Assembly: GCF_002102355.1 (NCBI RefSeq)
Contig: NZ_LQPT01000040.1
Location: forward strand, 150,961-214,960
DNA: 64,000 bases
Reading direction: 5' to 3'
Source: Mycobacterium sherrisii
GTDB lineage: Bacteria; Actinomycetota; Actinomycetes; Mycobacteriales; Mycobacteriaceae
In this document: positions 1 through 64,000 of the stretch, in pieces
Layout: the number at the start of each line of letters is the position of its first letter
Position numbering within the stretch: position 1 is the stretch's first letter
Position numbers and translations under genes: made by a program
Notes under the pieces: model-generated
The model's input: the letters and a program-made list of their open reading frames with translations, nothing else
The model's database searches: none
What the model was told of the DNA's origin: nothing

Positions 1-702
1 CTTGAGCCGCAACATCTTATCGAGCCGCAACGCCTTCGACAGGCGGTCGCCCCGGAACAGCACCGGCATGGCGTCCGCGCCGCCGACCGTCGCGATCGGC
101 ACGATGGGCACCCCGGCCCGAATCGCCATCTTCACAAAGCCTTTGCGGCCGGCGAGGTTGGCGCGGTCCCGCTCCGCCCAGGGCCGCAACGAATCCACTT
201 CGCCGCCCGGCCACAACGCCACGTCGCGCCCCTCGGCCAATGCCGTGGCGATGGCGTCCGGAGCAGCGGGCAGCACACCCATGGCACGGAAATAACGGCC
301 GAACAGCGGGATGGCCATCAACGCGTCGTGCGCGGTGCCGTGCAGCGTCCGCTCCGGGCCGAAACGCCGCCACCATTGCAACCCGACGGTCCACGCATCC
401 CAGACGAACGGTGCGCCCGAGTGGATCCCGACCAACAAGGTCGGCGGGCTGGGGATGTTCTCCCACCCGTCGATCTCCATGCGAAACCAATAGTCGACCA
501 ACAGATTCCAGAAGAATTTCTGGCGCTGCAGGGTGGTCTCGTCCTGGCCGCGCAGGTCCCACTGGCCGGCGCGCTCCGCCACCCAGCCGCTGATTCCGCC
601 CTGCTGTTCGCGACGGCGTTCGTCCATCGTGTCGCGGGCCTCTTCGGCCTGCCGCTGTGCCTGGGCTCGCACGTCCGAGCGTCTGTGATCCGCGTAACTC
701 AT
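1..702 (-). CDS. Lysophospholipid acyltransferase family protein, 3' end outside the window
   Basis: The frame is open from an ATG at 702 to the left edge: 234 codons without a stop, so the C-terminus is missing. Recognisable acyltransferase blocks are an H94...D102 segment (HSGAPFVWD) where PlsC-type enzymes carry their catalytic His/Asp, a WPGGE block near 164-168, and a GRKGFV block near 185-190 followed by a hydrophobic stretch ending in PIVPI. The N-terminal 60 residues are charged, rich in Arg/Glu/Gln and probably helical. By family it should move an acyl chain from acyl-CoA to a lysophospholipid or related alcohol at the membrane. The substrate cannot be told from sequence. The downstream neighbour would lie left of the window. 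Confidence 0.75.
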   Translation of the reverse strand, partial: MSYADHRRSDVRAQAQRQAEEARDTMDERRREQQGGISGWVAERAGQWDLRGQDETTLQRQKFFWNLLVDYWFRMEIDGWENIPSPPTLLVGIHSGAPFVWDAWTVGLQWWRRFGPERTLHGTAHDALMAIPLFGRYFRAMGVLPAAPDAIATALAEGRDVALWPGGEVDSLRPWAERDRANLAGRKGFVKMAIRAGVPIVPIATVGGADAMPVLFRGDRLSKALRLDKMLRLK

Positions 703-768
703 GTCTTGCGGGTACCCAGGCCGGTCGCGTCCAATTCGCGTTGTTTCTACCGAAATCCTTGGGACGCA

Positions 769-804
769 GAACTCCCCGCGCCACGGGTGTGACGCGGGGA
801 GTTC
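769..804 (-). terminator. Perfect 12-bp stem hairpin after the MPT63-like gene
   Basis: GAACTCCCCGCG at 769-780 is the exact reverse complement of 793-804, with a 12-nt loop. It lies 32 bp past the stop codon of the MPT63-like gene and before the acyltransferase start. There is no U-tract, as is common for mycobacterial terminators. It should separate the two same-strand genes. Confidence 0.6.
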
Positions 805-835
805 GTGGCTGCGGGCCCGGGCCGGGCCCAACGGC

Positions 836-1444
836 TTAGGTGCCCTCGGGTGCCGGTAGCGTGCCCGGGGCCGGGGCCGGGCTCGAGTTCGGGGCCGCAC
901 CGGGGACCGCACCAGGCGCCACGCCCGGCGCCGCGCCAGGCTGGGTGCCGCCCGGGATGTTCGACGTCCAGATCAGGATGTCCTGGGTGCCCTCGTTGTA
1001 GACCACGCCGTTCGGCGGCGCGCCGGTCACGTCGAAGTACAGCGTGCCGGTGGACTCGCTGCCCTGCGGGATCGGTGCCGGGTTCAGGCTGCCGGGGGCC
1101 TGCACGTGGTCGATCACCCGGTAGTTCTGACCGTTGGGTCCGCGGGCGATGAAGTCGTTGACCATCGGGGTCACCAGGCCGCCCTCGGACCGCACGGTGA
1201 CGTCCGCCTGGTACAGCGTGCCCTTGGGCGTGTAGCCCGGGATCGACGCGTTACTGGGCTGCAGATTGCTCACCGTGTAGCTGGTGACCAGCGGCCCCTG
1301 CACAAGTTGTTGGCTGGTGCCGAAGCCCTGAATGTTGGGCGCCGCGGTGGCAGTCGCCGCGGTGAAAAGACCGGCGGCAGCAATCGCGGCGGCTCCGATC
1401 GCCGATTTCATAGCATTTTTCATAGCATTGGAAGTGACCTTCAT
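836..1444 (-). CDS. Secreted MPT63-like (DUF1942) protein with Pro/Ala-rich tail
   Basis: The 202-residue product starts at an ATG preceded by a GGAGAGGA ribosome-binding site. That makes a longer reading starting at 1528 unlikely. It has a Sec signal peptide (about residues 1-33, ending TATA-AP) and then a domain matching the immunoglobulin-like secreted antigen MPT63. Matching features include a SNLQPSN-like strand, IPGY, a YRVIDH strand and a STGTLYFDVTG block near the domain end. After the domain comes a Pro/Ala/Gly-rich tail of about 35 residues, which I do not recall in MPT63 itself. The biochemical role of MPT63 proteins is unknown. The upstream region is unusually AT-rich and may hold operators. 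Confidence 0.82.
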   Translation of the reverse strand: MKVTSNAMKNAMKSAIGAAAIAAAGLFTAATATAAPNIQGFGTSQQLVQGPLVTSYTVSNLQPSNASIPGYTPKGTLYQADVTVRSEGGLVTPMVNDFIARGPNGQNYRVIDHVQAPGSLNPAPIPQGSESTGTLYFDVTGAPPNGVVYNEGTQDILIWTSNIPGGTQPGAAPGVAPGAVPGAAPNSSPAPAPGTLPAPEGT

Positions 1445-1811
1445 GCTAAATCCTCTCCGTACGATGATTGTTTCTCCGCGAGATTTCCCCCGGCATGGGT
1501 TATCACGGCACCTTCGCCACATAGCCATCGTCCAATGGGTTCAAACATTGGCGTTTTGAACTGGGGTAAATCCATTTCTGCGCAGATCCATTTCGCCCCA
1601 TGGACCTCAAATGCCACAGCCGACAACCAAAGTCTTCGGGGAATCTATTTGCTCCCAATCGGCGCTTGGCGTAAATACCCACCCGCCCGAGCGCCCTGAT
1701 TAGCCCTCGACGGTGCGGGTAGCGCTAACAACGACCCAACGGCGACCTAACGGCGACCTAACGGCGACCTGACAGCGGCCCAGGCGGCCGGGCGCCCCGG
1801 AAAGGACGAGA
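1445..1811. other. Divergent intergenic region, AT-rich, with overlapping palindromes
   Basis: This 367-bp gap separates the MPT63-like gene (left) from the SDR gene (right). The left part, about 1480-1680, is clearly poorer in G+C than its surroundings. It holds two interlocked inverted repeats, CCAAT/ATTGG (1532-1536 and 1547-1551) and GTTCAAA/TTTGAAC (1539-1545 and 1555-1561), which look like operator half-sites. The right part holds a short tandem repeat (1730-1773). No coding frame in it looks real. Confidence 0.5.
1730..1773. repeat. Short tandem repeat, 11-bp unit, four copies
   Basis: Four consecutive 11-bp units of the type GGCGACCTAAC lie head to tail. The middle two are identical, and the first and last carry one to two changes. 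The tract sits 38 bp upstream of the SDR start codon, so it lies in the promoter or leader of that gene. Copy number could vary between strains. Confidence 0.7.
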
Positions 1812-2651
1812 ATGAGCTTCGCACCGCAACAACAGGATCCACCCGGCGTGCAGGCACGGATGCAGCCCGTTCCCGATTGCGGCGAGGCCAGCTATCGCGG
1901 TTCAGGCAGATTGCGCGGCAAGCGGGCCGTCATCACCGGCGGCGACAGCGGCATCGGACGCGCGGTCGCAATCGCCTTCGCCCGCGAGGGCGCCGACGTC
2001 CTGATCTCCTACCTCAACGAGCACGACGACGCGAAGGACGTCGCCCGCTATGTCGAAGAGGCGGGACGCAGGTGCGTGTTGGTGCCCGGCGACCTCTCCG
2101 AGCCCGCGCACTGCCGGACGGTCATCGACCAGGCGGTTGCCCAGTTCGGTGGGATCGACATCCTGGTGAACAACGCCGCCTACCAGATGATGCGCCAGCA
2201 CTTGGAAGACATCAGCGACGAGGAATGGGACTACACGTTCCGGCTGAACGTCGGCGCGTACTTCTACCTCGTCAAGGCCGCCCTGCCACACCTGAGCCCC
2301 GGCGCATCGATCATCGGCAGTTCGTCGGTGAATTCGGATTCCCCCAACCCCACCCTGGCGCCGTACGCCGCCACCAAGGCCGCGATCGCCAACCTGTCCG
2401 CAAGCCTGGCACAGTTGCTCGGCGACAAGGGGATTCGCGTCAACAGCGTAGCGCCCGGCCCCATCTGGACGCCGCTGATCCCGTCGACGATGCCACCGGA
2501 GAGCGTGCAGTCCTTCGGCGACAACACCCCGCTCGGGCGCGCGGGGCAACCGGCCGAGTTGGCGCCGGTCTATGTGCTGCTCGCCTCGGACGAGGCGAGC
2601 TACGTCTCCGGTGCCCGGGTGGCGGTCACCGGGGGCCGTCCGATCCTGTAG
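1812..2651 (+). CDS. SDR family NAD(P)-dependent oxidoreductase
   Basis: The 279-residue enzyme has a classical short-chain dehydrogenase fold. The cofactor motif TGGDSGIG is at 42-49, NNAA at 120-123, the catalytic serine cluster at 170-172, and Y185-x3-K189 follows. The extra N-terminal 35 residues and the GGDSGIGRAVA form of the cofactor loop resemble the glucose-dehydrogenase-like stress SDRs (YghA/GsiB-neighbour type). It should reduce or oxidise a carbonyl/alcohol using NAD(P)H; the substrate is unknown. The start is supported by GGAAAGGACGAG just upstream. The neighbouring ChaB-like gene would fit a general stress context. Confidence 0.85.
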   Translation: MSFAPQQQDPPGVQARMQPVPDCGEASYRGSGRLRGKRAVITGGDSGIGRAVAIAFAREGADVLISYLNEHDDAKDVARYVEEAGRRCVLVPGDLSEPAHCRTVIDQAVAQFGGIDILVNNAAYQMMRQHLEDISDEEWDYTFRLNVGAYFYLVKAALPHLSPGASIIGSSSVNSDSPNPTLAPYAATKAAIANLSASLAQLLGDKGIRVNSVAPGPIWTPLIPSTMPPESVQSFGDNTPLGRAGQPAELAPVYVLLASDEASYVSGARVAVTGGRPIL

Positions 2652-2659
2652 TGCCGCCG

Positions 2660-3073
2660 TCAGCGCCCGCGGACCCGGCGGTTCTCCCTTTGGATGGCGT
2701 CGACCAACTCCGCTTTGCTCATCGTCGACCTGCCGCGCACGTCGAGCCGGCGCGCGACGTCCAGCAGATGCTTCTTACTGGCATTTGCGTCGACGCCCTC
2801 GGCCGACGGCGCGGTGTTGTGCAGGCCGCCACGTTCGGCGCGGTTGTCCGAGGGCCCCTTCCGGGCCTTTTGTTCCCAGTGGTCGCCCACCTTTTCGAAG
2901 CTGTGTTTGACGGCGGCATAGGCCACCCGATGCGCCCGCTGCTCACTGCCATACTCCTGCGCCGCCGAGTCGTGGGCCTTGGCAAACGTACGCTGCGCCT
3001 TGGGACTCGAACGCCGCAGCGTGCTGGGTAGTTCGTCTTTCTTGGCGGCGCCGCTTTTGGTCGTCTTCGGCAT
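2660..3073 (-). CDS. ChaB family protein with C-terminal Rho-N (SAP-like) domain
   Basis: The 137-residue basic protein starts at an ATG with a near-perfect AGGAGG site 4 nt upstream. Residues 10-70 match the ChaB domain (LPSTLRR, then AKAHDSAAQEYG, then AYAAVKHSFEKVGDHW). Residues 100-133 match the short Rho-termination-factor N-terminal helix-extension-helix (KKHLLDVARRLDV, then MSKAELVDAIQ). ChaB was named a cation transport regulator, but the Rho-N part suggests nucleic-acid binding. Its function here is unproven. It is convergent with the SDR gene (stop codons 8 bp apart) and divergent from the MarR gene. Confidence 0.8.
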   Translation of the reverse strand: MPKTTKSGAAKKDELPSTLRRSSPKAQRTFAKAHDSAAQEYGSEQRAHRVAYAAVKHSFEKVGDHWEQKARKGPSDNRAERGGLHNTAPSAEGVDANASKKHLLDVARRLDVRGRSTMSKAELVDAIQRENRRVRGR

Positions 3074-3193
3074 CACACCTCCTCGTTGCTGTCGACTTGC
3101 GACGTCGACTACCCGGCGTCGACGCATTCAATCTCCGACGACGCGCTGGCATTGGCGTCCGGCAGCCGCGCCCGATATGTCAAGATCGCTGAC

Positions 3194-3613
3194 ATGGGTC
3201 ACACCGACGATGCGCCGCTTGGCTATCTGTTGTACCGGGTGGGCGCCGCGCTGCGGCCCGAGGTTTCCGCAGCGTTGGGCGGGCTCGGCCTGACCCTGCC
3301 CGAATTCGTTTGTCTGCGCTTGCTTTCGATGTCGCCGGGCCTGTCGAGCGCCGAGCTATCGCGCAGCACCAACGTAACACCGCAGGCGATGAACACCGTA
3401 CTGCGCCGACTGGAAGAGGTGGGCGCCGTCGAACGGCCGACGTCGGTGTCGTCGGGGCGTGCGCTGCCCGCCACCCTGACCAGCCCGGGACGCACGTTGT
3501 TGAAACGAGCGGAAACCGCTGTGCGGGAAGCAGATTCGCGGATCCTGAACAAGCTGACCGCGGCGCAGCAGCGCGAGTTCAAGCGGATGCTGGAAAAGCT
3601 GGGCAGTGACTGA
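3194..3613 (+). CDS. MarR family transcriptional regulator (Rv2887-like)
   Basis: The 139-residue protein is a winged-helix regulator. A dimerisation helix (GYLLYRVGAALRPEV) comes first, then the recognition helix region LSRSTNVTPQAMNTVLRRLEEVGAVER, a wing, and a C-terminal helix. I chose the ATG at 3194 because the family starts there and the 36-residue upstream extension is non-conserved in character. It lies beside amiC, as Rv2887 does beside Rv2888c in M. tuberculosis. That MarR protein represses drug-modification genes and its loss gives drug resistance. The same role here is inferred from position and length only. Confidence 0.85.
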   Translation: MGHTDDAPLGYLLYRVGAALRPEVSAALGGLGLTLPEFVCLRLLSMSPGLSSAELSRSTNVTPQAMNTVLRRLEEVGAVERPTSVSSGRALPATLTSPGRTLLKRAETAVREADSRILNKLTAAQQREFKRMLEKLGSD

Positions 3614-3630
3614 CTAACGGTGATCGCGAG

Positions 3631-3662
3631 GGCGGCGAAGCCGGGCGAGGCGGGTCGCCGCC
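3631..3662. terminator. Bidirectional hairpin between MarR gene and amiC
   Basis: GGCGGCGA (3631-3638) and TCGCCGCC (3655-3662) are exact inverse repeats with a 16-nt loop. They lie between the convergent stop codons of the MarR gene and amiC, so the hairpin could terminate both transcripts. Confidence 0.55.
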
Positions 3663-3663
3663 G

Positions 3664-5088
3664 TCAAGTTAACCCGACCGCTTGGATCTTGGCCCACGGC
3701 CTGGCTTCTTCGAGTTCGTAGGCCAATTCCAGCAGCAGCGCTTCTTGGCCCAGGTCGGCGGCGAGCATCATGCCGACGGGCATGCCGTCGCCGGATTGAG
3801 CCAGCGGCAACGAGATGGCGGGATCGCCGGTGACGTTCTGCAGCGGCGTGAAGGCGACCCAATCGATCAGCCGATCCATGACATGCTCGTAGTCGGTGGG
3901 GGCCAGGTGACCGACGGGCACCGTCTGGTCGGCGAGCGTCGGGGTGAGCAGCGCGTCGTAGCTGCGGTAGAACTCGGCGCTGCGCTTGCGCATCCGGCGC
4001 AGCCGCACGATCACGCCCGGCAGCCGGTGCAGGTTGCGGCCGGTGTGGCGTTCCAGGCCCAGCGTCAGGGCGTCCAGACGGGTGCGGTCGAAGGTGTTGC
4101 CGAACAGCCGCCGCCCGGCCCGCACCTGCATCAGCGCCAGAAATCCCCAGTACAAGACGAAGTCGTCGACGAAGCTGTCCGGCACCGGGTGTTGTTCGAG
4201 GTGCTCGACGCGGTGTCCCAGCTCTTCGAGCACACCGGCGGTCTTGAGGGTCAGCTCGCGCAATTCCGGGGCGCACTCACGGCGCAGCGAACTCGTCGCG
4301 ACGGCGATGCGCAGCCGTTGTCGGCCCGGCCCGGTGACGTCGCCGATCGGCGCGAGTTTGGGGTTGCGCCACAGCCGTTCGGCCTCCCGGTAGAAGGCCG
4401 CGGTGTCGCGCACGGAGCGGGTCAGCACGCCGTTGGCGACGATGCCCACCGGCATGCGGCGCAGCTCCGCGTCCAACGGCAACCTGCCGCGCGACGGCTT
4501 GAGGCCGACGATGCCGTTGCAGGAGGCCGGAATTCGTATCGAGCCGCCGCCGTCGTTGGCGTGCGCGATCGGCACCACCCCGGCCGCGACGAACGCACCC
4601 GACCCGGACGACGACGCGCCGGCGGTGTAGTCGGTGTCCCACGGATTGCGCACCGGCCCCAGCCGGGGATGCTCGGCGGCGGCGCTGAACCCGAACTCCG
4701 ACATCTGGGTCTTGCCCAGCGAGATCGGGCCGGTGGCCAGAAACAGCCGGGTGAACTCCCCGTCGCTGACCGCGTTGCGCGGCGCCCAAGCGTCGGCGCC
4801 CCGCATGGTCGGCTGGCCGGCGACGTCGACGTTGTCCTTGACGAACGTCGGGACGCCCTCGAAGAACCGGGCCGGCCCGCTCGGCGGCGCGCCCGCCGCG
4901 GCCGTGCGGGCCTGCTCGAATGCCTTGTACGCCAAGCCATTCAGCATGGGGTTGACGGCCTCGGCCCGCGCGATCGCGGCCTCGACGACTTCGGATCTGC
5001 TGACCCAACCCGCTCGGAGCGCCTCGCTGAGGCCGATTGCATCGAGTTCGCCGAGGGCATCGTCGCCGAAAGCGTGCACGCGTCGCAT
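3664..5088 (-). CDS. amiC: Amidase (amidase-signature family)
   Basis: This 474-residue amidase-signature hydrolase is very close in length to M. tuberculosis AmiC (473). The Ser-cisSer-Lys triad is present: K84 in FVKDNVDV, the cis-Ser in the Ser cluster 159-161 (GASSSGSG) and the nucleophile S183 in GGGSIRIPA. It should hydrolyse amides to acids and ammonia in the cytosol; the physiological substrate is unknown. In tuberculosis bacilli AmiC also activates the amide-type drug candidates controlled by the neighbouring MarR locus, which is established knowledge rather than something read here. It lies downstream of tsf on the same strand with a 48-bp gap. Confidence 0.9.
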   Translation of the reverse strand: MRRVHAFGDDALGELDAIGLSEALRAGWVSRSEVVEAAIARAEAVNPMLNGLAYKAFEQARTAAAGAPPSGPARFFEGVPTFVKDNVDVAGQPTMRGADAWAPRNAVSDGEFTRLFLATGPISLGKTQMSEFGFSAAAEHPRLGPVRNPWDTDYTAGASSSGSGAFVAAGVVPIAHANDGGGSIRIPASCNGIVGLKPSRGRLPLDAELRRMPVGIVANGVLTRSVRDTAAFYREAERLWRNPKLAPIGDVTGPGRQRLRIAVATSSLRRECAPELRELTLKTAGVLEELGHRVEHLEQHPVPDSFVDDFVLYWGFLALMQVRAGRRLFGNTFDRTRLDALTLGLERHTGRNLHRLPGVIVRLRRMRKRSAEFYRSYDALLTPTLADQTVPVGHLAPTDYEHVMDRLIDWVAFTPLQNVTGDPAISLPLAQSGDGMPVGMMLAADLGQEALLLELAYELEEARPWAKIQAVGLT

Positions 5089-5136
5089 GACGTCGACGCT
5101 AGCCGGTCACCGCACGCGCGCAGCAAACGCCCCGGG

Positions 5137-5973
5137 CTAGGCCTGGCCGACCTCGAAGCGGACGAACCGGGTCACCGTGACACCGGCCTCGTCGAGCAGG
5201 GCCTTGACCGTCTTCTTGTTGTCGGACACCGACGGCTGCTCGAGCAGCACGGCGTCCTTGAAGAAGCCGCCCAGCCGGCCCTCGACGATCTTGGGCAACG
5301 CCTGCTCCGGCTTGCCCTCCGCCTTCGCGGTCTCCTCGGCGATGCGCCGCTCGCTGGCCACGACGTCCTCGGGCACGTCGTCGCGCGAGAGGTAGCGCGC
5401 CTTGAGCGCCGCGATTTGCAAGGCCACCGCGTGCGCCGCGTCGGCCGCGGATTGCCGGGCGCCGGTGTATTCGACGAGCACACCCACCGCGGGCGGCAGG
5501 TCGGCAGACCGCTTGTGCAGGTAGGTCTCGACGGTGCCGTCGAAGTAGGCGACGCGGCGCAGCTCGAGCTTCTCGCCGATCTTGGCCGACAGGGCGGCAA
5601 CGGCTTCCTCGACGGTGCCGTTGCGCGACCCCCTGGAAACCTCAGCGGACTTGAGCGCATCGACGTCATTGGCTTTTGAAGCCGCCGCGGCGACGACGAT
5701 CTCGTCGGCAAGCTGCTGGAATTCGGCGTTTTTGGCGACGAAGTCGGTCTCACAGTTGAGCTCGATCAGCGCGCCGTCCTTGGCCGCGACCAAACCCTCG
5801 GCGGTCGCACGCTCGGCACGCTTGCCGACGTCCTTGGCGCCCTTGATCCGCAGGGCCTCGACTGCCTTGTCGAAGTCGCCGTCGCTTTCGGCCAGTGCGT
5901 TCCTGCAATCGAGCATGCCGGCACCGGTGAGCTCGCGCAGACGCTTGACGTCGGCAGCGGTGAAGTTCGCCAT
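5137..5973 (-). CDS. tsf: Translation elongation factor Ts
   Basis: The 278-residue EF-Ts acts in the cytosol as the exchange factor that releases GDP from EF-Tu. It begins [20 protein letters not shown] with the conserved TGAGMLDC block. The second signature, [12 protein letters not shown], is at about 80-90. Only 1 bp separates its start from the rpsB stop, the classical rpsB-tsf operon with coupled translation. Length is typical for mycobacteria (271 in M. tuberculosis). Confidence 0.97.
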
Positions 5974-5974
5974 T

Positions 5975-6820
5975 TCAGCCTTCCGTGGGTGTTGATTCGG
6001 GTGCGCCCGCAGCGGCGTCGTTGCCAGCGGTGGGGGCGGCGGTTGCGGTTGCGGAGGCCAACAGTTCCTGCTCCCACTCGGCCAGCGGCTCGGCGGCTTC
6101 CGCCTCGGGCTTGCCGTCGCCGCGGCCCACGCCGGCGCGAGCCTGCAGGCCCTCGGCGACCGCGGAGGCGATCACCTTGGTCAGCAGCGCGGCCGAGCGG
6201 ATGGCGTCGTCATTGCCCGGGATCGGGTAGTCGACCTCGTCGGGGTCGCAGTTGGTGTCCAGGATCGCGATGACCGGGATGCCCAGCTTGCGGGCCTCGC
6301 CGACGGCGATGTGCTCCTTGTTGGTGTCGACGACCCACACCGCCGAGGGCACCTTGGCCATGTCGCGGATACCGCCGAGGCTGCGCTCCAGCTTGTTCTT
6401 CTCGCGGGTCAGGCCCAGGATTTCCTTCTTGGTGCGGCCCTCGAAGCCACCGGTCTGCTCCATGGCCTCCAGCTCCTTGAGGCGCTGCAGCCGCTTGTGC
6501 ACGGTGGAGAAGTTGGTGAGCATGCCGCCCAGCCAGCGCTGGTTCACGTACGGCATGCCGACGCGGGTGGCCTCGGCGGCGACGGACTCCTGCGCCTGCT
6601 TCTTGGTGCCGACGAACAGCACGGTGCCGCCGTGCGCGACGGTCTCCTTGACGAACTCGTACGCCTTGTCGATGAACGTCAGCGTCTGCTGCAGGTCGAT
6701 GATGTAGATGCCGTTGCGGTCGGTGAAGATGAACCGCTTCATCTTGGGATTCCAGCGCCGGGTCTGGTGCCCGAAGTGGGTGCCGCTGTCCAGCAGCTGT
6801 TTCATGGTCACGACGGCCAT
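5975..6820 (-). CDS. rpsB: 30S ribosomal protein S2
   Basis: The 281-residue S2 joins late to the 30S subunit. Conserved blocks are [20 protein letters not shown] at the N-terminus, [22 protein letters not shown] and the [11 protein letters not shown] strand. The C-terminal tail (after about 235) is Ala/Thr/Glu-rich and low in complexity, as usual in actinobacteria. AAAGGAAT lies upstream of the ATG. It is the first gene of the rpsB-tsf operon and is divergent from the LytM-like gene. Confidence 0.97.
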
Positions 6821-7136
6821 GGTGATGCCATTCCTTTGTTTCGGTTGCCGCCCGGCGACGGGTGAAGCCGGGCCCTGGCGCCTGCTGCGATGCCGGACCC
6901 TGTTACGGGACCGCCCGGCATGCGATGCGTTCTCCTAGGGACACCAGAGACGCGAGGCAGACGCGCGAAGTCAGCCCGCGAACGAGCTGCGTCGAGCAGT
7001 TTACACCGATTCAGCTGGTGGTTTTGCACGCCGGGTGGCGGGCCGCCCTCGGTGCCGGTGTCCACACCGCGGCGTCGGTGCACAGCTCGGGCGTACCCGA
7101 GTGGTCGAGTCGCCGGTGCCGGGGTGAGCTGGGCGG
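6821..7136. other. Leader and promoter region of rpsB / divergent LytM-like gene
   Basis: This is 316 bp without a convincing gene. On the minus strand TAAACT (6998-7003) fits a -10 hexamer and would give rpsB a leader of about 170 nt. No clear -35 is visible. Ribosomal protein S2 leaders can be autoregulated, but I see no defined structure that I could assign to that. Confidence 0.35.
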
Positions 7137-7652
7137 GTGCGACGGGCGGCGCTGATCCTGGGCTTGACCCTGGCCGGGGTGCTGACCTGCACGGTTTCGG
7201 CGACGGCGAACCCTGACGTGTCCCAGGTTCGGCTGCAGTGGCCGCTGCGCCCGGCCCCGGGCGTCGTGCGCGGATTCGATGCGCCGTCGCCGAACTGGCG
7301 GCCCGGGCACCGCGGGGTGGATCTGGCCGGGCGGGCCGGTCAGCCGGTATACGCCGCGGGACGTGCGACCGTCGTGTTCGCCGGGTTGCTGGCGGGACGC
7401 CCGGTGGTATCGCTGGCCCACCCGGGTGGGCTACGCACCAGCTACGAGCCGGTCCGGGCGGTGGTGCAGGCCGGGCAGCAGGTCACGGCCCGGACGGTGC
7501 TGGGCGAATTGATCGCCGGGCACCCCGGCTGCCCCGCCGCGGCATGTCTGCACTGGGGCGCGATGTGGGGCCCGGCCTCGGCCGCGGATTACGTCGACCC
7601 GGTGGGCCTGCTGGCGTCCACGCCGGTGCGGCTCAAACCGCTGGACGGCTGA
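7137..7652 (+). CDS. Secreted M23/LytM-domain protein, catalytic histidines replaced
   Basis: The 171-residue protein starts at GTG. It has a signal peptide (residues 1-24, cleavage near ATA-NPD) and then one LytM domain. The first zinc motif is intact (H-R-G-V-D in PGHRGVDLAG), and the last zinc His is in CLHWG. The His normally preceding it in the HxH motif is a Cys, and the His expected after the strand pair (YxH) is TSYEP. Both proposed catalytic histidines are thus absent while the metal ligands remain. It occupies the position of Rv2891 next to rpsB. It could bind peptidoglycan or regulate other hydrolases rather than cut the wall. Confidence 0.82.
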   Translation: MRRAALILGLTLAGVLTCTVSATANPDVSQVRLQWPLRPAPGVVRGFDAPSPNWRPGHRGVDLAGRAGQPVYAAGRATVVFAGLLAGRPVVSLAHPGGLRTSYEPVRAVVQAGQQVTARTVLGELIAGHPGCPAAACLHWGAMWGPASAADYVDPVGLLASTPVRLKPLDG

Positions 7653-7653
7653 C

Positions 7654-7744
7654 GAGTGTGCTTGCGGTGGCGAGTGTGCGCCGGCGGCGGCCCGCCGCGG
7701 CGCGTCGGCACCCTGGGCGGACACTCGACGCCGGCGATGCACAC
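7654..7744. repeat. Dispersed intergenic element, copy A
   Basis: Two GAGTGTG direct repeats (7654-7660, 7672-7678) are followed by a 37-bp core (7699-7735) and a terminal GCACAC (7739-7744). The core matches 52147-52183 at 34 of 37 positions, and the same flanking arrangement recurs there. The copy lies between the convergent LytM-like and xerC genes. It could be a REP-like or non-autonomous mobile element. Confidence 0.65.
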
Positions 7745-7752
7745 GCAATGCG

Positions 7753-8649
7753 TCAGGCCCGCGGGTGGGCCTGATCGTGCACGGCCCGCAGCCGCGACAC
7801 CGCGACATGGGTGTAGAGCTGGGTGGTCGCCAGGCTCGAATGACCCAGCAGCTCCTGCACCACCCGCAGGTCGGCCCCGCCCTCGAGCAGATGCGTGGCG
7901 GCGCTGTGCCGCAGCCCGTGCGGGCCCATGTCGGGTGCACCGTGCACCGCCGCGATGGTCTGGTGCACCACGGTGCGCGCCTGGCGCACGTCCAGCCGGC
8001 GACCTCGCGCGCCGAGCAGTAGCGCCGGACCGGACTGTGCGGTCGCCAGCGCGGGACGCCCGTCGGTCAGCCAGGTGTGCAGCGCGTCGGCCGCCGGCAC
8101 CCCGAATGGCGCGGTGCGCTGCTTGTTGCCCTTGCCGAGCACCCGCACCACCCGCTGCCGAGCGTCGACGTCGTCGACGTCCAAGCCGCACAGCTCACTG
8201 ACCCGGATGCCGGTCGCATAGAGCATCTCCACGATCAGCCGGTCCCGCAACGCCAGCGGATCGCCTTGCTCGGCACCGGATTTCGCGGCCGCCATGGCGT
8301 CCAGGGCCTGATCTTGGCGCAGCACCGCCGGCAGGGTGCGGTGCGCCTTAGGTACCTGCAGGCGCACGGCGGGATCCGACGTCAACAATCCGCGCCGCAC
8401 CGCCCAGGCGGTGAACGCCTTGATCGCCGAGGTGCGACGGGCCAGCGTGGTGCGGGCGGCCCCGGTCGCCGCCCCGCTGGACAACCACGACCGCAGCAGC
8501 GGCAGGCTCAGGCCGTCCAGCCCCGCGTCGTGGCGTTGCAGATAGGCGAACAGTGAGCGCAGATCGCCCAGGTAGCCACGGCGGGTGTGCGCGGACCGGC
8601 CGCACTGCAGATTCAGGTATTCGTCGAACTCGTCGAGGATCGCCTGCAC
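7753..8649 (-). CDS. xerC: Tyrosine recombinase XerC
   Basis: The recombinase resolves chromosome dimers at dif together with XerD. It has an N-terminal SAM-like core-binding domain (about 1-95) and a C-terminal catalytic domain. All catalytic residues are visible: Arg in TGIRVSEL, Lys in GKGNKQR, His/Arg in [10 protein letters not shown], His in LGHSS and Tyr in TQLYTHV. I start at the GTG at 8649 ([12 protein letters not shown]), giving 298 residues as in M. tuberculosis; an alternative start 8 codons upstream is possible. It is a housekeeping gene, not evidence of an integrated element. Confidence 0.93.
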
Positions 8650-8682
8650 TCCCCCACGGTGGCAGCGCGACAAGCCCGCGCT

Positions 8683-9843
8683 CTAGTCGACGCGCCGAAG
8701 CGTGTCCGGGGTGAGATCTTTGAGCGTGGGATAACCGTCGACGGCCATGATGAGGTCCGCTTCGGCCAGGATCGAGCGCAGCACGTGCACGATGCCGTCG
8801 ACGCCGCCGAGCGCCAGCCCGTAGGCGTACGGTCGGCCGACGCCCACCGCGGTCGCCCCCAGCGCCAGCGCCTTGACGACGTCGGCGCCGTTGCGGATCC
8901 CCGAGTCGAACAGCACCGGCAGCCCGTCGGCCGCTTCGACCACGCCGGGCAGGCAGTCCAGCGCGGGCAGACCGCCGTTGGCCTGGCGACCGCCGTGCGT
9001 GGAGCAGTAGATGCCGTCGACACCGCCGTCGCGGGCGCGGCGCGCGTCGTCGGGATGGCAGATGCCCTTGATGATTAGGGGCAGGTCGGTCAGCGACCGA
9101 AGCCAGGCGAGGTCGTCCCAGGTCAACGGGTTCCCGAACGTCGTGATCCACTGCAGCACGGCGGCTTGCGGGTCCTCCTCGGGCGGGCGCGCCAGGCTGG
9201 CACGGAAGACCGGATCGCTGGTGTAGTTGCTCAGGCAGTGCCCCCGCAGCTGAGGGAAGTTGGCCGTGCTCAGGTCGCGGGGACGCCATCCCGGAATCCA
9301 GGTGTCCAGGGTGACGATGATGCCCTTGAACCCGGCGGCTTCGGCGCGTTGCACAAGGCTGGCGGCCAGCTCCCGGTCCTTCGGCGTGTACAGCTGGAAG
9401 AAGCCGGGGGTGTCGCCGAATTCGGCGGCGACGTCCTCCAGCGGGTCGGCGGTCAGGGTGGAAACCACCATGGGGACCCCGGTGGCGGCGGCCGCGCGCG
9501 CGGTGGCCAGGTCGCCGTGACCGTCCTGCGCGCAGATGCCGATGACGCCGATCGGCGCCAGGAACACCGGCGACGGCAGGGTCAGGCCGAACAACTCCAC
9601 CGAGAGGTCACGCTCGGCGGCGCCGACGAACATGCGCGGTATCAAGCCCCAGCGATCGAACGCCTCCCGGTTGGCCCGCTGCGTGCGCTCATCGCCGGCA
9701 CCGCCGGTGACGTAGGACCACACCGACGGCGGCATCGCCCGCTCGGCGCGCGTCTCCAACTCCGCGAACGCCATCGGCAGCGCGGGCGCCACCCCACCCA
9801 GTCCCTTGAAGTAGATCTCGTTCTGGTAGTCGCCGTATGCCAT
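8683..9843 (-). CDS. FMN-dependent alpha-hydroxy-acid oxidase, lactate 2-monooxygenase-like
   Basis: The 386-residue flavoenzyme is closely similar throughout to M. smegmatis lactate 2-monooxygenase: [17 protein letters not shown] at the start, [29 protein letters not shown] and [12 protein letters not shown]. That enzyme turns L-lactate and O2 into acetate, CO2 and water. The family motif SNHGGRQ reads STHGGRQ here: the catalytic His and the Arg are kept but the Asn is Thr. A related hydroxy acid may be the true substrate. It lies 33 bp from xerC and 24 bp downstream of the siderophore-interacting protein, all on one strand. I do not recall a counterpart at this place in M. tuberculosis. Confidence 0.85.
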
Positions 9844-9867
9844 GCGTAGAGAATGCCAGCCGGGCCG

Positions 9868-10731
9868 TCAGGCTTTCGCCGACTGTGCCCCGGATTCCGA
9901 CTCGGCCAGTTCCTTCTTCCATTGCCGGAAGGTCTCCTCGGTGCGGCCGCGGCGCCAGTAGCCCGAGATCGACGACGACCACTTGGCGTCGATGCCGCGC
10001 TCCTTGCGGATGAACGGCCGCAGATTGTGCATGACGGTTTGGGCTTCCCCGTGGATGAAGACATGCACCTGCCCGGGCAACCACAGCGTGGTCGTGACCG
10101 CCTCGATCAGCGGGGCGAAGTCGCCGGCACGGTCCTCGGTCACCAGGTCGGCCCGGCCGCCGCGGTACACCCAGTTCACCTGCATGCCGTCCGGGGCGGT
10201 CAACGGGATCTCGTCTTCGGGACTGGCCACTTCGATGAATGTCTTGCCGACTGCGTTGGGCGGCAATGCCTCCAGCGCGGTGGCGATGGCCGGCAGCGCC
10301 GACTCGTCACCGGCCAGCAGATGCCAGTCGGCCGCGGGATCCGGCGTGTAGGCCCCGCCGGGACCCATCAGATAGATCACCTGACCGGGCTGTGCCGACG
10401 CCGCCCAGACGCCGGCGACGCCGTGCTCGCCGTGCACGACGATGTCCAGCGCGATCCGGCGGGCGGCGGGGTCGACCTTGCGGACGGTGAGGGTCCGCAC
10501 GGACGGCCGCTTCTCGGGCGGAAGCACGGAGAAACTGTCCAGGGTCAACGGCTGCGGCAGCGCGGCGACGTCGATGTCGTCGGCGGCGAAGACCAGCTTG
10601 ACGTACGAATCGGTGAACTTGCTCGGAACAAAGGTGTCGAACTGGTCGCTGCCCAGCGTCACGCGCACCATATGCGGCGCGATCTGCTCAGTACCGACGA
10701 CTTCGAAACGTTGAAGGGGTCGACCTGCCAC
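9868..10731 (-). CDS. viuB: Siderophore-interacting protein (ViuB/SIP family)
   Basis: The 287-residue flavin-dependent ferric-siderophore reductase starts at GTG with GGAGGA upstream, which argues against the longer reading up to 11067. Features are the N-terminal FAD-binding barrel (about 10-125, with RTLTVRKVD), the siderophore-interacting segment MGPGGAYTPDPAADWHLLAGDESALPAI and a C-terminal GYWRRGR motif. It should release iron from imported siderophores (in mycobacteria, mycobactin or carboxymycobactin) in the cytosol by reduction to Fe2+. It matches Rv2895c in position (next to xerC in M. tuberculosis) and in length (283). No IdeR box is evident in the 121 bp before it. Confidence 0.88.
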   Translation of the reverse strand: MAGRPLQRFEVVGTEQIAPHMVRVTLGSDQFDTFVPSKFTDSYVKLVFAADDIDVAALPQPLTLDSFSVLPPEKRPSVRTLTVRKVDPAARRIALDIVVHGEHGVAGVWAASAQPGQVIYLMGPGGAYTPDPAADWHLLAGDESALPAIATALEALPPNAVGKTFIEVASPEDEIPLTAPDGMQVNWVYRGGRADLVTEDRAGDFAPLIEAVTTTLWLPGQVHVFIHGEAQTVMHNLRPFIRKERGIDAKWSSSISGYWRRGRTEETFRQWKKELAESESGAQSAKA

Positions 10732-10795
10732 GTGTCCTCCTGTCCAGACCCGGCCCCAGCCGACTATACGAGCCGGCCCGTCGCCGCAGGTCGGC

Positions 10796-10828
10796 CGCCA
10801 CGGCGGTACGCAAATGCGCCGTGCGGCG
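10796..10828. promoter_or_regulatory. Imperfect inverted repeat upstream of the IclR gene
   Basis: CGCCACGGCG (10796-10805) and CGCCGTG-C-GGCG (10817-10828) form an inverted repeat with one inserted base. It lies 25 bp before the IclR start and between divergent promoters, a place where IclR proteins often bind their own operator. Binding is inference only. Confidence 0.35.
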
Positions 10829-10852
10829 GGGCCAAACCGGGACAATGGACAG

Positions 10853-11683
10853 ATGAGCGAGGGAGAGCTGAGCGACGCCGAGAGCTTGCACATTCCACCG
10901 CTGGCGCCGTCGCGGACCCTGTCCGCGGGGATGAAGCCGTTGCTGGTCTTGGCGAAGATTCGCGGCATCATGGACGCCTTTACGCTGTCGGAACCCGAGT
11001 TGACGCTCAGCGAAATCCGCACCCGGACCGGGTATCCGACGTCGACGGTGCAGCGGCTGGTGGCCAATCTGGTGGCCGAGGAGTTTCTCGATCGGGTCGA
11101 CGACCGGTTCCGGATCGGCGCACGGGTCGCCTACTGGGCGGCCCCGGTGGCCAGCAGCATGGGCCTGCTCGATGCGGTGACGCCGGCGTTGGAGTCGCTG
11201 CGCGACGCCAGCGGGGAGACGGCGTGCTTCTTCCGTCGCGAGGGACCGTTCCGGGTGTGTGTCGCACTCGCGGAGACGCGGCACGGGATCCGCCGCGAGA
11301 TGCATATCGGCAAGATCATCCCGCTGCATGTTGGCTCGGCCGGCCGGGTCCTGATGGCCTGGGACGACGACGCGCTCACCGAGGTGCTCGGTTCGAGGCT
11401 GGTCCAATTCACCGACGCGACCGTCGTCGATCCGGATGTGTTGCGCAGCAAGGTCGATGAGACGCGCCGGATGGGTTTCGCGATCACCAGCGGCGAACGT
11501 GACGAGGGGGCGACCGGTGTCGCGGCCCCGGTGTTCGACTCGCACGGCCATGTACTGGGCGCGTTGATGATCAGCGGGCCCAGCTTCCGGTTCTCCCCCG
11601 AACTCGCCGGACGGTGGGCCGACAACGTCGTAGGGGCCGCCGATCAGGTGACGCGCACCCTGGGCGGCCGGCTCCCGTACTGA
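10853..11683 (+). CDS. IclR family transcriptional regulator
   Basis: The 276-residue protein has an N-terminal winged helix (about 30-95, LSEIRTRTGYPTSTVQRLVANLVAEEFLDR) and a C-terminal IclR effector domain. Blocks of that domain are GLLDAVTPALESLRDASGETACFF, the LHVGSAGRVLMAW turn and the GVAAPVFDSHGHVLGALMISGP segment that lines the ligand pocket. GACAAT 6 nt before the ATG suggests leaderless transcription. IclR proteins usually sense small carboxylates and control nearby catabolic genes. Here that could be the MFS/PE-PPE and CoA-transferase/lyase genes to the right, or the lactate-monooxygenase-like gene to the left. Confidence 0.9.
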   Translation: MSEGELSDAESLHIPPLAPSRTLSAGMKPLLVLAKIRGIMDAFTLSEPELTLSEIRTRTGYPTSTVQRLVANLVAEEFLDRVDDRFRIGARVAYWAAPVASSMGLLDAVTPALESLRDASGETACFFRREGPFRVCVALAETRHGIRREMHIGKIIPLHVGSAGRVLMAWDDDALTEVLGSRLVQFTDATVVDPDVLRSKVDETRRMGFAITSGERDEGATGVAAPVFDSHGHVLGALMISGPSFRFSPELAGRWADNVVGAADQVTRTLGGRLPY

Positions 11684-11692
11684 GTGCGGGCG

Positions 11693-12892
11693 CTAGCCGG
11701 CGGCGGGCGGCCGGGCGACGACGGTGGGACGCACGCCGTACCGGGGTGCCCTAGCGCCTCCGGCGCCCACCCCGGTTCCGGCGAGCGGCATGCCGCCGAA
11801 GACGTTGCCGGCGGGCGCGTCCGGGGCCTCCCTGATGTTGCTGACCGCCGGCAGCACAGCCCCGTGGGATGGTTCGGCCAACACGTTCTCGCCCCACCGG
11901 GCCGGAACCGATAGACGACCGACGGAGGTCGCGCCGCCCAACGCTCCTGCGACCGGAGCCCCCAGCCCGGACAGCCCGAGTCCCGCTGCCGGTGGAGCGG
12001 CGATCGCCGGTGCGGCCGCCGCCCCCGCACCCGCCGCGCCGCCCAGTGTGCCTGCGGATTTCGCGATCGTGACGAAGGTGTTGGCGATGCCGGCCGAGAA
12101 GAAGGGCAGGCCCTCGGTGTTGTAGAACGTGGTGGAAAACGGCGCGTAGTAGGTCAACAGGTCACCCAGCCATCCCAGCGGACCCGAGGTTAGCGCGTCC
12201 TTCACCGGGTCCCCCGGTGCCGCAGCCTGCGCACCGGTGGACAACTTCCCCAGCGCCGAGATGATCTGGCTCATCCTGCTGCGCAACGTGTTTTGCGCCG
12301 TGCCCGCCGTCGTACCAGTCGCCGCGGCGACCGAGTTGCTTTGCTGGGCCGCACCATCCGGGTTCGTCGCCTGGGGCGCAGAGGTAAATGGCTTGACCGC
12401 CGCGCTGCTCGCGGATCGACCCGCATAGTTGTACATCGTCGCCGAGTCGGTGGCCCACATCTCTGCGTACCGGGCTTCCAAAGCTGCTATGGCCGCGGCA
12501 TTTTGGCCCAGAACGTTCATGGAGAGCAGCTTCGTCAGATTGCGACGGTTGGCCGCGATCACGGGCGGCGGCACGACGGTGGCATGCGCCGTCTCGAACG
12601 CCGTCGCGGCGGACATGGCTTGGCTGGCCGCATCCTCCACCGCGGCGGCAGTGGTTCGCATCCATTCCACATAGGGGGTCACGGCTTGCACCATCGATGT
12701 CGACGCCTGCCCCAACCACTCCTCGCTGGACAGCGTGTTCAGCACCCTGTCGTAGCCCAGGGCTGCCGAATTCAGCTCGGCGGCAAGGGTATTCCACGCA
12801 GCGGCCGCTCCCGTCATCGACGCCGAGCCGGGACCGGCGTACATCAGCCCCGAGTTGATCTCCGGTGTCAACGCCCCGAAGTCGAGCACCAT
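11693..12892 (-). CDS. PPE family protein, PPE-SVP subgroup
   Basis: The 399-residue protein opens MVLDFGALTPEINSGLMYAG, the canonical PPE start. The 180-residue helical PPE domain contains the W-x-G turn in EEWLGQAS. The C-terminal half carries SVPARW, the SVPxxW signature of the SVP subgroup exported by ESX-5, and ends in a Gly/Ala/Pro-rich tail. It follows the PE gene by 6 bp, the usual PE-PPE pairing, so the two probably form a heterodimer. PPE45 (Rv2892c) lies in this chromosomal neighbourhood in M. tuberculosis, but orthology cannot be settled by eye. The role is likely at the cell surface or outer membrane. Confidence 0.9.
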   Translation of the reverse strand: MVLDFGALTPEINSGLMYAGPGSASMTGAAAAWNTLAAELNSAALGYDRVLNTLSSEEWLGQASTSMVQAVTPYVEWMRTTAAAVEDAASQAMSAATAFETAHATVVPPPVIAANRRNLTKLLSMNVLGQNAAAIAALEARYAEMWATDSATMYNYAGRSASSAAVKPFTSAPQATNPDGAAQQSNSVAAATGTTAGTAQNTLRSRMSQIISALGKLSTGAQAAAPGDPVKDALTSGPLGWLGDLLTYYAPFSTTFYNTEGLPFFSAGIANTFVTIAKSAGTLGGAAGAGAAAAPAIAAPPAAGLGLSGLGAPVAGALGGATSVGRLSVPARWGENVLAEPSHGAVLPAVSNIREAPDAPAGNVFGGMPLAGTGVGAGGARAPRYGVRPTVVARPPAAG

Positions 12893-12898
12893 GCCCCC

Positions 12899-13198
12899 TT
12901 AACCGGCTGCGATCGCGTTGGCGGCCTCGGTCGCCGCGTACGATCCGGAACTGAAAGCCAAAGCGCTGACGAACATTTCGTGAATCACCATCGCTTGTGC
13001 GCTGACCTGTTGATACAGCTGCGCGTGGGCCGCAAACTGCGCCGCGGTCAGTATTGAAACTTGGTCCGCGGCAGCGGGAATCACCTCGGTGGTCGGTACT
13101 GCCACCGCCGCGTTCTGGGCCGCGAGCCCATCGCCGATGGCGCGCAATGCGCCAGCGGCTTCCGTCAATGCTTCGGGTTGCGCGGTAACAAAGGACAT
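12899..13198 (-). CDS. PE family protein
   Basis: The 99-residue protein consists only of the PE domain: MSFVTAQPEALTEAAGALRAIG with the Pro-Glu pair at 8-9, two long helices, and YAATE (YxxxD/E type VII secretion motif) near the C-terminus. AAGGAG lies upstream of the ATG. It should pair with the PPE protein encoded 6 bp downstream and be exported by an ESX system, probably ESX-5, given the partner's SVP signature. Confidence 0.92.
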   Translation of the reverse strand: MSFVTAQPEALTEAAGALRAIGDGLAAQNAAVAVPTTEVIPAAADQVSILTAAQFAAHAQLYQQVSAQAMVIHEMFVSALAFSSGSYAATEAANAIAAG

Positions 13199-13271
13199 AT
13201 GATCTCCTTACTCGATTATCTCCGGTCTCCAGGAGCACTCTGGTGTTCGAAGTATGTTGCGGCTCAGTTAG

Positions 13272-14351
13272 TTACCCGGCCGATGGCGGACGGACGGTGA
13301 AGCGGGGGCGAAATCCGTATTCACGGGGCGGCAGGCCGCCGCGGTCACGTCTGCCACGCGCCGGCGCCAGTTGGCGCAGCAGCGCTTCCGGGCCGTTCGA
13401 CGGGCCGCTAACGCCCCCGGTGTTGATCGCGTGGACGATGGGGTGTTCTGCTGCCGTGGGCGTCGTCGCGGACCAGCCCGGTGGAACCGACAGCGAACCG
13501 ACCTTGGTTGACGAAGCCAGACTTGCCGAGATCAGCCCGCCCCCGAGACCGACGGGGGCCGCGAGGGCGGGCGGTGCGGCCAAGCCCACCGCGGCGGCAC
13601 CGACCAGATGCTCGGGCCACAGCGCGCCCATTTGCAAGAAAATCAGGGATCCCGCATAGACCATCGGCCAGTAGATGACGTCCAAGGGACCGAACAGAAG
13701 TCCCTTAACCTGGCTGGACAAGCTGTTGACCAGGTCGGTCAGCGATGCCGGCGGCGTCGACGGCGCGCCAGTCCCGGTCGCCGCCGCGGCAACCGCCGCG
13801 TGCTGTTGGGTCAGTCCGGCCTGGTCGGTGGTTTGTTGCGGCTCGGCGAACGGGACGAGCTGGGCGGCCGTCGACGCCAGGCCGGCATAGCCGTTCATGG
13901 CCGCGGCGTCCTGGGCCCACATCTGCGCGTAGGCGGCCTCGGTGGCCGCGATGGCCGCGGTGTTCTGTCCCAAGATGTTGGTCGCGATGAGCGCCAGCAG
14001 CTGCGCGCGGTTCTCGGCGATCACCGGCGGCGGGACCGTCATCGCAAAGGCCGTATCGAACGCCGAGGCGACGCTTTTGGCCTGGATGCTGGTTTGTTCG
14101 GCCAGCGCCGCGGCCGCGCTGAGCCAGGAGATGTAGGGCGTGGCGGCCGCCAGCATGGAGCGCGACGCCGGGCCGAACCAAGACGAGCTGGTCAGCTCGG
14201 CCGTCACCGCCGAATAGCTGGCCGCGCTCGAGGACAGCTCGGCCGCCAGGTAATCCCAGGCCGCGGCCGCGGCCATCATGGGTCCCGGCCCGGCACCGGC
14301 GTACATGCGGGCCGAGTTGATCTCCGGCGGTAGTGCCCCGAAATCGATCAC
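13272..14351 (-). CDS. PPE family protein, PPE-SVP subgroup
   Basis: The 359-residue protein starts MIDFGALPPEINSARMYAG. It has the helical PPE domain with W-x-G in SSSWFGPAS, a hydrophobic middle (about 220-290) and SVPPGW near 298, placing it in the SVP subgroup. It begins 16 bp after the stop codon of the MFS permease gene, so it is probably translated from the same mRNA. It is followed after 73 bp by the PE gene. The two PPE proteins share the same N-terminal plan but differ in the C-terminal half, which argues for an old duplication. Confidence 0.9.
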   Translation of the reverse strand: MIDFGALPPEINSARMYAGAGPGPMMAAAAAWDYLAAELSSSAASYSAVTAELTSSSWFGPASRSMLAAATPYISWLSAAAALAEQTSIQAKSVASAFDTAFAMTVPPPVIAENRAQLLALIATNILGQNTAAIAATEAAYAQMWAQDAAAMNGYAGLASTAAQLVPFAEPQQTTDQAGLTQQHAAVAAAATGTGAPSTPPASLTDLVNSLSSQVKGLLFGPLDVIYWPMVYAGSLIFLQMGALWPEHLVGAAAVGLAAPPALAAPVGLGGGLISASLASSTKVGSLSVPPGWSATTPTAAEHPIVHAINTGGVSGPSNGPEALLRQLAPARGRRDRGGLPPREYGFRPRFTVRPPSAG

Positions 14352-14367
14352 CGTTGCTCCCGGGCCG

Positions 14368-15738
14368 TCATGTCGGGTTGATTTCCTCGAGACTGCGGCG
14401 CGAGGTCCGCGGACCCAGCGTCAGGACGGCGACGATGACGACGACCAGCGCGGTTGCCACCACGGTGAACATCACGCCGGCGCCGTGCCGGTCCAGGATC
14501 GGGATGAGAACGAAAGGTGCTGCCCCACTGGATAATCGGGATAACGAGTAGGTCCAACCGACCGCGGTGGCGCGCACGCTCGTCGGGAAGATCTCCGCCT
14601 GGTACACGTGGTAGACGTTGGAGAAGACGTTGCTGGTGGCGGTGGTCAAAAAGCCGAAGAACACGATCGCCACGGCCGATGACTGCGTCGCGAACAGCAG
14701 TCCGAAGACGGCCAGGGCGACGACCGAGCCGACGAGCAGGAACTTGCGTTCGAACCTGGCCAGCAATGGGATGGCCGTCAGTGAGCCGATGGGATAGCCG
14801 AGAAACGACAACGCGCTGAACAACATCGACGACGTGACGGTGTAGCCGCGACTGACCAGCACCAGCGCGGCCAGGGTGCCGAACCCGTAGTAGCCGAAGG
14901 TCTGAAACAGGTGGAACACGATCAGCATCGCCACCCGGCGGTGGTAGGGGGCGCGCCGCAGCAGCGCCGGTTCCCGACGAGGTTCGGCGCGGGAGTCGTC
15001 GGTCACCGCATCGATTCGCAGGGCGGGCACATTCGACCCGGCGGCGAAGATATTCAAGGCCCGCTGGGCCTCGTCGATTCGTCCGGCATACACCAGCCAG
15101 CGCGGCGATTCCACGAGCCAGCGCTTGAGGGCGAACACGATGACGACCCCGCCGGAACCCAGGGCCAGCAGCCACCGCCACCCCGCGATGCCGAGCGGCG
15201 AGTGCTGGGTCAACCACCACGCCAGAAAGCCGACGAAGGGTACGGCGAGAAACGAACACGTGTAGGCGTAAGAGGCCAGCCGGCCACGGTGTTCTTTGGG
15301 TAAAACGTCGGCCAGATAGGAGTCGGCGACCGGATAGACGGCGCCGATGCCCACCCCGGCCAACAAACGCGCGAGTACCAGCAACGCGGGCGACGGCGCG
15401 AACGCGCCGGCCAGCGAGCAGGCGGAAAACCAGCCGAGGCCGAGCAGGAATGCTTTGCGGCGACCCATCCGATCGGCGAGGCGACCGAAAAATGCTGCGC
15501 CGAAGAACATTCCGATGAACGATGACGCCAGAACCAGCTTGAGCGCGGCGCCCCGCACGCCGAAGTCGTGGCTGAGCGTGGCGCTCATGGTGCTGGACAA
15601 GAAGATCTCGTAGATCTCGAAGAACAAGCCGAGTCCGACCGCCACGACGAGCTTGCGGTGCACCGCACCCACCGGCAAGCCGTCCAGCTGGGCGCCCACG
15701 GAATGTCCACTCCCGGTCCTGGTCGGTGCTGTGGTCAT
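14368..15738 (-). CDS. MFS transporter (sugar/organic-acid porter type)
   Basis: The 456-residue permease has twelve predicted membrane segments. The loop 2-3 signature GRLADRMGRRKAFLLG and the central-loop repeat QAEIFPTSVRATAVGWTYSLSRLSSG are typical of the sugar-porter and aromatic-acid/organic-anion symporter branch of the major facilitator superfamily. It probably imports an organic acid with protons across the inner membrane; the substrate is unknown. GAGAGGG precedes the ATG. It leads an apparent MFS-PPE-PE-PPE transcript and is divergent from a CoA-transferase/lyase pair that could use the imported compound. Confidence 0.88.
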   Translation of the reverse strand: MTTAPTRTGSGHSVGAQLDGLPVGAVHRKLVVAVGLGLFFEIYEIFLSSTMSATLSHDFGVRGAALKLVLASSFIGMFFGAAFFGRLADRMGRRKAFLLGLGWFSACSLAGAFAPSPALLVLARLLAGVGIGAVYPVADSYLADVLPKEHRGRLASYAYTCSFLAVPFVGFLAWWLTQHSPLGIAGWRWLLALGSGGVVIVFALKRWLVESPRWLVYAGRIDEAQRALNIFAAGSNVPALRIDAVTDDSRAEPRREPALLRRAPYHRRVAMLIVFHLFQTFGYYGFGTLAALVLVSRGYTVTSSMLFSALSFLGYPIGSLTAIPLLARFERKFLLVGSVVALAVFGLLFATQSSAVAIVFFGFLTTATSNVFSNVYHVYQAEIFPTSVRATAVGWTYSLSRLSSGAAPFVLIPILDRHGAGVMFTVVATALVVVIVAVLTLGPRTSRRSLEEINPT

Positions 15739-15867
15739 GCCGCCCTCTCGTCGTCGAGAGCCCGCCGCCCGAGCGCCGGGTCTACAAAGTGGGTTGTCAT
15801 CCGCATTGTGAGCAAAACGACAAGAACTGACTGTAGCGGGTCACGTCACGGGATGAAAGAGTCATTT

Positions 15868-15901
15868 CCCATATTGTGGGTTCTAATGCACGATGTGGGT
15901 T
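15868..15901. promoter_or_regulatory. Repeated TGTGGGTT boxes between MFS and CoA-transferase genes
   Basis: TGTGGGTT occurs at 15875-15882 and again at 15894-15901, 19 bp apart. The first copy is part of the palindrome CCCA-N5-TGGG (15868-15880). The boxes lie in the divergent promoter region immediately before the CoA-transferase start, a plausible operator for the nearby IclR protein. Binding is inferred. Confidence 0.4.
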
Positions 15902-15913
15902 ATGGAGGCAGAC

Positions 15914-17158
15914 GTGGGTAAGGGAGGAGGCAACGGATTGGATAAGGGACCGCTCGATCGGATACGGGTTCTCGAGCTGGGCAACTACATCGCCGCGCCG
16001 ACCGCGGGACGGTTGTTAGCCGATTTCGGTGCCGAGGTGATCAAGGTCGAGCGGCCGGTGACCGGCGACGAGCTACGGACGTGGCGGCTGTACTCGGGTA
16101 CGACCTCGATGCTGTTTCGCACCATCAACCGCAACAAGAAGTCCGTGGTGATCGACCTCAGCAGCGAATACGGCCAGGCGAGGGTGCGCGAGTTGGCCCG
16201 GGGCTGCGACATCGTGCTGGAGAACTTCCGGCCGGGCACCGTGGAGCGGTGGGGCATCGGCCCCGCCGAGTTGTGCGCGCAGAATCCGGACCTGATCTTC
16301 GTCCGCGTCTCGGCCTACGGGCAGACCGGACCGCGTCGGCACGAACCGGGTTTCGCCGCGGTGGCCGAAGCGATGGCAGGTCTGCGGGCACTCACCGGCG
16401 AACCGGACCGTCCGCCGGCACGCACTGGCGTGTCGATCGGCGACTCCATCGCCGGCATCTATGCCGCCTTCGGCGCGCTCGTCGCCGTGCACCGACGCCA
16501 AAAAGACCGGGTCGCAGGGCGATTGACGTCGATCGCCGACCGCACCGTGGACGTCGCGCTGACCGAGGCGGTCTTCTCGGTGATGGAGTCGCTGGTGCCC
16601 GAGTACGACGCCTACCAGGTGACCCGGACCCGTACCGGCGGTCGCATGGAGGGGATCGCCCCCTCGAATGCCTACCGATGCGCCGACGACCGCTGGCTGG
16701 TGATCGCCGGCAACGGCGACGGCATCTACCGCCGCTTGATGAACGTGATCGGCCGGCCGGACCTGGCCGAAAGCCCCCGCCTGGCCAACAACGCCCAGCG
16801 TTGGCAGGCCCGCGACGAGCTGGACGAGGCGATCAGCGCGTGGACAGCCACCAGGACTGCGCGCGAAGCACTTTCGGCGCTGGGGGCCGCCGCAGTTCCG
16901 GCCGGTCCGATCAACACGGCCGCCGACATCAAGGCCGATGAGCAGTTTCGGGCGCGCGGCATGATCCAGCACCTGCCGGTGTCGACCGGCACCGAGGTCC
17001 TGCCCGCCGTGGCGTTCCCCGGCATCGTGCCCCGCATCGGTGACCACGCCGCGGCGATCCGCAGCCTCGGACCGGATCTCGGTGAGCACACCGAGGAGAT
17101 CCTCGGCGCCCTGCCGCCGGACATTCGCACACTCGACATCAAGGAGGCGGTCCGATGA
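15914..17158 (+). CDS. CaiB/BaiF family (class III) CoA-transferase
   Basis: The 414-residue enzyme starts, as I read it, at GTG with GGAGG 5 nt upstream; in-frame ATGs at 15893 and 15902 are alternatives. Family III signatures are VLELGNYIAAPTAGRLLADFGAEVIKVE at the N-terminus, NRNKKSVVIDL, ENFRPGT and the catalytic aspartate D177 in GVSIGDSIAG. Enzymes of this family move CoA between carboxylic acids through a mixed anhydride. It overlaps the following HMG-CoA-lyase-like gene by 4 bp, so the CoA ester it forms is probably the lyase substrate. Candidate acids are 3-hydroxy-3-methylglutarate or citramalate. Confidence 0.9.
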   Translation: MGKGGGNGLDKGPLDRIRVLELGNYIAAPTAGRLLADFGAEVIKVERPVTGDELRTWRLYSGTTSMLFRTINRNKKSVVIDLSSEYGQARVRELARGCDIVLENFRPGTVERWGIGPAELCAQNPDLIFVRVSAYGQTGPRRHEPGFAAVAEAMAGLRALTGEPDRPPARTGVSIGDSIAGIYAAFGALVAVHRRQKDRVAGRLTSIADRTVDVALTEAVFSVMESLVPEYDAYQVTRTRTGGRMEGIAPSNAYRCADDRWLVIAGNGDGIYRRLMNVIGRPDLAESPRLANNAQRWQARDELDEAISAWTATRTAREALSALGAAAVPAGPINTAADIKADEQFRARGMIQHLPVSTGTEVLPAVAFPGIVPRIGDHAAAIRSLGPDLGEHTEEILGALPPDIRTLDIKEAVR

Positions 17159-18069
17159 CGACCCCGGTGCGGCTACGCGATGTGACCTTGCGTGACGGTT
17201 TGCAACTCACCGGCCAGCTGCTCGATGCGCGCACGAAGGTCGGGCTGGCGCGGTTCCTGCTCGGCGCCGGCATCGACGAGCTGGAGATCGGGGCGATGGC
17301 CCGCCCGGATCTGGTGCCGCCGATGGCCAATACCGTCGAGGTCATCGAGGCGTTGACACCCGAAGAGCGGCAACGGTGTTGGGTGTGGACGGCAACCCCA
17401 CGCGGCATCGCCCGCGCGGTGGCGGCCGGCGCGCAGAACGTCCAGTACTGCCTGTCGGTCAGCGACGCACACAACCGCGCCAACGTGGGCCGCGCCACCA
17501 CGCAGAGCATGGCCGCATTGCCCGAGGCCATCGATATCGCGGCGCTGGGCGGCGCGCGGGTGCAGCTCACCCTGGCGACCGCCTTCACGTGTCCGTATCG
17601 CGGCGCGGTCGACCCGCAGCACGTCGTCAACTTGGTGAGCGACAACCGGACGGCGGGCATCTCGAGCGTGGTGCTGTGTGACACCTTGGGGCAAGCCACG
17701 CCCGACCAAGTGCGGCAACTTGTTTCGCGCGTGCACGAGGTGGCACCCGAGCACGAGATCGTCTTCCACGGGCACGACACCTGGGGGCTGGGGGTGGCCA
17801 ACACCATGGCCGCGATCCAGGCCGGGGCGGCCGTGGTCGACGGCGCGCTCGGCGGCCTGGGCGGTTGCCCGTTCGCCCCGGGTGCCAGCGGTAACACGTC
17901 GACCGAAGACCTGTTGTTCGCGCTGCAACCGGCGTGGCTGACCCCCTCGGTGTTCTCCGACGTCGTCACGGCCGGCGCGCAGATCCTGGCCCGGCTCGGC
18001 GAACCCAACCGGTCCCGGGCGGCCGAGGGCGCACGCTCGACGGCCGACGTGTTCCCCTGGGTCACCTAG
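17155..18069 (+). CDS. HMG-CoA lyase family protein
   Basis: The 304-residue TIM-barrel lyase has all catalytic elements of 3-hydroxy-3-methylglutaryl-CoA lyase: R13-D14 in LRDGLQ, the metal ligands H205/H207 in FHGHDTWG and the essential C238 in GLGGCPFAPGASGN. The expected reaction is cleavage of a 3-hydroxy-3-methylacyl-CoA to acetyl-CoA plus acetoacetate, or of citramalyl-CoA to acetyl-CoA plus pyruvate. It is translationally coupled to the CoA-transferase (ATGA overlap). Its stop codon overlaps that of the convergent dprA in the tetranucleotide CTAG. Confidence 0.9.
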   Translation: MTTPVRLRDVTLRDGLQLTGQLLDARTKVGLARFLLGAGIDELEIGAMARPDLVPPMANTVEVIEALTPEERQRCWVWTATPRGIARAVAAGAQNVQYCLSVSDAHNRANVGRATTQSMAALPEAIDIAALGGARVQLTLATAFTCPYRGAVDPQHVVNLVSDNRTAGISSVVLCDTLGQATPDQVRQLVSRVHEVAPEHEIVFHGHDTWGLGVANTMAAIQAGAAVVDGALGGLGGCPFAPGASGNTSTEDLLFALQPAWLTPSVFSDVVTAGAQILARLGEPNRSRAAEGARSTADVFPWVT

Positions 18070-19220
18070 CCCCCTCCCGTGCGGGCGCGGCGGGCCCGCA
18101 CGATGCGCCATCGCCCGTCGTCGCGTTCGGCCAGCCCGCTCAGCTCGAGGATCGCCAACGGGCCCAGCACCTGCTCGGGCATCAGGCTTGCGGCGACGGC
18201 TATTTCGTCGACGGAGACCGCACCGCGACCGGGCAGCGCCTCGTACACCCGGCGCTCGGACTCGCCCAGCCCGTCGAGCTCGGTGGCCGGCCGCTCCTCG
18301 TCGCCGGCGAGTTCGCCGATCCGCCCGACCAGCTCGACGATGTCGTCGGCGCGGGTGATCAGCTCGGCCCCGTTGCGCAGCAGCGCGTGACACCCCGCCG
18401 ACGCCGACGAGGTGATTGGGCCCGGCACTGCGGCCACCACCCGGCCCAGCGCACGGGCCCAGGCCGCGGTGTTTGCGGCCCCGCTGCGCAAGCCGGCCTC
18501 CACCACCACGGCGGCCCCGGCCACGGCGGCGACCAGGCGATTGCGGGTCAGGAACCGGTACCGCGCCGGACGCGTGCCGGGCGGATACTCGCTGAACAGC
18601 AACCCGTGCTGGCCGATGCGGTGCAGCAATGCCGAATGCCCTGCCGGATAAGGGATGTCGATGCCGCCGGCCAGCACCGCCACCGTGATCCCCTCGCACC
18701 GCAACGCCGCGCGGTGCGCCGCACCGTCGATACCGTAGGCGCCGCCGGAGACCACCGCGATGTCGCGCTGGACCAGCCCCGCCGCCAGATCCCCCGCGAT
18801 GTGCTCGCCGTAGGCCGTGGCCGCCCGGGTACCGACCAGCGCGGCCGCGCGCGGTGTCACCTCGTCCAGGCGCGCCGGGCCCAGCGCCCACAACACCAGC
18901 GGTGGTGCGCCCTGCGGTCGGGCCGCGGCACCGCCGAACGCCGAGAACGCCAGCGCCGGCCACTCCGGGCAATCCGGGGTGAGCAACCGGCCGCCGCGAC
19001 GGCCGAGCAGCTCGAGATCGGCGGCGGCGTTGTCGATGTCGCGTCTGGCCGCGGTGCGCCGGAGCAGGTCGTCGCCGACCAGTCCGCGCCGCACCCGATC
19101 GGCCGCCTCCACCGGGCCGACGCAGTGCACCAGGGCCGCCAGTGGCGGGCACGGCGGTTCGGCCACGCGTGACAGATATGCCCAGGCCCGGGCCGTCGGA
19201 TCGGTGCTGGTCGCGGTCAT
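18066..19220 (-). CDS. dprA: DNA-processing protein DprA
   Basis: The 384-residue protein has the DprA Rossmann-like core: AALVGTRAATAYGEHIA, VSGGAYGIDGAAHRAAL, AVLAGGIDIPYPAGHSALLHRI and FLTRNRLVAAVAGAAVVVEA. It ends in a winged-helix-like domain (about 310-380). DprA loads RecA on incoming single-stranded DNA. Mycobacteria keep the gene although natural transformation is not generally seen. It follows comM with a 4-bp overlap and matches Rv2896c in place and length (389). I chose the ATG at 19220 because it overlaps the comM stop, although the frame stays open further upstream. Confidence 0.92.
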   Translation of the reverse strand: MTATSTDPTARAWAYLSRVAEPPCPPLAALVHCVGPVEAADRVRRGLVGDDLLRRTAARRDIDNAAADLELLGRRGGRLLTPDCPEWPALAFSAFGGAAARPQGAPPLVLWALGPARLDEVTPRAAALVGTRAATAYGEHIAGDLAAGLVQRDIAVVSGGAYGIDGAAHRAALRCEGITVAVLAGGIDIPYPAGHSALLHRIGQHGLLFSEYPPGTRPARYRFLTRNRLVAAVAGAAVVVEAGLRSGAANTAAWARALGRVVAAVPGPITSSASAGCHALLRNGAELITRADDIVELVGRIGELAGDEERPATELDGLGESERRVYEALPGRGAVSVDEIAVAASLMPEQVLGPLAILELSGLAERDDGRWRIVRARRARTGGG

Positions 19221-20728
19221 CGGTGCGCCCCGAACTGCCGGAAACTCAACGCCGCGGCCACCTCGTCGGGGCCGGGCGCGGTCCGGCCCGCCAAGTCGGC
19301 CAGGCTCCACGCGACGCGCAACGTGCGATCGAGCCCGCGAATGCTGAGCAGCCCGCGATCGACCGCCCGGCGCAGCGGATCCATGGCCTGGCCGCCGGGC
19401 CGGAACTTTCGGCGCAGCAGCGTCCCGCTGACCTCGGCGTTGGTCCGAAACCCGTGCGGGCGCCACCGCGCCGCGGCCGTCTCGCGGGCCTGCGCCACCC
19501 GGTGGCGTACCCGAGCCGACGATTCGCCATCGGCCGCCGCGAACGCCTCCGCCCGTACCGGATTCATCTGCACCCGCAGGTCCACCCGGTCGAGCAGCGG
19601 GCCCGAAAGCTTGCCCAGGTAACGGCGTTTGGTCAGCGCCGGGCAGATGCAATCCTGCGGATCGGCCGGCGCACACGGACACGGATTCGCGGCCAGCACC
19701 AGCTGGAACCGGGCCGGGTAGCACGCCACGCCGTCGCGACGGGCCAGGCGAATGGCCCCGTCTTCCAGCGGTGTGCGCAGCGCCTCCAGCGCGCTGACGC
19801 TGATTTCGGCGCATTCGTCGAGAAACAGCACACCGCGGTGGGCCCGGCTCACCGCGCCCGGGCGGGCCATCCCCGACCCCCCGCCGACCAGTGCGGCCAC
19901 GCTCGAACTGTGGTGCGGGGCCACGAATGGCGGCCGGGTGATCAGCGGCGTGTCCCCCGACAACAAACCCGCCACCGAATGGATCGCGGTGACCTCGAGG
20001 GCCTCATCGTCGGTCAGCCGGGGTAACAGTCCCGGAAGACGTTGCGCCAGCATGGTTTTGCCCACGCCCGGCGGCCCGGTCAGCATCAGGTGGTGCGCGC
20101 CGGCGGCCGCCACCTCCACCGCGAAACGTGCTTGGGCCTGCCCCACCACGTCGGCCAGATCCTCCGCCGGCTCCGGGCCGGCGCCGGGAGCGGTGATCCG
20201 CGCGTCCAACCGCACCGACCCGGCCAGCCAACCCTGCAATTGCCGCAGCGTGCGCACGCCCCAGACGTCGATGCCGTCGACCAGGCTGGCCTCGGCAAGA
20301 TTGTCCACCGGGACCACGACGGCGGGCCAGCCGTCGCGCTTGGCGGCCAGCACCGCGGGCAACACGCCGCGCACCGACCGGACCCGGCCGTCCAGCGACA
20401 GCTCGCCGAGCAGCACCGTCTTCTCCAGGCGTTCCCAGGGGTTCCTGCGCTGGGCCGAAAGCACGGCCGACGCCAGCGCGATGTCGTAGACGGAACCCAT
20501 CTTCGGCAGCGTCGCCGGGGACAAGGCGAGCGTAAGGCGGGCCGTGGGCCAGTTGTTCCCGCAGTTGGCGACGGCGGCGCGGACCCGATCCCGCGACTCC
20601 TGCAGCGCGGCGTCGGGCAAGCCGACGAGGTGGACGCCGGGCAGTCCCGAGCTGATGTCGGCCTCGATCTCCACGATCTGCCCATCCAGCCCGCGCACGG
20701 CCACCGAGAACGCGCGCCCCAGCGCCAT
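19217..20728 (-). CDS. YifB/ComM family Mg-chelatase-like AAA+ ATPase
   Basis: The 503-residue protein has an N-terminal Lon-like domain (MALGRAFSVAVRGLDGQIVEIEADISSGLPGVHLVGLPDAALQESR in overlapping blocks) and a central Mg-chelatase AAA+ domain with Walker A GPPGVGKT. It also has Walker B LFLDECAE, a four-Cys cluster (NPCPCAPADPQDCIC) and a C-terminal helical domain. ComM is a branch-migration helicase in transformation. The family is encoded next to dprA in many bacteria, and the same holds for Rv2897c. Its ATG overlaps the YraN stop codon (TGATG). Confidence 0.92.
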   Translation of the reverse strand: MALGRAFSVAVRGLDGQIVEIEADISSGLPGVHLVGLPDAALQESRDRVRAAVANCGNNWPTARLTLALSPATLPKMGSVYDIALASAVLSAQRRNPWERLEKTVLLGELSLDGRVRSVRGVLPAVLAAKRDGWPAVVVPVDNLAEASLVDGIDVWGVRTLRQLQGWLAGSVRLDARITAPGAGPEPAEDLADVVGQAQARFAVEVAAAGAHHLMLTGPPGVGKTMLAQRLPGLLPRLTDDEALEVTAIHSVAGLLSGDTPLITRPPFVAPHHSSSVAALVGGGSGMARPGAVSRAHRGVLFLDECAEISVSALEALRTPLEDGAIRLARRDGVACYPARFQLVLAANPCPCAPADPQDCICPALTKRRYLGKLSGPLLDRVDLRVQMNPVRAEAFAAADGESSARVRHRVAQARETAAARWRPHGFRTNAEVSGTLLRRKFRPGGQAMDPLRRAVDRGLLSIRGLDRTLRVAWSLADLAGRTAPGPDEVAAALSFRQFGAHR

Positions 20729-21105
20729 CAGCCGATCCCCTGCAGGTGGGAGATCTCCGGGGCGCGGCGGCGGCCGACCCGCACGCCGATCACGTCGATG
20801 CGCACCGCGGCCCAGCGTTCGTCCTGGGCGGCCAGCCACAGTCCGGCCAGCCGGCGCAGCCGCCGGACCTTGCGGGGGGTGACCGCGTGCGCCAATCCCC
20901 CGAATCCGTCCCCGGTGCGGGTCTTGACCTCGACGAACACCACCGTGTGGGTGGCGTCGTCGGCGGCGATCACATCCAGCTCGCCGTAGCGGGATCGCCA
21001 GTTGCGGTCCAGGATCCGCAAGCCGGTGCGGGTCAGAAAGTCCACGGCCAGGGCCTCGCCCATGGCCCCCAGCTCGATCCGGGTCGGGGTCTTCGCAGTC
21101 GTCAT
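20728..21105 (-). CDS. YraN family (UPF0102) nuclease-fold protein
   Basis: The 125-residue protein has an endonuclease-like fold: LGAMGEALAVDFLTRTG, LDRNWRSRYGELDVIAADD and FVEVKTRTG contain the conserved E-GELD-EVK pattern of Holliday-junction-resolvase-like domains. The biochemical role of YraN is not established. It is the first gene of the yraN-comM-dprA set, as in M. tuberculosis (Rv2898c). The ATG at 21105 gives the usual family start (128 residues in M. tuberculosis), and the longer reading up to 21174 is probably not used. Confidence 0.9.
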   Translation of the reverse strand: MTTAKTPTRIELGAMGEALAVDFLTRTGLRILDRNWRSRYGELDVIAADDATHTVVFVEVKTRTGDGFGGLAHAVTPRKVRRLRRLAGLWLAAQDERWAAVRIDVIGVRVGRRRAPEISHLQGIG

Positions 21106-21227
21106 GCGGCCGACGCTGCCCGGCGGTCCCGACATCCCGGGCCGCGGCGCGCGGTCAGACCCGCGCGCGACCAACCGTCATCCCCAGCCGGGCGTCCATC
21201 CACAGCGGCAACCGGCCGCCGCAGCGA

Positions 21228-22049
21228 TCAGGCGATCCGGTCCGGGCGGGTGTAGACGTTCATCGAATCCTGGCGCAGGAACGCCACCAGCGTGAGCCCC
21301 GACTCCTCGGCCAGCGACACCGCCAGCGACGACGGCGCGGACACCGCGGCCAGCACCGGAATCCCGGCCAGCACCGCCTTCTGCGTCAGCTCGAACGACG
21401 CCCGGCCGCTGACCAGCAGCACCGCGCCGCTCAACGGTATGCGCTGCTGTTCCAGCGCCCAACCGATCACCTTGTCGACGGCGTTGTGCCGGCCGATGTC
21501 CTCACGGACCACCAGCATCGACCCCGCGGCGTCGAACAGCGCGGCGGCGTGCAATCCGCCGGTGCTGTCGAAAACCTTTTGCGCACTGCGCAATCGGCCG
21601 GGCAGCGCCTTGAGGGTGTCGGCGCCGACCACAACCGGGTCGTCCCCCGGCGGAAAACGGCTGATCACCCGCACCGCGTCCAGCGACGCCTTGCCGCACA
21701 CGCCGCACGAGGAGGTGGTGTAGAAATTGCGGGTCACGTCGAGACCGGGCGGCTGCACGCCCGCGGCCAACGTCACGTCCACCACGTTGTAGGTGTTGGC
21801 GCCATCGGGCCCGCGACCACCGCAGTAGCGAATGGTCTGCACGTCGCCGCGGCGGGCGATGACGCCTTCGGTGAGCAAAAAGCCTTGGGCGAGTTCGAAG
21901 TCCGAGCCCGGCGTCCGCATCGTCACCGTCACCGGGGTGCCGTTGACACGCAGTTCCAGCGGCTCCTCCACCGCCAGCGTTTCCGGCCGGCTGACGGCCT
22001 GACCCGCGTTCAGATGCAGGGCGCGCCGGCGCGCGGTCACGTTCCCCAC
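21228..22049 (-). CDS. fdhD: Formate dehydrogenase accessory sulfurtransferase FdhD
   Basis: The 273-residue FdhD transfers sulfur from a cysteine desulfurase to the molybdenum cofactor of formate dehydrogenase. The redox-active C-x2-C is in [12 protein letters not shown]. Other blocks are [29 protein letters not shown] and [13 protein letters not shown]. In M. tuberculosis fdhD is followed by fdhF (Rv2900c). Here the neighbours are yraN and an epimerase and no dehydrogenase is in the window, so its client enzyme must be encoded elsewhere or is missing. Confidence 0.95.
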
Positions 22050-22087
22050 GGCATTAACCTCACCAGGTCAAACTACCCGGCGGGCGG

Positions 22088-23068
22088 TCACACCGCCGAG
22101 GCCAGCGCCTCCAGCGCCTCCGCCGAGGAGTACAGCGGCCGCCAGCCCAGCTGCGTGCGCGCCTTGGTGGTGTCCATCACGACCGATGTCCGGGTGGCGT
22201 GCAGCCATTCCAAAGCCGACGGGACGAACGGCACCCGCGCCAGGGCCGCCGACGCGGCCGTCGCGGCCGCGCCGGGAACGCGGACCGGCCGGCCGCCCAG
22301 CGCCCTGGCCACCTCGGCGATCGTCACCAGGCCGTCACCGGCGATGTTGTAGGCCCCCGGCGGCACCGGGGCGGTCGCGGCCAGCGCGATCGCGGCGGCG
22401 ACGTCGTCGTGGTGCACCAGCTGCAACGCGAAACCGGGGTCGGGCACGACGGGCTTGAGCATCGGCACCGCCTTGACCACGGCACGCACCGGGCCCGGTA
22501 GCTGATTCCACGGCATCGCGTCGGCCAGCGCGGGCGCGTTCGGCCCGGCCACGACGCAGGGCCGCAGCACGAACACCTCCAGCGGGCAATCCGCGACGAT
22601 GTCGGCGAGCATCGCCTCGCAGGCCGCCTTCTGGGCGGAGTAGTAATGCTCCGGGGACCCCCGGGTCGGCACCTGCTCGGTGAGGGGCACCGGGTTGTCA
22701 GCGTGATAGCCGTAGGCCGCCACCGACGAGCAGTACACCAGGCGCCGCGGGCCGGGCTGCGTCACGGTCGCCTCGAACACGTTTCGCGTGCCCTGCAGGT
22801 TGATACGCTCGCTCTCCTCCCGCGAACCCATCACGATGAACGCCAGGTGGATCACCACGTCGGCCGGTGCCACCAGGTCGTCCACGGCCGCGCGATCCAG
22901 GATGTCGCCCTGCCGGTAGCTGGTCTTCTGCCAGCCGCGCGACGCCGGGTCGAACGGCCGGCGGGCCATCCCGATGATCGCGTCGACCGCGGGTTCGCGC
23001 TCCAGCGCCGTCACCGCGGAGACACCGATCTCTCCGGTCGGCCCGGTCACGGCAACGGTAAGCCCCAT
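22088..23068 (-). CDS. NAD-dependent epimerase/dehydratase family protein
   Basis: The 326-residue extended short-chain dehydrogenase has the cofactor motif TGPTGEIG at 9-16, the strand VVIHLAF, the SSVAAYG serine cluster and YYSAQK with the catalytic Tyr/Lys. The C-terminal third holds an EV-ALGGRPVRVPG substrate-binding region. Such proteins act on nucleotide sugars or other carbonyls with NAD(P); no specific substrate can be named. It lies 38 bp upstream of fdhD on the same strand and is divergent from the GAF-ANTAR gene across 201 bp. Confidence 0.85.
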   Translation of the reverse strand: MGLTVAVTGPTGEIGVSAVTALEREPAVDAIIGMARRPFDPASRGWQKTSYRQGDILDRAAVDDLVAPADVVIHLAFIVMGSREESERINLQGTRNVFEATVTQPGPRRLVYCSSVAAYGYHADNPVPLTEQVPTRGSPEHYYSAQKAACEAMLADIVADCPLEVFVLRPCVVAGPNAPALADAMPWNQLPGPVRAVVKAVPMLKPVVPDPGFALQLVHHDDVAAAIALAATAPVPPGAYNIAGDGLVTIAEVARALGGRPVRVPGAAATAASAALARVPFVPSALEWLHATRTSVVMDTTKARTQLGWRPLYSSAEALEALASAV

Positions 23069-23269
23069 CCTCAGATGCTTCCCGGTCGCGTCGCCGGCAA
23101 ACCGTCAGCGCCGAAAGTCGGTGGTGAACGGGCCGCTTGCTCTAGGGTCGACTTGGCTTGCCGGTGGCCGGCGAGTGCGGGGAAACACAGCGAGTACGGC
23201 CTGGTGTGCCGCCGGCGATCGCCGCGGCTTACCGTGGGCGAGACGGCGACATCGCCGGGGAGGCACGAC

Positions 23270-24028
23270 ATGGCAGAACCGCAGGACGGGACACGCACCG
23301 CGACACCGGGCGGGGAGAAGGCCGACCTGGCGACGGTCTTCGCGGCGCTGGCCGAAATCTTCTATCAGGGCTCGGACGCCAAGGAGATGTACGCGGCCAT
23401 CTGCATCGCCGCGACCCTGACCGTCCGCGGTTGTGATCACGCCAGCTTGCTGATGCTGGAAAACGACCACTACGTCACCGTCGGCGCCAGCGACGAGCTG
23501 GCCAAGAAGATCGATCAGATGGAGCTCGAGGCCGGCGACGGGCCGTGCCTGGACGCCATCGAGGAGGAAACCCCGCAGCTCGACACCGACCTGACCACGC
23601 CGTCGCACTGGCCAAAGCTGGCGGCCCGGCTGGTCGCGGAGACGCCGGTGCGCGGCGCGATGGGATTCCGGCTGCTGGTCAACAAGCGCAAAGGCGCGGC
23701 GCTCAACCTGTTCAGCGACACCCCCAACCTGTTCGACAACGAATCCGCCGGGCGCGCGGCGGTGCTGGCCGCGTTCGCCAGCGTGGCCATCAACGCGGTG
23801 GCCAAGGGGGAAGACGCCGCCAGCCTGCGGCGCGGCCTGCTCAGCAACCGGGAGATCGGCAAGGCGGTCGGAATGCTGATGCTGCTGCACGACATGACCG
23901 AGGAGCAGGCGTTCGACCTGCTGCGCCGGCACTCGCAAGCCCTGAACATCAAGCTGGCCGACGTGGCGCGCGAGGTCATCGAGCGGCGCGGAAGCCTGCC
24001 GTCCAACGGCGAGCAACTACTCGGGTAG
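23270..24028 (+). CDS. GAF and ANTAR domain regulator
   Basis: The 252-residue protein starts at an ATG with GGGGAGG upstream. An N-terminal GAF domain (about 25-165, with LEAGDGPCLDAIEEE typical of actinobacterial GAF-ANTAR proteins) is followed by a C-terminal three-helix ANTAR domain (about 185-242) containing REIGKAVGMLMLLHDMTEEQAFDLLRRHS. ANTAR domains bind dual-hexaloop RNA and prevent transcription termination. The GAF domain probably senses a small ligand or redox state. No RNA target is evident nearby. Its last 12 bp overlap the end of the convergent DUF2469 gene. Confidence 0.9.
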   Translation: MAEPQDGTRTATPGGEKADLATVFAALAEIFYQGSDAKEMYAAICIAATLTVRGCDHASLLMLENDHYVTVGASDELAKKIDQMELEAGDGPCLDAIEEETPQLDTDLTTPSHWPKLAARLVAETPVRGAMGFRLLVNKRKGAALNLFSDTPNLFDNESAGRAAVLAAFASVAINAVAKGEDAASLRRGLLSNREIGKAVGMLMLLHDMTEEQAFDLLRRHSQALNIKLADVAREVIERRGSLPSNGEQLLG

Positions 24029-24322
24029 CCGCAACTCGGGCTTCTCGACCTCTTCGATGTTGACGTCCTTGAAGGTGACCACCCGCACCTGCTTGACGAA
24101 CCGCGCCGGCCGGTACATGTCCCACACCCAGGCGTCGGACAGGCGCAGCTCGAAGTACACCTCGCCGTCGGCGTTGCGCGGCACCATCTCCACGCTGTTG
24201 GCCAGGTAGAAGCGGCGCTCGGTCTCCACCACGTAGCTGAACTGGCCGACGATGTCCTTGTATTCGCGGTACAGCGAGAGCTCCATCTCGGTTTCGTACT
24301 TTTCGAGATCCTCCGCGCTCAT
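24017..24322 (-). CDS. DUF2469 family protein (Rv2901c-like)
   Basis: The 101-residue acidic protein is highly conserved in actinobacteria: MSAEDLEKYETEMELSLYRE, then a strand-rich region with FELRLSDAWVWDMYRPARFV and a VTFKDVNIEEVEKPEL tail. No enzymatic motif is visible and its function is unknown. It is fixed next to rnhB and lepB in mycobacteria. A 109-bp gap separates its start from the rnhB stop. Confidence 0.9.
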   Translation of the reverse strand: MSAEDLEKYETEMELSLYREYKDIVGQFSYVVETERRFYLANSVEMVPRNADGEVYFELRLSDAWVWDMYRPARFVKQVRVVTFKDVNIEEVEKPELRLPE

Positions 24323-24431
24323 CTGCCATTCACCTGCTCAGACGTCCTTTTCCCTGCCAGTGTCCCGACTCCGCCGCGGGACCGCTGCTGCCAGCATGAC
24401 CGCCCCGCCAGGAGTCTGCATCCATCTTTCC

Positions 24432-25163
24432 TCACAGGTATTCGGCCCGCTCGGCCGGTAGGTCCGGTTTGCATTCGGCGACCACCCGGGTGCCCGAGCC
24501 GTCCCCGGACGGCGAGGCCACCCGGCGGACGTTGATGAACGAAAAGCGGTGCTCGGGGCAGGGGCCCAAGTCGTGCAGCGCGCGGCCGTGCGCCGGGGTG
24601 CTGTAGCCCTTGTGCTCGGCGAAGCCGTAGCCGGGATGCTCGGCATCCATTTTCACCATCAGCCGGTCGCGGCTCACCTTCGCCAGCACGCTGGCCGCGG
24701 CGATGCAGGCCGCGGCGGCGTCGCCGCCGACGACCGGAAGCGACGGCATCGGCAGACCGGGCACCCGGAAGCCGTCGCTCAGCACGTAACCGGGCCGCAC
24801 CGACAGTCCCGCCACCGCGCGCCGCATACCCTCGATGTTGGCGACGTGCACGCCGCGGCGGTCCACTTCGACCGACGGGATGAACACCACGTGATAGGCC
24901 AGCGCGTAGCGGCAGATCAACGGGAACAGCTTCTCCCGCATCTTCTCGGTGAGCTTCTTCGAATCATCAAGGGCGGCAAGGCTTTCCAGCCGATTCGGGC
25001 TGAGGACGCAGGCCGCCACCACCAGCGGGCCGGCGCAGGCGCCGCGGCCCACCTCGTCCACCCCCGCCACCGGGCCCAGGCCGTTGCGGTGCAGCGCGGA
25101 CTCCAGGGTACGCAGTCCGGACGCTTTGCGGATGACCGTGCGCGGCGGCCACGTGGTGGCCAC
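24432..25163 (-). CDS. rnhB: Ribonuclease HII
   Basis: The 243-residue RNase HII cleaves the RNA strand of RNA-DNA hybrids and excises misincorporated ribonucleotides. The DEDD centre is visible: Asp-Glu in [15 protein letters not shown], Asp in [11 protein letters not shown] and the final Asp of the [14 protein letters not shown] helix. [15 protein letters not shown] is the family motif. I start at the GTG at 25163, 2 bp after the lepB stop, because the first residues there ([13 protein letters not shown]) align with the family start. A start at 25208 would overlap lepB by 43 bp. Confidence 0.93.
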
Positions 25164-25165
25164 GG

Positions 25166-26074
25166 CTACTGGCCTTGCTGGGGGTTCGTCGAACCCACGC
25201 CACCCCATCGTGTCGGCGGCCAGACGATGAACCTGGCCTTGCCGATGACGTTGGCCACCGGCACCGTCCCCGACATCGGATCACCGGTACACAGAACGCC
25301 TTTGAGCGCGTCGGCCGGAACGCTGGTGCAGTGGGCCCGCGAGTCGGCGGAGTGGGTGCGGTTGTCCCCCATCACCCAAAGCCGTCCCGCCGGCACCGTC
25401 ACCGGGCCGAATTCGCTTCCCAGACAGGGATATACGGTCGGATCGGCCATCATCGTGGCCGGGTTCAGGTACGGCTCCCGGAGCGGCCTGCCGTCGACCG
25501 TCAATCCGGTGTCGGCCCGGCACTGCACCGTCTGCCCGCCGACGGCGATGACCCGCTTGACCAGATCGTTCTCGTCGGGCGGCACAAACCCGATGAACGA
25601 CAACGCATTCTGGACCCAGCGCAGCGCGGTGTTGCTCGAGCGGATGGACTTGTACCCGACGTTCCAGGACGGCGGTCCCTTGAAGACGACAACGTCGCCG
25701 GGGTGCACGGAGCCGAAGCGATAGGTGAGCTTGTCGACCATGATCCGGTCGCCGACGCATCCGGTGCACCCGTGCAGGGTGGGTTCCATCGACTCCGACG
25801 GGATCAAATACGGGCGCGCCACGAACGTCAGCATCACGTAGTAGAGCAGGATCGCCGTGGCGGCCAGCACCGCCAGCTCGCGCAGCGCCGACTTCTTCTT
25901 GGGCTCCGGCGTTTCCGTGTCGGTCGTACCGTCGGTCCCCGCGCCGACCGGGTCCGGCGCGGCGGTCGCGTCGTCGACGTCACCCAGCGGTGTCTCGGGG
26001 GTGCGGGTGGAGACCTTCGGCTCGGACTGAGCAGGGTCGGACTGGGGCTCGGGTGAGTCCGTGGAATCCGTCAC
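25166..26074 (-). CDS. lepB: Signal peptidase I
   Basis: The 302-residue membrane serine protease has an acidic, Pro/Thr-rich cytoplasmic N-terminus (1-60), then a KKKSALRE anchor and one membrane helix (about 66-86). The Ser/Lys dyad follows: S95 in PSESMEPTL and K173 in [10 protein letters not shown]. The boxes [20 protein letters not shown] and [10 protein letters not shown] complete the family. It cleaves Sec and Tat signal peptides at the outer face of the membrane. The TGCVGD insert carries a Cys pair (GCTGC). It is followed by rnhB after 2 bp. Confidence 0.96.
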
Positions 26075-26164
26075 GAGATCAGCGTAGTCAGCGCGGCGCG
26101 CGGGCCGTCGAGGCGTCGCCGCGGCCGGCCGGGCGAACCGCCGACATCGCCGCGACGGGCGCGG

Positions 26165-26506
<342 letters not shown>

Positions 26507-26532
26507 GTGAGAGACACTTCCTTGCGGTCACG

Positions 26533-26555
26533 GCGTGCGGCAACTGCCCGCACGC
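26533..26555 (-). promoter_or_regulatory. rplS: Perfect hairpin in the rplS leader
   Basis: GCGTGCGG (26533-26540) pairs exactly with CCGCACGC (26548-26555) across a 7-nt loop. It lies in the transcribed leader 27 nt before the rplS start codon. It may be an autoregulatory site for L19 or a translation-control hairpin. Confidence 0.5.
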
Positions 26556-26638
26556 AGGGGTGGTCGGCAAGCCATTGGGGCTTCGGGGGCGCGTCTCGCG
26601 GCGGGCGCAAACCGCCCAGCCGCTGAAGACAACTGGTC

Positions 26639-26650
26639 AATTGTGCCAGA
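26639..26650 (-). promoter_or_regulatory. rplS: rplS promoter, extended -10
   Basis: On the minus strand TCTGGCACAATT contains TGG plus the hexamer CACAAT, an extended -10 element. The identical 12 bases occur upstream of rpsP (29998-30009). Transcription would start near 26633. Confidence 0.55.
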
Positions 26651-26855
26651 CGCCCCGCGTGCATTGAAAATCACAGGTAAACGCCGCGGTTTGCGCCGCG
26701 CCGAAGCCGCTGGTGAGTGGTACATATGACTGGGGTCGTCCCGCGCTTGTCAACCCGAACTCAACGCGGACTCAATGATGCCCGGGCAGATTGCAGGTAG
26801 ACGCCGACTTAACAGCAGACCTAACAGCAGACGTCGGAGAACTGGGAGAACAGGG

Positions 26856-27800
26856 ATGGGTGTCCGTCCGCTCACCGCTCTCGCCGCGATCGCGGCGGTG
26901 ACGCTGGTGCTGGCCGGATGCGACGAGGCCCGGCCGGGCGCGCGGCCGCCCAAACCGTCGGGCAAGGGCGCTGCCGGCTCCTCGCAGCTGGTGCAACTGC
27001 TGCTGGACACCAACCCGGACACCGAAAATCTGGCCGGGGCGCCGATGGCCGGTTTCAACGGGCTGCAGGCGCGCATCCAGCAGGCCACCGAGCAGGCCGC
27101 CGCGAGCGGGGCCACGCTCTCGGTGGGCATTCTCGACCGCAGGACGCATGAGCTGGTCTCCAACGGCAATCCGCTGATCGTCGGCACCGCGTCGGTGGCC
27201 AAGCTGTTCATCGCCGACGATCTGCTGCTGGCCGAGGCACAGGGCAAGATCCGGCTGTCCCCGCAGGACCGTCAGTCGCTCGACGTCATGTTGCAGTCGT
27301 CCGACGACGGTGCGGCCGAACGGTTCTGGGATCAGGGCGGCGGCAGCAGCATCATCAGCCAGGTCGCCAGCCGCTACGGGCTGTCGTCCACCACTCCGCC
27401 ACCCGACGGCCGCTGGTGGAACACGATGAGCTCGCTGCCCGACCTGATCCATTACTACGACGAGCTGCTCGACGGCACCGGCGGGCTGCCCGCGGAGCGG
27501 GCCAAGATCATCGTCAACGACCTGGCCCAGTCGACCCCCAACGGAGTCGACGGCTACCCGCAGCGGTTCGGCATCCCCGACGGCCTGTTCGCCGAGCCGG
27601 TGGCGGTCAAGCAGGGCTGGATGTGCTGCATCGGCACAGAGTGGATGCACCTGTCGACGGGCGTGGTGGGCGCCGACCGGCGCTACATCATGGTGGTCGA
27701 GTCGCTGCAGTCCTCCGACGACGCGACGGCACGGGACACGATCACCCAGGCCGTCAAGACGATGTTCCCCAACGGCCGGATCGGCTCCGGCGGCTTCTAG
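26856..27800 (+). CDS. lppW: Lipoprotein LppW, beta-lactamase-like serine hydrolase fold
   Basis: The 314-residue lipoprotein starts at an ATG with GGGAGAACAGGG upstream. The lipobox LAGC gives lipidated C22 after a hydrophobic signal. A Pro/Gly linker (23-45) leads to a domain with the S-x-x-K motif (TASVAKLF), SSDDGAAERFWD in the S-x-N position and a strand near GVDGYPQRFGIPDG. It resembles class A beta-lactamase/DD-peptidase folds but lacks a clear KTG, so an active enzyme is not assured. A CC pair occurs in QGWMCCIGTE. It corresponds to Rv2905 and is anchored at the outer face of the membrane. Confidence 0.9.
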   Translation: MGVRPLTALAAIAAVTLVLAGCDEARPGARPPKPSGKGAAGSSQLVQLLLDTNPDTENLAGAPMAGFNGLQARIQQATEQAAASGATLSVGILDRRTHELVSNGNPLIVGTASVAKLFIADDLLLAEAQGKIRLSPQDRQSLDVMLQSSDDGAAERFWDQGGGSSIISQVASRYGLSSTTPPPDGRWWNTMSSLPDLIHYYDELLDGTGGLPAERAKIIVNDLAQSTPNGVDGYPQRFGIPDGLFAEPVAVKQGWMCCIGTEWMHLSTGVVGADRRYIMVVESLQSSDDATARDTITQAVKTMFPNGRIGSGGF

Positions 27801-27805
27801 GGTCG

Positions 27806-28507
27806 TCAGGCGCCGGGCTCACCCCGGCCGAGATCGGGACGGCGCTCCCGGGTCCGCCGCAGCGACACCTCGCGGCGCCAGGCGGCGATGCGCGCGTGGT
27901 CGCCGGACAGCAGTACCTCGGGGACGTCGAGACCCCGCCAGCTCGGCGGCCGGGTGTAGCTGGGCCCCTCGAGCAGCCCGCCCAGCGTCGGGGAGTGCGA
28001 ATCTTCCCGGTGCGACGCCGGATTGCCCAACACCCCCGCGACAAGCCGCAGCACCGCTTCGATCATCACCACGGCCGCCGACTCCCCGCCCGGCAGCACG
28101 TAGTCGCCGATCGAGACTTCTTCGACCCGCATCCGGCGGCCGGCGTCCTCGACGACGCGCTGGTCGATGCCCTCGTAACGACCGCAGGCGAATACCAGAT
28201 GCCGCTGTCCGCTCCAGCGCTGGGCGGTGGCTTGCTTGAACAGCTCACCCGCCGGCGTCGGAACCACCAATAGTGTCTCGTCAGAACAGATTTCATCGAG
28301 CGCCTCGCCCCAGACGGGCGCCTTCATCACCATGCCGGGGCCGCCGCCGTAGGGGGCGTCGTCGACAGAGCGATGCACGTCGTGCGTCCACCGGCGCAGG
28401 TCGTGCACCTCGATATCGACCAGACCCGCCTCGATCGCCTTGCCGGGCAGCGATTGCCGCAGCGGATCCAGGTAGGCCGGGAAAATCGTGATCACGTCGA
28501 TCCTCAT
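27806..28507 (-). CDS. trmD: tRNA (guanine37-N1)-methyltransferase
   Basis: The 233-residue SPOUT enzyme makes m1G37 in tRNAs, preventing frameshifting. Features are [45 protein letters not shown] and the trefoil-knot SAM loop [21 protein letters not shown], followed by a C-terminal helical RNA-binding domain. It ends 5 bp from the convergent lppW stop. It is the last gene of the rpsP-khpA-rimM-trmD operon and follows rimM by 17 bp. Confidence 0.96.
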
Positions 28508-28524
28508 GCCGATGCGCGCCCCAT

Positions 28525-29058
28525 CTACGCCAAGTCCAGCAGACCCTCGGGCGGATCGATTTCGACCGTCTGGTCGTCCAGCGACACCGACGTGACGATG
28601 GCGGTCACGAACGGCACCAAGACTTCCCGGCCGTCGCCGCCCTCGCCTCGGCGCACCGCCAGCAACTCCCCCGCCGCGGTGTGCAGCACTTCGGCGACGA
28701 CGCCGACATCGTGCCCGGTGGTGGTGCGCACGTGCAGGCCTTCGAGCTGATGGTCGTAGTAGGTGTCCGGCTCGTCGATCGGCGGCAGGTCATCGGAGTC
28801 CACCACGAACAGGTTGCCGCGCAACCCATCCGCGGCGTCGCGGTCCTGCACCCCGGCCAGCCGCACCAGCAGCCGGCCGCCGTGTTCCCGCACGGTGTCG
28901 ACGACGAAGCTGCGCGGCTCCGCGTTGCCGCGAGGGGGCTTGGCGCGCAACGTATTACCCGGGGCGAAACGCAGGGCGGGGTCGTCGGTGTGCACCTCCA
29001 CCACCAGTTCGCCGGCGATGCCGTGTGCTTTCACGACGCGCCCGACGAGCAGCTCCAT
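28525..29058 (-). CDS. rimM: 16S rRNA processing protein RimM
   Basis: The 177-residue ribosome maturation factor helps assemble the 30S head around S19. The N-terminal RimM domain begins [29 protein letters not shown]-terminal PRC-barrel (about 95-170) contains [11 protein letters not shown] and the [30 protein letters not shown] ending in split blocks. It lies between khpA (12 bp upstream) and trmD. Confidence 0.95.
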
Positions 29059-29070
29059 GGGGGAAAAGAC

Positions 29071-29313
29071 CTACTGGTCGGTGTCCACCACGTCGACCCG
29101 GATACCGCGGCCACCGATGCCGGCGACCAGCGTGCGCAGCGCGGTCGCCGTGCGTCCGCCGCGACCGATCACCTTGCCCAAATCGTCGGGGTGGACGTGC
29201 ACCTCGACCGTCCGCCCGCGCCGGCTTGTCACCAGGTCGACCCGGACATCGTCCGGGTTGTCCACGATGCCGCGGACCAGATGCTCGACTGCGTCGACGA
29301 CGACGGTACTCAT
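29071..29313 (-). CDS. khpA: KH-domain RNA-binding protein KhpA
   Basis: The 80-residue protein is a single type II KH domain with the GxxG loop in LGKVIGRGGRTATALR. It works with KhpB/Jag as a small RNA chaperone linked to cell-wall synthesis and translation in Gram-positives. I start at the ATG at 29313 (MSTVVVDAVEHL), which gives the 80 residues known for Rv2908c; an in-frame GTG two codons upstream is also possible. It follows rpsP by 8 bp. Confidence 0.93.
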   Translation of the reverse strand: MSTVVVDAVEHLVRGIVDNPDDVRVDLVTSRRGRTVEVHVHPDDLGKVIGRGGRTATALRTLVAGIGGRGIRVDVVDTDQ

Positions 29314-29321
29314 TGCCACGG

Positions 29322-29858
29322 TCAGCTTTCGGTCGCGGACTCGGCTTCGGCCGCACCGGCCGGGGCGGTTTCAGCGGCCGCAGGCGCCTCAGGGGCCTCA
29401 CCGGTTTCAGGCGCCTCAGGGGCCTGCTCGCCCTTCTCGGCGCCCTTGGCGGCCTTCTTGGCCCCCGCAGTCGACGCCTTCTTCTTCGGCTTGGTGGCCT
29501 CGGCGGTCGGGCCGCCTTCGGCCTCGGCGAGTGCGGCGTTGAACAGCTCCAGCTTGCTCGGCTTCGGCGCGGCGACCTGCAGGGTGCCCTCCGCGCCGGG
29601 CAGACCCTTGAACTTCTGCCAGTCACCGGTGATCTTCAACAGCTTGAGGACCGGCTCGGTCGGCTGCGCGCCGACGGACAACCAGTACTGGGCCCGCTCC
29701 GAGTTGATCTCGATCAGGCTGGGCTCTTCCTTGGGGTGGTAGCGGCCGATCACCTCGATCGAGCGGCCGTCGCGGCGGGTGCGCGCGTCGGCCACGGCGA
29801 TGCGGTACTGGGGGTTGCGGATCTTGCCAAGCCGGGTGAGCTTGATCTTGACAGCCAT
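29322..29858 (-). CDS. rpsP: 30S ribosomal protein S16 with Ala/Glu-rich tail
   Basis: The 178-residue S16 has the first 85 residues of the universal protein: [37 protein letters not shown] and the [20 protein letters not shown] block. From about residue 100 it continues as a low-complexity tail of Lys-rich then Pro/Glu/Ala-rich repeats ([14 protein letters not shown]). Such tails are usual in mycobacteria (162 residues in M. tuberculosis), and this one is longer. It is the first gene of the rpsP-khpA-rimM-trmD operon. Confidence 0.96.
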
Positions 29859-29997
29859 GAGTAAGCGAATTCTCCTGTGTGTGTCACGCTGCAATTCAGC
29901 GATCCGGGCGGGATGCCGAGATCCGGTTTTGCCTCGCGTGTGTGACCGCCGAACAAGCACCCCGGATGCGGGGCGGGTCGCGCGGCGGACAGCCGCT

Positions 29998-30009
29998 AAT
30001 TGTGCCAGA
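29998..30009 (-). promoter_or_regulatory. rpsP: rpsP operon promoter, extended -10
   Basis: The minus strand reads TCTGGCACAATT, with TGG plus CACAAT as an extended -10 hexamer, identical over 12 bases to the element before rplS. The expected start near 29992 leaves a leader of about 134 nt. Confidence 0.55.
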
Positions 30010-30056
30010 ACGAGGGCCGTGGACAGAAATTCGTCCGGCCGCAACGCCCGACGCCG

Positions 30057-30503
30057 TCACATCACCTTCTGGAAGACCTTCGTCTCGACCCGGCGGGTCA
30101 TCCGCCAACCCTGCGGCGTACGCACGAACTCGTCGTCGTACCAGAGGCCGCAGAACATCACCTGGTCTCCCGGTTTACCCGAGTCGCTGGGAAAGACCAT
30201 CGGGTTGAAGCAGATCACCCGTGACGAGGCCTTATCCCCGTCGATCTGCACCGAGAAATTGCCGAGCATGTGCGCATACACCGGAAAGTTCGGCAGCACC
30301 TCCGACAGCCACTTCTTCACCTCGGGATAACGACCCTCGATTCCGCCGAGGGCCGTGTAATCGATGTAGGCGTCCTCGGTGAACACCTTGTCCAGATCGT
30401 CGAATCGTCGCTGGTCGATCGCGGTGGAGTAGTCCACCATCAGCTGCTGGATCTCCAGACGGTCAGAAATTTCGGCCAGGCTCAACATGCATCGATTGAA
30501 CAC
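30057..30503 (-). CDS. SnoaL-like (NTF2-fold) protein, Rv2910c-like
   Basis: The 148-residue protein has the cone-shaped NTF2 fold: SDRLEIQQLMVDYSTAIDQRRFDDLDKVFTEDAYIDYTALGG is the standard SnoaL/polyketide-cyclase-like opening, and GLWYDDEFVRTPQGWRMTRRVE is the closing sheet. Family members are dehydratases, isomerases or binding proteins; none can be assigned here. The start is uncertain: GTG at 30503 or ATG at 30488 (MLSLAEISDRL), and neither has a good ribosome-binding site. It corresponds to Rv2910c by position. Confidence 0.85.
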   Translation of the reverse strand: MFNRCMLSLAEISDRLEIQQLMVDYSTAIDQRRFDDLDKVFTEDAYIDYTALGGIEGRYPEVKKWLSEVLPNFPVYAHMLGNFSVQIDGDKASSRVICFNPMVFPSDSGKPGDQVMFCGLWYDDEFVRTPQGWRMTRRVETKVFQKVM

Positions 30504-30582
30504 GATCTATCGCCGCGTTTTAACGCGCCCGCCCCCGGTTACCAAACCCGCGTAGCCGTCGACCGACAGTGGGGACAACCAA

Positions 30583-31005
30583 ATGAGCGAGCAAGCCGAT
30601 TTCAACGAGCGCAATATCGCCGAATTTCGGGCCAATCACGGTCGGGTCGGCGGCCAATTCGAGGGGGCGCCACTGCTCATCCTGCACACCGTCGGCGCGC
30701 GCAGCGGCAAGCCGCGGACCAACATCATGATGTATCTATCCGACGGCGACCGGTATCTGGTGTTCGCGTCGAAGGCCGGCGCCGACGACAACCCCGCCTG
30801 GTACTGGAACCTCAGGGCCAACCCCGACACCCGCATCGAGGTCGGGGACGACGTCGTCGACGTGCACGCCACGGAGCTGCACGGTGCCGAGCGCGACGAG
30901 AAGTACGCGCTGCAGGCCCAGCGGTATCCGGGATTCGCCGACTACCAGCGCAAGACGTCGCGGACCATCCCCGTGGTCGCGCTCACCCCGGTCGCGGCGT
31001 CGTAG
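30583..31005 (+). CDS. F420-dependent nitroreductase-family (Ddn-like) oxidoreductase
   Basis: The 140-residue deazaflavin (F420)-binding split-barrel protein has the family motifs LLILHTVGARSGKPRTNIMMY, YLVFASKAGADDNPAWYWNLRANP and YPGFADYQRKTSRTIPVVAL. Ddn-type enzymes use F420H2 to reduce quinones or activated double bonds and activate the nitroimidazole pretomanid in M. tuberculosis. This paralogue's own substrate is unknown. I do not recall a ddn paralogue between Rv2910c and Rv2911, so it is likely a local insertion. It starts 79 bp from the divergent SnoaL-like gene. Confidence 0.88.
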   Translation: MSEQADFNERNIAEFRANHGRVGGQFEGAPLLILHTVGARSGKPRTNIMMYLSDGDRYLVFASKAGADDNPAWYWNLRANPDTRIEVGDDVVDVHATELHGAERDEKYALQAQRYPGFADYQRKTSRTIPVVALTPVAAS

Positions 31006-31062
31006 TCGACGCCCCGTGACGGACCGGGAGTCGAACAGGTCCGGAAGTTACACTTTGCGGCC

Positions 31063-31947
31063 ATGCGGAATTTCCTCGCCGCAGCTGCCGCGCTGCTCAC
31101 GGTCGCCGGACTCACCCTGGGTACGGCCACCGCCCCGGCCGCCCGCGCCGACGACATGCAGCCGGTCGGCTCCGTGCCGATCCCCGACGGCCCCGCCCAA
31201 ACCTGGATCCTGGCCGACCTGGACAGCGGCCAGGTGCTGGCCGCGCGCGACCAGTATGTGCAGCACCCGCCCGCGAGCACGATCAAGGTGCTGTTGGCGC
31301 TGGTGGTCCTCGACGAGGTGCCCCTGGACTCGACCGTGGTCGCCGACGCCGCCGACACCCAGGTGGAGTGCAACTGCGTCGGGATCAAGCCCGGCCGCGT
31401 CTATACCGCGCGCCAGCTGCTCGACGGTCTGCTGCTGGTGTCGGGTAACGATGCCGCCAACACGCTGGCGCATCTGCTGGGCGGTGCCGATGCCACGGTG
31501 GCCAAGATGAACGCGAAGGCCGCCGCCCTGGGGGCGACGGCCACCCACGCGGCCACCCCGTCCGGCCTGGACGGACCGGGCGGCTCCGGCGCCTCGACCG
31601 CCCACGACCTGGCCGTCATCTTTCGGGCCGCCATGGCCAACCCGACGTTCGCCCACATCACCGCCGAACCGTCGGCGATGTTCCCCAGCGATGCCGGCGA
31701 TCAGCCGATCACCAACCAGGACGAGCTGCTGACCCGCTACCCGGGGGCCATCGGCGGCAAGACCGGATTCACCAACGCCGCGCGAAAGACGTTCGTCGGC
31801 GCCGCGTCCCGCGGCGGACGGCGCCTGGTGGTCGCCATGATGTACGGGCTGGTGCAGCCGGGTGGCCCGACGTACTGGGACCAAGCGGGCAGCCTGTTCG
31901 ACTGGGGTTTCGCGCTAAACCCGTCGGCCAGCATCGGCTCACTGTAA
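31063..31947 (+). CDS. dacB2: D-alanyl-D-alanine carboxypeptidase DacB2
   Basis: The 294-residue penicillin-binding DD-carboxypeptidase trims pentapeptide stems of peptidoglycan. The signal peptide ends near residue 29 (AARA-DD). The three motifs are S72-T-I-K75 (PPASTIKVL), SGN in LLLVSGNDAANTLA and KTG in AIGGKTGFTNAA. No C-terminal amphipathic anchor is obvious. TACACT (31049-31054), 8 nt before the ATG, suggests a leaderless or nearly leaderless message. It corresponds to Rv2911 (291 residues). Confidence 0.95.
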   Translation: MRNFLAAAAALLTVAGLTLGTATAPAARADDMQPVGSVPIPDGPAQTWILADLDSGQVLAARDQYVQHPPASTIKVLLALVVLDEVPLDSTVVADAADTQVECNCVGIKPGRVYTARQLLDGLLLVSGNDAANTLAHLLGGADATVAKMNAKAAALGATATHAATPSGLDGPGGSGASTAHDLAVIFRAAMANPTFAHITAEPSAMFPSDAGDQPITNQDELLTRYPGAIGGKTGFTNAARKTFVGAASRGGRRLVVAMMYGLVQPGGPTYWDQAGSLFDWGFALNPSASIGSL

Positions 31948-31954
31948 ACCGTTG

Positions 31955-32557
31955 CTAGGCAAGCTCATTGGGGACGAGCCCGGTTACCAACTTGGATAGC
32001 AATACGATTCGCTGCTCCTCGATATCGGGCTCCGGGAAGATTCCGCGCACCAGCGCCGCCCCGTCGAAGACGTTGGTCAGCAATGCCACCAGCACCGGGA
32101 ACGTCTCCTCGCCGACGACCTCGACGCCCGGCAGCGCCCGCGCGGCGTCCAGAATCTTGGCGGTGTACTGCGCCATGACGTCGCGCAGGTGGGCGCCCAG
32201 CTTCTCGTCGGTACGGGCGGCGACCATCAGTTCGTAGAGCACCGCGTTGGTGGGGCTGGCGGTGATGTCACGCAGAATCGTCAGGGCCGCTTCGAATGCC
32301 GGGCGGTCGGCCGGGATCTGGGCGACCCGCTTGGTGAACGACTCCACCTGGCGGCGCAACACCTCCGAGGCCGTCGCCGCCATGAAGTCGCTCATCGTCT
32401 CGAAGTGGCGGAACAGCGCGCCCACCGACACCCCGGCCCGCTTGGTGATGACGGCCGCGGATGCCCGGGCGTAGCCGACCTCGATGATGCTGGCAATACC
32501 GGCTTCGAGGAGACGGCCGACGGTCTCCTCGCGGCGCTGCTGCTGGGTCCTGGCCAT
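31955..32557 (-). CDS. TetR family transcriptional regulator (Rv2912c-like)
   Basis: The 200-residue protein has an N-terminal helix-turn-helix (ARASAAVITKRAGVSVGALFRHFETMSDFMAAT) and an all-helical ligand domain. It lies 9 bp downstream of the deacylase gene on the same strand, so the two are probably co-transcribed and the regulator may control that operon. The dacB2 stop is 7 bp away on the other strand. It matches Rv2912c in place. Confidence 0.92.
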   Translation of the reverse strand: MARTQQQRREETVGRLLEAGIASIIEVGYARASAAVITKRAGVSVGALFRHFETMSDFMAATASEVLRRQVESFTKRVAQIPADRPAFEAALTILRDITASPTNAVLYELMVAARTDEKLGAHLRDVMAQYTAKILDAARALPGVEVVGEETFPVLVALLTNVFDGAALVRGIFPEPDIEEQRIVLLSKLVTGLVPNELA

Positions 32558-32566
32558 CGCGGCGGC

Positions 32567-34354
32567 TCAACCGACTGCGGCCGCCGCGCGCCGCGCCCGC
32601 TGTCCCGCCCGCAGGTAGCGGCCCGACTGCACGGTCTGCCCGTAGCCCTCGCGGAACTGGCCCGCCCGGAACACGACGGCGCCGCCCACCCCGGTGGCGA
32701 GGACGGCGGCGTCGTTGCGGTTGACCATCCGCCGCAACCCGCCGTAGAACGGGACCGCTTCTTCGTGGTAACTGTCGACCTGGTCGTTCAAGCCCTGCGG
32801 ATCGATCACCACGAAGTCGGCCCGGTCGCCCTGGCGCAGGGTGCCGGCGTCGATGCCGAACCACTCGGCCAGTTCACCGGTCAACCGGTGCACGGCCCGC
32901 TCGGTGGTCATGAACGGCGCACCGGCGCGGTAGGCGTCCCGAGTCCGCTTGAGCAGCTTGAGCGGAAAGTTGTAAAAGGCCATGTTGCGCAGGTGCGCAC
33001 CGGCATCCGAGAAACCCATGTGCACGCTTTCCTCGTCGGCCAGCGCGTTGAGCAGCTTGGGCCGGTGGTTGGCCACGACGGTGGTCCACCGAACGTTACG
33101 TTCGCCGTTTTCGACGAGCACGTCGAGGAACGCATCCAGCGGGTGCAGCCCGCGCTCGTCGGCGATCGCGCCAAAACTCTTGCCGATCAACGATTCATCG
33201 GGGCATTCGACGATGACGGCGTCGTGGAAGTCCCGGTGCCACAGCGACGGCCCGAGCTTGATGCGGTCGAACTCTTTGCGGAATTCCCGGCGATAACCCT
33301 CGTCGGCCAGTAATTCGTTGCGCTGCAATTGGTCGCGCAGATGCAGGGCGGCGGTGCCGGCGCCGAACTCCTCGAAGACCGGCAGATCGATTCCGTCGGA
33401 ATACAACTCGAACGGCACCGGCAGGTGCTGAAACCGCACGCTGGACCTCAGCAGCTTGTTGGCCAGCCGGGTAGCCGGGCCGAACACGTAGACGGCCAGC
33501 GGCATCGACTTGGCGTCGGCCGACACTAACAGGCTCATCCGAACGCCCTTGCCGCGGTTGAAGATCCGGCTGCTGGCCAAAAAGAACATCAGCGCGGACG
33601 ACGGACGGTCGACGTTGGGCGCGCTCTGCAGAATCCGGCCGCGCTTGCGCAGCACCTTGATCAGCTTGCGCCGCTCCCGCCAGGTCGCGAAGGTCGACGG
33701 CAGCGCCCGGGACCGGAACCGGTCGCCGTCCAGCTTGTCGATCGCGGCGTCCATGCCGGACATGCCGAGCATCCCGGCATCGAGCGCCTCGTCGAGTAGC
33801 GTCGCCATCTTGGCCAGTTCGGCGTCGGTGGGCCTGACGGACGCGTCGGTAGCGCGGTCCAGCCCCAGGACCGTGCTGCGCAGATCCGAATGCCCAAGCA
33901 GCGAACCGACATTCGGGCCGAGTGGAAGCGAGTCGATGGCCTTGATGTATTCCTCGGCGGTGGACCAGGTCCGGTTGCTTTCCAGCGCGCCCAGCACGAA
34001 GGGGCGTGGCACCGCCTCGACCCTGCTGAACAGGTCGGCGGCGTCCTCGGAGTCGGCGTAGACCGTCGACAGCGAGCACATGCCCAGCAGCACGGTGGTG
34101 ACGCCGTGGCGCACCGACTCGCGCAGGCCGGGATCCAGCAGCACTTCGGCGTCGTAGTGCGTGTGCACGTCGATAAAGCCGGGCACCACCCATTTGCCGG
34201 CCGCGGCGATCACCTCCGGGCAGCCGGTCTCGTCGAGCGGCTCGGCCGAGACGGTGGCCACCACGCCGTCGCGGATGCCCAGCGTGCGGGTGTGCGGCGC
34301 GCTGCCCGTCCCGTCGAACCACAATCCGTCCCGGATGATCACGTCGTAGGTCAC
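32567..34354 (-). CDS. N-acyl-D-amino-acid deacylase family amidohydrolase (Rv2913c-like)
   Basis: The 595-residue metal-dependent amidohydrolase starts at GTG (VTYDVIIRDGLWFDGTG) with GGGAGG 6 nt upstream, rather than 13 codons earlier. Blocks are the H-x-H metal site in IDVHTHYDAEVLLDPG, GVTTVLLGMC, a YSDGIDLPVFEEFG region, the late metal Asp in MGFSDAGAHLRNM and the closing DRADFVVIDPQ sheet. It should hydrolyse N-acylated D-amino acids or a related amide, but the natural substrate is unproven. It is paired with the TetR gene. Confidence 0.88.
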   Translation of the reverse strand: MTYDVIIRDGLWFDGTGSAPHTRTLGIRDGVVATVSAEPLDETGCPEVIAAAGKWVVPGFIDVHTHYDAEVLLDPGLRESVRHGVTTVLLGMCSLSTVYADSEDAADLFSRVEAVPRPFVLGALESNRTWSTAEEYIKAIDSLPLGPNVGSLLGHSDLRSTVLGLDRATDASVRPTDAELAKMATLLDEALDAGMLGMSGMDAAIDKLDGDRFRSRALPSTFATWRERRKLIKVLRKRGRILQSAPNVDRPSSALMFFLASSRIFNRGKGVRMSLLVSADAKSMPLAVYVFGPATRLANKLLRSSVRFQHLPVPFELYSDGIDLPVFEEFGAGTAALHLRDQLQRNELLADEGYRREFRKEFDRIKLGPSLWHRDFHDAVIVECPDESLIGKSFGAIADERGLHPLDAFLDVLVENGERNVRWTTVVANHRPKLLNALADEESVHMGFSDAGAHLRNMAFYNFPLKLLKRTRDAYRAGAPFMTTERAVHRLTGELAEWFGIDAGTLRQGDRADFVVIDPQGLNDQVDSYHEEAVPFYGGLRRMVNRNDAAVLATGVGGAVVFRAGQFREGYGQTVQSGRYLRAGQRARRAAAAVG

Positions 34355-34444
34355 TGTTGCCTCCCGGCTCGTCGGTTGCGGCGACGCTACCAAAGTTAGC
34401 GAGTGATCGCAATCTTTTTGCCGATATCGGTTCCACCCCCGGGG

Positions 34445-36163
34445 TTACCGGCCCGGCCGACTGGACGCCGCGGGCGGCTTCGGGGTGTGCGAGGGAGCGA
34501 CGGACACCGGTGGACTGCTCGGCTCCGGGACGGTCACCGGGTCCGGCACGTAGACGCCCGGCGGGGTGTCGGCCACCCGGTCCAGCCTGGCGGGAATGCG
34601 CACCACCGAGGCGCGCTGGGCGCACTCGTCGCTTTGCGCGACAAGTTCCATCTCGCCGACCAGGTCGCCCTGCGGGTTGGGCCGCAGCACCAGCGTCTGA
34701 ACCGTGGTCTGCGACTTGGCCGGCCCGCCGGACCCCGGGCACGCCAACGGCACCGTCTCCGGACGCGACTGCCACTGGCCGTCTTCGAACCGGAAGACCA
34801 CCGGGCGCCCACCCGTCGGCGCCAACTGGGTGTGATCGTTGTCGTCGAGCGGTACCGCGGCGGCCGAGCAGTACGACGGTGTGCACGACGAACGAAACGC
34901 CCACCAGCTGGTCAGGTCCGGGGGCTGCGGGCTGGGCGTGTAATCGAAGGTCTCCTTGGAGCGTTCGACGTCGAGGCGATAGGTGCCTTCCAGGGCGGCG
35001 GGCGGGGTCGACGAGGCGGTCGTCGGTGGCAGTGCCACCGCCGCGACGGAGGTGCTCGCCGGGGCACTGGCCGCCCGCTCGGCCGTCGACTCGATCTTGC
35101 GCCCGGTCAGGACGCCGACGGTGAACAGCCCCAGCAGCACCGCGATCGCGGCGGCCGCCAGCACCGTCTTGCGGGGACGGCGCCTAATGGGCCGGCTGAC
35201 CGACGGCACGGCGTCGGGGGCGGTCGCGCCGGCCGTCCCGTCGCCCGGGGCGGGCCGGGCGCCGGGGTGCTCGGGCCAGTTGTACTCCGGGTAGTCGAGA
35301 ACCAGCACGCCGTCCGGACCGTGGCTGCCGGCCGCCTCGTTGAGGGCGTCGGCGAACGCGCGGCAGCTGGTGAACCGGTCCGCCGGCCGGGCTGCCAGTG
35401 CGCGGGCAAACACCTCGTCCAGGTGGGCCAGCTCGGGGCGCTGATCGCTCAGTTTCGGTGGGGCGCCGCGCAACAACTCGCGCAACGCGGTGGCCGCATT
35501 GCGGTACTCGGTCGGCGGCGCCCCGGTCAGCAGGTGAAACGCCGTGGCCGCCAGCGCGTACTGATCCGCGCGTGGATCGATGTCGGCCCCCATCAACTGT
35601 TCGGGCGCGGCGTAGCCCACCGTTCCCGCCGGAACGTGCGGACCCACCACGCCCGTGTGCTCGCCGAGTTGTCGGGCTATGCCGAAGTCGCCCAACAGAA
35701 TCCGTTGCTCACCCGCTGCCCTGCCGGTCAGCAGGATGTTGGCCGGCTTGACGTCGCGGTGCAGCAACCCGCGCTGGTGGGCGTGGTCCAGGGCGGCGGC
35801 GACGGCGCCGACAATCGTCAGCACCTCCCCGGTCGGCCACACCGCGGGAAACCGATCCCGCATCAACTGGGCGGCGCTGCTGCCCTCCACGTAGTCCATC
35901 GCGACCCACAGCAGTCCGTCGAAGTCACCGCGGTCGTGCACTTCCACGATGTGCGGGTGATGCAGGCTCGTCACCGCCGGGGTTTCCTCGAGGAATCGGC
36001 GACGAAATCGGCTGTCCGACGACAGCGGCAGGGAGAGGATCTTCAGCGCCTGCCAGCGCGCCGGACGTGGATCCTGAACGAGGTAGACCTCGCCGGTCTG
36101 TCCGGATCCCAGCTTCCGCGCGACGGTGTACTCGGCAAAAACCGCGCCGCTGGCCAGTGCCAT
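34445..36163 (-). CDS. pknI: Serine/threonine protein kinase PknI
   Basis: The 572-residue receptor-like kinase begins with a Hanks-type kinase domain (about 10-270): glycine loop LGSGQTGEVYLV, Lys in QALKIL, HRDVKPANILL catalytic loop and DFGIAR. A juxtamembrane Pro/Arg segment and one transmembrane helix (about 330-350) follow. An extracellular sensor of about 200 residues with several Cys ends in a Pro/Ser-rich tail. No PASTA repeats are present. It corresponds to Rv2914c (585 residues), reported to affect growth in host cells and cell division. Its gene context next to ffh and amidohydrolases is kept. Confidence 0.93.
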   Translation of the reverse strand: MALASGAVFAEYTVARKLGSGQTGEVYLVQDPRPARWQALKILSLPLSSDSRFRRRFLEETPAVTSLHHPHIVEVHDRGDFDGLLWVAMDYVEGSSAAQLMRDRFPAVWPTGEVLTIVGAVAAALDHAHQRGLLHRDVKPANILLTGRAAGEQRILLGDFGIARQLGEHTGVVGPHVPAGTVGYAAPEQLMGADIDPRADQYALAATAFHLLTGAPPTEYRNAATALRELLRGAPPKLSDQRPELAHLDEVFARALAARPADRFTSCRAFADALNEAAGSHGPDGVLVLDYPEYNWPEHPGARPAPGDGTAGATAPDAVPSVSRPIRRRPRKTVLAAAAIAVLLGLFTVGVLTGRKIESTAERAASAPASTSVAAVALPPTTASSTPPAALEGTYRLDVERSKETFDYTPSPQPPDLTSWWAFRSSCTPSYCSAAAVPLDDNDHTQLAPTGGRPVVFRFEDGQWQSRPETVPLACPGSGGPAKSQTTVQTLVLRPNPQGDLVGEMELVAQSDECAQRASVVRIPARLDRVADTPPGVYVPDPVTVPEPSSPPVSVAPSHTPKPPAASSRPGR

Positions 36164-36217
36164 CCGCAGATTCTATCCGCCGCCACCGCACCTCGCCCGT
36201 CCGGCGCCGGTGCCGCG

Positions 36218-37294
36218 CTAGGGCCGAAACGTGTTGCCGCGCAGCAGTACCAGGTCGGGTTGGCTCAATACGGACGGCCCCTTTCGGGGGTCCTCGGCGT
36301 AGCACACCAGATCGGCCGACGCGCCGTGGTCCAGGCCGGGGCGGCCCAGCCAGTCGCGGGCGTCCCAGCACGCGGCGCCCAGCGCGGCGGTGGGGCTCAT
36401 CCCGATGCCCTTGAGCGCCTCGACCTCGTCGACGATGCGGCCGTGCGCGATCATCGGGCCGGCGTCACTTCCGGCGTAGATCGGCACCCCCGCCTCCGCG
36501 GCGGCCGCGATCCGACCGGGGCAGCCCGCGTACAGCTCGCGCATGTGGGCGGCGTAGGTCGGGTAGCGCGTTGCGGCGTCGGCGATGTTCGGGAAGTTCT
36601 CGACGATGTTGATCAGGGTGGGCACCAGGACCGTCTTGTGTTCGACCATCAGCGCGATGGTGTCGTCGGTGAGTCCGGTGCCGTGCTCGATGCAGTCGAT
36701 CCCGGCCTTGATCAGCCCGGGCATCGCCTCGTCGCTGAACACGTGCGCGGTGACCCGGGCGCCGTGCGCGTGCGCGGTGTCGATCGCCTCCTTGAGCACC
36801 TCGTCGGACCACAGCGGCGCCAGATCACCGATGCTGCGGTCGATCCAGTCGCCGACGAGTTTGATCCAGCCGTCGCCGCGCTGCGCCTCCACGGCCACCG
36901 CGGCCGGCAGCTGTGACTCGTCTTCGAGTTCGACGGAAAAGCCGGCCGAGTACCGCTTGGGCCTGGCCAGGTGCTTGCCCGCGCGGATCAGGCGGGGCAG
37001 ATCGTGGCGGTCGTCGAGACTTCGGGTGTCGGTCGGGGAACCGCAGTCGCGCAACAGCAGCGCGCCCACATCGCGTTCGGCCTCGGCCTGCGCGACGGCC
37101 TCGTCGAGCGGGATTTCGCCGTGCTGGCCCAGCCCGACGTGGCAGTGCGCGTCCACCAGGCCGGGCAGGATCCAGCCGCCGTCGAACAGGGTGTCGGCGC
37201 CCGCGACCGGTTCGGTGCTGATGCGGCCGTCGACGATCCACAGTTCGATCTCGGTCTCGTCGGGTAACCGCAGACCGCGTACGTGCATGGCCAC
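36218..37294 (-). CDS. Amidohydrolase family protein (Rv2915c-like)
   Basis: The 358-residue metallo-dependent hydrolase has its metal site at LVDAHCHVGLG (H-x-H), a Lys in DGWIKLVGDW that may be the carbamylated ligand, His in ARVTAHVF and IEHGTG, and the final Asp in AGSDAGPMIAHG. The set matches the imidazolonepropionase/prolidase-like branch. The substrate is unknown. It begins 6 bp after the ffh stop and ends 54 bp before pknI, so it may be in one transcript with ffh. Confidence 0.88.
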   Translation of the reverse strand: MAMHVRGLRLPDETEIELWIVDGRISTEPVAGADTLFDGGWILPGLVDAHCHVGLGQHGEIPLDEAVAQAEAERDVGALLLRDCGSPTDTRSLDDRHDLPRLIRAGKHLARPKRYSAGFSVELEDESQLPAAVAVEAQRGDGWIKLVGDWIDRSIGDLAPLWSDEVLKEAIDTAHAHGARVTAHVFSDEAMPGLIKAGIDCIEHGTGLTDDTIALMVEHKTVLVPTLINIVENFPNIADAATRYPTYAAHMRELYAGCPGRIAAAAEAGVPIYAGSDAGPMIAHGRIVDEVEALKGIGMSPTAALGAACWDARDWLGRPGLDHGASADLVCYAEDPRKGPSVLSQPDLVLLRGNTFRP

Positions 37295-37300
37295 CGGGCG

Positions 37301-38857
37301 CTACTTTCTTCCCGGGTTGCCTGGGAACTTGAGCTTGGTCAGATCGAAGTCCGCCAACCCGGGCGGCAGCTCGTTGAGCCCCTCGGGCAGCTGGGACAGG
37401 TCCGGGAACCCGGCCGGCATGCCGGTGCCGAGCGGGTTGCGCACCTTGGGTGGCGTCGGCCCCCGGCCGCCCTTCTTGCCCTTTTTGCCCTTGGCTGCCT
37501 TGTTCTTTCGGGTGGCGGACTTGCGGCCCAGGCCCGGAATGCCCATGCCGCCGAGCATCGACGACATCATCTTGCGGGCCTCGAAGAACCGGTCGACCAG
37601 TTGATTGACCTCGGAGACGGTCACGCCCGATCCGTTGGCGATGCGCAGCCGACGCGAGGCGTTGATGATCTTCGGGTCGGCGCGTTCCTGCGGCGTCATG
37701 CCGCGGATGATGGCCTGCAGCCGGTCGAGTTGGCGGTCGTCGACCTCGGCCAGCGCGTCCTTCATCTGGCCGGCGCCGGGCAGCATGCCCAGCAGGTTGC
37801 CGATCGGTCCCATCTTGCGGATGGCCAGCATCTGTTCGAGGAAGTCCTCCAGGGTCAGTTCGCCGGCGCCGATCTTGGCCGCGGCGGCCTCGGCCTGCTC
37901 GGCGTCGAAGACCTGCTCGGCCTGCTCGATCAGGCTGAGCACGTCGCCCATGCCCAGGATCCGGCTGGCCATCCGGTCGGGGTGGAAGACGTCAAAGTCT
38001 TCCAGCTTCTCGCCGGTGGACGCGAAAAGGATTGGGACGCCGGTGACCTCGCGGACCGACAACGCCGCACCACCGCGGGCGTCACCGTCCAGCTTGGTCA
38101 ATACCACCCCGGTGAAGCCGACGCCCTCGCGGAACGCCTCGGCGGTGGTGACCGCGTCCTGACCGATCATCGCGTCCAGCACGAAGATCACTTCGTCGGG
38201 GTTGACCGCGTCGCGGATGGCCGCGGCCTGGCTCATCAGCTCGTCGTCGATACCCAGCCGGCCGGCCGTGTCGACGATGACGACGTCGTGGTGCTTGGCG
38301 CGGGCCTCGGCCAATCCGGCCGCGGCGACGGCGACCGGGTCACCGGGGCCCGACCCGGGTGACTCGCCCGGGTGCGGCGCGAATACGGGCACGCCGGCCC
38401 GCTGGCCGGTGACCACCAGCTGGTTCACCGCGGCGGGGCGCTGCAGGTCGCAGGCGACCAGCAGCGGGGTGTGGCCCTGGCCGCGCAGCCACGCCGCCAG
38501 CTTCCCGGCCAGCGTCGTCTTACCGGAACCCTGCAGGCCGGCCAGCATGATCACGGTCGGCGGCGTCTTGGCGAACGCCAGTTGGCGGGTCTGGCCGCCG
38601 AGAATGCCGATCAGTTCTTCGTTGACGATCTTGACGACCTGTTGCGCCGGGTTCAGGGCACCGGACACATCGGCGCCGCGGGCGCGCTCCTTGATCCGCC
38701 CGACGAACGCCCGCACGACCGGCAGCGAGACGTCGGCCTCCAGCAGCGCGAGCCGGATTTCCCGGGTGGTGGCATCGATGTCGGCGTCGGTCAGTCGCCC
38801 TTTGCCGCGCAGCCCCGCCAGGGCACCGGTCAACCGGTCGGACAGCGATTCAAACAC
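37301..38857 (-). CDS. ffh: Signal recognition particle protein Ffh
   Basis: The 518-residue SRP54 GTPase has an N domain (1-95), a G domain with GLQGSGKTTLAGKLA, DTAGR and TKLDGDARGG, and a Met-rich M domain (about 300-440, with MLGMLPGAGQM, RIANGSGV and MMSSMLGGMGIPGLG). It ends in a Lys-rich then Pro/Leu-rich tail. It binds signal sequences on nascent chains with 4.5S RNA and docks with FtsY (46150-47487). The 4.5S RNA gene is not in the window. Confidence 0.97.
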   Translation of the reverse strand: MFESLSDRLTGALAGLRGKGRLTDADIDATTREIRLALLEADVSLPVVRAFVGRIKERARGADVSGALNPAQQVVKIVNEELIGILGGQTRQLAFAKTPPTVIMLAGLQGSGKTTLAGKLAAWLRGQGHTPLLVACDLQRPAAVNQLVVTGQRAGVPVFAPHPGESPGSGPGDPVAVAAAGLAEARAKHHDVVIVDTAGRLGIDDELMSQAAAIRDAVNPDEVIFVLDAMIGQDAVTTAEAFREGVGFTGVVLTKLDGDARGGAALSVREVTGVPILFASTGEKLEDFDVFHPDRMASRILGMGDVLSLIEQAEQVFDAEQAEAAAAKIGAGELTLEDFLEQMLAIRKMGPIGNLLGMLPGAGQMKDALAEVDDRQLDRLQAIIRGMTPQERADPKIINASRRLRIANGSGVTVSEVNQLVDRFFEARKMMSSMLGGMGIPGLGRKSATRKNKAAKGKKGKKGGRGPTPPKVRNPLGTGMPAGFPDLSQLPEGLNELPPGLADFDLTKLKFPGNPGRK

Positions 38858-38926
38858 CCCAACAGGCTACTGGAGCCGCGTCGTGCGCCGGGCCGCGCCT
38901 CGACACGGCTTCGTCGCTGCCGCGAC

Positions 38927-38975
38927 ACTTAAACCGCGCACACGACACGCCGGTAAACGTCGCCGTGGTTTAAGT
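38927..38975. promoter_or_regulatory. Inverted repeat ACTTAAACC between ffh and hydrolase genes
   Basis: ACTTAAACC (38927-38935) and GGTTTAAGT (38967-38975) are exact inverse copies 31 bp apart, in otherwise GC-rich DNA. The pairing extends loosely with GCCG outside. It lies in the 171-bp divergent region between ffh and the alpha/beta hydrolase. It could be a pair of operator half-sites two to four helical turns apart, or a cruciform. Confidence 0.4.
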
Positions 38976-39028
38976 CTCGGCGAAGCCCGAGTATTGACGG
39001 TGCCGCCCCGGCCAGCAAATGTCAGTTC

Positions 39029-39823
39029 ATGCTCGAGGTGATCGACAAGGGGCGCTGCACCGACGCACACCCCGTCCCGCTGCTTTTCGTGCACGGCGGC
39101 TGGCACGGCGCATGGTGCTGGGACGACGGATTTTTGGACTATTTCGCCGACGCCGGCTACCACGCGGTCTCGCTGAGCCTGCGCGGGCACGGCGCCAGCC
39201 CCACCGACAAGCCGCTGCCCAAGGTCGGTATCGCCGACTACGTCGACGACGTCGCGTCGGTGGCCGACGACCTGGGCGGCGCGCCCGTCCTGATCGGTCA
39301 CTCCGTGGGCGGCTTCGTCACGCAGCGCTACCTCGAGGAGCGCAACGCGCCGGCCGCGGTGTTGCTCGGTTCGCTGCCCCCGCAGGGCGTGCTGGGCACC
39401 GCGCTGCGGGTGTGGCGTCGCCGACCGTCGATGACGATGGAGTCCTGGAACGACCCGACGTTGCTGAAGTTTCTCGCCACCCCGGCGCTGGCCCGCGAAT
39501 ACCTGTTCTGCCCCGACACGCCCGAAGCCGTCGTGGAATCCTGCCGCCGGCGCGCCGGCGCCGAGAGCATCCGCGCGACCATGATCGACCCGACGGTCCG
39601 GCGCGTCCGGACCAGGCGGGTGCGCACGCCGATCCTGGTGCTCGGCGCCCGCTACGACGGTTTCGTCAGCACCCGCGCGGTGCGCGCCACCGCGCGGGCC
39701 TACCGAACGCAGCCGGAATTCTTTTCGATGGGCCACAACATGATGCTCGAACCGGGCTGGCCCGACGTCGCCGCACGCATCGACACCTGGTTGCAGGCCG
39801 GCCCGACACGGCTTTCGGGATAA
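39029..39823 (+). CDS. Alpha/beta hydrolase
   Basis: The 264-residue hydrolase has the oxyanion loop PLLFVHGGWHGAWCW, the nucleophile elbow GHSVGG, an acid in LVLGARYDGFVST and the catalytic His in MGHNMMLEPGW. It has no signal peptide. It is probably an esterase or lipase-like enzyme; the substrate is unknown. I do not recall it between ffh and Rv2917 in M. tuberculosis, so it is likely an insertion. A tight hairpin follows 28 bp downstream. Confidence 0.88.
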   Translation: MLEVIDKGRCTDAHPVPLLFVHGGWHGAWCWDDGFLDYFADAGYHAVSLSLRGHGASPTDKPLPKVGIADYVDDVASVADDLGGAPVLIGHSVGGFVTQRYLEERNAPAAVLLGSLPPQGVLGTALRVWRRRPSMTMESWNDPTLLKFLATPALAREYLFCPDTPEAVVESCRRRAGAESIRATMIDPTVRRVRTRRVRTPILVLGARYDGFVSTRAVRATARAYRTQPEFFSMGHNMMLEPGWPDVAARIDTWLQAGPTRLSG

Positions 39824-39851
39824 CCTGCTCACGGCACCAAGACACCGCCGA

Positions 39852-39868
39852 GGCGTCGTTGCGACGCC
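39852..39868 (+). terminator. Tight hairpin after the alpha/beta hydrolase gene
   Basis: GGCGTCG-TTG-CGACGCC is a perfect 7-bp stem with a 3-nt loop, followed by GAAAAG. It lies between two same-strand genes and probably ends the hydrolase transcript. TACATT at about 39885-39890 could be the -10 of the following helicase gene. Confidence 0.45.
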
Positions 39869-39985
39869 GAAAAGCGTTGCCATGCTACATTTCACACCCG
39901 CCGCTCACACCCGGCTGGCACCGTGCGGCCGGGGCCAACGACTTGGATGGGCGCGACCTGCGAACCGCGCGCCGGAGGGGAGCCT

Positions 39986-41722
39986 GTGTCGATGCAGCCG
40001 GTCGGCGACGCGGCAATTGCTGAAGCTGACAGCCGGCCGCTGCGTGGCTGGCAGCGCCGGGCCCTGGTCAAATATCTGTCCGCCGCGCCGCGCGACTTCC
40101 TGGCGGTGGCCACCCCGGGTTCCGGCAAGACGACGTTCGCGCTGCGGGTGGTCGCCGAGCTGCTGCGCAGTCGCACCGTCGAGCAGATCACCGTCGTGGT
40201 GCCCACCGAACACCTCAAGGTGCAGTGGGCCCAGGCCGCGCAACGGTACGGCATTTTCCTGGACCCGAGGTTCTCCAACACCAACCCGCAAACCTCGCCG
40301 GACTACCACGGCGTGCTGGTCACCTACGCCCAGGTAGCGGCGCATCCCACGCTGCACCGGGTGCGCACCGAGCAGCGCAACACCCTGGTCGTCTTCGACG
40401 AGATCCACCACGGCGGCGACGCGAAGACCTGGGGTGAGGCCATCCGCGAAGCGTTCAGCGACGCCACCCGCCGACTTGCCTTGACGGGCACACCCTTTCG
40501 CAGCGACGACAGTCCCATCCCGTTCGTCACCTACGAGGCGGGCGCCGACGGGGTGCGCCGGTCGCAGGCCGACCACACCTACGGCTACGCCGAAGCGCTG
40601 GCCGACGGGGTGGTGCGGCCGGTGGTGTTCCTCGCCTATTCCGGCCAGGCCCGCTGGCTCGACAGCGCCGGCGAGGTACACGAGGCCCGCCTCGGCGAGC
40701 CGCTGTCCGCCGAGCAGACGGCACGTGCCTGGCGCACCGCGCTGGACCCGGCCGGCGAATGGATGCCCGCGGTGATCACCGCGGCGGATCAGCGGCTGCG
40801 CCAACTGCGCTCGCATGTCCCCGATGCCGGCGGCATGATCATCGCGTCGGACCAGACCGCGGCCCGCGCGTATGCCGCCCTGCTGGCCAAGCTGACCGGC
40901 GAGGCGCCGACGCTGGTGCTCTCCGACGACCCCGGATCCTCGGCGCGCATCAGCGAATTCGCCGACAGCACCAGCCGCTGGCTGGTCGCGGTGCGGATGG
41001 TGTCCGAGGGGGTCGACGTCCCGCGGCTGTCGGTCGGCATCTACGCCACCAGCGCCTCGACGCCGCTGTTCTTCGCCCAGGCGATCGGCCGGTTCGTGCG
41101 CTCGCGGCGGCCCGGCGAGAGCGCGAGCATCTTCGTGCCGTCGGTGCCCAACCTGCTGATGCTGGCCAGCGAGCTGGAGGCCGAGCGCAACCACGTGCTC
41201 GGTGAGCCGCACCGGGAATCCCTCGACGACCCCCTGGACGGCGATCCCGCCGTGCGGACCCAGACCGAAAAGACGGAGCCGGACCAGGGATTCACGTCGC
41301 TGGGCGCCGACGCCGAGCTGGACCAGGTCATCTTCGACGGCGCGTCGTTCGGCACCGCCGCGCCCGCGGGTAGCGACGAGGAAGCCGACTACCTCGGCAT
41401 CCCGGGGCTGCTCGACGCCGCCCAGATGCGGGCCCTGCTGCACCGCCGCCAGGACGAGCAGCTGCAGAAACGCGCCCACCGGGAAAAGCAAGCAGGGCAG
41501 TCGGTACCGGCGCCGGGCAGCATGCACGGTCAGCTGCGCGAGCTGCGCCGCGAACTCAACGCGCTGGTGTCGGTGGCCCACCACCGCACCGGTAAGCCGC
41601 ACGGCTGGATCCATAACGAACTGCGCCGGCGCTGCGGCGGCCCGCCGATTGCCGCCGCCACCCGCGACCAGCTGCAGGACCGCATCGCCGCGCTGCGGCA
41701 ACTGAATTCGGAGCTGCGCTAG
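39986..41722 (+). CDS. DEAD/DEAH-box helicase (Rv2917-like)
   Basis: The 578-residue superfamily 2 helicase starts at GTG with GGAGGGGAG upstream. Motifs are Q-like RPLRGWQRRAL, I (ATPGSGKTTFAL), Ia, II (FDEIHH), III (LTGTPFRSD), IV-V (RMVSEGVDVPRL) and VI (QAIGRFVRSRRPGE). After about residue 430 comes an acidic linker and a helical C-terminal region of unknown role, ending in a coiled-coil-like stretch. It should act on DNA in repair or remodelling; the pathway is not known. Its stop lies 7 bp from the convergent glnD stop. Confidence 0.88.
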   Translation: MSMQPVGDAAIAEADSRPLRGWQRRALVKYLSAAPRDFLAVATPGSGKTTFALRVVAELLRSRTVEQITVVVPTEHLKVQWAQAAQRYGIFLDPRFSNTNPQTSPDYHGVLVTYAQVAAHPTLHRVRTEQRNTLVVFDEIHHGGDAKTWGEAIREAFSDATRRLALTGTPFRSDDSPIPFVTYEAGADGVRRSQADHTYGYAEALADGVVRPVVFLAYSGQARWLDSAGEVHEARLGEPLSAEQTARAWRTALDPAGEWMPAVITAADQRLRQLRSHVPDAGGMIIASDQTAARAYAALLAKLTGEAPTLVLSDDPGSSARISEFADSTSRWLVAVRMVSEGVDVPRLSVGIYATSASTPLFFAQAIGRFVRSRRPGESASIFVPSVPNLLMLASELEAERNHVLGEPHRESLDDPLDGDPAVRTQTEKTEPDQGFTSLGADAELDQVIFDGASFGTAAPAGSDEEADYLGIPGLLDAAQMRALLHRRQDEQLQKRAHREKQAGQSVPAPGSMHGQLRELRRELNALVSVAHHRTGKPHGWIHNELRRRCGGPPIAAATRDQLQDRIAALRQLNSELR

Positions 41723-41729
41723 CGGACCG

Positions 41730-44198
41730 TCAGCCCTGCCGAGCCTCGTCGGCCTCGCCCGGCACGCCCAGCACGGTCAGCAGGTGCTTCTCCACGTCGG
41801 CCCGCGCGGCCTCGTCGCCGATGTCGGGCAGCACGACGGCGAACACGTCGGCCGCCGTCGACCCGAAGGTGTTGACCTTCGCCCAGACGATGTCGGCGCC
41901 GGCCCGTTCCAGCGCGCGGGTGAGCAGGGCGAGCAGGCCGGGCCGGTCCATCGCGCGGACCTCGACGACCTGCTGGCCGTCGGCGCCGCTGTCCAGCCAC
42001 AGGATGTGCGGCGGCGCCGTGGAGCGGGTGACGGGCACCCCGACCTGCACCTCCCCCGCCCGGGCGGAGGCCGAGCTGGCGGCCTTGCTGTCGCGCTCCT
42101 CCACCATGGTCAGCACGTCGATGTCACCACCCAGCGCGCCGACGAACTGCTGGCGCAGCAGTTCGGCCGCGGCCGGCGACCCGAAGTTCGGGGACACCAC
42201 GAACTCGGTGATCGCGACGCCGCCGTGGCTGCTGACCGTCGCCGAGTGCACGCCGAACGAATTGAGCGACAGCACCGCTGCGGCCTTGGAGGTGAATCCC
42301 CGCGCGTCCGGCCCGACCATCACCGCCTGGTAGGTACGCGCGCTGTCCCCCGGCGTGATCTCGACATGTACACCGCCGTCGCCGGCAAGCGAAACATAGT
42401 GCGGCGCAATTGGTTCCGACTGAGGCAGCGACTCGCCGGCCATCACCAGCCGGCACCGGCGGACCAGGTCGTCGATCAGCGAGGCCTTCCAGTCGCTCCA
42501 CACGCCGGGGCCGGTCCCCTTGGAGTCGGCCTCGGTCAGCGCGTGCAGCACCTCCAGCAGCCGCGGGTCGCCGCCGAGGGCCTCCGAGACCTCGGTGATG
42601 GTCCGCGGATCGTTGAGGTCGCTGCGGGTGGCGACCACCGGCAGCAGCAGGTGATGGCGCACCAGTTTGGACAGGAACTCGACGTCGGCGGGCGCAATGC
42701 CCAACCTGGGACCGATCTGCAGCGTCATCTCGGCCCCCAGCACGCTGTGGTCGACCCCGCGGCCCTTGCCGATGTCGTGGAATAGCGCGCCCAGCGCCAG
42801 CAGGTCGGGCCGCGCCACCCGGGTGGCCAGCGGTGCGGCGTTGACGGCGACCTCGACGGTGTGCCGGTCCACCGTCCACTTGTGCGCGACGTCGCGCGGC
42901 GGCAGGTCGCGGATCACGTCCCACTCCGGCAGCAGCTTGCCCCACAGCCCGGTGCGGTCGAGCGCTTCGATCGTCCCCACCGCGGTGGGCCCGGCGCTGA
43001 GCACCCGCACCAAATCGTCCAGGACCTCCCGCGGCCACGGGATCGGCAGCTCCGGGGCGGTGGTGGCCAGCCGGTTGAGCGTGGCCGCGCCCATCGGCAG
43101 CCCGTTCTCGGCGGCCGCGGCCGCCAGCCGCAGCACCAGGCCGGGGTCGCGCTGCGGTTGGGCCTCCCGGGCGAGCACGATCTCGCCGGCGTACTCCACC
43201 ACACCGTCGGCCAGCGGCCGGCGCTTGGGCCGGCGCACCAACACCGAGATGCCGCGCTTGGGCAGCGCGTTGACCGCGGTGCGCAATCCGGTCTCGGCGT
43301 GGAACGCGATGGTGCGCCCGGCGTCGGAAAGCCTGCGCGCCAAGTCGAACCGATCACCGATATGCAGCGCGGCGCTGATGTCGTCGGCGAACTGGGCGAG
43401 CAACTGGTCGCGGCCGCGGCCGGACACCCGATGCAGTTCGGTGCGCACGTCCAGCAGGGTCAGGTAGGCGTCGTCGAGGGAACCGCCCGGGCTTTCCGGA
43501 CGGCCCATGCCGTGCCGGTCGATGAGCTGGGCAAGGCCCAGCGCGTCGAGGAGTTGAACGTCGCGCAGCCCGCCGCGGCCCGACTTGAGGTCGGGTTCGG
43601 CACGGTGCGCAATGCGGCCACACCGCAGCCAGCGGGCGTGCGTCATCTCCACCAATTCGTCCATCCGGGAACGAATTGCGGTGCGCCACTGTCTTCTTGC
43701 GCCGCCGATCAGTTCTTCGGACAGCTCGGCGTTGCCCGCGATGTGGCGGGCGTCCAGCATGCCCAGCGCGGCGATCATGTCGCCGTTGGCGACACCCAGC
43801 GTTCCGGCCACGGTGCGCACGCTGTGGTCGAGGCGAATGTTGGCGTCCCACAGCGGATACCACAGCCCGTCGGCGACTCGTTGCAGCACATCGTCGGAGA
43901 GGTTGTCGTGCAACAACATCAGGTCCAAATCGGAGTACGGCAGCAGCTCGCGGCGGCCCAGGCCGCCCACCCCGACGATCGCGAAGGCGCTGGTTTCGGT
44001 GATGCCGAGCTCGGTCGCCTTGTCCGTCAGCCACGACTCGTGCAGGTCCAGCCACGCGTGGCGCAGCTCGGCCGCGTGCAAGGCGCTGCCGTCGGACAGC
44101 AACGCACGCCGCGCAGCAGCGAGATCGCTTGCTCCGGAAGCGATTTCGGGCTGCGCGGCGTCCGCGTTAGACTCCGGGTCGGGTTCGTTCGGTTTCAT
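41730..44198 (-). CDS. glnD: PII uridylyl/adenylyltransferase GlnD
   Basis: The 822-residue nitrogen sensor has a nucleotidyltransferase domain ([21 protein letters not shown], about 75-95), a helical linker, an HD hydrolase domain ([28 protein letters not shown], about 470-520) and two ACT domains (about 650-815, with [20 protein letters not shown]) that sense glutamine. In actinobacteria GlnD adenylylates rather than uridylylates PII. It is the last gene of amt-glnB-glnD, the arrangement of Rv2920c-Rv2918c, and starts 45 bp after the glnB stop. Confidence 0.96.
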
Positions 44199-44243
44199 AA
44201 CCTCCCGGCCCGCCGGGGCCGGACCGTCAACGAGCGGCTACCG

Positions 44244-46006
<1,763 letters not shown>

Positions 46007-46086
46007 TCGGTCTCACCTCCGGTCGGCCCTGAACTGGTCATCAGACATGTGCCTGATGGCCTGATCCAGAACCTTGCGCAATGGTT

Positions 46087-46124
46087 GTTTCCGAGAGGGG
46101 GCCGCAGTGTTTCAGCGTCATTAA
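46087..46124 (-). promoter_or_regulatory. Two-box GlnR operator upstream of amt
   Basis: On the minus strand GAAAC occurs twice, at 46109-46113 and 46087-46091, exactly 22 bp apart. The first copy is preceded at N6 by TTAAT (46120-46124). This matches the actinobacterial GlnR layout gTnAc-N6-GaAAc repeated every 22 bp, with the second gTnAc degenerate. The position fits nitrogen-starvation activation of amt-glnB-glnD, which GlnR controls in other mycobacteria. Confidence 0.7.
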
Positions 46125-46149
46125 CGAAACGGCCCCTGTGTAAGGGGTT

Positions 46150-47487
46150 TCAGCCGAGCAGGGCGTCGACGAACGCATTTGCCTCGAAGGGCGCCAAATC
46201 GTCGGGCCCCTCGCCCAGGCCAACAAGTTTGACCGGAACGCCCAATTCTTGTTGCACCCGGAAGACGATGCCGCCCTTGGCCGTTCCGTCCAGCTTGGTC
46301 AGCACGGCGCCGGTGATCTCGACGACCTCGGCAAACACCTTCGCCTGAGCCAGTCCGTTTTGCCCGATCGTGGCGTCGAGAACCAGCAGTACTTCGTCGA
46401 CGGCGGCCCGCCTGGTCACCACCCGTTTGACCTTGCCCAGCTCGTCCATCAGGCCCACTTTGGTGTGCAACCGGCCCGCGGTATCGATCAGCACGACGTC
46501 CGCGCCCGCCTCGATGCCCTTGTCGACGGCGTCGAAGGCCACCGATGCCGGGTCCGCCCCCTCGGGCCCGCGCACCACTTCCGCGCCCACCCGAGCGGCC
46601 CAGGTCTGCAGCTGGTCGGCGGCGGCGGCGCGGAAGGTGTCGGCGGCGCCCAGCACGACGCGGCGGCCGTCGGCGACCAGTACCCGCGCCAGCTTGCCGA
46701 CGGTGGTGGTTTTGCCGGTGCCGTTGACGCCGACGACCAGCAGCACCGACGGGTGGTCGTCGTGCGGCAGGGCGCGGATCGAGCGATCCATCTCGGGATG
46801 CAGTTCCTTGATCAGCACGTCGCGCAGCACCGCGCGCGCGTCGGCCTCGGTCCGCACACTGCTGCTGGCCAGCCGCGAGCGCAGCTGCGAGACGACGGAT
46901 TCGGTGACGACCGGGCCCAGATCGGCGACCAGCAGGGTGTCCTCGACGTCCTGCCAGGAGTCTTCGTCCAGGTCGCCACCGCCGATCAGGCCGAGCATGC
47001 TGCGCCCCAGCGCGTTCTGCGACCGGGCCAGCCGGCCGCGCAACCGTTCCAGCCGCCCGGCGGTGGGCGCGATTTCCTCGATCGTCGTCGCGGGAACCTC
47101 GGGCGCCGGAGCTTCGGGTGCCTCGGGCGCCTCGGAAACTTCGGCTGCCTCGGGGGTCTCGGGTGCCTGGGGAGCCGGCGTGACGGCCTCGGTCTCGACC
47201 TGCGGCGCCGGCAGCTGCACATCGGAGATGGTGCGCCGCGGCGCGTCGCGCGGGAGGGTCGCGTCGTCCCCGACGGCGGGCAGCCCGGTGGTGTCGAGCG
47301 TCGACGTGCCCTGGGTGAAGGTGATGCCCGACGAGGTCGTGTAACGCCCGCCCTTGTCGAGGGCGCCCGGTTCGGGCCGGGTCAGGGTGATGCGCCGGCG
47401 ACGGTACCGGACCAGGCCCAGGACCAGCGCGGCGACGAGCACCAGGGCGGCAACAACAGCGATCGCGATCCAAAGGCCTTGTGACAC
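46150..47487 (-). CDS. ftsY: Signal recognition particle receptor FtsY
   Basis: The 445-residue SRP receptor has an N-terminal membrane helix (LWIAIAVVAALVLVAALVLG, about 4-24), a basic RYRRRR stop and an acidic Glu/Ala/Pro-rich A region (about 80-150, repeats of EAPEAPE type). The NG GTPase domain follows: VGVNGTGKTTTVGKLA, DTAGRLHTK, TKLDGTAKGG and GLGEGPDDLAPF. It receives Ffh-ribosome complexes at the membrane. Length slightly exceeds M. tuberculosis FtsY (422), the difference lying in the acidic region. It is followed downstream by amt and preceded by smc, all on one strand. Confidence 0.97.
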   Translation of the reverse strand: MSQGLWIAIAVVAALVLVAALVLGLVRYRRRRITLTRPEPGALDKGGRYTTSSGITFTQGTSTLDTTGLPAVGDDATLPRDAPRRTISDVQLPAPQVETEAVTPAPQAPETPEAAEVSEAPEAPEAPAPEVPATTIEEIAPTAGRLERLRGRLARSQNALGRSMLGLIGGGDLDEDSWQDVEDTLLVADLGPVVTESVVSQLRSRLASSSVRTEADARAVLRDVLIKELHPEMDRSIRALPHDDHPSVLLVVGVNGTGKTTTVGKLARVLVADGRRVVLGAADTFRAAAADQLQTWAARVGAEVVRGPEGADPASVAFDAVDKGIEAGADVVLIDTAGRLHTKVGLMDELGKVKRVVTRRAAVDEVLLVLDATIGQNGLAQAKVFAEVVEITGAVLTKLDGTAKGGIVFRVQQELGVPVKLVGLGEGPDDLAPFEANAFVDALLG

Positions 47488-47558
47488 GCTGACATTGTTT
47501 CAGGGCCACGCCGCGCAACCGACAGCGACTCACAGGGCCAGGGCGCCGCCCGCGCGCG

Positions 47559-47590
47559 CCAGGAAGCCAGGAAGCCAGGAAGCTAGGAAG
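47559..47590. repeat. 8-bp tandem repeat overlapping the smc stop codon
   Basis: CCAGGAAG is repeated three times (47559-47582), followed by CTAGGAAG (47583-47590). The fourth copy contains the smc stop codon (TAG on the minus strand) and encodes its last Ser residues. Unit loss or gain would move or remove the stop context, so length variation is plausible. Confidence 0.75.
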
Positions 47591-50500
47591 AAGTGGTGGC
47601 GAGCTGGGCGACCTGTTGGCCGCGCATACGCTGCGAGATCACCGCGGTGATGCCGTCGCCCTGCATGGTCACCCCGTACAACGCGTCGGCGACCTCCATC
47701 GTCGGCTTCTGGTGGGTGATGATGATCAGCTGCGAGCGCGCCCGCAGCAGCTCGAACAGCGAGATCAGCCGGCGCAGGTTGGTGTCGTCGAGCGCCGCCT
47801 CGACCTCGTCCATGATGTAGAACGGCGACGGGCGGGCACGGAAGATCGCCACCAGCATCGCGACCGCCGTCAGCGCCTTCTCGCCGCCGGACAACAACGA
47901 CAACCGGGTCACCTTCTTGCCGGGGGGACGCGCCTCGACCTCGATGCCGGTGGTCAGCATGTCGTCGGGATTGGTCAGGCGCAGCCGGCCCTCGCCGCCG
48001 GGGAACAGCACGGTGAAGACTTCTTGGAATTCGCGTTCGACGTCGACGAACGCGTCGCTGAACACCTGCAGGATGCGCGCGTCGACCTCGGCGACCACGT
48101 CGAGCAGGTCCTTGCGCGCCGACTTGACGTCCTCGAGCTGAGTGGACAGGAAGTTGTAGCGCTCCTCCAGCGCGGCGAACTCCTCGAGCGCAAGCGGGTT
48201 CACCCGGCCCAGCTCGGCCAGCTCGCGCTCGGCGCGCTTGGCCCGCCGCTCCTGGGTGGGCCGGTCGTAGGGCACCGGGGCGGGCGCCGTCACCTGTTCC
48301 CCGCGCTCGCGGGCCAACTCGAACTCGGCCATCTCCAGCTCGGACGGCGGCAGCGTGATCTGCGGGCCGTACTCGGCGATCAGGTCCGCCGGCGCCAACC
48401 CGAACTGCTCGAGCACCATCTGTTCGAGCTGCTCGATGCGCAGCGCCGCCTGGGCGTTGGCCACCTCGTCGCGGTGCAGCGAGTCGGTCAGCTTGGCCAC
48501 CCGGGCGCCCAGCGTGTGCACCTCGTCGCGCACCGCCGTCATGGCCGCCGACCGTGCTTCCCGCTCGGCCACCAGGGCGTCGCGGATCTGCGACACCGCG
48601 TCGACGACCCGGGTGAGCCGTGCCGCCAGCAGCCGGCCCGAGTCGGCGACCGCGGCGGCAACCGCGGCCGCGCGCAGTCGCGCGGCGTGGGCCTGCTGGG
48701 CGCGCACCCGTGCCTCGCGTTCGGCGGCGGCCGCGCGGCGCAGCGAGTCCGCCCGCCCGCGCACCGCATTGGCGCGTTCCTCGGCGGTGCGCACCGCGAG
48801 GCGGGCCTCCACCTCGACGCCCCGGGCGGCTTCGGCCGCGGCGGCGATCCGTTGCCGGCTGATCGTCGGGTCGGGCTCCTCCGCGGGTGCGAGCTGACTT
48901 TCCTGCGCGTTGCGCAGCCGAGTCTCGAGTTCGGTGACCTCGGCGACGGTCTGCGCACGATTGGCCTCGAGCTCCTCGCGCTGGCGCAGCAGGCGATTCC
49001 ATTCGGCCTCGGCGGTGCGGGCGTCCTGCCCGAGCCGGCCCAGCTGCTCGTACATCGCCGAGATGGCCGTGTCGGATTCGTTGAGCGCGGCCAACGCCTG
49101 CTCGGCGGAGTCCTGACGGCCACGCTGCTCGGTCAGCGCGCCCGACAGCGCGGCGGACAGCTGGGCGACCTGGGTTTCGGCGGCGGCCAGCTCGCTGCCG
49201 GCCTTGTCGATCTCCGAGGTCAGCTCCAGCGTCGACGGTTTGCGGTCCGAACCGCCGCTGACCCAGCCGCGGCCGACCAGGTCCCCGTCGAGGGTGACCG
49301 CCCGCAGCTGCGGGCGGCTGGCGACCAAATCCAGCGCCGCGCCCAGGTCGGGCACCACCGCGACGCCGGACAACATCGCCACCATCGCGCCCCGGAGCCG
49401 CTGCGGGGCCTCGACCAGGTCGAGCGCCCACAACGCACCGTCAGGCAGTGCCGCGGCCGACGGGGGCTGATCGACCGGCCAGTCCCCGAGCACGAGGGCC
49501 GCGCGGCCGCCGTCGGCCTGCTTGAGCGCCGCGACCGCCGCACGGGCCGCGCCGAAACTGTCGGCCGCCAGCGCGTCGGCGGCCGATCCGAGTACCGCGG
49601 CCAGCGCCGCCTCGTACCCCGACCGAACCTTCACCAACTTCGCGACCGGCCCGAGAAGCCCTGCGCCAGTGTGGTTTTGGGTGAGCCACGCGGCGCCGTC
49701 CTTGCGTTCGAGCCCCACCGACAGCGCGTCGATGCGGGCCCGCAGCGAGGCCACCCGGCGCTCGGCCTCCCGCTCGGCGGACTGCAGCTCGGCGACCCGT
49801 TCGTCGGCCAGTCGCAGCGCGGCCACGGTCCGCTCGTGGTGTTCGTCGAGGCCGACCTCGCCCTGATCGAGTTCACCGACGCGGGCCTGCACGGTTTCGA
49901 ATTCGGCCCGGGTCTGCTGGGCGCGGGCGGCCCCCTGTTCGATGCGCTCGGACAGCCGAGCGACGCTGTCGTCGATCGATTCGACGCGGGCCCGCATGGT
50001 TTCGACCTGACCGGCCAGCCGGGCCAGACCCTCGCGGCGGTCCGCTTCGGCGCGCACCGCGGCCAGATGCGCCCGGTCGGCCTCGGCCGCCTCGCGCTCG
50101 CGCTCGGCCAGTTCGGCCCGGGCCGTCTCGAGCCGGGTCCGCGCCCCGGCCAGCTCCGCCAGCAGCTGCTGCTCGGCGGCGGCGACCCGGTCGGCCTCGG
50201 CGTCCAGCGCGTCGGGGTCGGTATCGCCGGTGGCCACCGGCTCGGCGTCGAGATGCTGGGCGCGCTCGCTGGCGATGCGGACGGTGGCGCCCACCCGTTC
50301 GGCCAACGCGGACAGCCCGAACCAGGTGTGCTGGACCGACTCGGCCCGCACCGAGAGCTCGGCCAGCGCGGTTTCGTGCGCGGTCAGCTCCTCGGACGCC
50401 ACGGCCAGCCGGGCGGCGGCCTCGTCGTGCTCCCGGCGCATCGCCGCCTCGGCCTCGAGGATCGCGTCGCGCTGGGTCTGCCGGCTGACCAGGTCGTCGG

Positions 50501-51191
50501 CGGCCAGCCGCAGCCGCGCATCGCGCAGATCCGCCTGGATGGTCTGAGCGCGCCGGGCCACCTCGGCCTGGCGGCCCAGCGGTTTAAGCTGGCGACGCAA
50601 TTCGGTGGTCAGGTCGGACAGCCGGGCCAGGTTGGCCTGCATGGCGTCGAGCTTGCGCAGCGCCTTCTCTTTGCGCTTGCGGTGCTTGAGCACCCCGGCG
50701 GCTTCCTCGATGAACGCCCGGCGATCCTCGGGCCGGGATTGCAGGATTTCGTCGAGCTTGCCCTGCCCCACGATGACGTGCATCTCGCGGCCGATACCGG
50801 AATCGCTGAGCAGCTCCTGAACGTCCATCAAACGGCAACTGGCGCCGTTGATTTCGTATTCACTCGCGCCGTCGCGGAACATCCGCCGCGTGATCGACAC
50901 CTCGGAATACTCGATCGGCAGCGCGTTGTCGGAGTTGTCGATCGTCACCGTGACCTCGGCGCGGCCCAGGGGGGCGCGCGACGACGTGCCGGCGAAGATG
51001 ACGTCTTCCATCTTCCCGCCGCGCAACGTCTTGGCGCCCTGCTCGCCCATCACCCAGGCCAGCGCGTCGACCACGTTGGACTTGCCGGAACCGTTGGGCC
51101 CGACGACGGCGGTGATGCCCGGCTCGAAACGCAGAGTCGTCGGCGAGGCAAAGGACTTGAAGCCCTTCAGCGTCAGACTCTTGAGGTACAC
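47583..51191 (-). CDS. smc: Chromosome segregation protein SMC
   Basis: The 1202-residue SMC ATPase starts at GTG. The N-terminal head has Walker [15 protein letters not shown], two long coiled coils flank a hinge (about 500-670, with [16 protein letters not shown] and [13 protein letters not shown]), and the C-terminal head has the signature [11 protein letters not shown] and Walker [14 protein letters not shown]. It organises and segregates the chromosome with ScpA and ScpB. TAGTCT, 8 nt before the GTG on the minus strand, suggests a leaderless message. Length equals the M. tuberculosis protein within three residues. The coding end overlaps a tandem repeat. Confidence 0.97.
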
Positions 51192-51332
51192 GGCCAGCCA
51201 GACTACCGCTCAAATTGCCCGCGCCGGCGTCACCACGGGGTGTCGCAGCGCCCGAAATACGCCTCCGGACCACGCCCTGACGCAGTGGTCACAGTGGCCC
51301 CTTGCGTCACCGAAAAGGGGCCGGGAAAGCCG

Positions 51333-51626
51333 TCAGCGTTCGACGAAACCGGCGAACTGCTCCGTCGGCGCGGACCAGTCGGCGACGACCTTGTCCACCC
51401 GGCCCGGCCGCGGCGGCCACGCATGGCCGCCTTCGAGCAGGTCGAGCAGTTGTTCGGCCGCTGCCCGCGGGCCCTGCGCGACGACCAGGACGCGGCCGTC
51501 GGCCTGGTTGGCCGCGTAGCCGGTGAGGCCGAGCTCCAGCGCCCGGCTGCGCGTCCACCAGCGGAAACCGACGCCCTGGACCGCGCCGTGCACCCAAGCG
51601 GTCAGCCGGACGTCAGGTTCCGACAT
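51333..51626 (-). CDS. acyP: Acylphosphatase
   Basis: The 97-residue enzyme has the acylphosphatase fold: VHGAVQGVGFRWWTRSRALELGLTGYAAN in split blocks holds the phosphate-binding loop GxVQGVGFR and the catalytic Asn (YAAN), and the closing part is G-RVLVVAQGP. It hydrolyses acyl phosphates in the cytosol. Its start lies inside the end of the OsmC gene (14-bp overlap). It is followed by smc after 141 bp, the Rv2922A arrangement. Confidence 0.93.
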   Translation of the reverse strand: MSEPDVRLTAWVHGAVQGVGFRWWTRSRALELGLTGYAANQADGRVLVVAQGPRAAAEQLLDLLEGGHAWPPRPGRVDKVVADWSAPTEQFAGFVER

Positions 51627-52071
51627 CTACACCCTTGGAACGCACCGTGGGATCTGCCTTCATACCGACGTCGGCCACCGTGAAGTTGACCTCGGTGCCG
51701 GCCTTCAGCGTGCGCCCGACGGTGCAGACCAGGTCGATGGCCCGGTCGACGACCACCCGCAGCCGCTCCTTGTCCGCGGCGGACAGCCCCGACAGGTCGA
51801 GCTCGAGCGTCTCCTTCAAGAGTGGATACACCTCGCGTTCGCGGTCGGCGGCGCCCGACACCCGGACCACCGCCTGATAGTCGTCGCCGAGCCGGCGGGC
51901 CAGCGGCTGGTCGCTGGACATCCCGCTGCACGCGGCGAGCGCGATCTTCAGCAACTCGCCGGGGGTGAACACGCCTTCGACATCCTCGGAGCCGATCAGC
52001 ACCTGCGCGCCCCGCGAGCTGTGTCCGGTATAGCGGCGAGTCCCGGTGCGCTGCACCCACAGTTCGGTCAT
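51613..52071 (-). CDS. OsmC/Ohr family protein (Rv2923c-like)
   Basis: The 152-residue protein has the OsmC fold: GTRRYTGHSSRGAQVLIG at the N-terminus, the active-site Cys in ALAACSGMSSDQPLARRLG, and a C-terminal RAIDLVCTVGRTLKAGTEVNF region. The usual second Cys of the peroxidatic pair falls at about the LVCTVG position. Such proteins reduce organic hydroperoxides with thiol partners. The gene directly precedes acyP, as in M. tuberculosis, but is slightly longer than Rv2923c. Confidence 0.9.
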   Translation of the reverse strand: MTELWVQRTGTRRYTGHSSRGAQVLIGSEDVEGVFTPGELLKIALAACSGMSSDQPLARRLGDDYQAVVRVSGAADREREVYPLLKETLELDLSGLSAADKERLRVVVDRAIDLVCTVGRTLKAGTEVNFTVADVGMKADPTVRSKGVDVGT

Positions 52072-52110
52072 GGCTCATTTCTACCGGGCGCCGGGCACCG
52101 CACGCCCCCC

Positions 52111-52194
52111 GAGTGTGTCCAGAGTGTGTTCGGGGCGGGTGCCACCGGCGCGTCGCCGCCCTGGGCGGACACCCGACGCCGGCACCGCACACTC
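52111..52194. repeat. Dispersed intergenic element, copy B
   Basis: Two GAGTGTG boxes (52111-52117, 52122-52128), a 37-bp core (52147-52183) and a terminal GCACACTC (52187-52194) repeat the layout of the element at 7654-7744. The core differs at only three positions. The outer GAGTGTG and CACACTC are inverted relative to each other. It fills most of the gap between the NifU-like and OsmC genes. Confidence 0.65.
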
Positions 52195-52220
52195 GATGAC
52201 CGAGGACGATCAGAGGCGAC

Positions 52221-52793
52221 TCAGCGAACGATCAGCGACAGCAGCTTCTTACCCAAAGATATTGTGCCCGAATCGCTTTCGCTCGCGACGACCACGGTCT
52301 GGGGATCGGCCCGGCGGCGCAGTTCGCGCTCCAGCACGTCGCGCAGCGTGGCCGACGCGCCGGGACAGCCGTCGCAGGCGCCCGACATCCGCACCGTCAC
52401 GTGATGGCCCTCCACCGAGACCAGCTCGATCGAGCCGCCGTGCGAGGCGGCCAGCGCGCCGACTCGCCCGGCCAGCAGTTCGGCCGCGGCATCCTTCAAT
52501 CCGGTTGCCGCGCAGGAGGATTCGTCGACGACCCAAGTCGCGGGCTGCGACAGCGCCGCGCTGAGCGCCGCGCGGACGTCATCGCCCAGCTCCCGCCAGG
52601 TGTGGCCGGCGCCGACCGTGATCAGGACGCCGCCGGGCTCCACCACCAGTTCGTCGAGGATGCCGGCGTCCAGCAACGCACCCAGCCTGCCCGGCGCGGC
52701 GCGCACGACGCCCGGTGGCGGCAGCCGATCCGCGCCGACCACCCAGCGCAGCCGCCGCGCGTCCGCGGTGGCGGTGGCGTGTAGCGCAATCAT
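52221..52793 (-). CDS. NifU C-terminal domain-like protein encoded with feoAB
   Basis: The 190-residue protein overlaps the feoB stop by ATGA. Residues 105-175 form a NifU C-terminal (Nfu) scaffold domain with the C-x2-C cluster site in MSGACDGCPGASATLRDVLERELRRR. The N-terminal 100 residues are unassigned but carry a CAATG block. Nfu domains hold and pass on Fe-S clusters. Coupling to FeoB suggests that it handles newly imported Fe2+, or senses iron like the Fe-S protein FeoC. That link is inference from the operon. Confidence 0.82.
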   Translation of the reverse strand: MIALHATATADARRLRWVVGADRLPPPGVVRAAPGRLGALLDAGILDELVVEPGGVLITVGAGHTWRELGDDVRAALSAALSQPATWVVDESSCAATGLKDAAAELLAGRVGALAASHGGSIELVSVEGHHVTVRMSGACDGCPGASATLRDVLERELRRRADPQTVVVASESDSGTISLGKKLLSLIVR

Positions 52794-54700
52794 GCGCCCA
52801 GTCCGATCGCGACCGATCGGGCGAGGAACGCCATCGTCCACGCCAGCACGAACATGTAGGACCACGCCAGGGCGGGCCAGCGCCACGAGTTGGTCTCGCG
52901 GCGCATCACCGCGACGGTCGACATGCATTGCAGCGCATAGACGAAATACGCCATCAGGGCGATGACCGTGGGCGCGGTGAACACCTTGCGGCCCTGGCCG
53001 TCGGTCATGTTGACCAGCGCGTCGCGCGGGTCGTCGGGGCTGGTCGCCGCCGAGACCTGGCCCAGCGTCGAGACGAAAACCTCGCGCGCCGAGAACGAGC
53101 CGAGCAGCGAAACGTTGATGTGCCAATCGAATCCGAGCGGCGTGAACACCGGCCCGACCGCCCGCCCGATGTCGGCGGCGAAGCTGTGTTCCATCACGTA
53201 GGCGGTGGCATCGGTCGCGGACAGGTTGGCCGTCTCCGATTGGCGCGCCGGCAGGTTGAGCAGCACCCACAGCACCACCGAGGTGGCCAGGATGATCGTC
53301 CCGGCCTTGCGCAGGAACATCTTGGCCGAGTCCCACATCGTGATCAGCACGTTCTTGGGCGACGGGAAGCGGTACGGCGGAAGCTCCATCGTGAACGGCA
53401 GCAGATCGCTGCGCAGGATCGTCGACTTGAACACCGACGCGGCGATCAACGCCGACGTGCCGCCGCACACATACAGCGCGAACATCGCGATGCCCTGCGC
53501 GCTGAACCCGCCCCACTGCGTGCTCGGCGACACCAGCAGCCCGACCAGCAGGGTGAACACCGGAAGCCGGGCCGAGCAGGTCATCAACGGGGCGGTGATG
53601 ATGGTCGCGATGCGGTCGCGGGCCGATGGCAGCGTCCGGGTGGCCATGATCCCCGGGATGGCGCACGCGAACGACGACAGCATCGCGACGAAGGCACGGC
53701 CCTCCAGCCCCGTCGCGGCCATCACCCGGTCCATCAGGAAGGCCGCGCGCGCCATGTAGCCGATGTTCTCCAGCAACGCGATCAGCAGGAACAACAGCAC
53801 GATCTGGGGGATGAACTGCAGGACCGTGCCCACTCCGCCGATGATGCCCTGACCCAGCAGTCCGCGGACCACGTAGTTGCCGACGTGGTCGCTGACCAGC
53901 CCGCCGAGCTGGCCGAGCCAATCACCCACCTGATCCTGCAGCGGCGCGGCGACGGTGAAGACGACTTGAAAGAAGCAGAACATCACCGCGAAGAAGATCA
54001 GGGTGCCCCACAGCGGGTGCAGCACGACCGCGTCGATCCGCGCCGTCCGCCGATCCGGTTTCGGCGCAACGTAATCGGCCGCCTGCAGCACCGATCTGCC
54101 CCACGCGTCGACGGCGGCGTCGTCGGCCGGCGGCAGGACCGGGGGTCGCTGCCACCGGTGGAAGGCGACCAGTTGCGCGCGCAGGGCGTCGATACCGACG
54201 CCGCGATTGGCGATGACGGCAAGAACGGGGACGCCCAGCGCGGTGGACAGGGCGTCGATGTTTACGCCGCCGCCCCGCGCGGTCAACTCGTCGGTCATGC
54301 TCAGCACCAGCAGGCAGGGCAGGTCCTGGCGCAACACCTGGGCCACCAAAATGATGGAGCGGTGCAGCGTGGTGGCGTCGGCGACGATGACGATCGCGTC
54401 TGGGCGGCCGTCGCCGTAGACCTCACCGCCCAGTAGGTCCACCACCACCTGCTCGTCGGGGCTGATCGGGTCGAGGCTGTAGGTGCCGGGCAGATCCTCG
54501 ATGGCGAGCTCGACGCCGTCCACCTTGGTGGTGCCGACGCTGCGTCCCACCGTGACGCCCGGGTAGTTGCCGGTCTTGGCGCGCAAGCCGGTCAGGTGGT
54601 TGAAAACCGAGGTCTTACCCGCGTTCGGGCTGCCCACCAGCGCGATGCGCGCCATCCCCGCGACGGCGACCGCGCCGCCGTCGTCATGGCAGGCCGTCAT
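52790..54700 (-). CDS. feoB: Ferrous iron transporter FeoB
   Basis: The 636-residue Fe2+ transporter has an N-terminal GTPase domain: P-loop GSPNAGKTSVFNHLTG, GNYPGVTVGR switch I, DLPGTYSL switch II and LSMTDE in the NKxD position (Asn replaced by Thr-Asp). A GDI-like helical spacer follows, then two Gate domains with the Cys/Ser pore motifs SSFACAIPGIMATR and YALQCMSTVAVMRRE. The start at 54700 overlaps the feoA stop by ATGA. FeoAB is not in this place in M. tuberculosis. Confidence 0.93.
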   Translation of the reverse strand: MTACHDDGGAVAVAGMARIALVGSPNAGKTSVFNHLTGLRAKTGNYPGVTVGRSVGTTKVDGVELAIEDLPGTYSLDPISPDEQVVVDLLGGEVYGDGRPDAIVIVADATTLHRSIILVAQVLRQDLPCLLVLSMTDELTARGGGVNIDALSTALGVPVLAVIANRGVGIDALRAQLVAFHRWQRPPVLPPADDAAVDAWGRSVLQAADYVAPKPDRRTARIDAVVLHPLWGTLIFFAVMFCFFQVVFTVAAPLQDQVGDWLGQLGGLVSDHVGNYVVRGLLGQGIIGGVGTVLQFIPQIVLLFLLIALLENIGYMARAAFLMDRVMAATGLEGRAFVAMLSSFACAIPGIMATRTLPSARDRIATIITAPLMTCSARLPVFTLLVGLLVSPSTQWGGFSAQGIAMFALYVCGGTSALIAASVFKSTILRSDLLPFTMELPPYRFPSPKNVLITMWDSAKMFLRKAGTIILATSVVLWVLLNLPARQSETANLSATDATAYVMEHSFAADIGRAVGPVFTPLGFDWHINVSLLGSFSAREVFVSTLGQVSAATSPDDPRDALVNMTDGQGRKVFTAPTVIALMAYFVYALQCMSTVAVMRRETNSWRWPALAWSYMFVLAWTMAFLARSVAIGLGA

Positions 54701-54981
54701 GTGCCGGTCCCCGGGACCACTTCGATCAACCGGGCCTCGCGCCGGCGCAAGCACAGTTCGGTGTCTTGCACCCGATAGATCGTGGGATCGCCCATCGGGG
54801 CCCGGCGGATGACCTCGACGTCGGAGGACGGCCGAAAACCCAACTGCCGCAGCCGTCCTGCCACCGCCGCCGACGCCGCGCGGGCCACGCCCACAATGGT
54901 GGCCCGCTCGCCCGGGGACAGCTGAGCCAGCACGGCCGGAGCACCGGGATCGCGATCTGCGTTTCGCGCGGAGTTGCGCAT
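54697..54981 (-). CDS. feoA: Ferrous iron transport protein FeoA
   Basis: The 94-residue cytosolic SH3-like protein stimulates FeoB. LSPGERATIVGVARAASAAVAGRLRQLGFRPSSDVEVIRRAP in blocks and TIYRVQDTELCLRRREARLIEV fit the FeoA pattern, including the LxxLGF turn. It is the first gene of feoA-feoB-nifU-like, all joined by ATGA overlaps. Two near-identical operator-like boxes lie 37-70 bp upstream. Confidence 0.9.
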   Translation of the reverse strand: MRNSARNADRDPGAPAVLAQLSPGERATIVGVARAASAAVAGRLRQLGFRPSSDVEVIRRAPMGDPTIYRVQDTELCLRRREARLIEVVPGTGT

Positions 54982-55017
54982 CTAGTCGCCCCGCCGCCAG
55001 AGGTTGATCATCCTGGT

Positions 55018-55050
55018 AAGGATAACCTCACGATGCTGAGGATAACCTCA
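55018..55050. promoter_or_regulatory. Tandem 13-bp operator-like boxes upstream of feoA
   Basis: AAGGATAACCTCA (55018-55030) and GAGGATAACCTCA (55038-55050) are 12/13 identical and exactly 20 bp apart, about two helical turns. The second box sits in the dyad TGAGG-N4-CCTCA (55037-55050). The AGGNTAxCCT look recalls DtxR-family metal-regulator sites, but it does not match the standard IdeR box. They lie between feoA and the end of mutM. Confidence 0.65.
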
Positions 55051-55068
55051 GTTGTTTGCGGAAAGTCC

Positions 55069-55929
55069 TCAGCGTCGCGGTCGGGGTTGGCAGCGCGGGC
55101 AATAGAAAGACGAGCGGTTCATGAATTTCTCCCGGCGTATCACCGCGCCGCACCGGCGGCAGCTTTCGCCTTCGCGCCCATAGGCATCCAGGGATCGGTC
55201 GAAGTAGCCCGACTCTCCGTTGACGTTGACATACAGCGAGTCGAACGAGGTCCCGCCCTGGGCCAGCGCCTCGCCCATCACCTCGGCGGCCGCGTCGAGC
55301 ACGGCTTTGAGCTGGCGGCGGGTCAGCGTGGCGGCCACCCGGGCGCCGTTGACCTTGGCGCGCCACAACGCCTCGTCGGCGTAGATGTTGCCGATGCCCG
55401 ACACCACCTGCTGATCCAGCAGCTGGCGCTTGATCTCGGAATGCTTGCCGCGCAACACCTTGACCACGGCATCGGCGTCGAAGCGGGGGTCCAGCGGATC
55501 GCGCGCCAGGTGCGCGACGGGCTGGGGCAGCACGCTGCCGTCCACCTCCACCAGATCGGCCAGCAGCCAACCGCCGAAGGTGCGCTGGTCGGCGAAGCTG
55601 AGCACCGTCTTGTCGTCGAGCAGCGCCGAGATCCGCACGTGGTCGTCCCGCGGCACCGCGCCCAGCAGCATCTGCCCGCTCATGCCGAGGTGAACGACGA
55701 GCGCGGTCTCCGGTCCGGCCGGCTCGTCCAGCAGCAGCCACAGGTATTTTCCGCGCCGATCCGTTCCCAGGATCCGCGCGTCGAGCAGCCGGGCGGTGAG
55801 GTCGGCGGGCCCGGCCTCGTGCCGGCGTACCGCGCGGGGATGGTGCACCCGGACGGCGGTGATGGTCTTGCCGACGATGTGAGCCTGCAGGCCCCGGCGC
55901 ACCACCTCGACTTCGGGCAGTTCGGGCAT
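55069..55929 (-). CDS. mutM: Formamidopyrimidine-DNA glycosylase (Fpg/MutM)
   Basis: The 286-residue repair glycosylase excises 8-oxoguanine and formamidopyrimidines and nicks the strand. The N-terminal Pro nucleophile and Glu are in [14 protein letters not shown]. The H2TH region ([17 protein letters not shown], then [16 protein letters not shown]) and the C-terminal zinc finger C-x2-C-x16-C-x2-C ([10 protein letters not shown], then FYCPRCQ) are intact. It follows rnc by 3 bp as the last gene of YceD-rnc-mutM. The feo operon is inserted just after it. Confidence 0.96.
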
Positions 55930-55932
55930 CGA

Positions 55933-56658
55933 CTAGGCGGGCGACTGGGCGGAAGTGGTCGCCGCGGGGTCCAACGCCTCCAGCGTCTTCCAGGTCGCCG
56001 CGGCCGCCTTCTGCTCGGCTTCCTTTTTCGAGCGGCCCACCCCGGTCCCGTACTCGGTCTCCATCACGACGACCACCGCGGTGAATTCCTTGTCGTGGTC
56101 GGGACCGGTCGAGGTGACCACATACGACGGCGCGCCCAGGCCACGCGCCGCGGTCAGCTCCTGCAGGCTCGTCTTCCAGTCCAGGCCCGCCCCCAGCGTG
56201 GGCGCCGCGTCCAGCAGCCCGCCGAACAACCGCAGGATCACCTCGCGCGCCGTCTCGATGCCGTGTTCCAGGTAGATCGCGCCCAGCAGTGATTCCATAC
56301 CGTCGGCCAGGATGCTCGACTTGTCCGCCCCGCCGGTGTTCGCCTCCCCGCGCCCCAGCAGCAGGTGCACGCCCAGGCCCTGGTCGGAGAGCTTGCGTGC
56401 CACATCGGCCAGGGCCTGGGTGTTGACGACGCTGGCCCGCAGCTTGGCCAGATCCCCCTCGGAACGGTCCGGATGGCGGTGGTAGAGCTCGTCGGTGACG
56501 GTCAGCCCCAGCACGGCGTCGCCGAGGAACTCCAGTCGCTCGTTGGTCGGTAAGCCGCCGTGTTCGTAGGCATAGCTGCGGTGCGTCAGCGCCAGGGAGA
56601 GCAGTTCGTCGGGCAGATCGACCCCGAGCGCATCGAGCAGGATTTGCCGCGAGGTCAC
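55933..56658 (-). CDS. rnc: Ribonuclease III
   Basis: The 241-residue double-strand RNA nuclease has the catalytic signature [14 protein letters not shown] (residues 38-51), further metal ligands in [15 protein letters not shown] and a C-terminal dsRNA-binding domain (about 155-225, [16 protein letters not shown], then [21 protein letters not shown]). It processes rRNA precursors and some mRNAs. It overlaps the YceD stop by 4 bp. Confidence 0.96.
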
Positions 56659-57248
56659 CGCTGACCTCCGGCCTCGGGGTCGGCGGAATCATCGGAGAAC
56701 ATGTCCACCAGCTTGGCCCATCGCGGATCGATGTTGTCATGGTGGTGGCCGGGATCGTTGGCCAGCAGCACACCGCACTGCGGGCACAGCCCCGGGCAGT
56801 CCGGCCGGCAGACGGGGGCGAAGGGCAGGTCGAGCCCGACGGCGTCGATGATGGCCTGCTCGAGATCGATGCGGTCGTCGACGACGCGGCCGACCTCGTC
56901 TTCCTCGGTGGTCGCCTCGGTCGCGCTGTCCGGGTAGGCGAACAACTCCGTCAACCCGACCTGCACCTGGCCGGTGACCGCGGTCAGGCAGCGGGAGCAT
57001 TCCCCGACGGTGGGCCCGGATACCGTGCCGGTGACCAGCACGCCTTCCGACACGGACTCGACCCGCAGATCCATGTCGAGCGGAGCGCCCTGCTCGATAG
57101 CGATCATGTCCAGACCGATGCGCAGCGGGCTGGGCACGGTGTTACGCAGGGTAACCATCGCTCCCGGGCGCCGTCCGAGCCGCGTGACGTCGACCGTCAT
57201 CGGTGAGGCCGGATGGTGCTGCGCAGTAGTTCTCTTTTCGCGCACCAT
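56655..57248 (-). CDS. YceD family (DUF177) protein, Rv2926c-like
   Basis: The 197-residue protein is the large-rRNA-accumulation YceD type: a sheet-rich domain with [27 protein letters not shown] and an acidic region. A four-Cys zinc-like cluster follows ([13 protein letters not shown]) before the conserved end (DPRWAKL). YceD is tied to 23S rRNA and ribosome assembly. In many bacteria rpmF follows; here rnc follows directly. TAAGAT 6 nt before the ATG supports leaderless initiation at this start. Confidence 0.9.
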
Positions 57249-57254
57249 AGAAAA

Positions 57255-57260
57255 ATCTTA
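57255..57260 (-). promoter_or_regulatory. -10 hexamer for leaderless YceD-rnc-mutM mRNA
   Basis: The minus strand reads TAAGAT followed by 6 nt and then the ATG of the YceD gene. In mycobacteria a TANNNT hexamer at this distance places the transcription start on the first base of the start codon. Confidence 0.5.
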
Positions 57261-57335
57261 CGGCGGGCCGGGGACGCCGACGGCGGCGCTTCGGCCGTGC
57301 GCGGTCCGTCGGCCCAGGTGGGCTACCGGGTTCGC

Positions 57336-58073
57336 CTACCGGGTCGCGTAGTCGTGCGTGCCGGCCGCCGTCCGCAGTTGGTGACGGCCGCGGCCCACCG
57401 ACCGCAGCGTGCCGTTGAGGAACTCCTCGAACTCGGCGAGTTTGTTGTCGACGTAGATGTCGCACTCGCCGCGCAGCCGGTCGGCCTCGGCGTGCGCGGT
57501 GTCGATCAACCGCGTGGCCTCGGCGTTGGCCGCCTGCACCACCTCGTTCTGCGAGACCAGCCGCTGCTGCTCCTTGATGCCCTCCTGGACGGCCTTCTCG
57601 TAGGAGATGTTGCCGTTCTCGATCAGCCGGTCGGCCTCGGCCTGGGCGCGACCGACGCTGGCCTCGTACTCCCGCTTGGCCGCGGCGGCGATGCGCATCG
57701 CCTCCTCGCGCGCCTCCCCCACCATCCGCTCGCTGTGCTGGCGCGCCTCGCCGACCATGCGGTCGGCCTGCGCCTTGGCGTCCGACAGCAACCGATCGGC
57801 CTCGGCGCGCGCGTGGTTGAGCATCGACTCGGACTCGGTGGTCGCCGAGGCCACCATGGACTCGGCGTGCGTCTTGGCGTCGTGCAGCATCGAATCGCGG
57901 GCATCGAGCACGTCCTGGGCGTCGTCGAGCTCGCCGGGGATCGCGTCCTTGATGTCGTCGATCAGCTCGAGCACGTCACCGCGGGGCACCACGCAACCGG
58001 CCGTCATCGGCACACCGCGGGCTTCTTCGACAATGGCGCCCAATTCATCCAGCGCTTCAAAGACTCGATACAC
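57336..58073 (-). CDS. sepIVA: SepIVA, DivIVA-like septum protein
   Basis: The 245-residue protein starts at GTG with GGAGGG 7 nt upstream, giving the same length as Rv2927c. A short N-terminal DivIVA-like segment (VYRVFEALDELGAIVEEARGVPM) is followed by a coiled coil from about 55 to 225. The coil is rich in Ala/Glu/Arg heptads with repeated EADRL and AHAE/ARAEA units. SepIVA is an essential regulator of septation and polar peptidoglycan synthesis in mycobacteria. It is divergent from tesA. Confidence 0.94.
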   Translation of the reverse strand: MYRVFEALDELGAIVEEARGVPMTAGCVVPRGDVLELIDDIKDAIPGELDDAQDVLDARDSMLHDAKTHAESMVASATTESESMLNHARAEADRLLSDAKAQADRMVGEARQHSERMVGEAREEAMRIAAAAKREYEASVGRAQAEADRLIENGNISYEKAVQEGIKEQQRLVSQNEVVQAANAEATRLIDTAHAEADRLRGECDIYVDNKLAEFEEFLNGTLRSVGRGRHQLRTAAGTHDYATR

Positions 58074-58281
58074 GGCCGTACCCTCCTGGCTTGTTGTTGT
58101 TACCAGTGTGCCTGGTGTTACGTCTGTGACGGCGGTGGCAACGCCGGTGTGTCGGGCATTGACCTCACGAAAGCACATTCTTCCAGGACTTCTGCGGCGC
58201 CGGCGAGCCAGGACGCCGGCTCCGGCGCCTCGACCAGCAACCGGTGGCGGCGAAGCCGCCGGGCGAGCGAAGACGCCACGT

Positions 58282-58287
58282 TAGGCT
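58282..58287 (+). promoter_or_regulatory. tesA: -10 hexamer for a leaderless tesA mRNA
   Basis: TAGGCT lies 6 nt before the GTG start codon of tesA and no ribosome-binding site is present. This spacing places transcription initiation at the GTG. Confidence 0.5.
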
Positions 58288-58293
58288 GGGCCG

Positions 58294-59049
58294 GTGAACG
58301 GGCCCGCAACCCCAATCGGGACCGGCACCACGCCGGCCCTGGCAACGCTGTATATCTTTCCGCACGCCGGCGGCTCGGCGACGTTCTACGTGCCATTGGC
58401 CAAGGCGTTCTCGGCGGACATCCAGCGCGTGGCCGTGCAATACCCCGCACGCGGCGACCGCGGCCTCACTCAGCTGCCGAGCATTCCGGAATTCGCCGAC
58501 GAAATCTTCTCGCTCATGGCGCCCGGGATGGCGTCCGGTGCCGCCACCGAGCGTCCCGTGGCGTTCTTCGGCCACAGCATGGGCGGGCTGCTGGCCTTCG
58601 AGGTGGCGCTGCGCTTCCAGGCCGCCGGACAGCCGATCGAGGCCCTTTTCGTGTCCGCCTGCGCGGCCCCCGGGCACATCCGCTACAAGGAACTGCAGGG
58701 GTCTGACCTCGACATCTTGACCGTGGTCGCGCAGGTCACCGGCACCAATACCGACGTGCTGGCCAACGACGACTTCGCCGCCCGGATCCTGCCCACCCTG
58801 CAGAGCGTGCGGGCCATCGCCGGCTACGACCGCGCGCCCGGGGTGACGGTGTCGTGCCCGATCCACGCCTTCGTCGCGGACAACGACATCATCGTCGCCC
58901 CGGAGAACATGACGGCCTGGGCCGATCGGACGACGGCCGAATTCACCCTGCAGAAATTTGCTGGAGACCATTTTTATCTCACCGAACACCTGTCGGAGCT
59001 GGCGAAAAACGTCGAGGATCGGCTCCTCGATCGCCGCGGCCCCAATTAG
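58294..59049 (+). CDS. tesA: Type II thioesterase TesA
   Basis: The 251-residue alpha/beta-hydrolase thioesterase starts at GTG. The nucleophile elbow is FGHSMGG, the oxyanion region is YIFPHAGGSATFY, an acid is in AFVADNDIIV and the His is in FAGDHFYLTEHL. TesA removes acyl chains from, or edits, the modular polyketide synthases that make phthiocerol; it interacts with Pps proteins in M. tuberculosis and is needed for PDIM. It keeps its place upstream of fadD26-ppsA, but a 656-bp gap separates them. Confidence 0.93.
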   Translation: MNGPATPIGTGTTPALATLYIFPHAGGSATFYVPLAKAFSADIQRVAVQYPARGDRGLTQLPSIPEFADEIFSLMAPGMASGAATERPVAFFGHSMGGLLAFEVALRFQAAGQPIEALFVSACAAPGHIRYKELQGSDLDILTVVAQVTGTNTDVLANDDFAARILPTLQSVRAIAGYDRAPGVTVSCPIHAFVADNDIIVAPENMTAWADRTTAEFTLQKFAGDHFYLTEHLSELAKNVEDRLLDRRGPN

Positions 59050-59110
59050 CTGACGCGGCTCTCCGCGAAGGGCAGGCCCGGGCCGGCCGCCGCCTCGCAC
59101 ACCGCCGCGG

Positions 59111-59169
59111 CAAACACTTTCCGCGGTCCGATCCGACGCCGGAGAGGCCCGGCGCCCGGAAAGTGTTTG
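59111..59169 (+). terminator. Long hairpin downstream of tesA
   Basis: CAAACACTTTCCG (59111-59123) and CGGAAAGTGTTTG (59157-59169) are perfect 13-bp inverse copies with a 33-nt GC-rich loop. It lies 62 bp after the tesA stop. It may act as a terminator, a protein-binding dyad or a small repeat-derived element. Confidence 0.55.
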
Positions 59170-59499
59170 TCATCGGCGGAGCCCGGCGCCGCGCCGGGGT
59201 GGGGCCGGTCGGCCCGCGCTTCGTGCCCGGTCGCATTCGCGACCGCCCGGGCACCCGGCGAAACGGTGCGCTGGTCCCAAAACGAGCCGTCGCCAGGTGC
59301 CCCCGGGACGTGCGGCCGATCACACCACGGCGCTCTTGGACCACTTAAGCATCAGACACATCACTGGTCACTCACGGCTCACAGCGCGTCGACCTGCAGG
59401 AACACCGTCCGGGATCGGGATTGTCGGCATCGATCAACAGCCAACGCCAAACCCTGTGTATGAACTCTGTGGATTTTCTCAAAACGGGTCCCGTCCCCG

Positions 59500-59508
59500 T
59501 GTTAGATT
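59500..59508 (+). promoter_or_regulatory. fadD26: fadD26 (PDIM operon) promoter, extended -10
   Basis: TGT-TAGATT is a TGN-extended -10 element in the AT-richer block. Transcription would begin near 59515, 10 nt before the first leader stem. No -35 hexamer is evident, which an extended -10 can tolerate. This should drive fadD26, ppsA and the following PDIM genes. Confidence 0.5.
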
Positions 59509-59524
59509 GCTTACCTTACTTACG

Positions 59525-59661
59525 AAGACTGGTGGGCGGGGAGGGAAACCGGGGACTCCGCCCATCCAGTCTTGACGCGCCACGAAATACCGCCAGCAGC
59601 TGCTGTGTGCTAGGGGGGGCTCCGTTCAGGAGCCACAAAGCCGCTTCCCGGCAACACACAG
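59525..59661 (+). ncRNA. Structured 5' leader of the fadD26-ppsA transcript
   Basis: Stem 1 pairs AAGACTGGTGGGCGG (59525-59539) with CCGCCCATCCAGTCTT (59558-59573), 15 base pairs with one bulged base. Further on, CTGTGTG (59603-59609) pairs with CACACAG (59655-59661) and encloses a GGCTCC-GTTCA-GGAGCC hairpin (about 59618-59634). The stems begin just after the predicted transcription start and end 44 nt before the start codon. It matches no riboswitch class that I recognise. Confidence 0.5.
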
Positions 59662-59705
59662 GGTGCGTGCCGTTAGTACGCCGACAGCGAGTTGGAAGGT
59701 ACGAC

Positions 59706-61453
59706 ATGCCGGTAACCAATGCGTCCATACCTGCTTTGCTGCAGGAGCGAGCTGAGCAACAACCCGACGCGGCGGCATTCACCTACATCGATTACGACGA
59801 CGATCCGGCGGGATTTGCCGAGACCGTGACGTGGGCGCAGATTTCGCAACGTGCGCGCGTCGTCGCCGAGGAACTCGCGCTGTGCGGCTCACCGGGTGAC
59901 CGGGTCGCGATCCTGGCCCCGCAGGGGCTGGAATACATCGCGGCGTTCTTCGGTGCGCTCGAGGCTGGCTTCATCGCGGTGCCCTTGTCCACACCGCAAT
60001 ACGGTGTGCACGACGACCGCATCTCGTCGGTGCTGCGGGATTCCGCCCCGGTCGCCGTCCTCACCACCTCCGCGGTCGTCGGCGACGTCACGAAGTACGT
60101 CACCGGACACGACAGGCAGCCGGCCCCGTTCGTCGTCGAGGTCGACCTGCTCGACCTGGACTCCCCGCGCGCCCTGCCCCCCACCCGGCAGCACTGCGGC
60201 GGCCCGGCCTATCTGCAGTACACCTCGGGGTCGACGCGCACCCCGGCCGGCGTCGTGGTGTCCCACACCAACGTCATCGCCAACGTGACCCAAAGCATGT
60301 ACACCTACTTCGGGGATCCGGCACAGCTGCCCAGCGACCTGACCGTGACGTCCTGGCTGCCGTTCTACCACGACATGGGCCTGATTCTGGGGCTGTGCGC
60401 GCCGCTGGTGGGCCGGCGCAGCGCGGTATTGATGAGCCCGATGTCGTTTCTGGTCCGCCCCGCGCGCTGGATCAGCATGCTGGCCAGCCACGGCCCGTGC
60501 ATCTCGGCGGCCCCGAACTTCGCGTTCGAGCTGGCGGTTCGGCGCACCTCCGACGACGACATGGCCGGACTCGACCTGGGCAACGTGCAGTGCATCGTCA
60601 GCGGCAGCGAGCGCATCCACGTCGCCACCGTGAAGCGATTCACCGATCGCTTCGCCCCATATCACCTGAGCCCGACCGCCATTCGGCCGTCGTACGGGCT
60701 CGCCGAGGCGACGCTGTATGTGGCCGCCCCGGCGCCCGACGCCGCGCCCAAGACGGTTCGCTTCGACTACGAGCATCTGACGGCCGGGCAGGCCCTGCCG
60801 TGCGGCACCGAGGGCACCCTGGGGACCGAACTCATCGGGTACGGCTCCCCCGATCCCGACTCGGTGCGAATTGTCAACCCGGAGACCATGATCGAGAGCC
60901 CAGCCGGCACCGTCGGTGAGATCTGGGTGCGGGGCGAGCACGTGGCGATGGGTTACTGGCGCACGCCCGAGCAAACCGAGCGCGTCTTCAACGCCAAACT
61001 CGTCGATCCCGCGCCCGGCGCCGCCGAGGGGCCGTGGCTGCGCACCGGCGACCTGGGCGTCATCGCCGACGGTGAGCTGTTCATCATGGGTCGCATCAAA
61101 GACCTGCTCATCGTGGACGGCCGTAATCACTACCCGGACGACATCGAGGCGACGATCACCGAGATCACCGGCGGCCGGGTCGCGGCGATCTCGGTCCCCG
61201 ACGACATCACCGAGCAACTGGTGGCCATCATCGAGCTCAAGGGGCAGCCGGCCTCCGAAGAAGGACTGCTACGGCTGCGTTCGGTGAAACGCAAAGTCAC
61301 GTCGGCAATTTCGAAGTCGCACAGCCTGCGCGTGGCCGATCTCGTGCTGGTGCCGCCGGGCTCGATTCCGATCACGACCAGCGGCAAGATCCGCCGCTCG
61401 GCCTGCGTCGAGCGCTACCAGACCGACGGATTCCAACGGTTGGATGTGACTGT

Positions 61454-61457
<4 letters not shown>
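59706..61457 (+). CDS. fadD26: Long-chain fatty-acid-AMP ligase FadD26
   Basis: The 583-residue FAAL activates long-chain fatty acids as acyl-adenylates and loads them on PpsA to start phthiocerol synthesis. It has the length of M. tuberculosis FadD26 and near-identical blocks: MPVTNASIPALLQERA, PLSTPQYGVHDDR, the AMP-binding loop YTSGSTRTPAGVVVSH, PTAIRPSYGLAEATLYVAAP, RTGDLGV and the C-terminal PGSIPITTSGKIRRSACVERY. I chose the ATG at 59706 because the frame stays open upstream only through non-conserved sequence. It overlaps ppsA by ATGA. Confidence 0.95.

Positions 61458-64000
<2,543 letters not shown>

Follow-up and report, generated by a model that had tools for sequence, protein, structure and literature searches.

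A conserved gene block in mycobacteria links a PE/PPE trio to an IclR regulator, an MFS permease and a CoA-transferase/lyase pair

The analysed stretch of 64,000 nucleotides from Mycobacterium sherrisii (the window) contains a block of seven genes, directly flanked by viuB, which reaches to 10731, and dprA, which extends from 18066, and its conservation supports one evolutionary unit of an IclR regulator, an enzyme pair and a permease, to which the PE/PPE genes are linked. We consider it somewhat probable that the block serves the regulated uptake and cleavage of a branched 3-hydroxy-dicarboxylate, with the PE/PPE proteins aiding the passage through the outer membrane. From the genes we infer the substrate class, the direction of transport, the single transcript, the PE/PPE role and the ligand and site of the regulator. 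The features are:

10853..11683, plus strand: IclR-type regulator, 276 aa (PF09339 and PF01614 above cut-off; 82-91% identity across the block genomes)
11693..12892, minus strand: PPE protein (PPE-SVP type), 399 aa (PF00823, PF12484)
12899..13198, minus strand: PE protein, 99 aa (PF00934), 6 bp before the PPE gene at 11693..12892
13272..14351, minus strand: PPE protein (PPE-SVP type), 359 aa (GTG start; PF00823, PF12484)
14368..15738, minus strand: MFS permease, 456 aa (PF00083/PF07690)
15869..15899, no strand: candidate operator, from conservation (CCATATTGTGGG and TGCACGATGTGGG in the divergent MFS/CoA-transferase spacer)
15914..17158, plus strand: class III CoA-transferase (PF02515, 382 bits; longest ORF from 15893)
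17155..18069, plus strand: HMGL-like acyl-CoA lyase, 304 aa (PF00682, 147 bits; catalytic residues present; PRK05692 score below cut-off)

The ORFs and Pfam domains bear out the place and layout that the first-pass annotation gave for the seven genes, including the 16 bp between the MFS and PPE genes, the 4 bp overlap of the CoA-transferase and lyase genes, and the flanking IclR regulator, which carries HTH_IclR and IclR_C domains. The CoA-transferase more likely starts at GTG 15914 than at 15893, given the starts of its orthologues and a conserved DNA motif over 15887-15899. A terminator scan gave no match between the minus-strand genes, both minus-strand matches lying inside coding sequence. 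The gap between PPEa (13272..14351 in this genome) and PE measures 63-133 bp across the block genomes, and 54% of its kept columns reach at least 0.9, versus 37% in the MFS/CoA-transferase spacer, its edges being coding or Shine-Dalgarno-like; since its ends are conserved, the gap could have an internal promoter of its own.

The order IclR, PPE, PE, PPE, MFS, CoA-transferase, lyase was identical in 14 of the 14 distinct genomes with the block, and the layout is therefore more than chance. Close orthologues of both PPEs (at least 69%) were found in 6 of the 196 genomes of the genus sample, all of them with the block (best 9-10 candidates per genome), and the lyase reached at least 70% identity in the same six (of 198 sampled), the MFS permease at least 70% in 12 of 396 genomes. 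The block genomes are spread over several clades of the viuB/dprA/comM tree, and the median pairwise omega of the seven genes ranged from 0.11 to 0.32, well below 1 for each. In 36 of the 39 block-free relatives that were read viuB directly adjoins dprA, and block remnants in a few genomes (L204, L190 and L234, weaker in L189) show the loss of an older block. M. genavense has broken reading frames for the MFS and one PPE, perhaps for the CoA-transferase too, which tells little about the block because the flanking viuB and comM are also broken; sp. 852002-51057 likewise has a single broken PPE frame. Strain E1214 (L150) has a further MFS copy, which was rejected as a second cassette because an opposite-strand ORF separates it from a long PPE gene of another kind.

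An IclR match at E ≤ 1e-70 was present in 19 of 196 genomes; in 18 of these the lyase is no more than 6 kb away, and the remaining match belongs to a broken remnant. Four genomes (G055, G133, G176, G194) have a lyase at 60-61% and no IclR match in the search. Across 13 loci CCATATTGTGGG and TGCACGATGTGGG belong to the best-conserved 12-mers in the MFS/CoA-transferase spacer, and within the window both motifs are confined to this spacer. In its own genome CCATANTGTGGG occurs once (backwards control 3) and TGCACNATGTGGG four times (backwards control 0); a one-mismatch motif match was also obtained in 30 of 100 shuffles of the window, and the putative operator thus stands on conservation and not on counts. 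No operator was seen before PE or IclR on inspection by eye.

The CoA-transferase belongs to class III, as indicated by PF02515 and by an Asp that aligns with 4ed9 and 9br6 and that we take to be the catalytic residue of this class. Its best-scoring named family is the succinate-hydroxymethylglutarate/glutarate CoA-transferase equivalog NF052585, and its second-best solved chain is 9br6 of that function, but its score of 251 bits lies well below the family's cut-off of 750. In the lyase, alignment confirmed the catalytic residues that had been read from the sequence, as equivalents of R41, D42, E72, D204, H233, H235, C266, N275 and E279, in what we take to be the numbering and roles of human HMG-CoA lyase, and all nine are retained in 108 of 108 aligned sequences, some of which are repeat fetches of one genome. 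The description as an HMG-CoA-lyase homologue holds for the HMGL-like domain and these residues, which it has in common with the HMG-CoA lyases 2cw6, 1ydo and 2ftp; it differs from these three in having Ala and Val at the positions of Ser75 and Ser201 (6nds has Ser and Thr), and its score for the curated NCBIfam family PRK05692 (HMG-CoA lyase) is 210.7 against a cut-off of 246. Judged by the two replaced serines and the missed cut-off, the block lyase is not a standard HMG-CoA lyase. The closest lyases, from 13 distinct genomes, have Ala in 17 of 17 cases and Val (15) or Met (2) at the second site, whereas 90 of 90 relatives have Ser instead of the Ala in the alignment, and the gene context of these relatives may therefore not reveal the substrate of the block lyase. 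In the HMGL tree the block lyases cluster together with weak support (0.31), and their sister group is not resolved.

A core made up of the CoA-transferase and the lyase, in many cases joined by IclR, is present without PE/PPE, and sometimes beside other importers, in other Actinobacteria such as Arthrobacter, Nocardia and Corynebacterium; unlike the block, these loci have other neighbours, no PE/PPE match and the Ser in place of Ala. The lyase is 61-67% identical there, and 65 of the 69 core loci have the CoA-transferase and 19 the IclR (at least 49%). Neighbours were counted for 73 loci with the same enzymes, by cluster, with one to three members of each scanned: a GntP/CitMHS-type permease was found in 15, an ABC importer in 5, a TauD-type dioxygenase in 24, glycerate kinase in 3 and a 2-hydroxyacid dehydrogenase in 2. 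The importer genes strengthen a catabolic reading. The permease's own sequence gives no pointer to a carboxylate, because Sugar_tr is the best Pfam score and the glucose transporter GlcP the best solved chain; the aromatic acid/H+ symporter family TIGR00895, best of 55 matching families, reached 160.6 against a cut-off of 418.55. Of 20 loci with an MFS homologue at 60-64%, 8 have a sensor kinase/regulator pair nearby, and in the one pair scanned the DcuS/DcuR models scored best, below their cut-offs.

In the proposed sequence of events an acid, for which 3-hydroxy-3-methylglutarate, citramalate or a hydroxymethyl analogue are candidates, would cross the outer membrane aided by the PE/PPE proteins and be moved by the MFS permease through the inner membrane, whereupon the class III CoA-transferase would make its CoA ester, probably with succinyl-CoA as donor, and the lyase would split this into acetyl-CoA and a keto acid; IclR may sense the acid or a product and govern the divergent MFS/CoA-transferase promoter. 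Of the uptake-and-catabolism idea in the first-pass annotation, the unit with IclR, the enzyme pair, the permease and the PE/PPE linkage stood up, and its substrates fared less well. Itaconate as direct substrate is unlikely from the block alone, because no hydratase is encoded among its seven genes, and 3-hydroxy-3-methylglutarate, dropped as a certain substrate, is a possible one, weakened by the two serine replacements in the lyase and by its score below the HMG-CoA lyase cut-off. The Ict-Ich-Ccl itaconate cluster and the Rv2498c pathway likewise combine a CoA-transferase with a C-C lyase that yields acetyl-CoA, according to the accessible parts of PMC12290011 and PMC6689899; the former differs in its itaconyl-CoA hydratase, missing from the block's seven genes, and the latter in its lyase, that of the block being of the TIM-barrel HMGL type, a type to which Rv2498c shows no similarity in sequence (PMC6689899, in part).

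The PE/PPE proteins form a large family whose substrates are mostly unknown. In the trio we found the PE and PPE domains together with YxxxD/E and WxG, presumably the motifs of PE/PPE type VII secretion substrates, which places it among such substrates: Y87 and E91 of PE are invariant in 11 aligned sequences, and in the PPEs W58/G60 in 11 and W59/G61 in 9 (each of 14 block genomes). The closest solved chains are PE8 of 5xfs for PE and PPE15 of 5xfs for the PPE at 13272..14351. Orthologues of the PPE at 11693..12892 (at least 73%, next best 59%) occur in block genomes alone, 6 of 196, and those of the other PPE (at least 69%) in 6 of 196, all block-bearing; with the top 9-10 candidates scored in each of the 196 genomes, neither PPE had a close orthologue outside the block. 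Unlinked combinations of PE/PPE and enzymes, which would have spoken against the first-pass idea, were thus absent on the PE/PPE side, but the enzymes do occur without PE/PPE. Because they do so, in the mycobacterium L151 together with MFS and IclR and in many core versions elsewhere, the PE/PPE proteins are an accessory layer outside the enzyme core.

It is rather unlikely, though to be taken seriously, that the cassette works with IclR, MFS, CoA-transferase and lyase alone and that PPE-PE-PPE are passengers inserted between MFS and IclR, with another function (surface, immune or envelope). One mycobacterium, L151, indeed has the same MFS-containing layout without PE/PPE, the IclRs of L151 and L154 cluster with the block IclR (tree support 1.0), the highest omega values within the block are those of the PPE genes (median 0.315 for 11693..12892), and PPE-SVP proteins are many, with 21-39 matches in each of the 12 block genomes searched; against this, all three PE/PPE genes are kept in 14 of 14 blocks, no close orthologue of either PPE was seen elsewhere among the best 9-10 candidates of each of the 196 genomes, and the block occurs in several clades. 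Counting against the preferred reading, PE/PPE genes are numerous, and their physical linkage to the block would by itself be enough for them to be lost together with it. In its favour, the 12 block genomes have 0-1 MspA matches each, and 20 genomes with a PE/PPE-free MFS homologue contain no PPE-SVP match, except for one genome with 1, and 1-15 MspA matches, a contrast confounded by descent because it presumably tracks the split between slow and fast growers. The phrase 'block genomes without MspA' would be wrong, 11 of 12 having one MspA-family match, merely fewer than the others. The accessible part of PMC13315784 gives nutrient transport as a role of some PE/PPE proteins, which are more numerous where porins are absent, and that of PMC12607722 argues that M. 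marinum PPE51 is loosely surface-bound and not an integral channel.

An internal role of lyase and CoA-transferase, in leucine-type or sterol-type breakdown with the MFS exporting or balancing a product and PE/PPE helping its release, is improbable: P450-, FadD- and thiolase-like genes (labelled by eye) do lie beside MFS homologues in 8 of 23 loci and the TauD-type neighbours suggest acids made inside, but the block lacks an acyl-CoA dehydrogenase or carboxylase, a CoA-transferase suits free acids as after import, and some relatives have importer-type transporters beside them. Most improbable is that 2-hydroxymethyl-malate (itatartarate, a fungal product according to the accessible part of PMC9875883, which does not mention hydroxypyruvate) is the substrate of the relatives and perhaps also of the block, giving acetyl-CoA and hydroxypyruvate. 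L022 and L045 do group permease, CoA-transferase, lyase and IclR with a glycerate kinase and a 2-hydroxyacid dehydrogenase that resembles glyoxylate/hydroxypyruvate reductase, but both dehydrogenase and kinase occur in only 2 of 73 loci, the block has neither gene, and at the Ser/Ala position its lyase departs from those of the relatives.

Under the preferred reading of regulated uptake and cleavage, the trio might be dedicated to one solute, with a local IclR and one divergent promoter joining outer-membrane step, permease and enzymes, and porin-rich relatives running the core without PE/PPE; this more specific proposal is tentative and may well not hold. The M. tuberculosis PE/PPE nutrient-transport proteins (PPE51, PE15/PPE20 and others) are alike in families, in occurring in mycobacteria and in a presumed outer-membrane role (PMC13315784 and PMC12607722, as far as accessible), whereas the PE/PPE genes of the block are embedded among those for a regulator, a permease and enzymes of catabolism. 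No description of this layout in mycobacteria was recognised in the open-licence literature, covered mostly at the level of titles and abstract starts. With three PE/PPE genes in a probable acid import and breakdown unit, the block offers, in a group of mycobacteria, a testable place for PE/PPE function; the company of a regulator, a permease and two enzymes points to a likely solute class and offers an inducer to look for, and the species that lost the block and the relative with the same core without PE/PPE are natural controls.

The seven genes of the block (10853-18069) were confirmed where the first-pass annotation had placed them in the 5.56-Mb genome, and their families, assigned with Pfam, match it. 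From viuB to dprA they encode: an IclR regulator (plus strand), a PPE, a PE and a second PPE protein and an MFS permease (all minus), and a class III CoA-transferase and an HMG-CoA-lyase-like enzyme (both plus). The block is flanked by:

9868-10731, minus strand, viuB
18066-19220, minus strand, dprA

PE and PPE genes lie 6 bp apart and MFS and PPE genes 16 bp apart, the CoA-transferase and lyase genes overlap by 4 bp, and no terminator-like site was seen between the minus-strand genes of the block. An FMN-dependent dehydrogenase gene (8683-9843), related to L-lactate dehydrogenase and MftD models with scores below the cut-offs, sits between xerC and viuB.

The seven genes are one conserved unit. 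The set was sought in other mycobacterial genomes by merging a lyase-based list (best 80 of 262 relatives) with an MFS survey of 396 genus genomes, and was found in 14 distinct genomes, in all 14 with the same order and orientation. Among the 80 top-ranked of 262 relatives, 11 had a lyase at 72-84% identity, and in each it stood within the seven-gene block; these were M. montefiorense, M. triplex, M. genavense, M. colombiense GF76 and seven further strains. The MFS at at least 70% was present in 12 of the 396 genomes, the own genome counted in. The lyase at at least 70% (6 of 198 sampled genus genomes), one PPE at at least 73% (6 of 196; runner-up 59%) and the other at at least 69% (6 of 196) were carried by the identical six genomes, the PPE scoring covering the 9-10 candidates of each genome that ranked highest at first look. 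Median pairwise omega was 0.11 for IclR, 0.14 for PE, 0.16 for the CoA-transferase, 0.19 for the MFS, 0.22 for the lyase, and 0.29 and 0.32 for the two PPEs (flanking genes: 0.13-0.21). Broken frames were several in M. genavense and one, in a PPE gene, in sp. 852002-51057. Strain 1465703.0 holds a degenerate second copy (L176:7453-8607; pieces of lyase, CoA-transferase and MFS). Strain E1214 has a second MFS (70%) adjoining dprA, with a long, different PPE farther along, without CoA-transferase or lyase (L150:9144-14848); its full block is on another contig, adjoining a dprA fragment.

Outside the block group the CoA-transferase lies beside the lyase in 65 of 69 named loci, with an IclR of at least 49% in 19 (39-40% in three more) and no PE/PPE match in any of the 69. 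A neighbour census of 73 loci, based on protein clusters with one to three members scanned per cluster, gave: TauD-type dioxygenases (24), GntP/CitMHS-type permeases (15), ABC importers (5), glycerate kinases (3) and 2-hydroxyacid dehydrogenases (2). Two loci (L022:7146-13709 and L045:7150-13732) group a GntP-type permease, CoA-transferase, lyase, 2-hydroxyacid dehydrogenase, glycerate kinase and IclR, which hints at hydroxypyruvate as the lyase product in these relatives. One mycobacterium (locus L151; genome completeness 91%, contamination 7%) has the block layout of IclR, MFS, CoA-transferase and lyase at 63-64%, without PE/PPE, and its IclR and that of locus L154 cluster with the block IclR (tree support 1.0). 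MFS homologues also stand among genes that look by eye like those for P450s, acyl-CoA ligases and thiolases (L151, L152-L154, L165, L167, L169 and L170), with an IclR in L151 and L154; this locus type resembles the sterol side-chain locus. The own genome carries a second CoA-transferase/lyase pair, 61% identical to that of the block (contig C104; L136:7591-9887), whose neighbours resemble AMP-ligase, amidohydrolase and SDR genes by eye; neither an IclR nor an MFS match turned up in the 11 kb covered around it. A third pair is on contig C33 (L137; lyase 38%, CoA-transferase 48%).

All catalytic residues of the lyase are retained, as first read. The position of Ser75 is Ala in 17 of 17 close lyase sequences (13 distinct genomes) versus Ser in 90 of 90 relatives, that of Ser201 is Val in 15 of the 17 and in all 90, and the solved HMG-CoA lyase chains 2cw6, 1ydo and 2ftp carry serine in both places. 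We therefore propose a branched 3-hydroxy-dicarboxylate as the probable substrate class, without singling out HMG. The best named family for the CoA-transferase was succinate-glutarate CoA-transferase, with a score far below the cut-off, and succinate-hydroxymethylglutarate CoA-transferase was the second-best solved chain. For the permease, a sensor kinase/regulator pair lies near 8 of the 20 fetched loci with MFS homologues at 60-64%; one pair (L155) scored best as DcuS/DcuR, below the cut-offs, which hints at dicarboxylates. Against this hint count the best matches of the block MFS itself, Sugar_tr in Pfam and GlcP among solved chains, with SLC22-family anion transporters lower.

An IclR match at E <= 1e-70 was found in 19 of 196 genomes, in 18 of them within 6 kb of the lyase; the 19th is a remnant (L234). 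The converse fails, since four genomes (G055, G133, G176 and G194) with a 60-61% lyase have no IclR match at this threshold. In the MFS/CoA-transferase spacer GACTGTAGCGG, CCATATTGTGGG and TGCACGATGTGGG are kept over 13-14 loci; CCATANTGTGGG has its single copy in the own genome within this spacer (backwards control: 3) and TGCACNATGTGGG has four copies (backwards control: 0). Judged by their conservation, the motifs are a candidate operator, which IclR would bind. The last motif covers ATG 15893, and we therefore propose GTG 15914 as the CoA-transferase start.

The viuB side was inspected in 39 genomes without the block, hand-picked from the top of the ranked list. In 36 of these viuB directly adjoins dprA, with a gap of 23-275 bp (the printed 750 in L218 is an artefact of a split dprA match). 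The exceptions are: L190, with an iclR remnant (301 bp spanning promoter and start, 79% identity); L196, where dprA was not found within the 2.4 kb of a short contig; and L220, with a 2.0-kb insert (7471-9468) between dprA and viuB carrying a transposon-type ORF (TnpB-like by eye). Further remnants are the lyase 3' end in L204 (108 bp, 76%; alignment score 111 versus a shuffle maximum of 61) and, in a 3.2-Mb genome in which viuB is likewise broken, an iclR with a stop plus 63 bp of the CoA-transferase (L234:9696-10347). L189 retains 114 bp of the viuB-iclR spacer (86%) and a weak lyase-end match (score 43 versus 38), and is a weak remnant because part of this spacer persists in clean junctions too. 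A FastTree phylogeny of viuB, dprA and comM (support values not displayed) places the block genomes in separate clades among empty ones. The simplest reading is that an older block was lost repeatedly, each time whole; at some tips it may have been gained by recombination.

The closest solved chains for PE and the nearer PPE are PE8/PPE15, and the YxxxE and WxG motifs are invariant across 9-11 aligned sequences. PPE-SVP matches number 21-39 and MspA matches 0-1 in the 12 block genomes, versus none (one in a single genome) and 1-15 in the 20 genomes that have an MFS homologue without adjacent PE/PPE; a passage of PMC13315784 states the contrast likewise. The pattern is consistent with PE/PPE substituting for porins, but it also coincides with a main genus split. 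A section of PMC12607722 argues against PPE51 of M. marinum being an integral channel, which speaks against the porin reading. The first-pass annotation had proposed an uptake-and-catabolism cassette for a branched hydroxy-diacid; it is partly supported, in that the conserved uptake-and-catabolism block stands, whereas substrate, the direction of transport, which would be uptake, and the part that PE/PPE would play are put forward conditionally. On this conserved block, the PE/PPE proteins are an accessory layer.
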